Shown piece by piece: positions 1-38,517 of a stretch of DNA of 38,517 nt (the first letter of the stretch is position 1; each line of letters starts with the position of its first letter). Source of the DNA: Limosilactobacillus sp. (lineage in GTDB: Bacteria > Bacillota > Bacilli > Lactobacillales > Lactobacillaceae); contig JAUMUE010000014.1 of assembly GCA_030530845.1 (NCBI GenBank), positions 1-38,517 on the forward strand, read 5' to 3'. The notes under the pieces were generated by a model that was given only the letters and a program-made list of their open reading frames with translations, had not been told where the DNA came from and made no database searches. The position numbers and the translations under genes are program-made.

Positions 1-7
1 AATCATT

Positions 8-13
8 TATAAT
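8..13 (+). promoter_or_regulatory. -10 element of the mcrBC promoter
   Basis: A perfect TATAAT lies about 34 nt before the mcrB start codon. The matching -35 box would fall outside the window, so only half of the promoter is visible. Confidence 0.5.
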
Positions 14-46
14 GGATTAGTAAGTTGAAGACGAGGGTGAGAAAAA

Positions 47-1636
47 GTGATAAATAAGCAAAAATTAGGACAACTGGTGGAGCAATACAAGCGGGTTTTT
101 GACGAGCGCTGGGCGAGTGAAGGATTCAAGTGGGATGCCGTGGCGACCTTCCAACGCAACTGGGATGTCGATGCGACTGACTTTGAAGGAATGCTGGAAA
201 AGGCGCTTGAAGATGCTAATAAGTTGTTGATCGGACGATACTTCATGCCGGGCGATATGATTAATATCTTTGCCCAACATTATCCTGAACAAGTACGTGC
301 AATGTTCCGTGGACTATTTGACGAAAAGCAGGACCTGATTGAACGATTAGCCGAGTTCAAGAATCAAGCCGAGAACTTACTGGTTGATTTTGCCAAACAG
401 GATCCGAAAGCCAAAAGTACTTACCAAAACGAAGGAACGATGATGACCTACTTGTGGCTGAAGTATCCTAGCAAGTATTTCTTCTACCGTTACGGACAAT
501 CCAAGCACGTCGCAGATATTCTGGAATCCGATTACCAATTCAAACCGGGCAAATATGATTTGGACATCAACAACGCTCTGTCACTTGATAATGAAATCGC
601 TGAATTCTTGCGCCAGGACCCTGAGTTAAGAACAATGCTGGCTGATAAGCTCGGCGCGAATTCATATACAGACGAAAACATGCACGTCTTAACGAGTGAC
701 TTTGTATTCTTCCTCCAACATGATTTGAACGAAGCTGATGAGCCAGAAGTCACGGAAGAGGAAATTTTAGAACCAGTAAAGATTGCTTCTTATACCAAGT
801 CCGACTTTCTTGATGAGGTCTACATCAGTGCGGATAAGTTTGACCGGATGCAAAACGTCTTGAAACACAAGAAAAACATTATTTTGCAGGGAGCACCGGG
901 TGTTGGGAAGACTTTTGCGGCGAAGCGTTTAGCCTATGCGATGATGGGTGAACAGGATGATGACCGGATTGCCTCCGTCCAATTTCACCAAAACTACTCG
1001 TACGAGGACTTCATGATGGGATACAAGCCGACCGGGGATGGGTTCGCACTCAAGACCGGTGTGTTCTACGATTTCTGCAAGAAGGCAGCCGCGGATCCTG
1101 AACGTGACTACTTCTTTATCATCGACGAAATCAACCGTGGTAACCTCAGTAAGATCTTCGGAGAACTGTTGATGCTAATTGAATCCAACTACCGCGAAAA
1201 GCCAATCACGCTGGCCTACAATGGTGAGGAATTCACGATCCCATCACGCCTTTACATTATCGGAATGATGAACACTGCAGACCGGAGCCTGGCAATGATC
1301 GATTACGCACTTCGCCGCCGGTTTAGTTTCATCAGCATGGAGCCCGCCTTTGATAATCCACGGTTTGTTGCGTATGAAAAAACGCTGCAGAGCGCAACAC
1401 TGGACCGTTTGATCGACGTGATTAAGAGTCTGAATAACGATATCAGAAGTGACAAGACCCTCGGCAGTGGATTCTGCATCGGACACAGCTATTTCTGTCA
1501 ACTGGATCCCGCTGACGACCTGACACTGAAAAATATCGTCGACTACGACATCATCCCGATGCTAGAAGAATATTGGTTTGACGACGAAGAAAAGGTGAGA
1601 GAGTGGGCTGACCAACTCCACGGTGTCTTTGCATGA
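47..1636 (+). CDS. mcrB: McrB-like AAA+ GTPase subunit of a type IV modification-dependent restriction system
   Basis: This is the motor subunit of a McrBC-type enzyme, which translocates on DNA carrying modified bases and drives the McrC nuclease. The AAA+ core is clear: Walker A GAPGVGKT at residues 282-289, Walker B DEINRGN at about 360-366, and the McrB-family signature MNTADRS at 408-414. The first 250 or so residues look like a variable target-recognition region that I do not recognise as a named domain, so the modified base it reads cannot be inferred. The start is GTG, preceded by a GAGGGTGAG ribosome binding site. The stop codon overlaps the ancestral mcrC start (ATGA at 1633-1636), so the two genes were translationally coupled. 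The gene itself looks intact at 529 aa. Its partner is damaged, so the system may be inactive. Confidence 0.9.
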   Translation: MINKQKLGQLVEQYKRVFDERWASEGFKWDAVATFQRNWDVDATDFEGMLEKALEDANKLLIGRYFMPGDMINIFAQHYPEQVRAMFRGLFDEKQDLIERLAEFKNQAENLLVDFAKQDPKAKSTYQNEGTMMTYLWLKYPSKYFFYRYGQSKHVADILESDYQFKPGKYDLDINNALSLDNEIAEFLRQDPELRTMLADKLGANSYTDENMHVLTSDFVFFLQHDLNEADEPEVTEEEILEPVKIASYTKSDFLDEVYISADKFDRMQNVLKHKKNIILQGAPGVGKTFAAKRLAYAMMGEQDDDRIASVQFHQNYSYEDFMMGYKPTGDGFALKTGVFYDFCKKAAADPERDYFFIIDEINRGNLSKIFGELLMLIESNYREKPITLAYNGEEFTIPSRLYIIGMMNTADRSLAMIDYALRRRFSFISMEPAFDNPRFVAYEKTLQSATLDRLIDVIKSLNNDIRSDKTLGSGFCIGHSYFCQLDPADDLTLKNIVDYDIIPMLEEYWFDDEEKVREWADQLHGVFA

Positions 1637-1695
1637 AAGATAAATCGATCCTGATCAAAAACGTCTATTACATGCTGTCGTACGCGTTTTCGGGC
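1633..1695 (+). pseudogene. mcrC: Displaced N-terminal fragment of mcrC (frameshifted)
   Basis: The ATG overlaps the mcrB stop and opens a frame reading IKNVYYMLSYAF, which is the usual beginning of McrC proteins. After the TTTT run at 1687-1690 the frame loses all resemblance to McrC and stops at 1821. From about 1689 the McrC sequence continues in the -1 frame (FGLKQGVYEDVATE and onward). Restoring one T to the run would fuse the two parts into a single protein of about 354 aa. This is seen in the sequence. Whether it is a real mutation or a sequencing indel cannot be told from here. Confidence 0.75.
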
Positions 1696-1718
1696 TCAAG
1701 CAGGGTGTCTACGAAGAT

Positions 1719-2696
1719 GTGGCGACCGAGTCATTCGACCAGATGTACGACCTCTTCGCAGCAATCATGGCCAAGGGGATCAGTGCGCAACTCAAGAGGG
1801 GATTATACCGTGAATACCTGAGTCGCCAAGATGATCTGACTGTGTTGCGGGGCAAAATCGACATGCCAAAGACAATCAAGCACCGCCTGTCACAAAAGCA
1901 AGTCCTGTCTTGTGACTACGATGAACTGTCTGAAAATAACCTGCTCAATCAGATCCTGAAGACGACGATGATGAGCCTGCTGAAGAATCGCCGGGTAAGC
2001 TTGAAATACCGGGTACAACTGAAGAAGCAACTTCTGTATTTCAACGGCATCGACTTGATCGACCTGGCGCGGATCAACTGGACAGGGATCAAATACCACC
2101 GCAACAACCAGAGCTACCGACTGCTGATCTGCATCTGCCAGCTGGTGATGCAGGGTGAAGTGATGGCGGGTGATCCGGGCAACTCCCTGTTAGCCAGCTT
2201 TTCCGATGAGCAAGGGATGCACCACCTCTACGAAAAATTCATCCTCGAGTACTACCGCCGTCACTACCCACAGCTGACGGTCAATGCATCCCGGATTGAC
2301 TGGGCGACCGATGATGGTGACGACCAGTTCCTATTGCCCAACATGCGCACCGATGTCCACTTGGCGCTGGGTGACCGGATTTTAATCATTGATGCTAAGT
2401 ACTACGAGCACACGACGGCTGTTTGGTACACGAACCGCGCAATCAAATCTGGCAACCTCTACCAGATTTTCACCTACGTCAAAAACGAGTCCTACAACTA
2501 TCCGGACAAGACGGTGGCGGGGATGCTTTTGTATGCGAAGACTGACGAGCGGGTGCAACCGGACGAAAATTATCACATCCACGGAAACCAGATCAATGCC
2601 AAGACGCTCGATCTGAACCGCCCATTCAAGCAAATCTCAGCCCAACTCGATGAAATCGTCAACGCATATTTCACTAACCTGCAGAAAAATGTCTGA
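1719..2696 (+). CDS. mcrC: McrC-like nuclease subunit, main reading frame (N-terminus split off by frameshift)
   Basis: McrC supplies the nuclease of McrBC and stimulates McrB GTP hydrolysis. This 325-codon frame carries nearly all of the protein. A PD-(D/E)XK-type centre is visible as D212, followed 13 residues later by D225-A-K227 in LIIDAKYY. The first in-frame start codon is a GTG with no good ribosome binding site. The real N-terminal residues sit upstream in another frame (1633-1695). The C-terminal 300 residues show no stops or further shifts, which argues for a recent lesion or an assembly error rather than long decay. If it is not translated by reinitiation, the McrBC system is null. 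Confidence 0.75.
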   Translation: MATESFDQMYDLFAAIMAKGISAQLKRGLYREYLSRQDDLTVLRGKIDMPKTIKHRLSQKQVLSCDYDELSENNLLNQILKTTMMSLLKNRRVSLKYRVQLKKQLLYFNGIDLIDLARINWTGIKYHRNNQSYRLLICICQLVMQGEVMAGDPGNSLLASFSDEQGMHHLYEKFILEYYRRHYPQLTVNASRIDWATDDGDDQFLLPNMRTDVHLALGDRILIIDAKYYEHTTAVWYTNRAIKSGNLYQIFTYVKNESYNYPDKTVAGMLLYAKTDERVQPDENYHIHGNQINAKTLDLNRPFKQISAQLDEIVNAYFTNLQKNV

Positions 2697-2698
2697 GC

Positions 2699-2723
2699 AA
2701 AATGATGCGCTCGGGCATTTTTT
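2699..2723 (+). terminator. Probable weak intrinsic terminator after mcrC
   Basis: A short stem ATGC/GCAT (2705-2708 with 2715-2718) has A-rich 5' and T-rich 3' flanks and six T residues. It lies between the mcrC stop and the mutS promoter. Confidence 0.4.
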
Positions 2724-2764
2724 ACGTAATTTAGTATTGAGAACTATTTTGCGTCCGTGAAACC

Positions 2765-2793
2765 TTGCACTGGTGGACAGCAAAAAATATAAT
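2765..2793 (+). promoter_or_regulatory. Promoter of the mutS-mutL-ruvAB operon
   Basis: TTGCAC (2765-2770) and a perfect TATAAT (2788-2793) are separated by exactly 17 nt. This is a strong vegetative promoter, 43 nt before the mutS start. Confidence 0.75.
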
Positions 2794-2836
2794 AAATAAG
2801 ATAGACTCTGATCGAAAACAATGAGGTGAACCTTCC

Positions 2837-5443
2837 TTGACGAAAAAACAAACTCCAATGATGGAACAATATCAAAAGGTGAAAGACCAATACCCTGACG
2901 CATTCCTTTTCTACCGGCTCGGGGATTTTTACGAACTCTTCAATGAGGATGCTGTTAAGGGGGCTCAACTTCTTGAATTGACGCTGACGACGCGGAATCA
3001 CAGCGCCAAGAATCCGATTCCAATGTGTGGTGTACCGCACCGTGCTGTTCAAAACTACATCGATATCCTGATCGACAAGGGATACAAGGTGGCAATCTGC
3101 GAACAAATGGAAGATCCTAAGCAGGCCAAGGGGATGGTTAAGCGTGCCGTGACTCGTTTAGTTACTCCGGGTACCCAGATGGATCTCAACGGTGACCAAG
3201 CCCGCAGCAATAACTACCTCAGTGCGATTTTATGTCAAGGAGCTGACTTTACGCTGGCTTATACTGACCTTTCGACGGGTGAACTCAAGACCAGTACTTT
3301 CGGCTCTGCTAATGCGGTTTTAAATGAAATTATCAATCTGCAAACGAAGGAAGTAGTCGTGCAAGGCGACCTTCCCGATGAGTTAACATCTGCTTTTGAG
3401 AAGCTCCACATCTTGGTTTCTAGTCAAACTGAGATCCTAAACCAAGCCGAGATTAGTTACCTGACCCAGGACCTTGCAGACGAAGAACAAGTTCGCGTCG
3501 TGTCACTGCTGGTATCATACCTGCTGACGACGCAAAAACGTTCACTGGCCCACATTCAAAAGGCCGTGGCGTACCAACCAAGCAACTTCATGAAGATCGA
3601 CCACTATTCCAAGACCAACCTGGAATTGACGACTAACCTCCGTTCCGGCAAGCGTCAAGGTACATTGGCATGGCTTTTGGATGAGACCAAGACAGCGATG
3701 GGTTCACGCCTTTTAAAGCAGTGGCTCGACCGTCCGTTGATCGATCCCGACGACATTTCCGAACGCCAGGACAAGGTAGAAGAGTTGCTCAACCACTATT
3801 TTGAACGCAGCAACATCCAAGAAGAATTAATCAAGGTGTACGACCTCGAACGTCTTGCGGGACGGGTAGCTTACGGTAGTGTCAATGGCCGTGACCTGAT
3901 CCAACTTAAGACGTCACTGCAACAAGTTCCTAAGATCCAATATGTCTTAGAGACCCTGGATTCACCATACTTTGCGGACTTAACTGACCGTCTTGATCCG
4001 CTGTCTGACATTGCGGACTTGATCCAACGGGCAGTTGTCGACGAACCACCAGTATCAGTCACTGACGGTGGTGTAATTCGTGAGGGCTACGATGACCAGC
4101 TCGACCAATACCGTGACGCCATGAGTAACGGCAAGCGCTGGATCGCGGATTTACAAGAAAAAGAACGTGAAGAAACAGGGATTAACAACCTGAAGATTGG
4201 GTACAACCGCGTCTTCGGCTACTTTATCGAGGTTACCAAGGCCAACGTTGATAAGCTTCCTGAAGACCGTTACGAACGCAAGCAAACCCTGGTCAACGCC
4301 GAACGTTTCTCTACACCGGAATTGAAGGAGAAGGAATCCCTGATCCTCGGTGCGCAAGAAAAGTCGGTCGCACTCGAATACGAACTCTTCGTCAAGATCA
4401 GAGAACAGGTGAAGTCTCAGATCAAGCGCCTGCAAAAGTTAGCGCAAGCCTTGTCTGAACTCGACGTCCTGCAAAGCTTTGCGGTCGTTAGTGAAGACTA
4501 CCACCTGATTCGGCCAAAGATGAACACCGGCCACAAGCTTGTGATCAAGGATGGCCGTCACCCAGTCGTTGAAAAGTTCATGGGTCACCAAGAATACGTA
4601 CCTAATGACGTCTTGATGGGTGAAGACACTGATATTCTGCTGATCACGGGGCCTAACATGTCCGGTAAGAGTACCTACATGCGCCAACTCGCATTGACTG
4701 CTGTGATGGCACAAATGGGTTGTTTCGTGCCCGCAAGTGAGGCGGAACTGCCAATCTTTGACCAAATTTTCACCCGGATTGGGGCCGCTGATGACCTGAT
4801 TTCTGGGGAAAGTACCTTCATGGTCGAAATGATGGAAGCAAACAATGCCTTGAGCAACGCCACGGACCGGAGCCTGATTCTCTTTGATGAAATTGGGCGG
4901 GGGACGGCTACTTACGACGGGATGGCGCTCGCACAAGCAATTATCGAGTATGTCCACAAGAATGTCCGTGCCAAGACGCTCTTCTCAACCCACTACCATG
5001 AGTTGACGAGCCTGGAAGAAAGCCTGCCACGTCTGAAGAACGTCCACGTAGGCGCTACGGAAAAGGATGGTGAACTCGTCTTCTTGCACAAGGTGAGCGC
5101 GGGTCCAGCCGATAAGTCGTACGGTATTCACGTTGCTAAGTTGGCGGGGATGCCGGTTCCGCTGTTGACACGGGCTGACAGCATTCTCAAGCAACTCGAA
5201 CAAAAAGATGTCGAAATTCCAGCAGATCAGGATCAAGTCAAGGCCGACCGGATCGCAGAACAAGCTGCACCAGTAGTTGAGCCAAGTGGACAGATGGAAC
5301 TGTTTGAACCACAGGCAACATCTGTTAAGCTGGATAAGAAAGAAGAACGGGTCTTGAAGCAAATCAAGGACCTAAATTTGATGGGCATGACGCCACTGGA
5401 AGTCATGAACCAGATTTACGAATGGCAACAAAAACTGAAGTGA
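2837..5443 (+). CDS. mutS: DNA mismatch repair protein MutS
   Basis: MutS recognises base mismatches and small loops as a dimer and then recruits MutL. The N-terminal mismatch-binding motif is present in GDFYELF (F31-Y32-E33, the Phe-X-Glu wedge). The connector, lever and clamp domains follow. The ATPase has Walker [10 protein letters not shown] at 605-613 and Walker [14 protein letters not shown]. At 868 aa it has the normal length of MutS1, with a C-terminal tail that ends in a helical dimer/tetramer segment. The start is TTG, fixed by the TGAGGTGA ribosome binding site eight nt upstream. It is the first gene of a repair operon, with mutL beginning 10 nt after its stop. Confidence 0.98.
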
Positions 5444-5453
5444 GGTATAAGCA

Positions 5454-7421
5454 ATGGGGCGAATTCATGAACTAAATAGTGTCTTAGCGGATCAGATTGC
5501 CGCTGGGGAAGTTATTGAACGCCCCGCATCTATCGTCAAGGAATTGGTCGAAAACTCGATCGATGCCCACAGTCGCCGTGTCGACGTGATCGTGGAAAAT
5601 TCCGGCTTGGATAGTATCCGCGTGATCGATGACGGGGATGGAATTGAACCTGACGATGTTAAGCTGGCCTTTACCCGTCACGCTACGAGTAAGATTAATG
5701 ATCGTAAAGACCTTTTTCGGGTACAGACAATGGGTTTTCGCGGGGAAGCTTTACCTAGTATTGCCTCAGTCGCCGACGTTCAGCTGACAACATCACAGGA
5801 AGGCCACGACTCTGGTGTGATGATCCACATCAAGGGTGGGGAAGTTCTCACCCACAAGCCTGCAGCCGCCCGCCGTGGTACTGACGTCCGTGTCACCGAC
5901 TTATTCTTCAACACGCCTGCACGTTTGAAGTACCTCAAGTCGCCACAGACCGAACTGATGCGGATCACCGACGTCATCAACCGACTGGCACTGGCCAACC
6001 CAGCGATCGCATTTTCCTTCACCCACAACGGTAAGGAACTCTTCCGCTCCGCCGGTAATGACAACCTCCAACAAGTGATCGCTGCTATATACGGAATCCA
6101 AGCGGGACGGAAGATGTTGCCAATCGCAGGTGAAGATGATGACTTTAAGGTCGATGGATTCGTGTCACTACCAGAATTGACGCGGTCTTCACGCCAATAC
6201 ATCACGATCACCATCAATCATCGTTATGTCCGCAATTTTGAGCTAACCAAAGCGATCATTAAGGGCTATGAGTCTAAGCTGATGGTCGGTCGTTACCCAA
6301 TTGCCGTGATCAACATCGACCTCGATCCAGTACTTGTCGACGTCAACGTTCACCCAGCCAAGCGGGAAGTTCGTTTGAGCAAGGAAGCACAGTTGACAAT
6401 GCTGATTTCACAGACGATTCGCAAGCGGATTGCGCAGGAAAACCTCATTCCGAGCCTTGATGGTGATGAATTTGGCCCAGAAGTGACTGAAGATGACGTC
6501 GCAGATCTGAACCGCCGTTTGAACGAAGCGACGACCACCTACGACGTGCACAATGAAACTCCGGTAATTGAGACTCACTCTGCTGGTGCCGATACGATCG
6601 ATAGTGAACTGTCAGAACCAGTCATTATCCACACGACCAGTGAATTGACCTCTGACAACATGCATGAATTCGACGAACGCTACAAGGATGAGGGACCAGC
6701 TCTTCCTTTTGGAGAAGAAGTGACGGTTAAAGTCGATTCCAAGCCGGAAAACCTCGAGCTCGATGTCCAAGATAAGTCCGACCAAGACCAGGGACGGTTC
6801 CCAAACCTCCAATACATTGGACAGTTGCAGGGGACCTTCTTATTGGCGCAGGCCGGTGATGGACTCTACATTGTCGACCAACACGCTGCTCAGGAACGGA
6901 TCAACTACGAGCGCTACCGTAAGGAAATCGGCCAAGTCAGTGATGATCAACAGACCTTCCTGGTACCGCTCGTGCTCAATTACTCAACCGTCGATGCTAT
7001 GAACATCAACAACCACATCGACATCCTAGAGAGTGTAGGCTTGCACCTGGAATCATTTGGCCAAAATAGTTTCCTCTTGCGGTCACACCCAACCTGGTTC
7101 ACGGAAGGACAGGAAGAGGATACCGCTAAGGAAATGATCGATTGGCTGATCAAGGACGGTAAGTTAACGGTCCAAGAATTCCGGATGAAGACGGCAATCA
7201 TGATGTCATGTAAGCGGGCAATCAAGGCCAACCATCACCTGGACGAACGGGAAGCCAAGGCACTCTTAGAACGGTTGCCAAAGTGTGAAAACCCATTTAA
7301 CTGTCCACACGGCCGCCCAGTCACGGTCCACTTCAATGATCGCGACCTGGAAAAGATGTTCAAACGAATTCAAGAATCACACGTTCCGTACGCTGATGAT
7401 TTTGATGACCACGATTTTTAA
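5454..7421 (+). CDS. mutL: DNA mismatch repair protein MutL, endonuclease type
   Basis: MutL is the ATP-switch partner of MutS. The GHKL ATPase motifs are at VENSIDA (about 32-38), DDGDGI (59-64) and GFRGEA (94-99). The C-terminal half carries the metal-dependent nicking motif DQHAAQERINYE (D475-E486, form DQHA-X2-E-X4-E) and a zinc-linked CPHGRP at 617-622. So this is the endonuclease-type MutL of bacteria that lack MutH, and it makes the strand nick itself. An acidic, poorly conserved linker lies at roughly 340-450. The ribosome binding site GAGGT overlaps the mutS stop, which indicates coupled translation. Confidence 0.98.
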   Translation: MGRIHELNSVLADQIAAGEVIERPASIVKELVENSIDAHSRRVDVIVENSGLDSIRVIDDGDGIEPDDVKLAFTRHATSKINDRKDLFRVQTMGFRGEALPSIASVADVQLTTSQEGHDSGVMIHIKGGEVLTHKPAAARRGTDVRVTDLFFNTPARLKYLKSPQTELMRITDVINRLALANPAIAFSFTHNGKELFRSAGNDNLQQVIAAIYGIQAGRKMLPIAGEDDDFKVDGFVSLPELTRSSRQYITITINHRYVRNFELTKAIIKGYESKLMVGRYPIAVINIDLDPVLVDVNVHPAKREVRLSKEAQLTMLISQTIRKRIAQENLIPSLDGDEFGPEVTEDDVADLNRRLNEATTTYDVHNETPVIETHSAGADTIDSELSEPVIIHTTSELTSDNMHEFDERYKDEGPALPFGEEVTVKVDSKPENLELDVQDKSDQDQGRFPNLQYIGQLQGTFLLAQAGDGLYIVDQHAAQERINYERYRKEIGQVSDDQQTFLVPLVLNYSTVDAMNINNHIDILESVGLHLESFGQNSFLLRSHPTWFTEGQEEDTAKEMIDWLIKDGKLTVQEFRMKTAIMMSCKRAIKANHHLDEREAKALLERLPKCENPFNCPHGRPVTVHFNDRDLEKMFKRIQESHVPYADDFDDHDF

Positions 7422-7439
7422 TAAAGGAGTTTAACTGAC

Positions 7440-8036
7440 GTGTATGAATATTTAACGGGGAAAATTTCAATCGTTGCGCCCCAATATATTGTGATTGACG
7501 TGAACGGCGTTGGTTACAAGCTCTTAGTTGCTAATCCGTACCGCTACAACGTTGATTTGACGACCGACGTCCAAGTTTTCGTATACCAAGCCGTACGTGA
7601 AGACGATATCTCACTGTTTGGTTTCAACGACCGTGCCGAAAAGCAACTCTTTATGCAATTGATCAACGTTTCTGGGATTGGTCCAAAGAGTGCTCTGGCA
7701 ATTTTGGCTAACCCCGATCACGAAGGTTTGGTCAATGCGATTGCCAATAACGATATCGGCTACCTGACCAAGTTCCCAGGAATCGGTAAGAAGACTGCCT
7801 CACAGATCGTGCTCGACTTGAAAGACAAGCTGTCAGCCACTGCGACCGGCGACCTCTTCAACCAGGCACCTGCACAAGAAACTAGTGACGACCCTGCCTT
7901 AGACGATGCCTTAGCTGCACTTAAGGCCTTGGGTTACAAGGAACGCGACATCAACAAGGTCAAGAAGAATCTGCAGGGCAGCGCCGAAACGACCGACGAA
8001 TACCTGCGCCAAGCACTGCGTTTACTTAATCAATAG
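7440..8036 (+). CDS. ruvA: Holliday junction branch migration protein RuvA
   Basis: RuvA binds four-way junctions as tetramers and loads RuvB rings for branch migration. The 198-aa protein shows the N-terminal OB fold, two helix-hairpin-helix motifs (ISGIGPKSA and FPGIGKKTA) and a C-terminal RuvB-contact domain after an acidic linker. The start is GTG, ten nt after an AAGGAG site. It sits 18 nt after mutL and 11 nt before ruvB, inside the repair operon. Confidence 0.97.
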
Positions 8037-8047
8037 GGGGGATCAAT

Positions 8048-9070
8048 GTGGTAGAAAAGAAACCAGGGATTATGTCTGACCAATCCCAAGACGAAACCGA
8101 AGAGCAACTTGAGCTGACCCTTCGCCCACAGACCCTTAAAGAATATATTGGTCAGGAACAAATCAAGGGTAAGCTGAACGTCTATATTCAAGCTGCCAAG
8201 GGGCGGGAAGAAGCGCTCGACCACGTGCTCTTGTATGGACCTCCTGGCTTAGGTAAGACGACCTTGGCGATGGTGATTGCTAACGAAATGCAGGTTAACA
8301 TCAAGACTACCAGTGGTCCGGCAATCGAAAAGCCCGGTGACCTGGTGGCATTGCTGAACGAACTGCAACCCGGCGATGTTCTTTTCATCGATGAAATTCA
8401 CCGCCTGCCTAAGATGGTCGAAGAAATGCTCTACTCCGCGATGGAAGACTTCTACATCGATATCGTTGTCGGTGAGGGGCCAACTGCACACCCAGTCCAC
8501 TTCCCACTGCCTCCATTCACGTTGATTGGGGCAACGACGCGTGCGGGGATGCTCTCTGCACCATTGCGTGACCGCTTTGGGATTGTCGAACACATGAACT
8601 ATTACAACCGTGAAGAACTCAAGAAGATCATCTTCCGTTCTGCCAAAATTTTCGGTACCACAATCGAAGAAGAAGGGGCGTTGGAGTTGGCATTGCGTTC
8701 ACGCGGTACTCCACGGATCGCCAACCGTCTACTCAAGCGGGTGCGTGACTTCGCCCAAGTCGCAGAAAAGGGCAGCATCGATCCTGCCACCGTTAAGCAA
8801 GCACTCGACTTACTCCAAGTTGACAGCAACGGTTTAGACGAGGTCGACCGCAAGATGCTGATGACGATGATCAACTTTTACCACGGTGGACCAGTTGGAT
8901 TGAAGACGATCGCCGCCAATATCGGTGAAGAAACCAACACGATCGAGGAAATGTACGAACCATACCTGATCCAGATTGGCTTCATTGCACGGACTCCCCG
9001 CGGACGGGTTGTGACACCTGCCGCATACGAGCACCTCGGCGTTCCGTACCCAAGTGATGAGGGAAAATAA
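8048..9070 (+). CDS. ruvB: Holliday junction branch migration DNA helicase RuvB
   Basis: RuvB is the hexameric AAA+ motor that pulls DNA through the RuvA-bound junction. Walker A GPPGLGKT is at 64-71, Walker B FIDEIH at 113-118, sensor and arginine-finger regions follow ([18 protein letters not shown]), and a C-terminal winged helix ends with RTPRGRVVT. The 340-aa length is normal. The start is GTG at 8048, seven nt after a G-rich ribosome binding site. An overlapping ATG at 8046 is in another frame and stops at once. The following gene starts immediately after the stop codon. Confidence 0.97.
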
Positions 9071-10129
9071 ATGCAAGCACAATTCAAATTAATGGCACAC
9101 TCCGCAAACGCCCGGTCTGGGAAACTTTTGATAAATAACAAAGAGTTGACCACCCCAGCCGTAGTGTTCACGGGAGTCAATACCACAATGCTGACAAATC
9201 AAGAGTTGCAGTCACTCGGCACCGTTGCCATTAAGCAGTCTGCACTGCGATACTGGCTCAACGGTAGTGATGTCTTTGGTGATCTCCACGACCGCTTGAA
9301 CTGGGCTGGATGGATCATCGGTGATCCCGGATGCGAACAGGCTTACCGCTGGGCAAAACCTCGTGGCCGTAAGAAGGACGGCGTGAGTTTTCACGAGCCA
9401 GAATCTGGCCAGCAAAAGCTCTACAAGCCTGAAGATGCGCGGGGATGGCAAGACAAACTCGGCTGTGACCTGCAGACTGGTTTTTGGCGCTGGGAAGACT
9501 ATTATTCACCCGTCGACGACCTGCAAGCATCCGCAAAACACACCGCATCATGGACGACTGAGAAGGGAGACAACACACTCCTGCCAATCGTCGGCGGTGG
9601 CTTAAAGCGGGTCCGCCAAGCCAGTGCTGAGACAGCAATCAAGCAATCTCCACTGGGCTATGCGATCGCCGGAGTGGATACCGAGGTCAAGTTAGCTGAA
9701 CAAGTCCGCTTGGTTAAAGAAGTGGTGGGGATGTTGCCAGAAGACGGACTCCGCTACCTGCCAACGAGTGGTTCGATTGAGCACGTCTTGATGGCGATGA
9801 TTAATGGGGTTGACCTGGTTGATTCCGACTGCGCTGATGAAGCTGCCCAGCATGGCGTGGCTTTCGATGGCACCAAGCGGATTCACCTGGCAAAGGAACA
9901 CTTCCTTGAAGATTCCGCAATCCTGGTTGATGGTTGTCAGTGTCCAACTTGTCGTAGCGGTTATTCACGTTCATACTTGCACCAACTCCAGAGCGATCAC
10001 AGCCCACTCGCGAATCGCTTGTTGGCAAGCCACAACCTGTATGTACTGAACCGTCTTGTGGCCGATTTACAAGACGCCATCGCAGGCAATCGGGTCGATG
10101 AATTCGTGAAACAACATGCGCTTGGCTAG
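9071..10129 (+). CDS. Divergent tRNA-guanine transglycosylase (Tgt)-like protein with an altered active site
   Basis: Canonical Tgt exchanges G34 of certain tRNAs for a queuosine precursor. This 352-aa protein has the Tgt outline: TPAVVFTGVNTTML near the start, GYAIAG at 196-201, the zinc site C289-X-C291-X2-C294 with H321, and HNLYVLNRL. The base-binding pocket is not Tgt-like. DSGGFQ is replaced by DPGCEQ (85-90), the Asp of the FDEC motif aligns with W139, VQGG is now VGGG (174-177), and the DCVLPTR block is DSDCADE (251-257). Both catalytic aspartates could still be D85 and D251. It occupies the usual queA-tgt position between ruvB and yajC, with queA absent. The ATG follows the ruvB stop directly. 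It may be an enzyme with another substrate or a non-catalytic relic. There is no frame damage, so selection appears to hold it. Confidence 0.75.
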   Translation: MQAQFKLMAHSANARSGKLLINNKELTTPAVVFTGVNTTMLTNQELQSLGTVAIKQSALRYWLNGSDVFGDLHDRLNWAGWIIGDPGCEQAYRWAKPRGRKKDGVSFHEPESGQQKLYKPEDARGWQDKLGCDLQTGFWRWEDYYSPVDDLQASAKHTASWTTEKGDNTLLPIVGGGLKRVRQASAETAIKQSPLGYAIAGVDTEVKLAEQVRLVKEVVGMLPEDGLRYLPTSGSIEHVLMAMINGVDLVDSDCADEAAQHGVAFDGTKRIHLAKEHFLEDSAILVDGCQCPTCRSGYSRSYLHQLQSDHSPLANRLLASHNLYVLNRLVADLQDAIAGNRVDEFVKQHALG

Positions 10130-10133
10130 CTCG

Positions 10134-10157
10134 GTAGATTTTTATTAATAAATCTAG
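10134..10157. promoter_or_regulatory. AT-rich dyad upstream of yajC
   Basis: TAGATTT and AAATCTA form a near-perfect inverted repeat around a TTATTAAT core, in the gap between the Tgt-like gene and yajC. There is no T-run, so it is not a terminator. It may be an operator, or a symmetric AT-rich promoter spacer. Confidence 0.3.
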
Positions 10158-10196
10158 TAAACTGAAAGATATAAACACGAAAGGACTGTATGTATA

Positions 10197-10598
10197 GTGA
10201 ATACTTTAAGTTTCTTTACTCTTGGTGCCGCTAACGCAAACGGTGGTTACCAAGGTATCATTTTGATTGTTTTAATGATTGCTTTGATGTACTTCTTCAT
10301 GATTCGTCCACAACAAAAGCAACGTAAGCAACACCAAGACATGATGAGCAAGCTTCACAAGGGTGATGAAGTTGTTACTATCGGTCGTCTCCACGGTGTT
10401 ATTTACTCCATCAACGAAAGCGACAAGACCGTTGTCCTCGACTGCGATGGTATCTACCTCGAATTCGATATGGTTGCAATTGCTCGTGTCGTAAATCGTG
10501 CTGAAGATGACAAGCAAGAAGCACCAAAGGAAGAAGCAAAATCAGAAGAAAAACCAGCTGAAAATGATGAAGAATCTGCTTCTGATGACGCTAAATAA
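10197..10598 (+). CDS. yajC: Preprotein translocase accessory subunit YajC
   Basis: YajC is a small Sec-translocon membrane partner that associates with SecDF. The 133-aa protein has one transmembrane helix at about residues 20-37, followed by the family motif IRPQQKQRKQ, a compact cytosolic domain (GDEVVTIGRLHGVI) and a long acidic Glu/Asp tail of about 30 residues. The start is GTG, about 11 nt after AAAGGA. A nearby ATG at 10190 is in a different frame. It follows the Tgt-like gene by 67 nt, the same place yajC takes after tgt in many bacteria. A terminator closes the unit. Confidence 0.93.
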   Translation: MNTLSFFTLGAANANGGYQGIILIVLMIALMYFFMIRPQQKQRKQHQDMMSKLHKGDEVVTIGRLHGVIYSINESDKTVVLDCDGIYLEFDMVAIARVVNRAEDDKQEAPKEEAKSEEKPAENDEESASDDAK

Positions 10599-10628
10599 AA
10601 CCCTATTGACTAATTTATAAAAAAATGC

Positions 10629-10669
10629 GAAACTCTTAACTGGTAGGTAGTTAAGGGTTTTCATTTTTT
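10629..10669 (+). terminator. Intrinsic terminator after yajC
   Basis: GAAACTCTTAAC (10629-10640) pairs with GTTAAGGGTTTTC (10650-10662) around a 9-nt loop, followed by ATTTTTT. It ends the mutS-to-yajC unit. Confidence 0.85.
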
Positions 10670-10749
10670 CTAAAACCTTTTAGCTATTTCTAGATAACAA
10701 GAAACTCTCAGATCTTGTAAACACATGTGGTAACAGGAGGCAAATACAC

Positions 10750-11649
10750 ATGCAAATTGGATTGATTGGTTTAGGTAAGATGGGGATTCACCTGGCTCAA
10801 AACATGTTGCGCAACAAGAACGATGTTGTAGCATTTGATTTGAACCAAGATGCTGTTAAGGAAGCCGGTTCATACGGCGCTCAAACTGCATCATCACTCG
10901 ACGAAATGATCGAAAAGATGGACGCTCCACGCACTGTTTGGGTAATGGTTCCAGCTGGTAAGCCAACTGACGCAACTATCGAAGCATTGGCAGAAAAGCT
11001 TGACGCTGACGACATTGTTATCGATGGTGGTAACACTTTCTGGAAGGACTCACTTAAGCACAACCGTCTGCTCACTGAAAAGGGTATTCACTTCTTTGAC
11101 TGTGGTTCTTCAGGTGGTTGGCGTGGTGCCCTCGAAGGTGGTAACTTCATGATCGGTGGGGACGACAAGGATGCCTTCGAACGTATCCGCCCACTCTTTG
11201 AAGGTATTGCTCAAAAGGATGGTTACCTTTACACTGGTAAGGCCGGTTCTGGTCACTACCTCAAGATGGTTCACAACGGTGTCGAATACGGTATGATGGA
11301 ATCAATCGGTGAAGGTTTCGAAGTTCTTGAAGCATCAGACTTCGACTACGACAACGCTGCAGTTGCTAAGCTTTGGAACAATGGATCAGTTATTCGTTCA
11401 TGGCTGATGGAATTGGCACAAGCTGCATTCGAAAAGGACCCTCACTTAGACCAAATCAAGGGTCGTATGCACAGTAGTGGTGAAGCTCACTGGACTATTG
11501 TGGATGCTATGGAAAAGGGTGTTCCAACCCCTGTTATTTACGAAGCATTATCTGCTCGTTTCAAGTCCATGCAAGACGACTCCTTCGATGGTAAGGTTGT
11601 TTCTGCATTGCGTAACGGTTTCGGTGGCCACGCAATGGACAAGAACTAA
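10750..11649 (+). CDS. gnd: 6-phosphogluconate dehydrogenase, decarboxylating (short YqeC/GndA type)
   Basis: This enzyme oxidises and decarboxylates 6-phosphogluconate to ribulose 5-phosphate, which feeds the phosphoketolase route of heterofermenters. The N-terminal Rossmann fold begins IGLIGLGKMG. The substrate signature is FDCGSSGGWRGALEGG, and the catalytic lysine lies in GSGHYLKMVHNG. At 299 aa it is the short form, lacking the second half of the 470-aa enzyme, and this form is usually NAD-preferring. Codon use is strongly biased to GGT, GCT and CGT, as in other highly expressed genes here. AGGAGG lies nine nt before the ATG. It is flanked by terminators on both sides, so it is monocistronic. 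Confidence 0.93.
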   Translation: MQIGLIGLGKMGIHLAQNMLRNKNDVVAFDLNQDAVKEAGSYGAQTASSLDEMIEKMDAPRTVWVMVPAGKPTDATIEALAEKLDADDIVIDGGNTFWKDSLKHNRLLTEKGIHFFDCGSSGGWRGALEGGNFMIGGDDKDAFERIRPLFEGIAQKDGYLYTGKAGSGHYLKMVHNGVEYGMMESIGEGFEVLEASDFDYDNAAVAKLWNNGSVIRSWLMELAQAAFEKDPHLDQIKGRMHSSGEAHWTIVDAMEKGVPTPVIYEALSARFKSMQDDSFDGKVVSALRNGFGGHAMDKN

Positions 11650-11662
11650 ATCAAATTTTTCT

Positions 11663-11692
11663 GAGCTGTGGAGCAATCCACGGCTCTTTTTT
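11663..11692 (+). terminator. Intrinsic terminator after gnd
   Basis: GAGCTGTGGA (11663-11672) pairs with TCCACGGCTC (11677-11686) around GCAA, followed by TTTTTT. Confidence 0.9.
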
Positions 11693-11693
11693 A

Positions 11694-11723
11694 TTAGAAT
11701 AAGCTGGCAATTATTGGTATACT
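11694..11723 (+). promoter_or_regulatory. Candidate promoter of nrnA
   Basis: TTAGAA and TATACT are 18 nt apart, and the -10 box ends 39 nt before the nrnA start. The -35 match is modest. Confidence 0.4.
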
Positions 11724-11762
11724 GAATTGTTAGGAAAATTTTTTTCAGAGGAGATCAAAATT

Positions 11763-12710
11763 ATGGCGGACCAATTAAACGCAATTCTTGAGCAAATTAA
11801 AAAGTACAATAAGATTATCATCCACCGGCACCAACGCCCCGATCCAGATGCGATTGGTTCCCAAACTGGGCTGGCGGAAATCTTGAAGGCTTCCTTCCCA
11901 TACAAGGAAATCTACACTGTCGGTAAGGACATCCCAGGCTTAGATTGGATTGGCACGATGGATGACATCGATAATGCTACTTTCAATGACGCCTTGGTGA
12001 TTGTTACTGATACTGCCAACGCTCCACGGATTGACGACCGCCGCTTTGACAATGGTGAAAAGCTGATTAAGATCGATCACCACCCAAACGATGAACCATT
12101 TGGCGACATCATGTGGGTTGAACCAGACGCATCTTCTTGTTCTGAAATGATTTACGCATTCTACCAACACTTCAGCGGTGAATTGAAGATGACAAAAAAG
12201 GCTGCGAACGCTATGTACGCCGGCATCATCGGTGATACTGGACGTTTCTTATACCCAGCGACTACTCCAAAGACGATGCTGGTAGCCGGTGCTTTAATGG
12301 CTGCCGGTGCTGACGCTGCTAAGATTAGCCAACGTGAAAATGAAATCACGATCCCCGTTGCCCGCTTGTCTGCTTTCGTTTACGAAAACTTGACAATCAT
12401 GGATGACGGTGCCGCCTACGTGATTTTGACTGACGAAATCCTCAAGAAATACAACCTGACTGAAGCGGGGACTTCTGCTGTTGTTTCACTCCCTGGTCGG
12501 ATAAAGGGCGTGAAGTCATGGGCAATCTTTGTTCAACAAGAAGACGGCCATTACCGTGTTCGCCTCCGTTCAAAGGGCCCTGTGATCAATGAATTAGCTA
12601 AAAAACACAACGGTGGAGGTCACCCACTTGCTTCCGGTGCAAAGGCCACTGATGAAGCCGAAATCAAGCAGATTATTAGCGAATTAGACCAATTGACCCG
12701 TGAAAACTAA
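11763..12710 (+). CDS. nrnA: DHH-family nanoRNase / pAp phosphatase NrnA
   Basis: NrnA degrades 2-5 nt RNA leftovers and dephosphorylates 3'-phosphoadenosine 5'-phosphate. The metal motifs are HRHQRPDPDAIGS (21-33), VTDTAN, and the family DHH triad in IDHHPND. The DHHA1 substrate-binding domain ends with GGGHPLASGA. The start is the ATG at 11763, placed nine nt after AGAGGAG. An in-frame TTG 36 nt earlier lies inside the leader and before the ribosome binding site, so I reject it. The protein is 315 aa. It is followed 22 nt later by the helicase gene with no terminator between, so the two RNA-metabolism genes are probably co-transcribed. Confidence 0.93.
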   Translation: MADQLNAILEQIKKYNKIIIHRHQRPDPDAIGSQTGLAEILKASFPYKEIYTVGKDIPGLDWIGTMDDIDNATFNDALVIVTDTANAPRIDDRRFDNGEKLIKIDHHPNDEPFGDIMWVEPDASSCSEMIYAFYQHFSGELKMTKKAANAMYAGIIGDTGRFLYPATTPKTMLVAGALMAAGADAAKISQRENEITIPVARLSAFVYENLTIMDDGAAYVILTDEILKKYNLTEAGTSAVVSLPGRIKGVKSWAIFVQQEDGHYRVRLRSKGPVINELAKKHNGGGHPLASGAKATDEAEIKQIISELDQLTREN

Positions 12711-12732
12711 TTGCTAGTAGAAAGGATCATAC

Positions 12733-14100
12733 ATGGCAAACTTTAACGATTTTAAATTACAACCTTACCTGATTAAGGCGGTTCAAGCGATTAACCTCCG
12801 CCAACCAACTCCGGTCCAAGAAAAGGTGATTCCGGATGTTTTAGCAGGTAAGAGCGTTGTCGGACAATCCGCAACTGGTAGTGGTAAGACGCACGCGTTC
12901 TTGCTGCCAATTTTCAGCATGCTGGACGCAAGCGACCAAACAGTCCAAGCTGTGATTACCACACCTAGTCGTGAATTGTCCTACCAAATTTACAACGCCG
13001 CAAAGCAACTCAATAAATTTGCGGACAACCCAGTCACCATCCACAATTACGTCGGAGGTACTGACAAACAACACCAAATCGAACAACTGGAACGCAAGCA
13101 ACCACAACTGGTGATCGGTACTCCCGGACGTGTATTGGACCTGATCAACTCACAAAACCTGGACATCCACACTGCGACCCGGTTCGTTGTCGATGAAGCG
13201 GATATGACTCTAGACATGGGATTCTTGGAACAAGTTGACAAGATCGCCAGCCACTTCCCAGAAGATCTCCAGATGATGGTGTTCTCCGCTACGATCCCAC
13301 AAAAGCTCCGTCCATTCTTGAAGAAGTACATGGCAAACCCTGTCGTGGACGAAATTCCTACTGAGACGGTAATCAACGCCGACGTGGAAAACTGGCTGAT
13401 GTCAACCAAGGGGCAGGACAAAAACGAACTGATTTACGATCTGTTAACAATGGGTGACCCTTACCTGGCACTGGTTTTTGCCAACACCAAGGAACGGGTA
13501 GAAGAACTGACCCGCTACTTGAGTGAACGCGGACTCAAGGTGGCTATGATTCATGGTGGACTCGAACCACGGAAGCGGAAGCGCACCATGCGTGAAATCC
13601 GCAACCTCGATTACCAATACGTGGTTGCATCTGACTTGGCAGCCCGTGGTATCGATATCGATGGTGTATCATTGGTGATCAACGACGATATCCCAACTGA
13701 CCTCGAATACTTTGTTCACCGTGTTGGACGGACTGGTCGTAACGGATTATCCGGTACTGCCATCACTCTCTACAAGCCAGCTGAAGACGACATGATCGCC
13801 AAGCTGGAAGAACGGGGCATTAAGTTTATTCCAAAGGTGCTGAAGGCCGGACGGGTAGTAACTACTCACGACCGGAACCGGCGAAAGAAGTACAAGCGTC
13901 GCCAAGCAGAACTTGATCCAAACATGAAGGGTTACGTCAAGAAGACCAAGAAGAAGGTCAAGCCTGGATACAAGAAGCGGATCAAGCGGGCCATCAAGGA
14001 GGACGAACAACAAAAGCGTAAGTTGGAACTCCGCCACAAGATGCGTAAGGCTAAACGTCAACGTCAGCGTGAACACCGCCGTGAAAGAAATAGCCGTTGA
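12733..14100 (+). CDS. DEAD-box RNA helicase, CshB-like
   Basis: This is an ATP-dependent RNA helicase of the type used in cold adaptation and ribosome assembly. All core motifs are visible: Walker A ATGSGKT, PSREL, TPGR, DEAD in VDEADMTLDMGF, FSAT, then in the second RecA domain SDLAARGIDIDG and HRVGRTGR. A very basic tail of about 75 residues (rich in KKYKRR, KKTKKKVK, RRERNSR) should clamp RNA, as in CshB. It is 455 aa long. The start is an ATG seven nt after AAAGGA. The stop codon overlaps the -35 box of the alaS promoter. Confidence 0.93.
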   Translation: MANFNDFKLQPYLIKAVQAINLRQPTPVQEKVIPDVLAGKSVVGQSATGSGKTHAFLLPIFSMLDASDQTVQAVITTPSRELSYQIYNAAKQLNKFADNPVTIHNYVGGTDKQHQIEQLERKQPQLVIGTPGRVLDLINSQNLDIHTATRFVVDEADMTLDMGFLEQVDKIASHFPEDLQMMVFSATIPQKLRPFLKKYMANPVVDEIPTETVINADVENWLMSTKGQDKNELIYDLLTMGDPYLALVFANTKERVEELTRYLSERGLKVAMIHGGLEPRKRKRTMREIRNLDYQYVVASDLAARGIDIDGVSLVINDDIPTDLEYFVHRVGRTGRNGLSGTAITLYKPAEDDMIAKLEERGIKFIPKVLKAGRVVTTHDRNRRKKYKRRQAELDPNMKGYVKKTKKKVKPGYKKRIKRAIKEDEQQKRKLELRHKMRKAKRQRQREHRRERNSR

Positions 14101-14125
14101 TTTTTAATTTCTAGTTAGATATAAT
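14097..14125 (+). promoter_or_regulatory. Promoter of the alaS T-box leader
   Basis: TTGATT (14097-14102) and TATAAT (14120-14125) are 17 nt apart. The -35 box contains the stop codon of the helicase gene. Confidence 0.75.
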
Positions 14126-14131
14126 ATGAAT

Positions 14132-14337
14132 CGTCTGGGACATGTCTAATGTTTCGTCAGTTTCAGAGAAGACCGTTTGCTGAGAGAGTCGACTGACATT
14201 CATTGGGTGCTACCCACTCGTCAAATTGTTAATAAACCCGTAATGGGAAATAAAGAGGTTAACGAATTCCATCGTTGCAAGCGAAGTGGTACCGCGTCGG
14301 TAGGCGTCTTCGCAAGCAATGGTGGTTTTTGTTTTTT
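14132..14337 (+). promoter_or_regulatory. T-box riboswitch (tRNA-Ala) controlling alaS
   Basis: This leader reads the charging state of tRNA-Ala and allows transcription of alaS when the tRNA is uncharged. Stem I can be traced from TGGG (14136-14139)/CCCA (14213-14216), AATG (14148-14151)/CATT (14201-14204) and GTCAG (14156-14160)/CTGAC (14193-14197). The internal loop between the first two pairs carries the specifier GCT (14209-14211), an alanine codon. The T-box core AAGTGGTACCGCG ends at 14296. Its TGGT can pair with the ACCA end of tRNA-Ala. The competing terminator pairs CCATCGTTGC-AA-GCGAAG (14269-14286) with CTTCGC-AA-GCAATGGTGG (14308-14325), then TTTTTGTTTTTT. Stem I is shorter than the classical form, and the distal-loop motifs are not all assigned. 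Confidence 0.92.
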
Positions 14338-14352
14338 GAAAGGGAGAGACAC

Positions 14353-17007
14353 ATGAAGAAATTGAAGCGATTAAACAGTGCTCAAGTTCGTCGGATGTAC
14401 TTGGATTTCTTTAAGGCTCACGGCCACAAGGAAATGCCTAGTCAATCACTGGTTCCAGTTAATGACCCTACTTTGTTATGGATTAACTCTGGGGTTGCCA
14501 CAATGAAGAAGTACTTTGATGGTAAGGTTGTTCCTGACAATCCACGGATGACTTCATCACAAAAGAGTATCCGGACTAACGATATCGAAAACGTTGGTAA
14601 GACTGCTCGTCACCACACCATGTTTGAAATGCTGGGTAACTTCTCAGTAGGTGATTACTTCAAGAATGAAGTTATTCCTTGGGCATGGGAATTCTTGACT
14701 AGTGATGAATGGCTTGGTTTTGATCCAGAACGTCTTTACATCACTTATTACCCAAAGGATCACGATGCTTATAACAAGTGGATTGAAGTTGGTGTCGCAG
14801 AAGACCACTTGATCGCCGACGAAGACAACTTCTGGGATATCGGTCAAGGTCCATCTGGTCCAGATACTGAAATTTTCTACGACCGTGGACAAGAATTTAA
14901 CAACCTGTCTGAAGACGATCCAGAAAGTTACCCTGGTGGTGAAAACGAACGTTACCTGGAAATCTGGAACATCGTGTTTAGTCAATTCAACCACACGCCA
15001 GAAGATACCTACGAACCACTTCCACACAAGAACATTGATACGGGGATGGGTCTTGAACGGGTGGTTTCCATCTTTGAAAACGCCCCAACTAACTTCGAAA
15101 CCGACCTCTTCATGCCAATTATCAAGCAAGTGGAAGAAATGTCTGACACTGCTAAATACGGCACTGACAAGGCACAAGATGTTCAATTCAAGATCATCGC
15201 TGACCACATCCGGACAATCACCTTCGCTATCTCTGACGGTGCATTGCCATCAAACGTTGGTCGTGGTTATGTTATCCGTCGTCTCTTACGTCGGGCTGTT
15301 GTTGCCGGTAAGAAGCTCGGGATTGACGAACCATTCTTGGCTTCTCTGGTTCCAACTGTGGGTAAGATCATGCAAGATTACTACCCAGACGTATTGAAGA
15401 ATGCCGAATACATCGCTTCAGTGGTTAAGTCCGAAGAAGACCGGTTCAGTGCTACTCTGAATGGTGGTTTGAACCTCTTGAACTCCGTGATCGACGAAGC
15501 AAAGCGCGACGGTAGTAACCAAATCGACGGTAAGACTGCCTTCAAGCTTTACGATACTTTCGGTTTCCCAATCGAATTGACTAAGGAATACGCTGACGAT
15601 GAAGGCTTGACTGTTGACGAAGACGGCTTCAAGGCTGCCATGACTGAACAACAAAACCGTGCACGTAACGCTCGTGACATCGATAATGGTATGGGTGTTC
15701 AATCTGACCTCTGGACTGACTTCAAGGACGAAAGCAAGTACGTTGGTTACACTGACTTGGTTGTTGACGACGCTAAGGTAATCGCATTGGCACACGATGG
15801 AAAGCAAGCAGACGAAGCTAGCCAAGACGACAAGAACGTGGAAGTTATCTTTGACGTTACTCCATTCTACGCAGAAATGGGTGGTCAAGTTGCCGACACT
15901 GGTGACATCATTGACAACTACGGTAAGACTGTTGGTCGTGTTGTGGACGTACAACACGCACCAAACCAACAAAACCTCCACATGGTTGAATTGAACGCGC
16001 CACTGAAGAAGGGTGCCCGTTACAAGTTGGTTGTTGACCGTGCTCGTCACATCAAGATCGAAAAGAACCACACCGCAACTCACTTGCTCGACCAAGCATT
16101 GCGTAACGTCCTCGGTGGCCACACGCAACAAGCTGGTTCCCTCGTTGAAGCACACTACCTTCGTTTCGACTTCAACCACTTTGGCCAAGTAACTGCTAAG
16201 GACCTTGAAGCGGTTGAAAAGATGGTTAACGAACAAATTTTCAAGGAAATCCCTGTTCAAACCGTTGAAACTGACATTGACTCTGCCAAGGAAATGGGTG
16301 CCATTGCGCTCTTCTCTGACAAGTACGGTGACAAGGTTCGTGTCGTAAAGATTGGTGACTTCAACACTGAATTCTGTGGTGGTGACCACGTTAAGAACAC
16401 TAACGAACTCGGCCTCTTCAAGATCGTTTCTGAAGGTGGTGTCGGTGCCGGTGTTCGCCGGATCGAAGCCGTAACTTCTAGCGACGCATACGAATTCCTT
16501 CAAAAGCGTAACAACATGTTAGAAGAAGTTGCTTCTGACTTGAAGGTTGCCCAAATCAAGGAAGTTCCACGCCAAGTTGCTAAGTTGCAAGACGACTTGA
16601 AGCAAGCTAACAAGGAAGTCGAAGCACTCCAAGCTAAGATCGCTGGTCAACAAGCTGCTAACGTCTTTGATGATGTTGTTGAAACCAAGGGCGGTAAGTT
16701 GATCGCTGCTGAAGTCAAAGTTGCTGGTATGGACCAACTCCGTCAATTGGCTGATACTTGGCGTGCAAAGGGATTGTCAGACGTTCTGGTACTGGGTACT
16801 GGTAACGACGGCAAGGCCAACTTGCTGGTAGCAGTAAGTGATGACAAGGTCAAGGATGGCTTAAAGGCTGGTGACTTGATCAAGGCAATCGCTAGTGCAA
16901 TCAAGGGTGGCGGTGGTGGCCGTCCAAACCTCGCCCAAGCTGGTGGTAAGGACCCTGCTGGTATCCAAGACGCACTGAAGCTCGCTAAGGAATACTTAGA
17001 CAAGTAA
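14353..17007 (+). CDS. alaS: Alanine-tRNA ligase
   Basis: AlaRS charges tRNA-Ala and hydrolyses Ser- and Gly-tRNA-Ala. The class II catalytic core is at the N-terminus (SGVATMKKYF, RTNDIENVG, HHTMFEMLGNFSVGDYFK). The editing domain has H573-TAT-H577 and C675-GGD-H679. A coiled coil at about 720-770 leads to the C-Ala domain ending GGGGGRPNLAQAGG. The start is the ATG at 14353, six nt after AGGGAGA. An in-frame start at 14275 lies inside the T-box terminator and is not used. This gives 884 aa, a normal length. Codon use is strongly biased (GGT, GCT, CGT, AAC), fitting high expression. Confidence 0.98.
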   Translation: MKKLKRLNSAQVRRMYLDFFKAHGHKEMPSQSLVPVNDPTLLWINSGVATMKKYFDGKVVPDNPRMTSSQKSIRTNDIENVGKTARHHTMFEMLGNFSVGDYFKNEVIPWAWEFLTSDEWLGFDPERLYITYYPKDHDAYNKWIEVGVAEDHLIADEDNFWDIGQGPSGPDTEIFYDRGQEFNNLSEDDPESYPGGENERYLEIWNIVFSQFNHTPEDTYEPLPHKNIDTGMGLERVVSIFENAPTNFETDLFMPIIKQVEEMSDTAKYGTDKAQDVQFKIIADHIRTITFAISDGALPSNVGRGYVIRRLLRRAVVAGKKLGIDEPFLASLVPTVGKIMQDYYPDVLKNAEYIASVVKSEEDRFSATLNGGLNLLNSVIDEAKRDGSNQIDGKTAFKLYDTFGFPIELTKEYADDEGLTVDEDGFKAAMTEQQNRARNARDIDNGMGVQSDLWTDFKDESKYVGYTDLVVDDAKVIALAHDGKQADEASQDDKNVEVIFDVTPFYAEMGGQVADTGDIIDNYGKTVGRVVDVQHAPNQQNLHMVELNAPLKKGARYKLVVDRARHIKIEKNHTATHLLDQALRNVLGGHTQQAGSLVEAHYLRFDFNHFGQVTAKDLEAVEKMVNEQIFKEIPVQTVETDIDSAKEMGAIALFSDKYGDKVRVVKIGDFNTEFCGGDHVKNTNELGLFKIVSEGGVGAGVRRIEAVTSSDAYEFLQKRNNMLEEVASDLKVAQIKEVPRQVAKLQDDLKQANKEVEALQAKIAGQQAANVFDDVVETKGGKLIAAEVKVAGMDQLRQLADTWRAKGLSDVLVLGTGNDGKANLLVAVSDDKVKDGLKAGDLIKAIASAIKGGGGGRPNLAQAGGKDPAGIQDALKLAKEYLDK

Positions 17008-17016
17008 AAATTAACT

Positions 17017-17061
17017 AACAAAGGGATTGGGAGCTGTCTTCCAATCTCTTTTGTTATTTTT
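17017..17061 (+). terminator. Intrinsic terminator after alaS
   Basis: AACAAAGGGATTGG (17017-17030) pairs with CCAATCTCTTTTGTT (17041-17055) around a 10-nt loop with a one-base bulge, followed by a T-rich tail. Confidence 0.85.
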
Positions 17062-17097
17062 CAAGACAAAAAATTTTATTCAGGTAAGCGGGTTAAT

Positions 17098-17125
17098 TGT
17101 GATTTAGAAGCGATTATAGTAAAAT
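17098..17125 (+). promoter_or_regulatory. Candidate promoter of ireB-ruvX-DUF1292
   Basis: TTGTGA and TAAAAT are separated by 16 nt, 36 nt before the ireB start. An overlapping TATAGT (17115-17120) is an alternative -10 box. Confidence 0.4.
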
Positions 17126-17160
17126 AAATAGCTAAAGAGATAATCTGGAGGTGACTATTG

Positions 17161-17430
17161 ATGAGTATCAATAACGATAAGACGATGTTTTTTGACTTCG
17201 GCCAAGAACGCCAAGAAGACATCAAACAAACACTTAAGACCGTTTATGAGTCACTTGAAGAAAAAGGTTATAACCCAATTAACCAAATTGTAGGTTACTT
17301 ACTCTCTGGGGACCCAGCGTACATTCCCCGTTTAAACGACGCACGTAATTTGATCCGTCAACACGAACGCGACGAAATCATTGAAGAGCTCGTTCGCTCA
17401 TACCTTAAGAACAATGGTGAGACTCGATGA
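17161..17430 (+). CDS. ireB: IreB/YrzL family regulatory phosphoprotein (UPF0297)
   Basis: In Enterococcus the family member IreB is the substrate of the PASTA kinase IreK and lowers cephalosporin resistance. The role here is inferred from that. The 89-aa protein shows the family pattern: [47 protein letters not shown], then a helical C-terminus. The ATG at 17161 is six nt after GGAGGTGA, and the TTG just before it is ignored. The stop overlaps the ruvX start by four nt (ATGA). The triad with ruvX and the DUF1292 gene is conserved in Firmicutes. Confidence 0.92.
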
Positions 17431-17870
17431 GGTTGATGGGATTAGACGTTGGTTCGCGGACTGTTGGTATTTCCATTAGTGACCCACTTGGTTGGACCGC
17501 ACAGGCTGTGGAGATTATTCGAATCAATGAAGACGAAGAATCTTTCGGCTTGGACCGGGTTGCCGAACTTGTAAAAAAAGAACAGGTCGCAGGATTTGTT
17601 CTTGGATTGCCAAAAAATATGAATAATACTGAAGGCCCACGGGTAGAAGCATCGAAGCATTACGGCGAGCTGTTACAAGAACGGTTCCCTGAGATTCCAA
17701 TCGATTTTCAAGATGAACGGTTAACGACTGTTGAAGCACACCGGATGCTGGTTGAAGAGGCAGATATTTCTCGTGCCAAGCAAAAGAAAGTGATCGATGA
17801 AGTTGCTGCCACGTTTATCTTGCAGAGCTACCTTGATCGTCATGGCCGGTTAGTACAAAAACTAAAATAA
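17427..17870 (+). CDS. ruvX: Putative pre-16S rRNA nuclease / Holliday junction resolvase RuvX (YqgF)
   Basis: The YqgF family has an RNase H-like fold, matures the 5' end of 16S rRNA and has also been called a Holliday junction resolvase. The 147-aa protein begins [20 protein letters not shown] with the first catalytic Asp. It continues with [15 protein letters not shown] and [15 protein letters not shown] (Asp/Glu site), and ends with [18 protein letters not shown] with the last Asp. It is coupled to ireB by the ATGA overlap and lies 13 nt before the next gene. Confidence 0.95.
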
Positions 17871-17883
17871 AGGGATGGTTGAA

Positions 17884-18183
17884 GTGACTAAACAACAAAA
17901 CAACGATGACAACATGATTACCTTGATCGATGAAGAAGGTAACGAACAACTTTTCAAGGAATTATTTACTTTCGATTCCGATGATTTCGGTAAGTCATAC
18001 ATTTTCATTTACCCAGCTGAACAAGAAAACGACGAATCAGTTGATATCCAAGCCTACATCATCGCCGACAGCGAAGAAGACGATGGCCAAGACTTGGTAC
18101 CAATCGAAGACGACAAGGAATGGGACATGGTCGAACAAGTCCTCAATACCTTCCTTGACGACAACGGCAACTTCAACGCTTAG
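17884..18183 (+). CDS. DUF1292 (UPF0473, YrzB-like) protein
   Basis: This is an acidic 99-aa protein of unknown biochemical function, with the family core ITLIDEEGNEQLFKELFTFD followed by GKSYIFIYP. I place the start at GTG 17884, eight nt after AAAGGGA. An upstream in-frame ATG at 17875 abuts the ribosome binding site and is less likely. It is the third gene of the conserved ireB-ruvX-yrzB unit and is followed by a stem-loop. Confidence 0.88.
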   Translation: MTKQQNNDDNMITLIDEEGNEQLFKELFTFDSDDFGKSYIFIYPAEQENDESVDIQAYIIADSEEDDGQDLVPIEDDKEWDMVEQVLNTFLDDNGNFNA

Positions 18184-18203
18184 TAAATGGGTATATCACA
18201 ATT

Positions 18204-18234
18204 AGAGGCTGGGAAAAGTTTTTTCTCAGCCTCT
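18204..18234 (+). terminator. Stem-loop terminator after the DUF1292 gene
   Basis: AGAGGCTGGGAAAA (18204-18217) pairs with TTTTCTCAGCCTCT (18221-18234). The tail (CGTTTCGTTATTT) is only moderately T-rich, so some read-through into cvpA is possible. Confidence 0.7.
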
Positions 18235-18267
18235 CGTTTCGTTATTTGATATGGAGGGACAAGAGAA

Positions 18268-18795
18268 TTGGTCTTAACAACGCTAATTATCGTGATTTTA
18301 GCGGCTAGCTATTTACACGGACACCACCGCGGATTATTGATGATGGTCCTGTATTCGGCTGCTTACATTATTTCCTGGATCGCCGCACGCCTAGTCGCAC
18401 CGGTTGCCGGATCACTGGTAACGGGGATGCTTCCAAATGTCTCAGATAGCTCATCGTATTCGGGTTCACTGCTGTCTTCAGTCGACCTGAATGGCTTCTT
18501 TAGTCGCGGGATCGCATTTATCCTTGTCTTTTCCATCGTTTCGTTTTTCTGCCACTGGTTTATCCGTAGAATCTCCTGGGTGAGTCGACTTCCCATTATT
18601 GGGACAATTGACCGCCTCCTTGGGGGAATCTTGGCATTTGCGATTGGATATATCATCATCTTCGTGGTCCTGCTGGTGATCCAGCTTTACCCCGGCGCAT
18701 GGTGGCAGCTCCAAATGGCCAACTCCGGATTAGCACGGTGGATTATCAACCAAACCCCAGAGTTAGCACAATTAGTGATGCAAGCAATTGGATAG
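18268..18795 (+). CDS. CvpA family membrane protein
   Basis: This 175-aa integral membrane protein belongs to the CvpA (colicin V production) family, the YshB-like group usually encoded before mutS2 in Firmicutes. About four hydrophobic helices are visible: residues 2-18, about 25-45, about 78-95 and about 118-140, with the loop RISWVSRLPIIGTIDRLLGG between the last two being the best conserved family segment. Its cellular role is not established. The start is TTG, nine nt after GGAGGG. It ends 10 nt before the mutS2 start, and the mutS2 ribosome binding site overlaps its stop codon. Confidence 0.88.
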   Translation: MVLTTLIIVILAASYLHGHHRGLLMMVLYSAAYIISWIAARLVAPVAGSLVTGMLPNVSDSSSYSGSLLSSVDLNGFFSRGIAFILVFSIVSFFCHWFIRRISWVSRLPIIGTIDRLLGGILAFAIGYIIIFVVLLVIQLYPGAWWQLQMANSGLARWIINQTPELAQLVMQAIG

Positions 18796-18805
18796 AGGAA
18801 TTAGA

Positions 18806-21178
18806 ATGAATCATAAAATCTTTGACACACTCGAATTTGATCGAATTAAGGGACAACTCGCTCCATACCTGGTCTCTGCTGCTGGGCACCGCGAGCTGGA
18901 CGATCTCGTACCTTCGACGGATTTAGAAAATGTCCAAAAGATGTTGACTGAAACCACAGACGGTGCGGATATTCTGCGATTAGAAGGCGGAATTCCCTTA
19001 CCAAAATTGGCCGACATCAAGCCTCAGATGAAGCGTTTGAAGATCGGCGCCAACTTAAACGGTACTGAACTGGCACAGGTGGCACGTGTTCTCCAAACTA
19101 GTCTTAGTGTCCAAAACTTCTTTGACCAGATGCGGGAAAAGAAGATTTCACTCCGCGTCTTAAATGGCGTGGTCGACGAACTGATCACAATCCCATCCGT
19201 CACTAACCGGCTGATTCGCTCAGTCGACCCGGACGGACGGATTAATGACGAGGCATCACCAAAGCTGCACGGTGTTCGTCAACTGATCAGCCAAACGGAA
19301 ACTGAAATTCGTCAAAAGATGGACCGCTACACGCATGGCAAGAACGCCAAGTACCTGAGTGAACCTATCGTGACCGTCAGAAATGACCGTTTCGTGGTTC
19401 CCGTCTTGGCCCGCTACCGCAATAAGTTCGGCGGGGTTGTACATGACCAAAGTGCCAGTGGGCAAACCCTCTACATCGAACCCGGCTCAGTGATGGAAGA
19501 CAACAACCGTCTCCGCCAAGCCCAAATTGAAGAAAAACATGAGATTCTCCGTGTGCTGGCGGAATTATCTGCCTTGATTTCACCATACCGTCTCGATATC
19601 TTGAACAACGAGCAAATCTTAGGACACCTCGACTTCATCAACGCCAAGGCCTTATTTGCCCACCATATGAAATTGAGTTTGCCAATCCTGAATGCGGACA
19701 ACCAGGTGAACTTGCGCAAGGCCTGGCATCCACTGATTGCACGAGATAAGGCCGTCGCAAACGATATTGCTCTCGGTGACGAATACCAGGCAATCGTTAT
19801 TACTGGTCCGAACACCGGTGGTAAGACGATCACGCTGAAGACACTTGGGATCATCCAATTGATGGGGCAATCCGGGCTCTTTATTCCTGCTGATGAAGGC
19901 AGTTCGATTGGGATCTTCGACAATGTCTTTGCAGATATCGGGGACGAACAATCACTGGAACAAAACCTTTCAACCTTCTCCGGTCACATGGAAAACGTCA
20001 AGTCGATTCTCGACCGGATCACCGACCGCAGCCTGGTTCTGCTCGATGAATTGGGTGCCGGTACTGATCCAAAAGAAGGGGCAGCCCTGGCGATGGCAAT
20101 CCTGGATGAAATCGGTCAAAAGGGGAGCATGGTAGTCATCACGACTCACTACCCTGAATTGAAGGTCTACGGGTTCAACCGTGCAAAGACGATTAACGCC
20201 AGCATGGAATTTGACCAAGAAACACTTAAACCAACTTACCGTTTACTGATCGGGATTCCTGGTCGTTCAAACGGTCTAGAAATTGCCAAGCGCCTTGGAA
20301 TTAGCGAATCAGTAATCACGGTCGCACAATCTCTGGTCTCAGATGAAAGCCAGGACCTAAATGAAATGATCGGTGAGCTGGTGGAACAACGCAAGCAGGC
20401 CCGGGAAGAAAGTGAACGACTTGCTAAGTTGATCGCGGAAAACGAAGCAACCGAGTCAGAACTGACCGAAAAGCTCGACCGCTTCAATGAACAACGTGAC
20501 AAGATGCTTGAACAAGCGCGGTCACAAGCAAACCACCAAGTTTCACAGGCTAAGAAGAAGGCGGACAAGATTATCCACCACCTTCGCCAACTGGAAATGC
20601 AACATGGGGCTAACGTAAAGGAACACGAATTGATCGATGCCCAGGGTGCCCTCAATGCCCTTCACCAAAACCCAAAGTTGCAGCATAATTCCGTCCTCAA
20701 GCGTGCGAAGGCAAAGAAGGACTTCCACAAGGGTGACGCGGTCCTCGTTAAGTCATATGGCCAACACGGTGAGTTGATGAGTAAGCGTGGCAATCACAAG
20801 TGGGAAGTTCAAATCGGGATTCTGAAGATGGAAATTGATGAGAAGGACCTCGAGAAAGTTGCCAAGAAGGATCTGCCAAAGGGTAAGCAAGAGAAACGGC
20901 CACGTGTCGCTGCGGTTAAGACGACCCAGACCCGTCATACTTCTGCCCGTCTTGATTTACGTGGTCACCGCTATGAAGAGGCGATGAGTGAGCTCGAAAG
21001 TTTCATCGACCACGCTCTGTTGAATAACCTCGGGACTGTCACGATCGTCCATGGTAAGGGTACCGGTGCTCTGCGGAAGGGTACGCAACAATACCTCCGT
21101 AGCAACCCCCGCGTGAAGTCATTCTCCTACGCGGCGCCAAATGCTGGTGGTGATGGTGCTACAATTGTTAACTTATAA
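18806..21178 (+). CDS. mutS2: Endonuclease MutS2 / ribosome quality-control ATPase (RqcU)
   Basis: MutS2 lacks the mismatch-reading domain. It has been linked to suppression of recombination and, in Bacillus, to splitting of collided ribosomes. The ATPase has Walker A GPNTGGKT at 334-341, STFSGHMENV, and Walker B LLDELGAGTDPKEGAAL. A long coiled coil (about 505-620, rich in Glu, Lys and Gln) follows, then a KOW-like basic segment and the C-terminal Smr nuclease domain with LDLRGHRYEEA and HGKGTGALR (H749). The ATG at 18806 is seven nt after AGAGGA. An in-frame earlier start at 18788 overlaps cvpA and lacks a ribosome binding site. The length is 790 aa. Confidence 0.96.
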   Translation: MNHKIFDTLEFDRIKGQLAPYLVSAAGHRELDDLVPSTDLENVQKMLTETTDGADILRLEGGIPLPKLADIKPQMKRLKIGANLNGTELAQVARVLQTSLSVQNFFDQMREKKISLRVLNGVVDELITIPSVTNRLIRSVDPDGRINDEASPKLHGVRQLISQTETEIRQKMDRYTHGKNAKYLSEPIVTVRNDRFVVPVLARYRNKFGGVVHDQSASGQTLYIEPGSVMEDNNRLRQAQIEEKHEILRVLAELSALISPYRLDILNNEQILGHLDFINAKALFAHHMKLSLPILNADNQVNLRKAWHPLIARDKAVANDIALGDEYQAIVITGPNTGGKTITLKTLGIIQLMGQSGLFIPADEGSSIGIFDNVFADIGDEQSLEQNLSTFSGHMENVKSILDRITDRSLVLLDELGAGTDPKEGAALAMAILDEIGQKGSMVVITTHYPELKVYGFNRAKTINASMEFDQETLKPTYRLLIGIPGRSNGLEIAKRLGISESVITVAQSLVSDESQDLNEMIGELVEQRKQAREESERLAKLIAENEATESELTEKLDRFNEQRDKMLEQARSQANHQVSQAKKKADKIIHHLRQLEMQHGANVKEHELIDAQGALNALHQNPKLQHNSVLKRAKAKKDFHKGDAVLVKSYGQHGELMSKRGNHKWEVQIGILKMEIDEKDLEKVAKKDLPKGKQEKRPRVAAVKTTQTRHTSARLDLRGHRYEEAMSELESFIDHALLNNLGTVTIVHGKGTGALRKGTQQYLRSNPRVKSFSYAAPNAGGDGATIVNL

Positions 21179-21257
21179 AAAAGTAAGCAGGATATATGAT
21201 TTTTCCTAGTCACTTTGGTAAAATATCCTTAGAACAATTAAAGAAGGTGCATTAGTG

Positions 21258-21572
21258 ATGGCAGTAAAAGAAACTACCGATCAAACTTTTGAACAAGATA
21301 CAGCACAAGGCGTTGCTTTAATCGACTTCTGGGCTACTTGGTGTGGTCCATGTCGGATGCAATCCCCTGTTGTTGACGCACTGTCTGAAGAAATGGACAA
21401 TGTCAACTTCTTCAAGATGGATGTTGACGAAAACAAGGAAACTCCCGGCAAGTTCCGGATTATGAGTATTCCAACTTTGATGGTCAAAAAGGATGGCGAA
21501 GTCGTTGATCAAATCGTCGGCTACCACCCACAAGAAGCCTTGAAGAAGATTTTGGAACAATACACAGACTAA
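21258..21572 (+). CDS. trxA: Thioredoxin
   Basis: TrxA is the cytosolic dithiol reductant that serves ribonucleotide reductase, peroxidases and other targets. The 104-aa protein has the classical active site W28-C29-G-P-C32 in FWATWCGPCRMQSP and the cis-proline loop SIPTLM. It ends KILEQYTD. The ATG at 21258 is nine nt after AAGAAGGTG, and an adjacent in-frame GTG is ignored. The gene follows mutS2 by 79 nt. TAAAAT at 21219-21224 could be its -10 box, but the -35 is poor. A bidirectional terminator separates it from convergent yslB. Confidence 0.96.
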   Translation: MAVKETTDQTFEQDTAQGVALIDFWATWCGPCRMQSPVVDALSEEMDNVNFFKMDVDENKETPGKFRIMSIPTLMVKKDGEVVDQIVGYHPQEALKKILEQYTD

Positions 21573-21574
21573 CG

Positions 21575-21612
21575 AAAAAACCACGCTGGAAATTAATCCA
21601 ACGTGGTTTTTT
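21575..21612. terminator. Bidirectional terminator between trxA and yslB
   Basis: AAAAAACCACGCTGGA (21575-21590) pairs with TCCAACGTGGTTTTTT (21597-21612). An A-run on one side and a T-run on the other make it functional in both directions. Confidence 0.9.
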
Positions 21613-21614
21613 TA

Positions 21615-22136
21615 TTACTTGTCTTTTGACTTTTTCTTTTCCTTGGTCACTTCACCAGGAGCGTGCAAGGTGATGAAGGTGGCCATTTCGGAACCTTCAC
21701 TGTTGCTGTTGGTTTGTGGATCGTTTTCTAAAATCACTTCCACGTAATCGTGGTGGATGTTCATGATTCGTGATTCAACGACCGTCTCGAGTTGGAATTC
21801 CATCTCTTGGGCCAAGAAACCACATTCCAAACCGAATGAAGTCTTTTCTCCGTCCTTCTTCAACCGGGCTGCGACAATTGGACCATCCAGGTGCCAGAGT
21901 TGTTGCGTCTTATTTTTCTTTTGGAGGGTCAAGTTACCAAGTCCGAGCTGTTGAGTCAAAGTCATAAGTTCTTCTTCGGTTGCGACCGGGTATTGACGCG
22001 CTAAGTCCTTACCAATCCAGTAAAGCATGTCGTCGGCTTCTTTTCCTAGGATGGTAGGTAGAATCACATCGCGCAATGTACCGTTGATTAAGCCTTGTGG
22101 GCTGTTTAATAACTCATCGTATAGCTTTTGACTCAT
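21615..22136 (-). CDS. yslB: YslB family protein (DUF2507)
   Basis: This 173-aa soluble protein matches the Firmicute YslB/DUF2507 group, whose function is unknown. Recognisable segments are LRDVILPTILGKEADDMLYWIGKDLARQYP near the N-terminus and FGLECGFLAQEMEFQLE in the middle. It ends in a Lys-rich tail (KEKKKSKDK). The ATG at 22136 lies 11 nt after AAAGGAG. A longer in-frame start (TTG at 22160) would place that ribosome binding site inside the coding sequence, so it is rejected. TATAAT on the minus strand at 22170-22175 is a likely -10 box. It is divergent from murI and convergent with trxA. Confidence 0.87.
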   Translation of the reverse strand: MSQKLYDELLNSPQGLINGTLRDVILPTILGKEADDMLYWIGKDLARQYPVATEEELMTLTQQLGLGNLTLQKKNKTQQLWHLDGPIVAARLKKDGEKTSFGLECGFLAQEMEFQLETVVESRIMNIHHDYVEVILENDPQTNSNSEGSEMATFITLHAPGEVTKEKKKSKDK

Positions 22137-22215
22137 ATTCTTGTTCGCTCCTTTATACAATCAGTTTCTATTATACTGAAAAATCATGTGATTGCGGTTA
22201 GAAATTTTTAAAAAC

Positions 22216-22244
22216 TTGCAAATTAAGGCTATTAAACCGATAAT
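22216..22244 (+). promoter_or_regulatory. Promoter of murI-rdgB-yfcE
   Basis: TTGCAA (22216-22221) and GATAAT (22239-22244) are 17 nt apart, 43 nt before the murI ATG. Confidence 0.6.
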
Positions 22245-22287
22245 TAAGTTTCAAGCATAATTAAGAGAAATTAGTGAGGTGGCAGAA

Positions 22288-23085
22288 ATGGATAGACGTC
22301 CCATTGGAGTAATGGACTCTGGATTAGGGGGACTCTCTGTATTGCGGGTGTTGCGTGATCAACTACCCGATGAATCACTTACCTTTGTGGGTGATCAAGG
22401 TCATTTCCCATACGGCACTAAGAGTCAGGAAGAAATTTGTCGACTGTCCTTATCAATCGGACATTTTCTGGTCGAACAGGGCGCAAAAATGATGGTGATT
22501 GCCTGCAATACGGCGACCGGAGCTGCTTTGCCAACACTGCAACGTGAGCTTCCGATTCCTGTTGTCGGCGTGATCGAACCGGGTGCGAAGGCTGCTCTGG
22601 CGACTGGTGCCAAGACGGTCGGCGTGATCGGTACCGAATCAACAATCAAAAACGGTGCTTATGCGGCCACGATTAACCGCTTAGCCCCAGACGTGAAGGT
22701 GATTAGTCACCCGGCACAGCCACTAGTTTCGATTGTCGAGCACGGCAAGACCGGGACGAGTGAATCACAGGCAGCAGTTGACGATATCTTGAGCGTTTTT
22801 GACCAAGAGCCCGTAGATTCACTGGTGCTGGGCTGTACACACTTCCCATTTTTGACAAATGAAATTCAGCGCAAGATGGGAGACAGTGTTCACCTGGTCG
22901 ACCCAGCAATAGAGACGGTCCAAGAGGTCAAGCGTATACTCACAGAAGGTGACTTATTGGCACCAGCTGGCAATGGCGACCAAGCTGTTCACCTGTACTC
23001 AACCGGTGACAAACTGGACCTGCAGGCGGGAGCTAACCAATGGCTCAACGGAATGTATGAAACATGTAACCACTTAGATTTGTAA
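22288..23085 (+). CDS. murI: Glutamate racemase
   Basis: MurI makes D-glutamate for peptidoglycan. The two catalytic cysteines are C73 in IACNTATGA and C183 in LGCTHFPF. The opening GVMDSGLGGLSVLR and DQGHFPYG complete the substrate pocket. I choose the ATG at 22288 (265 aa), eight nt after GAGG. The in-frame GTG nine nt earlier overlaps that site. It heads the conserved racE-ysnA-ysnB-type operon, with rdgB starting 13 nt after its stop. Confidence 0.96.
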   Translation: MDRRPIGVMDSGLGGLSVLRVLRDQLPDESLTFVGDQGHFPYGTKSQEEICRLSLSIGHFLVEQGAKMMVIACNTATGAALPTLQRELPIPVVGVIEPGAKAALATGAKTVGVIGTESTIKNGAYAATINRLAPDVKVISHPAQPLVSIVEHGKTGTSESQAAVDDILSVFDQEPVDSLVLGCTHFPFLTNEIQRKMGDSVHLVDPAIETVQEVKRILTEGDLLAPAGNGDQAVHLYSTGDKLDLQAGANQWLNGMYETCNHLDL

Positions 23086-23098
23086 AGGAGTGACGACG

Positions 23099-23695
23099 AT
23101 GGCAACCCTTGTAATTGCAACCAAGAATGAAGGTAAGGCCCGTGAATACCGTGCGATGTTTGCACCATTCGGGATTGAAGTGAAGACCTTGGCTGATTTT
23201 CCTGAGTTTGAAATTAACGAAAACGGCCAAACCTTTGAAGAAAACGCCAAGATTAAGGCCCAGACAGCTGTTGACCACCTGAATTTACCGGTGATGGCCG
23301 ATGACTCAGGACTGTGTGTCGATGCGTTAGACGGCGCTCCAGGGGTCCATTCCGCACGTTATGCCGGCGACCACGACGATGAAGCAAACAATGCGAAGTT
23401 GTTACGGGAATTAGCCGACGTGGAAGATGATAAGCGAACTGCGCACTTTCACACGACAATCGTTGCCATCAAGCCAGACGGTGCCAAGTTGGTCACTGAC
23501 GGTCGGGTGGACGGCCACATCTTGAGAAGCCCTCGCGGTGAAAATGGATTTGGTTACGACCCACTGTTTGAACCGGTGGAACATCCCGGATTAGCGATGG
23601 CCGAATTGACGGCAGAACAAAAGAACGCAATTAGCCACCGGGGACGTGCCCTGCGTGACTTCATGGACAAGTTCTCAGGATGGTGGGAAGCATGA
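23099..23695 (+). CDS. rdgB: XTP/dITP diphosphatase (RdgB/HAM1 family)
   Basis: This house-cleaning enzyme hydrolyses dITP, ITP and XTP to monophosphates so that deaminated purines are not incorporated. The motifs are LVIATKNEGKAREY at the N-terminus, ETFEENA-like QTFEENAKIKA, the catalytic DDSGLCVDALDGAPGVHSARYAG, GENGFGYDPLF, and SHRGRALRDF at the C-terminus. The start is the ATG at 23099, eight nt after AAAGGAG. An in-frame GTG at 23090 is part of that site. The length is 198 aa. Its stop overlaps the next start (ATGA). Confidence 0.96.
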   Translation: MATLVIATKNEGKAREYRAMFAPFGIEVKTLADFPEFEINENGQTFEENAKIKAQTAVDHLNLPVMADDSGLCVDALDGAPGVHSARYAGDHDDEANNAKLLRELADVEDDKRTAHFHTTIVAIKPDGAKLVTDGRVDGHILRSPRGENGFGYDPLFEPVEHPGLAMAELTAEQKNAISHRGRALRDFMDKFSGWWEA

Positions 23696-24216
23696 CCAAG
23701 GCTTTAATCATTAGTGACAACCACGGTGACCGCCAAGTTCTGGAAGACATTGTCGCCAAGTGGGCGGACAAGGTCGATGTCATGATCCATTGTGGCGATT
23801 CTGAATTTCCGGCAGACGATCCGCTGATGCAAAATTTCGTCCGGGTTGCCGGCAATAACGATTGGAATCTCGGATACGACAACGACCAGGAGACGACGGT
23901 TGGTGGCACGCACTTCTTCGTCACTCACGGCCACCACTACCAGGTCAACTTCACGATGACGCCTTTGATGCTCAAGGGACAATCCGTGGCAGCTGACGTG
24001 GTATGTTTCGGCCATACCCACCAGCTGATGGCAACTGTCGAAAAGGGGATGCTGCTGATTAACCCTGGTAGTATTTCTCTTCCCCGGGGACAATACGCTC
24101 CGATCGGTGGAACCTTTGCGATTGTCGATGCAGACGCGGACCGATTCGTAGTCGATTTCTACAACCGCCAATCACAGGCCCAAGCTGACTTGCACCTCGA
24201 ATTGAATCGTAAGTAA
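23692..24216 (+). CDS. YfcE/MJ0936-type metallophosphodiesterase (YsnB-like)
   Basis: This is a small calcineurin-like phosphoesterase of 174 aa. The metal ligands are visible in order: SDNHGD (residues 8-13), HCGDSE, AGNND, THGHHYQV and FGHTH, with NPGSISLPRG near the end. The natural substrate is not known for this subgroup. It is coupled to rdgB by an ATGA overlap, and I reject an in-frame start 12 nt earlier because it lies within rdgB and has a poorer ribosome binding site position. It is the last gene of the murI operon. Confidence 0.92.
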   Translation: MTKALIISDNHGDRQVLEDIVAKWADKVDVMIHCGDSEFPADDPLMQNFVRVAGNNDWNLGYDNDQETTVGGTHFFVTHGHHYQVNFTMTPLMLKGQSVAADVVCFGHTHQLMATVEKGMLLINPGSISLPRGQYAPIGGTFAIVDADADRFVVDFYNRQSQAQADLHLELNRK

Positions 24217-24252
24217 AAAATACCACCCAGTTTTGCGCTGGATGGTATTTTT
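24216..24252. terminator. Bidirectional terminator between yfcE and mscS
   Basis: AAAAATACCACCCAG pairs with CTGGATGGTATTTTT around a TTTTGCG loop. It is A-rich upstream and T-rich downstream, so it serves both convergent genes. Confidence 0.9.
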
Positions 24253-24253
24253 A

Positions 24254-25132
24254 CTATGCATTGTAATTATTTTGTTCGTTCCATGACAGAGGTACATTTG
24301 CAGCCCGTAAAGCCTTTAAGTAGGATGCGAGGAACTTACTTGCGACCCGTGATTGCGTCCCACTGGTTACGGTAATGGATACCCGGTAGACCAGGCGTGA
24401 ATTCACGGTGACAGGGCCGATGATCACTGGCTTGTCTTGTAATTCAGGAATTTCGGAAATCAGTCGTTCGTTGGTTTCTGTAATGATCTGGAGGATTTGT
24501 TCTAACTTCGCATTAGGTGAGATCCCAATGTCGACGTTCGTGATCATGTTGTTACGTGAGTAGTTTTGTACAATCGTGATTTGCCGGTTGGGGATGAAAT
24601 TCAATGTCCCGTCAGAACTGGTAACCTGGGTGGTTCGAATCCCTAATCCCGTTACCGTCCCTTTGATTTGGCCGATCTGTACGATGTCGCCCACATCTAA
24701 TTGTTGTTCCAAGAGAATGAAGAACCCGTTAACCAGGTCACTCACAAACCCTTGGGCACCAAGACCTAAAGCAATTGAGAATATCCCGGCACCAGCGATC
24801 AGTGTGCCAACTGGAACCCCAATTTCAGACAGGATTGCGTACAGGAAGAAGAAGTAACAGGTGTAGCGGTAAATGTTGAGCGTCAACGTCTTGATCGTCG
24901 CTAACCGGTTCTTGTTCTTCAAAAGTTCGTGCTTGTCAGATTCTAGGAAAAGGTGCTTGATTGCCAGGCGACCTAACCAGAGAATCATGAAGAAAATCAG
25001 TGCAGTGATTAGAATCAGCAGCAATTTATTGAGAAACTGCCGGGAAATTTCTTGCCAGGATAAATCAGTGAATGCCAGCTTGACCTGTTCAAGCTGTTTT
25101 TTTAATTGGCTACTAGCAGCAGCAATTACCAT
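24254..25132 (-). CDS. Small-conductance mechanosensitive channel, MscS family
   Basis: MscS-type channels open on membrane tension and protect against osmotic downshock. The 292-aa protein has three hydrophobic helices: about 28-55, about 70-90, and the pore-lining helix about 95-125 with the Gly/Ala-rich GAGIFSIALGLGAQGFVSDLVNG. The beta domain begins LEQQLDVGDIVQIG and contains FIPNRQI. The ATG at 25132 lies eight nt after GGAGG on the minus strand. A start five codons upstream is less well placed. It stands alone, convergent with yfcE and divergent from the DUF948 gene. Confidence 0.93.
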   Translation of the reverse strand: MVIAAASSQLKKQLEQVKLAFTDLSWQEISRQFLNKLLLILITALIFFMILWLGRLAIKHLFLESDKHELLKNKNRLATIKTLTLNIYRYTCYFFFLYAILSEIGVPVGTLIAGAGIFSIALGLGAQGFVSDLVNGFFILLEQQLDVGDIVQIGQIKGTVTGLGIRTTQVTSSDGTLNFIPNRQITIVQNYSRNNMITNVDIGISPNAKLEQILQIITETNERLISEIPELQDKPVIIGPVTVNSRLVYRVSITVTSGTQSRVASKFLASYLKALRAANVPLSWNEQNNYNA

Positions 25133-25265
25133 AAAAACGTCCTCCAAAAATTTTTCATCCTACCAATTGTACCAATTTCACGGTGAACAGTCGATAGGAC
25201 CGATTTTTGTTTGAAGATATTTTGTGATATTCTATCTTTAAGAAAAAAGCCAGGGAGGCGAAAAA

Positions 25266-25700
25266 ATGGTTAGATTAGCAGTATTAATCGCAGCGATTGC
25301 GTTTGTGATTTTAGTAGCGTTCTTATGCGTCTTTCTTACCCATTTGAGCAGTGCTGTGAAGGAAGCAAAGCAAAGTGTAACTACTTTGACGCGTGACCTC
25401 GACAGCTTAAGCAAGGAAGTGGAAGACGTTTTAGGTAACACTAACACCCTGCTTGAAGACGTTAATGACAAGGCAACTCGGTTAGATCCAGCTGTCCAAG
25501 CGGTAGCCGACGTGAGCCAAAGTGTAATTGATATTAACGATCACGTGCACAGCATTGTTGACAAGGTGAGTGCACAAAAGGAAAAGAATGGATTTGCATT
25601 TAATGTAGCTAAGCGTGCAGGGATGGCAGTACTCTTGAGTTCTCTCAAGAAGGTCCGTCAACGTCGCGAAGGTGAAAAGGAGGACGCAGAAAATGAGTAG
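25266..25700 (+). CDS. DUF948 membrane-anchored protein (YtxG-like)
   Basis: This is a 144-aa protein with one N-terminal transmembrane helix (residues 3-24) and a long helical region rich in VKEAKQSVTTLTRDLDSL and DVSQSVIDINDHVHSIVDKV, typical of DUF948. The C-terminus is charged (KKVRQRREGEKEDAEN). A function in envelope stress is assumed for relatives but not proven. The ribosome binding site AGGGAGG lies eight nt upstream. A weak promoter, TTGAAG-16 nt-TATCTT (25211-25238), precedes it. Its last codons overlap the ytxH-like start by eight nt. Confidence 0.85.
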   Translation: MVRLAVLIAAIAFVILVAFLCVFLTHLSSAVKEAKQSVTTLTRDLDSLSKEVEDVLGNTNTLLEDVNDKATRLDPAVQAVADVSQSVIDINDHVHSIVDKVSAQKEKNGFAFNVAKRAGMAVLLSSLKKVRQRREGEKEDAENE

Positions 25701-26109
25701 TAAATTATTGACTGGTGTTTTATTAGGTAGTGCCGCCACAGCAGCTGCATGGGCAATGCTTCCAGAAGAAAAGAAGGAAGAAATTCGCGCACAAGCATCT
25801 GACAAGTTGATTGATCTGGCAGATTACGTTACTGATTACGCATTGACTGCTTTGGATATCGTCGACGAACGGATGGCTGAAATGGAAGCTCCAGCTGTGA
25901 CCGACAACCTGCGTGCAGCATCTGACAACTTGAAGGCTGCCACAGAAACCTTGAAGGCCAAGAAGGACCAAGTTGTCGACCGTTTCACTACTGAAGATTT
26001 CGACAACCAAACCGAATCAATCAGAGAACAACTCGCTAAGGTTCACCAAGATCGCGAAGAAACTAAGGGTGAAGATATCGTGATCGACGCAACTGTCGAC
26101 GAAGACTAA
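25693..26109 (+). CDS. YtxH domain protein
   Basis: This 138-aa protein begins with a short Gly/Ala-rich hydrophobic segment (LLTGVLLGSAATAAAWAML), followed by EEKKEEIRAQASDKL, the YtxH family pattern. The rest is a charged helical tail. It is probably paired with the DUF948 protein at the membrane, as in YtxG/YtxH of Bacillus. The ATG at 25693 is nine nt after AAGGAGG and overlaps the preceding gene. The longer in-frame GTG start at 25672 would contain the ribosome binding site. Confidence 0.85.
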   Translation: MSSKLLTGVLLGSAATAAAWAMLPEEKKEEIRAQASDKLIDLADYVTDYALTALDIVDERMAEMEAPAVTDNLRAASDNLKAATETLKAKKDQVVDRFTTEDFDNQTESIREQLAKVHQDREETKGEDIVIDATVDED

Positions 26110-26123
26110 ATTCTTTTTGAGGG

Positions 26124-26149
26124 GGGGTGACTGCGGTCGCTCCTTTTTT
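26124..26149 (+). terminator. Intrinsic terminator after the ytxH-like gene
   Basis: GGGGTGAC (26124-26131) pairs with GTCGCTCC (26136-26143) around TGCG, followed by TTTTTT. Confidence 0.85.
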
Positions 26150-26152
26150 GTT

Positions 26153-26174
26153 GCTAATCGTTTGCTAAACGTTT
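26153..26174 (+). repeat. Tandem 11-bp repeat in the ccpA promoter
   Basis: GCTAATCGTTT (26153-26163) is followed directly by GCTAAACGTTT (26164-26174), 10 of 11 identical. The second copy contains the palindrome AAACGTTT, the core of catabolite-responsive elements, although the outer TG/CA bases are not in the usual register. Confidence 0.6.
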
Positions 26175-26190
26175 CTTAATTTGCTATATT
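26162..26190 (+). promoter_or_regulatory. Promoter of ccpA
   Basis: TTGCTA (26162-26167) and TATATT (26185-26190) are 17 nt apart. The -35 box lies at the junction of the two 11-bp repeats, so a protein bound to the repeats would block RNA polymerase. Confidence 0.6.
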
Positions 26191-26248
26191 AAGATAGCTA
26201 TGAAAATAAATGAAAACAAGAAATAACAACAAAGAAAGGGCTATCCAT

Positions 26249-27253
26249 ATGGAAAAACAAGCTGTAACTATTTACACTGTGGCACGTGAAGCTCGCGTAT
26301 CCATGGCCACAGTTTCCCGGGTTGTCAATGGTAATCCAAATGTTAAGCCAGCAACTCGTCAAAAAGTTCTTGATGTGATCAAGCAATTGAATTACCGTCC
26401 CAATGCGGTGGCGCGTGGACTTGCTTCCAAGCGTACGACTACTGTTGGTGTAGTTATCCCAGATATCACCAACCCATACTCAGCTGAATTGGCACTTGGT
26501 ATCGATGATATTGCAACAATGTACAAGTACAACATCATCCTTGCCAACTCTGATTATGACAGTGAAAAGACACTGAAGGTTGTTCGGAACCTGCTCGCAA
26601 AGCAAGTTGACGGTGTGATCTTCATGGGTAACAACATGACAGAAGAAATTAAGGAAGAATTCAAGAACGCCAACACCCCAGTCGTCGTAGCTGGTTCAAT
26701 CGTTGACGACAAGGAATTTCCTGCAGTGCGGATCGATTACCGCAAGGCTGCAAAGGAAGCTGTCGACAAGTTAATCGACCACAACAAGGACCACGTTGCC
26801 CTTGTTTCTGGACCACTCAAGTACACCATCAACGGTGACGAAAAGCTTGGTGGTTACAAGGATGCCTTGGCTGCTAAGAACGTGAAGTATGACGAAGACC
26901 TGGTTGTTGAAACTGATGGTCTGTACGACTCAGCCTACCAGCTTGGCAAGGACCTCGTGGCTAAGGGAATCAAGGCCGCTTACGTTACCAATGACCACTT
27001 GGCTGTCGGCTTGATGAACGGATTGACTGACAATGGCATTAAGGTTCCTGATGACTTTGAAATCATTGCTTCAAACGACACTAAGTACACTCGTTTAGCT
27101 CGTCCAATGTTGTCATCAATTACCCAACCACTTTACGACTTGGGTGCCGTTGCCATGCGTCTTTTGACTAAGCGGATGGAAGACCAAGATGAACCAGAAA
27201 GTGACGTTATCTTGGACCACGGATTCGTTGATCGTCAATCTACTCGTGGATAG
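26249..27253 (+). CDS. ccpA: Catabolite control protein A (LacI-family regulator)
   Basis: CcpA, with HPr(Ser-P), represses or activates carbon catabolism genes at cre sites. The N-terminal helix-turn-helix IYTVAREARVSMATVSRVVNGNPNVKPATRQKV is followed by the hinge NYRPNAVARGLASKRT, which binds the minor groove. A periplasmic-binding-protein-like core then starts TVGVVIPDITNPYSAEL and ends DHGFVDRQSTR. The length is 334 aa. The ATG is eight nt after AAAGGG, and an in-frame start 39 nt upstream is rejected. The promoter overlaps cre-like repeats, which suggests autoregulation. The stop codon overlaps the ribosome binding site of the next gene. Confidence 0.93.
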   Translation: MEKQAVTIYTVAREARVSMATVSRVVNGNPNVKPATRQKVLDVIKQLNYRPNAVARGLASKRTTTVGVVIPDITNPYSAELALGIDDIATMYKYNIILANSDYDSEKTLKVVRNLLAKQVDGVIFMGNNMTEEIKEEFKNANTPVVVAGSIVDDKEFPAVRIDYRKAAKEAVDKLIDHNKDHVALVSGPLKYTINGDEKLGGYKDALAAKNVKYDEDLVVETDGLYDSAYQLGKDLVAKGIKAAYVTNDHLAVGLMNGLTDNGIKVPDDFEIIASNDTKYTRLARPMLSSITQPLYDLGAVAMRLLTKRMEDQDEPESDVILDHGFVDRQSTRG

Positions 27254-27264
27254 GAGATTGAACA

Positions 27265-28086
27265 TTGACAACTCGTAGTGAAATGAATCAAGGAGTAAAA
27301 GCAACACCAAAGAAGAAACGCCACATTCCGGTTGATATCATCATCGGAATCGTGCTGATGTTTCTCTTCATGTCGACTTTCATTTTGAACCAAACAATTT
27401 TTAATACTAAGTTTGTCACTAACGAAATCACGTCTTCAAATGTTGAATCATCATTCCTGAAGGCTGCCAACCCGGACTTGGGTGATGGCATCTCCACTGA
27501 TTCACTGATGACTAAGAGTGAAGCAAACATGGTTTTTGGCAAGTTGGTTGAAGAAGCATTCGCCGGTGAAAAACTGACCGTTGATCTGACTACGCCAATT
27601 GAAAATGCGATGTCAGAAGGAGCAAGTAATAGTGATTCAACTGGTTTTGCCAGCGCAATTGTTTCAACTTTCTCCGGTGCAATCGCCAAGGAAGTTAACT
27701 CCAAGATTAACTCTGAGATCAACACCCCAGAAGTGACAAAGTTGGTTAAGAACCTTCACACTGCTAAGATGGCCAGCAACGGCATCATGATCGGATGTGG
27801 AATTGCACTTTTGATCATGATCGTTCTTTCCTTGATTGGTAAGTATTTCTTGGCTGTCTTTAGTTGGGTAACCACGATTTCTTGGTTATTGACCTTTGGA
27901 TTTGTTTACATAATCAAAGGAATTTTGCCAAATCTCGTGAAAGACTACCCCGACTACAGCTCATTGATGGCTCAGGTTTCCACTGATTTTTATTCCAAAT
28001 CTTGGACCTGGTTATTGATCTTCGGTGCGGTCGCAATCGTACTGTGGATCTTACGCTTCATCCGCTCCCGAGTATCTTCTCGATAG
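27265..28086 (+). CDS. Unrecognised four-helix membrane protein downstream of ccpA
   Basis: I do not recognise this 273-aa protein. It has a basic cytosolic N-terminus (KATPKKKRH), a first transmembrane helix at about 23-42, an extracytoplasmic region of about 125 residues rich in Ser, Asn, Asp and Glu, and three further helices at about 170-192, about 195-217 and about 248-264. The C-terminus is basic (RFIRSRVSSR). No cysteines, catalytic motif or transporter signature stand out in the outer region. The start is TTG, eight nt after AGGAG, which overlaps the ccpA stop. With no terminator between them, co-transcription with ccpA is likely. Confidence 0.75.
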   Translation: MTTRSEMNQGVKATPKKKRHIPVDIIIGIVLMFLFMSTFILNQTIFNTKFVTNEITSSNVESSFLKAANPDLGDGISTDSLMTKSEANMVFGKLVEEAFAGEKLTVDLTTPIENAMSEGASNSDSTGFASAIVSTFSGAIAKEVNSKINSEINTPEVTKLVKNLHTAKMASNGIMIGCGIALLIMIVLSLIGKYFLAVFSWVTTISWLLTFGFVYIIKGILPNLVKDYPDYSSLMAQVSTDFYSKSWTWLLIFGAVAIVLWILRFIRSRVSSR

Positions 28087-28091
28087 GGCGC

Positions 28092-28120
28092 TTGAATTTA
28101 TAACGTATTTTTGCTAAAAT
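28092..28120 (+). promoter_or_regulatory. Promoter of yebC
   Basis: TTGAAT (28092-28097) and TAAAAT (28115-28120) are separated by 17 nt, 43 nt before the yebC start. Confidence 0.65.
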
Positions 28121-28163
28121 TTATCTGTTTATTAACATTATTCAAAGAAAAGAGGAGTCAGTA

Positions 28164-28910
28164 ATGTCAGGACATTCAAAATGGCATAACATTCAGGGAC
28201 GTAAGAACGCCCAAGATGCTAAGCGTGGTAAGATTTTCCAAAAGATCTCCCGTGACTTATACCAAGCAGCTAAAGCAGGTGATCCAAATCCTGCCAACAA
28301 CGCACAATTACGTTTGGTAATCGATAAGGCGCACGCAGCTAACATGCCAAAGAAGAACATCGACCGGGCTATTGCCAAGGCTTCAGGTATCGGTGGCGCC
28401 AAGTTCGAAGAAGTTATTTACGAAGGTTACGCCCCAGGTGGTGTAGCTGTCATGGTTTCAGCTTTGACTGATAACAAGAACCGTACCGCTTCAGCTGTTC
28501 GTTCAGCATTTAGTCACTCAGGTGGTTCACTTGGTGCTAGTGGTTCAGTTTCATACATGTTCGACCGTAAGGGATTGATCGAAATTCTTCGTGATGGTCT
28601 CTACAAGAGCGAAGACGACATGTTGATGGATGCTTTAGATGCTGGTGCAGATGACATGCAAGCAACTGAAGAAAAGTTCCAAATCTTCACTGATCCAAGC
28701 AACATGACTAGTGTTCGTGACGGTCTTCAAGAAAACGGCTACGAATTGGATACTGCAGAAGTAACCATGATTCCACAAAACCGTACTGAAGTTCCTGAAG
28801 ACAAGGTTAAGCAATACCGTCACTTGATCGACGAATTAACTGAAAACGAAGACGTTTCCGACATCTACGAAACTGGTATCTTACCAGATGATGACGAAGA
28901 CGAAGAATAG
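28164..28910 (+). CDS. yebC: YebC/PmpR family protein
   Basis: The YebC/TACO1 family has been described both as a DNA-binding regulator and as a translation factor that relieves ribosome stalling at proline stretches. The 248-aa protein opens with the family signature [22 protein letters not shown] (here [20 protein letters not shown]), followed by [20 protein letters not shown] and [13 protein letters not shown], and ends in an acidic DDDEDEE tail. Biased codon use suggests good expression. It has its own promoter and terminator. Confidence 0.94.
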
Positions 28911-28914
28911 TCTT

Positions 28915-28944
28915 AAAAAAACTGGAAGAAATTCCAGCTTTTTT
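28915..28944 (+). terminator. Intrinsic terminator after yebC
   Basis: AAAAAACTGGAA pairs with TTCCAGCTTTTTT around GAAA, followed by AG. Confidence 0.9.
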
Positions 28945-28955
28945 AGTTTAAAACG

Positions 28956-28990
28956 ACCCCTTTGCCGTATTTAAAAGCAAGGGGGTTTTT
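28956..28990 (+). promoter_or_regulatory. Leader hairpin overlapping the comGA ribosome binding site
   Basis: ACCCCTTTGC (28956-28965) pairs with GCAAGGGGGT (28977-28986) as 10 consecutive pairs with one U-G wobble, around an 11-nt loop, followed by TTTT. The 3' arm contains AAGGGGG, the comGA ribosome binding site. It could act as an attenuator, a translational lock, or both. Confidence 0.6.
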
Positions 28991-28994
28991 GAGT

Positions 28995-29972
28995 ATGAAG
29001 AGTTTTGAAAAAGAAATTGCCGTGGCGATTGGAAGACGCGCGGCAGACCTCTATATCTTGCCATACCAGAATTATTACCGGCTTTTGATGACCTGTGTAG
29101 GCAAGCTGGAAGTAATTAAGAAGGTGTCACCAGATTATGGCCAACGCCTAATTTCCTTTTTGAAATACCAGGCAGATATGGCAGTCAGTGAACACCGCCG
29201 TCCACAACTGGGTGCGATGGAGTGGCAACATGGATCGGAAATCATCAATTTACGTCTTTCGAGCGTCGGTGATTACCAAGGTCGCGAATCACTCGTGGTG
29301 CGTTTTATCTACCACCTCAGTGACGCCAACTACCAGCTTTTGGCGCCTGATCAATGGAATACGCTGACTAACCTGCTCAAACAACGTGGTCTGATTCTAT
29401 TTGCTGGTCCAATGGGTTCCGGGAAGACCACGACGATGTACCAACTCGCACGGACATTGGCAGAGAAACAGGTTGTGATGACGATTGAAGATCCGGTCGA
29501 AATCAACGAGCCGTCTTTCGTGCAGTTGCAGGTTAACGAACGGGCGGGGATGGATTATCAACAACTCTTGCGGCTCGGTCTGCGTCACCGTCCGGATGTC
29601 TTTATTATTGGAGAAATCCGGGATCCGGAGACTGCTAAGATGACGGTCCGTGCTGCTTTAAGTGGACACCTGGTATTAGGAACAGTCCACGCCAAAAACG
29701 CAAATGGTGTAATTGCCCGGTTGGAACAGCTTGGCGTCACACCTTCATTTTTACAACAAACGCTGACGGGAATTTTTTACCAGCGACTATTACCAACTAC
29801 TGACGGCAAGCAGGCAATCTTGTTTGATGACGTGATCGCAAGTGACCTCGACAAGGCGCTCACAGACCAGGGTGAAAGGGGGATGACAGATGGATGGAGG
29901 ACAAAGCTTGAAGAGGCAGCCACAGCCGGTCTCATTACGGACGCGGTTAAAGAAGAATTTTACCAAGGATAA
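28995..29972 (+). CDS. comGA: Competence pseudopilus assembly ATPase ComGA
   Basis: ComGA is the hexameric secretion ATPase that powers the competence pseudopilus for DNA uptake. Walker A is GPMGSGKTTT (138-147), the Asp box lies near TIEDPVEI, and the Walker B region is IIGEIRDPETA (G206-E207), followed by GHLVLGTVHAKNA. The start is the ATG at 28995, nine nt after AAGGGGG. An earlier in-frame start at 28962 lies inside the leader hairpin. The protein is 325 aa, about 30 residues shorter than the Bacillus form. It is the first of seven overlapping com genes, and comGB starts 83 nt before its end. Confidence 0.95.
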   Translation: MKSFEKEIAVAIGRRAADLYILPYQNYYRLLMTCVGKLEVIKKVSPDYGQRLISFLKYQADMAVSEHRRPQLGAMEWQHGSEIINLRLSSVGDYQGRESLVVRFIYHLSDANYQLLAPDQWNTLTNLLKQRGLILFAGPMGSGKTTTMYQLARTLAEKQVVMTIEDPVEINEPSFVQLQVNERAGMDYQQLLRLGLRHRPDVFIIGEIRDPETAKMTVRAALSGHLVLGTVHAKNANGVIARLEQLGVTPSFLQQTLTGIFYQRLLPTTDGKQAILFDDVIASDLDKALTDQGERGMTDGWRTKLEEAATAGLITDAVKEEFYQG

Positions 29973-30972
29973 CTTCAACCTCGCTGCCCAAGCTAAGTGG
30001 TTCTTATTGATCAGTGACTTACTGAAGGTCGGTTTTTCACTCCAACACGCGCTGTCATTTACGATGGTCGTGATGAAGAAGAACCAGAGGACGCTGTCGG
30101 CGATTAATGACAACCTGGCGACGGGGATGACCTTTGCGGAGAGTGTCAAAGACTACATCAATACCGACCTGTACTACCAGTTAATGCTGGCAGAAAAACA
30201 CGGGGAGTTGATCGACACCCTTGACGAAATCGGGACACTCTTGGTTACCAAGCAAAAACAACGGCGGAAGTTGCAACAGCTATTGCAGTACCCGCTGATC
30301 CTCCTATTTTTGCTGGGGCTGTTAGTTGTCGGATTGAGCGCCTATGTTTTTCCAGAACTATCAACCTGGCAAAACGGCGACCAGGGTCCATCGCTTTTTA
30401 CGTTGATCAAGCAATGGTTCCCGCTCGTGGCTTCTGGGATCGCAATGTCGTTGACGAGCTCAGGCATTGTCCTGGCAATCCGCTGGAAAAAATCAGACGC
30501 ACAATCACGGGTGCAGTGGCTCTGTGGCTTGCCAATATTAGGGAAGTGTTATCAGCTTTACTACGGTTACTATGTCACGAGCACGATTGCGACGATGCTG
30601 CAGTCGGGGATGTCGTTGAAAGAAATTTTAGCCGTGGTCGAATTCTTCTCAGAGAAGTCCTTGTTAAATTCACTGGGGCAATCTCTGCAACAGAAGGTTT
30701 CACGTGGCGGCGATATCCAAGATGTGATCAAGAGTAAGTCATATTTACCCGACGAGCTTTCGATCCTGGTCAATAAGGGGTCAACGATGGCGGAGCTCGG
30801 GGATGACATGGCAGTGATGGCTAAGCTGCAATTCAAACGGCTAATCGAACAACTCGAGGGACTGCTCTCACTCGTTCAACCAATCATCTTTGTCGTTATC
30901 GCGCTTGTCATCGTCTTTCTCTACTTGAGTATTCTGCTACCAATCTATCATTCAGTTCAGGGGGCTTACTAA
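29890..30972 (+). CDS. comGB: Competence pseudopilus platform protein ComGB
   Basis: ComGB is the polytopic inner-membrane platform (GspF family) of the pseudopilus. Two GspF-like repeats are seen: WFLLISDLLKVGFSLQHAL with GELIDTLDEIGTLL, and YYVTSTIATMLQSGMSLKEIL with STMAELGDDMAVMAKLQF. Membrane helices are at about 139-160, about 178-198 and near the C-terminus (about 327-352). The start is the ATG at 29890, eight nt after GAAAGGGGG. This overlaps comGA by 83 nt in another frame. The conserved N-terminal repeat begins at about residue 33 (nt 29986), so some overlap is required by the protein family. The length is 360 aa. Confidence 0.92.
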   Translation: MDGGQSLKRQPQPVSLRTRLKKNFTKDNFNLAAQAKWFLLISDLLKVGFSLQHALSFTMVVMKKNQRTLSAINDNLATGMTFAESVKDYINTDLYYQLMLAEKHGELIDTLDEIGTLLVTKQKQRRKLQQLLQYPLILLFLLGLLVVGLSAYVFPELSTWQNGDQGPSLFTLIKQWFPLVASGIAMSLTSSGIVLAIRWKKSDAQSRVQWLCGLPILGKCYQLYYGYYVTSTIATMLQSGMSLKEILAVVEFFSEKSLLNSLGQSLQQKVSRGGDIQDVIKSKSYLPDELSILVNKGSTMAELGDDMAVMAKLQFKRLIEQLEGLLSLVQPIIFVVIALVIVFLYLSILLPIYHSVQGAY

Positions 30973-31289
30973 TGCTGAAAAAATTACTTTGCAAACGTCA
31001 CAAAGCGTTCACTTTAATCGAAATGTCGATCGTCCTGTTTATCATCAGTCTGTTAATTTTGATTGTCTTGCCAAACCTTTCCCAACAACGAAAGAGTGCC
31101 AGCAAGGTTCACAGCAATGCCATGGTTTCCGTAGTTCAGACCCAGATTGACGCCTACGAAAATGAAAACGGGACCGATGATGTCGATTATGCGACGCTTG
31201 AATCTAATAACTACCTGACCGCCTCACAAGTTAAGAAGGCGCGGGGAGAACACATCGCAATCATTAAGGGTCGGGCAATTCAGAAATGA
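30972..31289 (+). CDS. comGC: Major competence pseudopilin ComGC
   Basis: ComGC is the main subunit of the pseudopilus, processed by the prepilin peptidase ComC. The prepilin motif is K-A12/F13-TLIEM with E at +5 and Ala, not Gly, at -1. The hydrophobic helix SIVLFIISLLILIVLPNL follows. The 105-aa length is typical. Its ATG shares one base with the comGB stop (TAATG), and its stop overlaps comGD (ATGA). Confidence 0.95.
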   Translation: MLKKLLCKRHKAFTLIEMSIVLFIISLLILIVLPNLSQQRKSASKVHSNAMVSVVQTQIDAYENENGTDDVDYATLESNNYLTASQVKKARGEHIAIIKGRAIQK

Positions 31290-31735
31290 TTAAGCGACGG
31301 GCATTCACCAGTCTGGAGATGATCATCTGTCTAGGAATCGTGGCCATTCTTTTGTGCATTACCGGACCCCAGATTGGGCGGAGTAACCAGAAGATGGCAG
31401 AAGAGCGCTTCTTTCAGTCGTTTCGCCAGGAATGGCAATCTGCCCAGGTGCGGTCACGTGTTCAAGGAAAATATACAGCGATCAAGTATTCAGAGAGCAA
31501 TCACGCAGTTAGCTTTGCGTATGGGCACAATCTCTGTGACTGGGTGAATCTGCCGAACAGTCTCCAGGTCAAGAATTTTCCCAACAAGATGGTCATGGAA
31601 AATAATGGGTACGTGAAACCAACGACGATCACACTCTATTCGACGGTGGAACATTGTGAATACCAGATTGTCGTTCAGATGGCGAGAGGAGAATATGATG
31701 TTAAAAAATCTACGCGGGTTCGTGATGGCGGATAG
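31286..31735 (+). CDS. comGD: Minor competence pseudopilin ComGD
   Basis: This 149-aa type II pseudopilin has the N-terminal signal RRA6/F7-TSLEM, where the usual TLIE is TSLE, and the helix IICLGIVAILLCITG. The C-terminal domain is small and probably beta-rich. The ATG overlaps the comGC stop. ComGD-type minor pilins are thought to prime or cap the pseudopilus with ComGE, ComGF and ComGG. Confidence 0.85.
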   Translation: MIKRRAFTSLEMIICLGIVAILLCITGPQIGRSNQKMAEERFFQSFRQEWQSAQVRSRVQGKYTAIKYSESNHAVSFAYGHNLCDWVNLPNSLQVKNFPNKMVMENNGYVKPTTITLYSTVEHCEYQIVVQMARGEYDVKKSTRVRDGG

Positions 31736-31985
31736 TATGATTGCACTCGTGATTATCAGCATCGGCATCACCACGCTTTTAATGTGCCGGCAACAACTCG
31801 ACTTCATGAACAAGCAACACGTGATGAAACTCAATGCCGCGCGACTTGCCAAGGAAGCCAGCGACGAATACATGCTGACGGGCGATACGGCAGAGATCAG
31901 TCGCCCAGGATTTCAGGCAATTGCCGCCAATGACCAGGTTGTTGTCTATCACCAGGGGAAGATCGTATTGAAGGTGACAAAATGA
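31698..31985 (+). CDS. comGE: Minor competence pseudopilin ComGE-like
   Basis: This is a 95-aa protein with a prepilin-like N-terminus, NLRG7/F8-VMADSM, having Asp rather than Glu at +5, and the helix IALVIISIGITTLLM. The remainder is short. I choose the ATG at 31698, six nt after AGGAG. The adjacent ATG at 31695 is a little close, and a GTG at 31656 lies well inside comGD. The gene overlaps the end of comGD by 38 nt, and its stop overlaps comGF (ATGA). Identity rests on position and the pilin motif, since sequence conservation in this family is low. Confidence 0.75.
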   Translation: MLKNLRGFVMADSMIALVIISIGITTLLMCRQQLDFMNKQHVMKLNAARLAKEASDEYMLTGDTAEISRPGFQAIAANDQVVVYHQGKIVLKVTK

Positions 31986-32404
31986 AACGCCGACCAGGAT
32001 TTACGCTCGTGGAATGCATTAGCGCACTGATTATTACTAGTATCGTGATCGTATTGATGAGCCTTGCGATGACCAGTGTGCGTTCACTTGCCAAACACTC
32101 ACTGTCCCAGGACCTTGACTGGCAGATCTTTTTGAAGGAGATGGAATCTGATACCCATGATTTCGTCCTCGAACGAGTTTTCACGAACGATATTGAACTG
32201 TATGAGAAAACGACGAAGAAGCACGTCACTTTGAAGACGCGCGGCCGGATGTATCTGAGCTATGCCGGTGGTGGCTACGTGCCAGTGTTTGGCTACGTAA
32301 ATGTCACCTACTGCAGAAGGCTTGATGACCGACGAGTGTATATTGAAACGGAGCGAGAAAATGGAGAAAAGTTATCGGGGATCCTGTGCTTTGATACGCG
32401 GTAA
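31982..32404 (+). CDS. comGF: Minor competence pseudopilin ComGF
   Basis: This 140-aa pseudopilin has a textbook signal RRPG6/F7-TLVE, followed by the helix ISALIITSIVIVLMSLAM. The C-terminal domain includes LSYAGGGYVPVFGYV and GILCFDTR, with Cys residues near the end as in other ComGF proteins. It starts in the comGE stop codon and is overlapped at its end by comGG. Confidence 0.88.
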   Translation: MKRRPGFTLVECISALIITSIVIVLMSLAMTSVRSLAKHSLSQDLDWQIFLKEMESDTHDFVLERVFTNDIELYEKTTKKHVTLKTRGRMYLSYAGGGYVPVFGYVNVTYCRRLDDRRVYIETERENGEKLSGILCFDTR

Positions 32405-32615
32405 AACGGCACCGGGATACGTGCTATTGACGTCTATGATTATTTTGGCATGCATCTGCACCGCAATCGTATTTGCATACCGCTACTACGCCAACCAATA
32501 CGCAGCAGAACACAAATTGACACAAGAATTGATTCAGACTACCAAGGAAAATCTACGGAATAAAAATATTGTTAACAACAGCAGTAATATTGAATTTGAG
32601 GGGGATAATCGGTAA
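32361..32615 (+). CDS. comGG: Minor competence pseudopilin ComGG-like
   Basis: This 84-aa protein ends the comG operon. A basic stretch (RGKTAPG19) precedes Y20-VLLTSMIILACICTAIVFAY, a prepilin-like helix without the Glu at +5. The rest is charged and helical. The ATG at 32361 overlaps comGF by 44 nt and has GGAGCGAG a few bases upstream. A longer in-frame start at 32301 is less likely. The call depends on operon position and the N-terminal helix. Confidence 0.7.
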   Translation: MEKSYRGSCALIRGKTAPGYVLLTSMIILACICTAIVFAYRYYANQYAAEHKLTQELIQTTKENLRNKNIVNNSSNIEFEGDNR

Positions 32616-32618
32616 ACT
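32590..32618 (+). promoter_or_regulatory. Candidate internal promoter for ytxK-ackA
   Basis: TTGAAT and TAAACT are 17 nt apart across the end of comGG. This would let the metabolic gene ackA be expressed outside competence. Confidence 0.4.
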
Positions 32619-32660
32619 GGTAATGTATTGTTTGTCATTATTTAGGAGGTGACATGGACA

Positions 32661-33668
32661 TTGCCACAGACACCAAACGAGATGTTTGAACTCTTCGACA
32701 AGGGGACTGAAATCTTACAGTCAGCTTTGAAGAGCTCATATTTGGATGCCATGCTGGAAAACGCTGAAAATATAATTGATGGTCAGGTCAAGGTCGAAGC
32801 CGGCCAACCTGATGCCAAGACAGTTGAACAGCTACAAGATCTCTACCAAAAACTCAATCTCAAAGAAGTAGCTCCAGAAGCAATTCGGCAAGTTATGCAG
32901 CTGAGTTTTCTGAAGGTAATTCGCAAAGATGCCATTCAGGCTAATCACCAAATGACACCGGACACGATTGGCTTTTTGATGGCGTTTTTGATTGAAAAGA
33001 TTAGCGATTTTGACCGTCCATACTCAATTTTTGATCCCGCTGTGGGTACAGCTAACCTGCTGACCACGGTGATCAATCAGCTCAAGAATAGCAGTAAGCA
33101 ACCAGTTAAGGGATACGGGATTGATAACGACCCAGCGATGCTTGAAGTTGCAAGTGCAAGCAGCGCACTGCAAGGATTAGATGTTGATTTGTACCACCAG
33201 GATGCAATTACTGCCTTGGACATTTCCGAGTGTGATTTGGCGGTAGCTGATTTGCCAATCGGTTATTACCCACTTGACCAAAATACCGAAAATTACAAGA
33301 CCCGCGCTAAAGAAGGTCACTCATACGTTCACCATTTGATGATTGAACAAGCGATGAATTACCTGCGCCCAGGTGGTTTCGGTGTGTTCTTGGTTCCAAG
33401 TAATATTTTTCAGACGAAGGAATCCAAGTCATTTGTTGAATGGATCCAATCAGTTGCTTATTTCCAAGGGTTGATTAACCTCCCTGCAGAGATGTTCGCA
33501 AATCCAAACGCACAAAAGGCGATCTTGATTTTGCAACGTCATGGTGCAGACGCAAAGCAAGCGGTGAAGGTACTGCTCGGTGAATTCCCATCAATCAAAA
33601 ATCAAACCGAATTCAAATCCTTCATGCAAGAAATCGATCAATGGGTTAAAATGAATTTGAATAAATAA
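32661..33668 (+). CDS. Class I SAM-dependent methyltransferase, YtxK-like (N6-adenine type)
   Basis: This 335-aa protein resembles YtxK, encoded before ackA in many Firmicutes after the competence genes. The SAM motif is FDPAVGTANLLT, the acidic loop YGIDND, and the catalytic motif DLPIGYYP, a variant of the (D/N)PPY box of adenine-N6 methylases. No target-recognition domain is evident. The substrate is unknown. I place the start at TTG 32661, eight nt after the end of AGGAGGTGA. A GTG at 32649 (339 aa) overlaps that site and is the alternative. ackA follows 15 nt downstream. Confidence 0.85.
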   Translation: MPQTPNEMFELFDKGTEILQSALKSSYLDAMLENAENIIDGQVKVEAGQPDAKTVEQLQDLYQKLNLKEVAPEAIRQVMQLSFLKVIRKDAIQANHQMTPDTIGFLMAFLIEKISDFDRPYSIFDPAVGTANLLTTVINQLKNSSKQPVKGYGIDNDPAMLEVASASSALQGLDVDLYHQDAITALDISECDLAVADLPIGYYPLDQNTENYKTRAKEGHSYVHHLMIEQAMNYLRPGGFGVFLVPSNIFQTKESKSFVEWIQSVAYFQGLINLPAEMFANPNAQKAILILQRHGADAKQAVKVLLGEFPSIKNQTEFKSFMQEIDQWVKMNLNK

Positions 33669-33683
33669 AAGGAGTCAATTCTT

Positions 33684-34880
33684 ATGTCAAAATCAATTGC
33701 AGTTAATGCCGGAAGTTCTACTTTAAAGTTCAAGCTTTTTGATATGCCAAGTGAAGACGTTGTTGCTGAAGGTACTATCGAACGGATCGGTGAACAAATG
33801 GGTCACGCTAAGATCAAGTTCGGTGACGGCCAAAAGCACGAAGAAGACACACCATTTGCTGATCACGGTGCAGCAATCAAATACCTTTTAGACCAACTGA
33901 TTGCCCTCGGGATCGTTTCTGACTACAACGAAATCACTGCGGTTGGTCACCGTGTTGTTGCTGGTGGTGAATACTTCAAGGACTCAGCTGTTATCACCGA
34001 CGACGTTATGAACAAGATCGATGAATTGGCTGAATACGCTCCACTTCATAACCCATCTGAATTGGTTGGTATCAAGGCATTCAAGAAGGCACTTCCAAAC
34101 GCATTTGCAATTGCTGTCTTTGATACTTCATTCCACGCTAACATGCCTAAGATGAACGCATTGTACAGTGTTCCATTTGACTGGTACGAAAAGTACGGAG
34201 CTCGTAAGTATGGTGCACACGGTACTAGTCACCGTTACGTTGCTGCTCAAGCTGCTAAGATGCTCAACAAGCCATTAGAAGACCTTAAGTTGATCACTTT
34301 ACACATTGGTGCGGGTGCTTCTATCACTGCTGTTAAGAACGGCAAGTCATTTGACACTTCAATGGGATTCACTCCATTGGCAGGTATTACTATGGCTACG
34401 CGTGCCGGGGATGTTGATCCTTCACTTGTTGCCTTTGTTCAAGAAAAGACTGGCAAGACTTCATCTGAAATCATTGACGACCTTAACCACAAGTCTGGTT
34501 TAGTAGGTATTTCAGGTATTTCACCAGATATGCGTGATATCTTAGATGCTGCTGACAAGGGTGATGAACGTGCGCAACTTGCCCTCGACATCTACGTCAA
34601 CCGCATCAAGCGTTACATCGGTTCATACATCGCTGAAATGAACGGTGCAGATGCCATCGTCTTCACTGCTGGTGTTGGTGAAAACAGTATTCCAGTTCGT
34701 AAGTTAATCACTGATGACATGGAATGCTTCGGTATCAAGATTGACCAAGAAAAGAATGACTGCCGTGGTGTTGAACGTGATCTTTCCGCTGCAGATGCAA
34801 AGGTTAAGACTCTGTTGATCCCAACTGACGAAGAATTAATGATCGTTCGCGACATTGAACGTTTGAAGGCAGAAGCTTAA
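33684..34880 (+). CDS. ackA: Acetate kinase
   Basis: AckA converts acetyl phosphate and ADP to acetate and ATP, the ATP-yielding end of the phosphoketolase pathway. The 398-aa protein has the opening NAGSSTLKFKLF, DTSFHANMP with the catalytic Asp, HGTSHRYV, LHIGAGASITAVKNG and FTAGVGENS. Strong codon bias matches high expression. AAAGGAG precedes the ATG. It is co-transcribed with ytxK and closed by a terminator. Confidence 0.97.
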   Translation: MSKSIAVNAGSSTLKFKLFDMPSEDVVAEGTIERIGEQMGHAKIKFGDGQKHEEDTPFADHGAAIKYLLDQLIALGIVSDYNEITAVGHRVVAGGEYFKDSAVITDDVMNKIDELAEYAPLHNPSELVGIKAFKKALPNAFAIAVFDTSFHANMPKMNALYSVPFDWYEKYGARKYGAHGTSHRYVAAQAAKMLNKPLEDLKLITLHIGAGASITAVKNGKSFDTSMGFTPLAGITMATRAGDVDPSLVAFVQEKTGKTSSEIIDDLNHKSGLVGISGISPDMRDILDAADKGDERAQLALDIYVNRIKRYIGSYIAEMNGADAIVFTAGVGENSIPVRKLITDDMECFGIKIDQEKNDCRGVERDLSAADAKVKTLLIPTDEELMIVRDIERLKAEA

Positions 34881-34897
34881 TTAAATAAGTGAATACA

Positions 34898-34930
34898 ATG
34901 GCTGCGGGTTCTGCCCGTGGCTATTTTTTA
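34898..34930 (+). terminator. Intrinsic terminator after ackA
   Basis: ATGGCTGCGGG (34898-34908) pairs with CCCGTGGCTAT (34914-34924) along its full length using three wobbles, followed by TTTTT. Confidence 0.85.
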
Positions 34931-34939
34931 TGGTATGAT
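34931..34939 (+). promoter_or_regulatory. Extended -10 promoter of the yutD operon
   Basis: TGGTATGAT is an extended -10 element directly after the ackA terminator, with no recognisable -35 box. It lies 33 nt before the yutD start. Confidence 0.5.
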
Positions 34940-34971
34940 AAAGTGGTTATTGAATTTAAGGAGGTGGCATA

Positions 34972-35532
34972 GTGAACCGGGCGAAGATCCAAGAATATAT
35001 CGACCAGCGTGAAGAACAGCGGGCAGACATCTACCGCTATGAACCGCAAGAAGACGGTCGCTTTTTACTCAACGGTCACGCATACCAGTTAGTAAAAGAA
35101 TACCGTGACGGCTTTAATGGCGAAGAGCTGGCTAAGCGTTACTCCAGCATCTTAAGCAAGTACGACTACATCGTCGGTGACTGGGGATACGATCAATTAC
35201 GTCTGAAGGGATTTTTCGATAAGAATAACCCCCAATATAACAGCGAACAGGGTGTCGAGACGATCGAAGACTACCTTTACGAAGACTGTAACTTCGGCTG
35301 TGCCTACTTTATCGTTCACAATGAAAATGCCAAGGCTCCACGGTCACGGTCCCGGCGCAGGAAACGTTCAAATGAGAAGCGCACCAACGGACCAGTGATT
35401 AAGGAACGGCGCAAGAAGGTAAGCCAACCTGAACCACGCAAGCGTAAAAACCAACAGGCTAAGCGAGTTCAATCCGGCAAACGCCAACAAAAATTCGTGA
35501 TTCGTAAGCGAACTCAAGGAGAAAAGAAATGA
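34972..35532 (+). CDS. yutD: YutD family protein (DUF1027) with a long basic tail
   Basis: The first 115 or so residues match the YutD family, of unknown function: YELVKEYRDGF-like YQLVKEYRDGFNGEELAKRYSSILSKYDYIVGDWGYDQLRLKGF. From about residue 121 the protein turns into a 65-residue Arg/Lys-rich tail (RSRRRKR, KERRKK, RKRKNQ, VIRKRTQ) that is absent from the roughly 100-aa Bacillus form. Such a tail suggests contact with RNA or the ribosome, which is inference. The start is GTG, seven nt after AGGAGG. The stop overlaps the next gene (ATGA). Confidence 0.88.
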   Translation: MNRAKIQEYIDQREEQRADIYRYEPQEDGRFLLNGHAYQLVKEYRDGFNGEELAKRYSSILSKYDYIVGDWGYDQLRLKGFFDKNNPQYNSEQGVETIEDYLYEDCNFGCAYFIVHNENAKAPRSRSRRRKRSNEKRTNGPVIKERRKKVSQPEPRKRKNQQAKRVQSGKRQQKFVIRKRTQGEKK

Positions 35533-36302
35533 GTCAACACTACCAAGGCTACTTTATCGATCTTGACGGTACCATCTACCGCGGCAAAGAGAAGATACCA
35601 GCAGCTGCCCGCTTCATCAAGCGACTTCAAGATGCTGGAGACACGGTTCTCTTTGTTACCAACAACAGTACCCGGGAACCGGAATTTGTTGCTGATAACC
35701 TCCGCAACAACCATGACATTAACGTGACCGCGGACAACGTGTACACATCTGCACTGGCAACAGCTGACTACCTGGACAACATTGCTGGTGACCGCCGGAA
35801 GATTTACGTGGTCGGGGAAAGTGGTCTCCGTAAAGCTCTGGCTAGTCGGGGCTTTGTAATCGATGAGGATCATCCTGATTACGTAGTCGTGGGATTGGAC
35901 AGCCAGATCACCTACGAAATCTTAGCTAAAGCAGTACTTTTGATTCGTGCCGGTGCGACATTCGTGGGGACTAACTCCGACTCGAACCTGCCAAACGAAC
36001 GGGGGATGCTGCCTGGTGCAGGGTCATTCATTAAGCTGGTCGAATACGCCACTCAGACTAAACCCATCATGATCGGTAAGCCTGAGACAATCATCATGGA
36101 GATGGCGCTGAAGAAAGTCGGCATGCAAAAAGAAGACGTCGTGATGGTCGGTGATAACTACAATACCGACATCAAGGCTGCAATTAATACGGGGATGGAC
36201 AGTCTGCTCGTCTACACGGGTCTCTCCACCCCCGAACAAGTCGCAAAGGAAAAGATTCAACCTACTCATACTGTAAGGACATTAGATGACTGGGATGTAT
36301 AA
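35529..36302 (+). CDS. yutF: HAD-superfamily IIA phosphatase (YutF/NagD-like)
   Basis: This 257-aa hydrolase has motif I DLDGTIYRG (residues 12-20), motif II FVTNNST, the IIA cap between, GKPE with the catalytic Lys, and motif IV MVGDNYNTDI. The family matches TIGR01457 as I recall it. Members act on small phosphate esters, with p-nitrophenyl phosphate as the test substrate, and the true substrate is unknown. The start lies in the yutD stop, and the end overlaps the next gene by 17 nt. Confidence 0.92.
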   Translation: MSQHYQGYFIDLDGTIYRGKEKIPAAARFIKRLQDAGDTVLFVTNNSTREPEFVADNLRNNHDINVTADNVYTSALATADYLDNIAGDRRKIYVVGESGLRKALASRGFVIDEDHPDYVVVGLDSQITYEILAKAVLLIRAGATFVGTNSDSNLPNERGMLPGAGSFIKLVEYATQTKPIMIGKPETIIMEMALKKVGMQKEDVVMVGDNYNTDIKAAINTGMDSLLVYTGLSTPEQVAKEKIQPTHTVRTLDDWDV

Positions 36303-36960
36303 AGCACAAAAAAGAGCAATACTAACTGCGGTGGTCGTTACCATCACCATGGCTAGTATTGCCTTTTTTCTTACCGTCAACTTATCGGCATTGTTGATTC
36401 ATTATCCGGTCGGTATGTCAGTGAGCCGGGTGCGGGGTGATTACTGGCGCTTATTACGCTACCTCCAACTACCTGGCAGGCTCGACTTCACCTATATTCC
36501 AATCTCGCAACACGGACTGCGGCATTTTGCTGATGTGAAAATTTACATTGTGTTAAACGAATTGTTGATGCTTGTACTTGCGGGGATTTCCTTTACGTTA
36601 ACACACAAACTAAAACGGCGCGGACAACTATGGCTGTTGCTCGCACCGTTGAAGTGGATTATGTGTATTGTATTAGTCGGGGTAGTAATGAGCGCCGTCA
36701 ACTTCGATACGATTTTCGTCGGGACGCACTACATGTTATTTAACAACCTCGACTGGATTTTAGATCAGGGCCGCGATCCGGTAATATTGCTGATGCCGGT
36801 GGGATTTTTCACGCGACTCTATCTGCTGTGGGCGGGGATGACGCTATTCTTCCTCGCTTTGTTCTGGATCAAGATTTGCCTTAGCTTGAAGCTTCGACTT
36901 GATAAATCCAACCACCGCCGGAATCAAGGTTACCACGATAATTCCCAGGATAATAACTGA
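36286..36960 (+). CDS. TIGR01906-type integral membrane protein (DUF1461)
   Basis: This 224-aa membrane protein has about five hydrophobic helices (residues 13-36, about 84-106, about 115-141, about 166-184 and about 185-203). The loop IPISQHGLRHFADVK and the outward segment NFDTIFVGTHYMLFNNLDWILDQGRDPVI are characteristic of the family. Function is unknown. The ATG at 36286 is six nt after TAAGGA, with a second ATG at 36295 as the alternative. The last 38 codons overlap the dedA gene on the other strand, so the C-terminal 20 to 25 polar residues are antisense to dedA and probably not conserved. Confidence 0.85.
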   Translation: MTGMYKAQKRAILTAVVVTITMASIAFFLTVNLSALLIHYPVGMSVSRVRGDYWRLLRYLQLPGRLDFTYIPISQHGLRHFADVKIYIVLNELLMLVLAGISFTLTHKLKRRGQLWLLLAPLKWIMCIVLVGVVMSAVNFDTIFVGTHYMLFNNLDWILDQGRDPVILLMPVGFFTRLYLLWAGMTLFFLALFWIKICLSLKLRLDKSNHRRNQGYHDNSQDNN

Positions 36961-37518
36961 GAAGTGTTCTTGAACAAATGGCAGGTTGCCAAAGAAGTAA
37001 CCGGCAGAGCAGCAAATTGCTACCCATGAAGTACAGCCGATCAGACTATATGGAATAAACTTACGGTAAGGGAATCCTGAACCCGCAGCGGCAAATGGAG
37101 CAAACGTTCTAATAATTGGCATGTACCGTGCAAGGATAATCGCAGGGGCACCATGCTTCTCGAAGAATGCTTCAGACTTTGCCAAGCTCTCCTTATCAAT
37201 CAGTCGTCCGAACAATGAATGATTGGAGAGACTCTTTCCAATCTTGCGTCCAATCATAAAGTTAAGTGAATCACCGGCAATGCACGCTACTAAGAATAAG
37301 AGGATAAAGATCCAGATATTCAGATTGTAGCGACTGTCGGCAGCAATCGCACTCGCTGCAAACAGAAGTGAATCACCAGGAAGAAACGGCATGATCACCG
37401 CACCGGTTTCGATGAAGATGATCGCAAATAAGATTAAGTATGTCCAATCCCCAAATTGATTCACGATCTGAATGATATGCGCATCAATATGTAAGATGAA
37501 ATCAATAAGTGTAGTCAA
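36844..37518 (-). CDS. DedA family membrane protein (VTT/SNARE-associated domain)
   Basis: DedA proteins are polytopic membrane transporters. Some flip undecaprenyl phosphate or phosphatidylethanolamine. The 224-aa protein has the family signatures FIETGAVIMPFLPGDSLLF, GDSLNFMIGRKIG, and FEKHGAPAIILARYMPIIRTFAPFAAAGSGFPYRKF. Membrane helices are at about 24-42, about 50-66, about 72-90, about 142-165 and about 178-200. The start is TTG, seven nt after AAGGAG. The C-terminus (LDPEQSEEE) is coded in the overlap with the preceding plus-strand gene. No terminator separates the pair. Confidence 0.93.
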   Translation of the reverse strand: MTTLIDFILHIDAHIIQIVNQFGDWTYLILFAIIFIETGAVIMPFLPGDSLLFAASAIAADSRYNLNIWIFILLFLVACIAGDSLNFMIGRKIGKSLSNHSLFGRLIDKESLAKSEAFFEKHGAPAIILARYMPIIRTFAPFAAAGSGFPYRKFIPYSLIGCTSWVAICCSAGYFFGNLPFVQEHFSVIILGIIVVTLIPAVVGFIKSKLQAKANLDPEQSEEE

Positions 37519-37606
37519 AGATATTCTCCTTATTATTTTTCAATATTGTTAACAGAGAAGAAGTTTACCAATAAATGGGGAGTTTGTTAATACGATTCAC
37601 CCAATA

Positions 37607-37635
37607 TTAGGATAAATGTAACAATCTGGTATAAT
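37607..37635 (+). promoter_or_regulatory. Plus-strand promoter pointing into the integrase gene (antisense)
   Basis: TTAGGA (37607-37612) and an extended -10, TGG-TATAAT (37627-37635), are spaced 17 nt apart. No plus-strand gene follows. Transcription from here would run antisense to the integrase gene. Confidence 0.45.
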
Positions 37636-37690
37636 ATAGCGGAAATTATTTGTAATAGCTTATTATGAAAGCTGATATACCGCTATTTAC
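37634..37690. repeat. Nested inverted repeats at the 3' end of the integrase gene
   Basis: ATAGCGG and CCGCTAT form an outer inverted repeat about 38 nt apart. Within it AGCTT and AAGCT form a small hairpin. It touches the integrase stop codon and may be a terminator or part of the recombination site. Confidence 0.4.
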
Positions 37691-38517
37691 GATTATTAGC
37701 TGTGTTAGATAATTTTGAAGTTGGGACACCATTTAGGACACCAAGACTATTCAAAATATCACGATTAGTTTTGTCTTCAAATTCTTCGATAAGGTAAGCG
37801 TACGTATTGGCAGTGGTAGTAGTGTTAGCGTGCCCTAATCGCTTAGCAATAACTGCTAGTGGAATATTGTTTGCTAACAGGTATGCCACGTGAGTATGCC
37901 TTAGTGAATGAAAATGATATGATTGTTTCTCTATATTACAGGTGGTTAGTAGTTTCCGCAAGCGTGTATTAACAATCACTGAATAGCTTACATGGTTTTC
38001 CAAGAACAGATATTGAGTATGATTTACTTTCAGTTGCTTTAATGCTGAGAGTAATTCATCATTTACTGGTATAGTTCGGTTAGAAGACGTGTTTTTTGTG
38101 GTAGAAATAGATTTAGTGGTGTGATTCCATGCTTTATTGATTGTGATAGTCTTAAAATTAAAGTTAATATCTTCCCAGGTTAACCCTAGTATTTCTCCTA
38201 AGCGAGCGCCAGTGTAGATAGCCGTCAGAATAATATAGTCTGCTCGGTATTCTGGATTAAGGTTGTTGGTGATATAGCGTGTGAGTTTAGATAACTCTTC
38301 AGTATTAAGGTACTCAATTGTGCGATCTGTTTTCTTGGGCTGCATGATACCAGTAGTGAAATTCTCGCTTATGACATGGTCTGACACCGCCAATTTAACC
38401 AAGTTGCGAATAGCCTTAACCACTAAATTAATCGTGCTTGTACTGTATCTAGGAGATAAAGAGTTGATGAATAACTGGAAGTCACGCTTTTTTATATCTT
38501 TAGCAAGTGTGGATTGA
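37683..38517 (-). CDS. Tyrosine recombinase / integrase, 5' end outside the window
   Basis: This is a phage- or conjugative-element-type site-specific recombinase. The catalytic set is visible: Arg in TGARLGEILGLTW, H-X-X-R in HFHSLRHTHVAYLL, His in RLGHANTTTT, and the nucleophile in TANTYAYL. The frame stays open to the right edge. Upstream residues KKRDFQLFINSLSPRYSTSTINLVVKAI form the end of the N-terminal SAM-like core-binding domain. So the GTG at 38423 is not the true start and the gene is 5'-partial. Base composition is clearly more AT-rich than the neighbouring core genes, which indicates acquisition. Its 3' end faces dedA, so the element's boundary lies between 37519 and 37683. Confidence 0.93.
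   Translation of the reverse strand, partial: QSTLAKDIKKRDFQLFINSLSPRYSTSTINLVVKAIRNLVKLAVSDHVISENFTTGIMQPKKTDRTIEYLNTEELSKLTRYITNNLNPEYRADYIILTAIYTGARLGEILGLTWEDINFNFKTITINKAWNHTTKSISTTKNTSSNRTIPVNDELLSALKQLKVNHTQYLFLENHVSYSVIVNTRLRKLLTTCNIEKQSYHFHSLRHTHVAYLLANNIPLAVIAKRLGHANTTTTANTYAYLIEEFEDKTNRDILNSLGVLNGVPTSKLSNTANNRK

What the first reader, a model, noticed from the sequence alone, without database searches (positions are those of the whole stretch)
9071..10129. Intact Tgt-like protein with a rebuilt base-recognition pocket in the queA-tgt locus
The protein keeps the Tgt length, the CXCXXC...H zinc site and both candidate catalytic aspartates (D85, D251). It has lost the residues that recognise the queuosine precursor: DSGGFQ becomes DPGCEQ, the FDEC Asp aligns with Trp139, VQGG becomes VGGG, and DCVLPTR becomes DSDCADE. 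queA, normally beside it, is absent. The reading frame is undamaged and sits in a tight operon directly behind ruvB. This points to an altered substrate, a tRNA-binding role without exchange, or slow decay after loss of the queuosine pathway. The motif differences are seen in the sequence. The alignment is by eye.
Basis: partly seen in the sequence, partly recalled or inferred. Interest (0 to 1): 0.7.

Follow-up and report, generated by a model that had tools for sequence, protein, structure and literature searches.

The report
Repurposed tRNA-modifying enzyme in Limosilactobacillus
A whole genus of gut and food bacteria appears to have lost the queuosine tRNA modification but keeps the gene for its key enzyme, altered so that it probably no longer swaps tRNA bases, which suggests the protein was recycled for another, still unknown job.

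Summary
The ORF at 9071-10129 is intact and a true Tgt homologue (PF01702 E 9e-57; model TM 0.90 to solved Tgt). It scores half the functional-Tgt cutoff (157.5 of 306.75 bits) and is the only Tgt found in the genome.

The trait is genus-wide (Limosilactobacillus): a divergent Tgt sits between ruvB and yajC, frame open, in 46 of 50 genomes; one genome has cleanly lost it, three cannot be judged. queA, QueT and QueG: 0 of 50.

Decay is rejected: dN/dS median 0.17 over 39 close pairs. Exchange chemistry is not what is conserved: 0 of 46 keep all four key residues; the nucleophile is lost in 21 of 46. Shared instead are a PVDD motif beside the old active site (42 of 46) and a basic loop where E. 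coli Tgt contacts the tRNA anticodon loop.

Best reading: a Tgt-derived, mostly non-catalytic protein kept by selection, perhaps RNA-binding (inferred only). An altered-substrate enzyme in the nucleophile-keeping sub-clade, this genome included, is not excluded.

The parts
9071..10129 (+). Tgt-derived protein (Tgt fold, 352 aa), only Tgt homologue found in the genome
9323..9325 (+). D85, aligned with general acid/base Asp (E. coli D89, Z. mobilis D102); Asp in 16 of 46 genus members
9350..9382 (+). basic loop W94-AKPRGRKKD-G104, covering the E. coli loop L98-I104 that stacks on tRNA A37; the stretch aligned with E. coli 97-107 has net charge +1 to +6 in 46 members against -2 to +1 in 30 canonical Tgts
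   Evidence: role of the loop from PMC13416341 (passages)
9485..9490 (+). W139 in place of the base-binding Asp; R140 in place of the canonical Glu (R 24, Q 21, A 1 of 46)
9500..9523 (+). genus motif YYSPVDDL (residues 144-151), N-cap of the helix after barrel strand 4
   Evidence: [YF][ASGT]P[VI]DD[LI] in 42 of 46 members and 0 of 30 canonical; a DNA pattern for it in 3 of 5 genus genomes and 0 of 390 other Lactobacillales genomes
9590..9604 (+). V174-GGGL: Gln of VQGG lost, G175 and G177 present in 46 of 46
9821..9826 (+). D251 (nucleophile position, E. coli D264; Asp in 25 of 46) and S252 (Ser 35 or Thr 11 of 46; Cys in 30 of 30 canonical)
9935..10033 (+). zinc ligands C289, C291, C294, H321 (all four present in 35 of 46)
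8048..9070 (+). ruvB, directly upstream (0 nt gap)
10197..10598 (+). yajC, directly downstream; ruvB-[queA]-tgt-yajC is taken as the inherited order

Best explanation
The gene is the direct descendant, in place, of the ancestral tgt of the ruvB-queA-tgt-yajC locus. In the ancestor of Limosilactobacillus the queuosine pathway was lost, but tgt was kept and diverged into a new family that has stopped doing preQ1/queuine exchange. Shown here: homology, fold, position, absence of the tested Q genes, purifying selection, turnover of the catalytic and base-binding residues, and a conserved genus-specific motif beside the old active site. Inferred: the protein works as a non-catalytic (pseudoenzyme) binding protein. 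It would hold an RNA, most likely a tRNA anticodon arm, through the basic loop AKPRGxKK/VKKN and the PVDD edge of the barrel, in the way eukaryotic QTRT2 is thought to support tRNA without catalysis. It would act by chaperoning, shielding or sensing that RNA.
For: Present with open frame in 46 of 50 genus genomes, in each between ruvB and yajC. Of the four others, one has ruvB and yajC adjacent with no gene between, one contig ends after ruvB, and two assemblies gave no RuvB match beyond distant ATPases. queA 0/50, QueT 0/50, QueG 0/50, QPTR over cutoff 0/50 (one sub-cutoff match); the control genomes rang in 9, 1, 9 and 9 of 14. dN/dS median 0.17, range 0.10-0.29, in 39 pairs with 0.05<dS<1.5; ruvB 0.017. 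The 22 active-site columns have mean entropy 0.02 bits in canonical Tgts but 2.32 bits in 30 genus representatives, no lower than other columns (2.16) and slightly higher than canonical-invariant columns outside the site (2.04). D89+D143+Q187+D264 together: 0 of 46, against 30 of 30 canonical. P147 45/46, D149 46/46, D150 43/46, V148 42/46, K96 44/46. The loop has the largest charge gain of 365 windows, z 3.3. QTRT2 precedent: PMC6165067 (passages).
Against: RNA binding was not tested. The anticodon-reading arginines (E. coli R270, R273; role recalled) are mostly lost, and so are the E. coli stem contacts K285, K292 and R320, although canonical Lactobacillaceae also lack K285 and K292. Whole-protein charge is near neutral (median -1; this protein -6). 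The loop was noticed before the window scan was run. The nucleophile Asp is present in all 25 genomes of the sub-clade that holds this window, which is unexpected if chemistry no longer matters there. Three early-branching genomes (G130, G215, G301) have the basic loop but not PVDD. Eleven of 46 have lost the zinc site. One lineage has lost the gene, so it is not essential.
Confidence: 0.55

Rival explanations
1. Altered-substrate enzyme: in the sub-clade that keeps D251, the protein still forms a covalent intermediate through the nucleophile but exchanges a different base, acts on a different RNA or DNA, or simply cleaves it.
For: D251 is Asp in all 25 genomes of two neighbouring branches of the ruvB tree; both Asp are kept in 16 of 46; the fold, zinc site and barrel are intact here; the conserved motif lies on the catalytic face of the barrel (from the model's strand and helix order).
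Against: The partner Asp (D85) is replaced by Ala (8) or Thr (1) in 9 of those 25. The base-binding position is D 13, A 10, N 1, W 1 there, so there is no common new pocket. Of the other 21 genomes, 18 share the PVDD-type motif and all 21 a net positive loop, without the nucleophile. The 25 were picked by having the Asp, so its invariance is only as strong as their grouping in a weakly supported backbone.
Confidence: 0.22
2. Slow decay of a useless gene after loss of the Q pathway.
For: The protein evolves about ten times faster than ruvB by dN/dS; catalytic and zinc residues are being lost; one genome has deleted it.
Against: dN/dS 0.10-0.29 in 39 of 39 pairs; 46 of 46 frames open; a neutral simulation keeps the frame open in 0.014 of 2000 runs at 0.1 changes per site and in 0 of 2000 at 0.25; invariant residues persist although the 28 relatives in A1 are only 20-59% identical to this protein.
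Confidence: 0.08
3. A queuine- or preQ1-salvaging Tgt with an unusual pocket.
For: Some bacteria have tgt alone and salvage queuine or insert preQ1 (PMC11570991, PMC11130926; passages).
Against: Here 0 of 46 keep all four catalytic and base-binding residues. No QueT and no over-cutoff QPTR in 50 genomes, though unknown transporters are possible. The GG[LS][AS]G site reported for queuine users is in 0 of 46.
Confidence: 0.05
4. A partner subunit or scaffold for another protein of the cell (for example RuvB or a nuclease), unrelated to RNA.
For: Co-transcription with ruvB is likely from the spacing; the motif could be a protein interface.
Against: The gene order is inherited from canonical tgt, so it says nothing about partners; no other evidence.
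Confidence: 0.1

Closest known systems
Bacterial tRNA-guanine(34) transglycosylase Tgt (E. coli, Z. mobilis)
   Same: Fold (TM 0.90), length, zinc site, gene position between ruvB and yajC
   Different: 24-29% identity; base-binding Asp and Gln lost here; catalytic pair not conserved in the family; tested Q genes absent; new motif and basic loop
Eukaryotic QTRT2 (non-catalytic Tgt subunit)
   Same: Tgt fold with the nucleophile and acid/base residues replaced in many members, zinc site usually kept; a precedent for non-catalytic use
   Different: QTRT2 works with the catalytic partner QTRT1; here no second Tgt was found in the genome; presumably arisen independently in a bacterial genus
Tgt-only bacteria (Chlamydia trachomatis, Bartonella henselae)
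   Same: tgt without queA and queG (QueH not searched here)
   Different: Those enzymes insert queuine or preQ1; here the base-binding residues are lost
DpdA (phage and bacterial DNA 7-deazaguanine transglycosylase)
   Same: Tgt superfamily with other substrate (recalled)
   Different: No PHROG or PADLOC match; no dpd genes recognised among the neighbours that I scanned

Membership tests
Functional bacterial Tgt (TIGR00430 equivalog) | Score over the curated cutoff (306.75 bits) | tested here: not met
   157.5 bits
Functional bacterial Tgt (TIGR00430 equivalog) | Catalytic Asp pair (E. coli D89, D264) | tested here: inconclusive
   Both present in this protein; together in 16 of 46 family members
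Functional bacterial Tgt (TIGR00430 equivalog) | Base-binding Asp143 and Gln187 | tested here: not met
   W139 and V174 here; D 13 of 46, Q 7 of 46 in the genus
Functional bacterial Tgt (TIGR00430 equivalog) | Base exchange at G34 of GUN tRNAs | not testable with these tools
   needs tRNA analysis or enzyme assay
Tgt superfamily (TIGR00449, PF01702, Tgt fold) | Curated cutoff and fold | tested here: met
   163.4 bits over 47.6; 193 over 26.3; Foldseek TM 0.90, E 1.9e-28 to 4dy1
QTRT2-type non-catalytic partner | A second, catalytic Tgt subunit in the same cell | tested here: not met
   Single PF01702 match in G000 and in each of the 46 matching genomes; assemblies are not all complete
Pseudoenzyme | Loss of catalytic residues under maintained purifying selection | tested here: inconclusive
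   Met for the genus as a whole; in this window's sub-clade the nucleophile remains
DpdA | Match to DpdA profiles | tested here: inconclusive
   0 PHROG and 0 PADLOC matches, but I did not confirm that these libraries hold a DpdA model

The most novel reading that the evidence does not exclude
A core tRNA-modifying enzyme was recycled, in place and across a whole genus, into a dedicated RNA-binding (or differently acting) protein after its pathway was lost. Limosilactobacillus would then carry a bacterial Tgt pseudoenzyme that works alone, with its own PVDD motif and basic anticodon-loop grip.
Probability: 0.4. Interest if true: 0.72.

Novelty: new variant of a known kind. Interest (0 to 1): 0.58.

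Why it matters
Pathway surveys commonly read a TGT family hit as evidence that a bacterium makes or salvages queuosine. One survey calls bTGT the signature enzyme of the pathway, inferred the Q proteins from InterPro annotations, and describes oral lactobacilli as relying on imported Q precursors (PMC11130926, passages; the text seen does not name Limosilactobacillus). For Limosilactobacillus such an inference is likely wrong. The genus also offers a natural series, from proteins with both catalytic Asp to short forms without nucleophile or zinc site, in which to watch an enzyme become something else. L. reuteri is a tractable, harmless host in which to delete and pull down the protein.

Tried and rejected
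Decay was tested by dN/dS and a neutral frame simulation and rejected for the genus. A second canonical tgt in the genome was sought and not found. A more diverged copy in genomes without a match was sought with the A1 profile: 0 of 4 genus genomes and 0 of 19 Tgt-less genomes of other genera (19 of the 65 that one search left without a match outside the genus); the 5 Tgt-positive controls rang. Phage or mobile origin: the motif in viral contigs gave 9 stretches, none encoding a relative; no PHROG match. Genome-contig scan: 2 short hits, neither in an ORF that I could recognise as Tgt by eye, so not used; their rows played no part in any count. RNA families in the window: none at gathering threshold. 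Stop codons flagged in 5 of 46 matches lie at the ends of the frames: at the natural 3' end in G262, G335, G327 and G331, and just before the start codon in G306; my extracted ORFs hold no internal stop in 46 of 46. The genus name rests on an L. oris record with a chromosomal fragment that matches genome G077 at 99% over 1197 bases; two further name searches found nothing.

Papers: search listings (20 of 93 listed); passages only of PMC11130926, PMC11570991, PMC3660597, PMC6165067 and PMC13416341. Judged by the listed titles and abstract starts, none describes a divergent or non-catalytic Tgt in Limosilactobacillus or Lactobacillus.

Full report
WHAT IS THERE. The ORF at 9071-10129 is 352 aa and starts on the base after the ruvB stop. 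It is a Tgt homologue by Pfam (193 bits, cutoff 26.3) and by the superfamily model TIGR00449 (163 bits, cutoff 47.6), but it scores half the cutoff of the functional Tgt model TIGR00430 (157.5 against 306.75 bits). It is the only PF01702 match in the 1.42 Mb genome (47 contigs, 95.9% complete). The AlphaFold2 model (pLDDT 85, pTM 0.87) matches solved Tgt structures best (top hit TM 0.90, rmsd 2.5 A, 24% identity). The six other rows of that alignment were Tgts from viral contigs, which favours a Tgt-like model.

Aligned with 30 canonical Lactobacillaceae Tgts and E. coli Tgt, D85 and D251 fall on the acid/base and nucleophile aspartates. W139 replaces the base-binding Asp, the Gln of VQGG is lost, and CVxPTR is replaced by SDCADE. 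The zinc ligands are present. Roles: nucleophile D264 from PMC13416341 and Z. mobilis D102/D280 from PMC6165067 (passages); the roles of D143, Q187, R270 and R273 are recalled.

A GENUS TRAIT. Of 301 genomes of the family, 235 match PF01702. In the window's own genus the best E-values in that call run from 1e-12 to 1e-86. In the other genera they are 1e-142 or better, apart from two genomes with two matches each (G166 1e-115, G295 1e-83), which I did not follow up. Within the genus, 46 of 50 genomes match, one copy each. In all 46 the ORF lies next to ruvB with yajC on its other side and is open (283-394 aa). Of the other four, G247 has ruvB followed by the yajC ORF after 87 nt with no gene between; G319's contig ends after ruvB; G308 and G315 gave no RuvB match beyond distant ATPases. 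So 46 of 47 informative loci keep the gene. The genus is Limosilactobacillus: an L. oris record that looks like a chromosomal fragment matches genome G077 at 99% over 1197 bases and this genome at 79%. In Latilactobacillus curvatus the order is ruvA-ruvB-queA-GNAT-tgt-yajC, so the divergent gene sits at the tgt position with queA gone.

NO Q PATHWAY. QueA 0 of 50, QueT 0 of 50, QueG 0 of 50; QPTR has one sub-cutoff match in 50. QueT rang in only 1 of 14 controls (Lactococcus lactis), the others in 9. QueH, QueDECF, QueK and QueL were not searched.

SELECTION. NG86 dN/dS for the 39 pairs with RuvB identity over 90% and 0.05<dS<1.5 has median 0.17 (0.10-0.29), against 0.017 for ruvB. Pairs are not independent. 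This genome has no relative close enough for a dS estimate. For it the evidence is the open frame after long divergence (ruvB end branch 0.52) and a neutral simulation in which 0 of 2000 frames stay open at 0.25 changes per site. The protein is conserved, but its dN/dS is about ten times that of RuvB.

WHAT IS NOT CONSERVED. Asp at E. coli D89: 16 of 46; at D143: 13 of 46; Gln at Q187: 7 of 46; Asp at D264: 25 of 46. No member has all four, against 30 of 30 canonical. Twenty-two active-site columns have mean entropy 0.02 bits in canonical Tgts and 2.32 in 30 genus representatives, no lower than the other columns (2.16) and slightly higher than canonical-invariant columns elsewhere (2.04, P 0.04). 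Some site columns stay conserved (G188, C265 as S/T, E144 as R/Q). On the ruvB tree the D264 state needs at least two changes and D89 at least three; the backbone is weakly supported.

WHAT IS CONSERVED. Y144 44/46, P147 45/46, V148 42/46, D149 46/46 and D150 43/46, at the start of the helix after barrel strand 4. The strict motif Y[YF][AS]PVDD[LI] is in 36 of 46 and the loose form [YF][ASGT]P[VI]DD[LI] in 42 of 46; both are in 0 of 30 canonical proteins. The four without it are G335 (a YYDPVDDL variant) and the early branch G130, G215 and G301. G175 and G177 46/46, K96 44/46, R or Q at 140 45/46, Ser or Thr at 252 46/46, R213 and N322 46/46. The glycines, D149, E210 and N322 are shared with canonical Tgt; P147, V148, D150, R/Q140 and S/T252 are new. 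A DNA pattern for the motif hits 3 of 5 genus genomes and 0 of 390 others in the order; the two misses carry variants (HYAPVDDI, YYTPVDDL).

THE BASIC LOOP. The stretch aligned with E. coli residues 97-107 has net charge +4 (range +1 to +6) in the 46, against -1 (range -2 to +1) in 30 canonical proteins. It is the largest gain among 365 windows (z 3.3). I noticed the loop before scanning, and windows overlap. In E. coli Tgt the loop L98-I104 orders on tRNA binding and stacks on A37 (PMC13416341, passages). This is the main hint of RNA binding, and it is an inference. Against it: the anticodon arginines are mostly gone, and whole-protein charge is near neutral (-6 for this protein).

MECHANISM. 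Most likely, loss of the Q pathway removed the need for base exchange, while a second property of the protein, binding of an RNA, was or became useful. Selection then kept the fold, strengthened a basic grip and fixed the PVDD edge, and let the pocket drift. The alternative is that the sub-clade with an invariant nucleophile (25 genomes, this one included) still does chemistry on another substrate. D85 is replaced in 9 of those 25, which argues against the standard two-aspartate reaction there.

NOVELTY. A non-catalytic Tgt is known as QTRT2 in eukaryotes, so the kind is known. A stand-alone bacterial case covering a genus did not appear in the listings; the library lacks most subscription papers, and one search listed 20 of 93.

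Noticed in passing
window 47-2696: Two ORFs upstream of mutS: 47-1636 (weak PADLOC matches, best a type II restriction enzyme model) and McrC (1719-2696, PF10117, E 1.4e-36), so probably an McrBC-type restriction system next to mutS-mutL-ruvAB.
   Followed up: partly
window 27265-28086: 273-aa ORF between a LacI-type regulator and the comG-like genes with no Pfam match.
   Followed up: no
window 28962-30972: comGA/comGB-like genes (T2SSE, T2SSF).
   Followed up: no
L097 (CP014789.1): The 13.6 kb 'plasmid' of L. oris J-1 carries comGC and ackA, and its ackA lies at 99% identity on contig C1 of genome G077 and at 79% on this window's contig; it looks like a chromosomal fragment deposited as a plasmid.
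   Followed up: partly
66 of 301 genomes of the family: Eight of 40 sampled genera show no Tgt at all: repeated complete loss in the family, next to the retained altered gene of Limosilactobacillus.
   Followed up: partly
L074, L075, L076, L077, L078: Short forms (283-322 aa) that have lost the zinc site and much of the N-terminal region, yet keep (A/G)PVDD(L/I) and GxG.
   Followed up: partly
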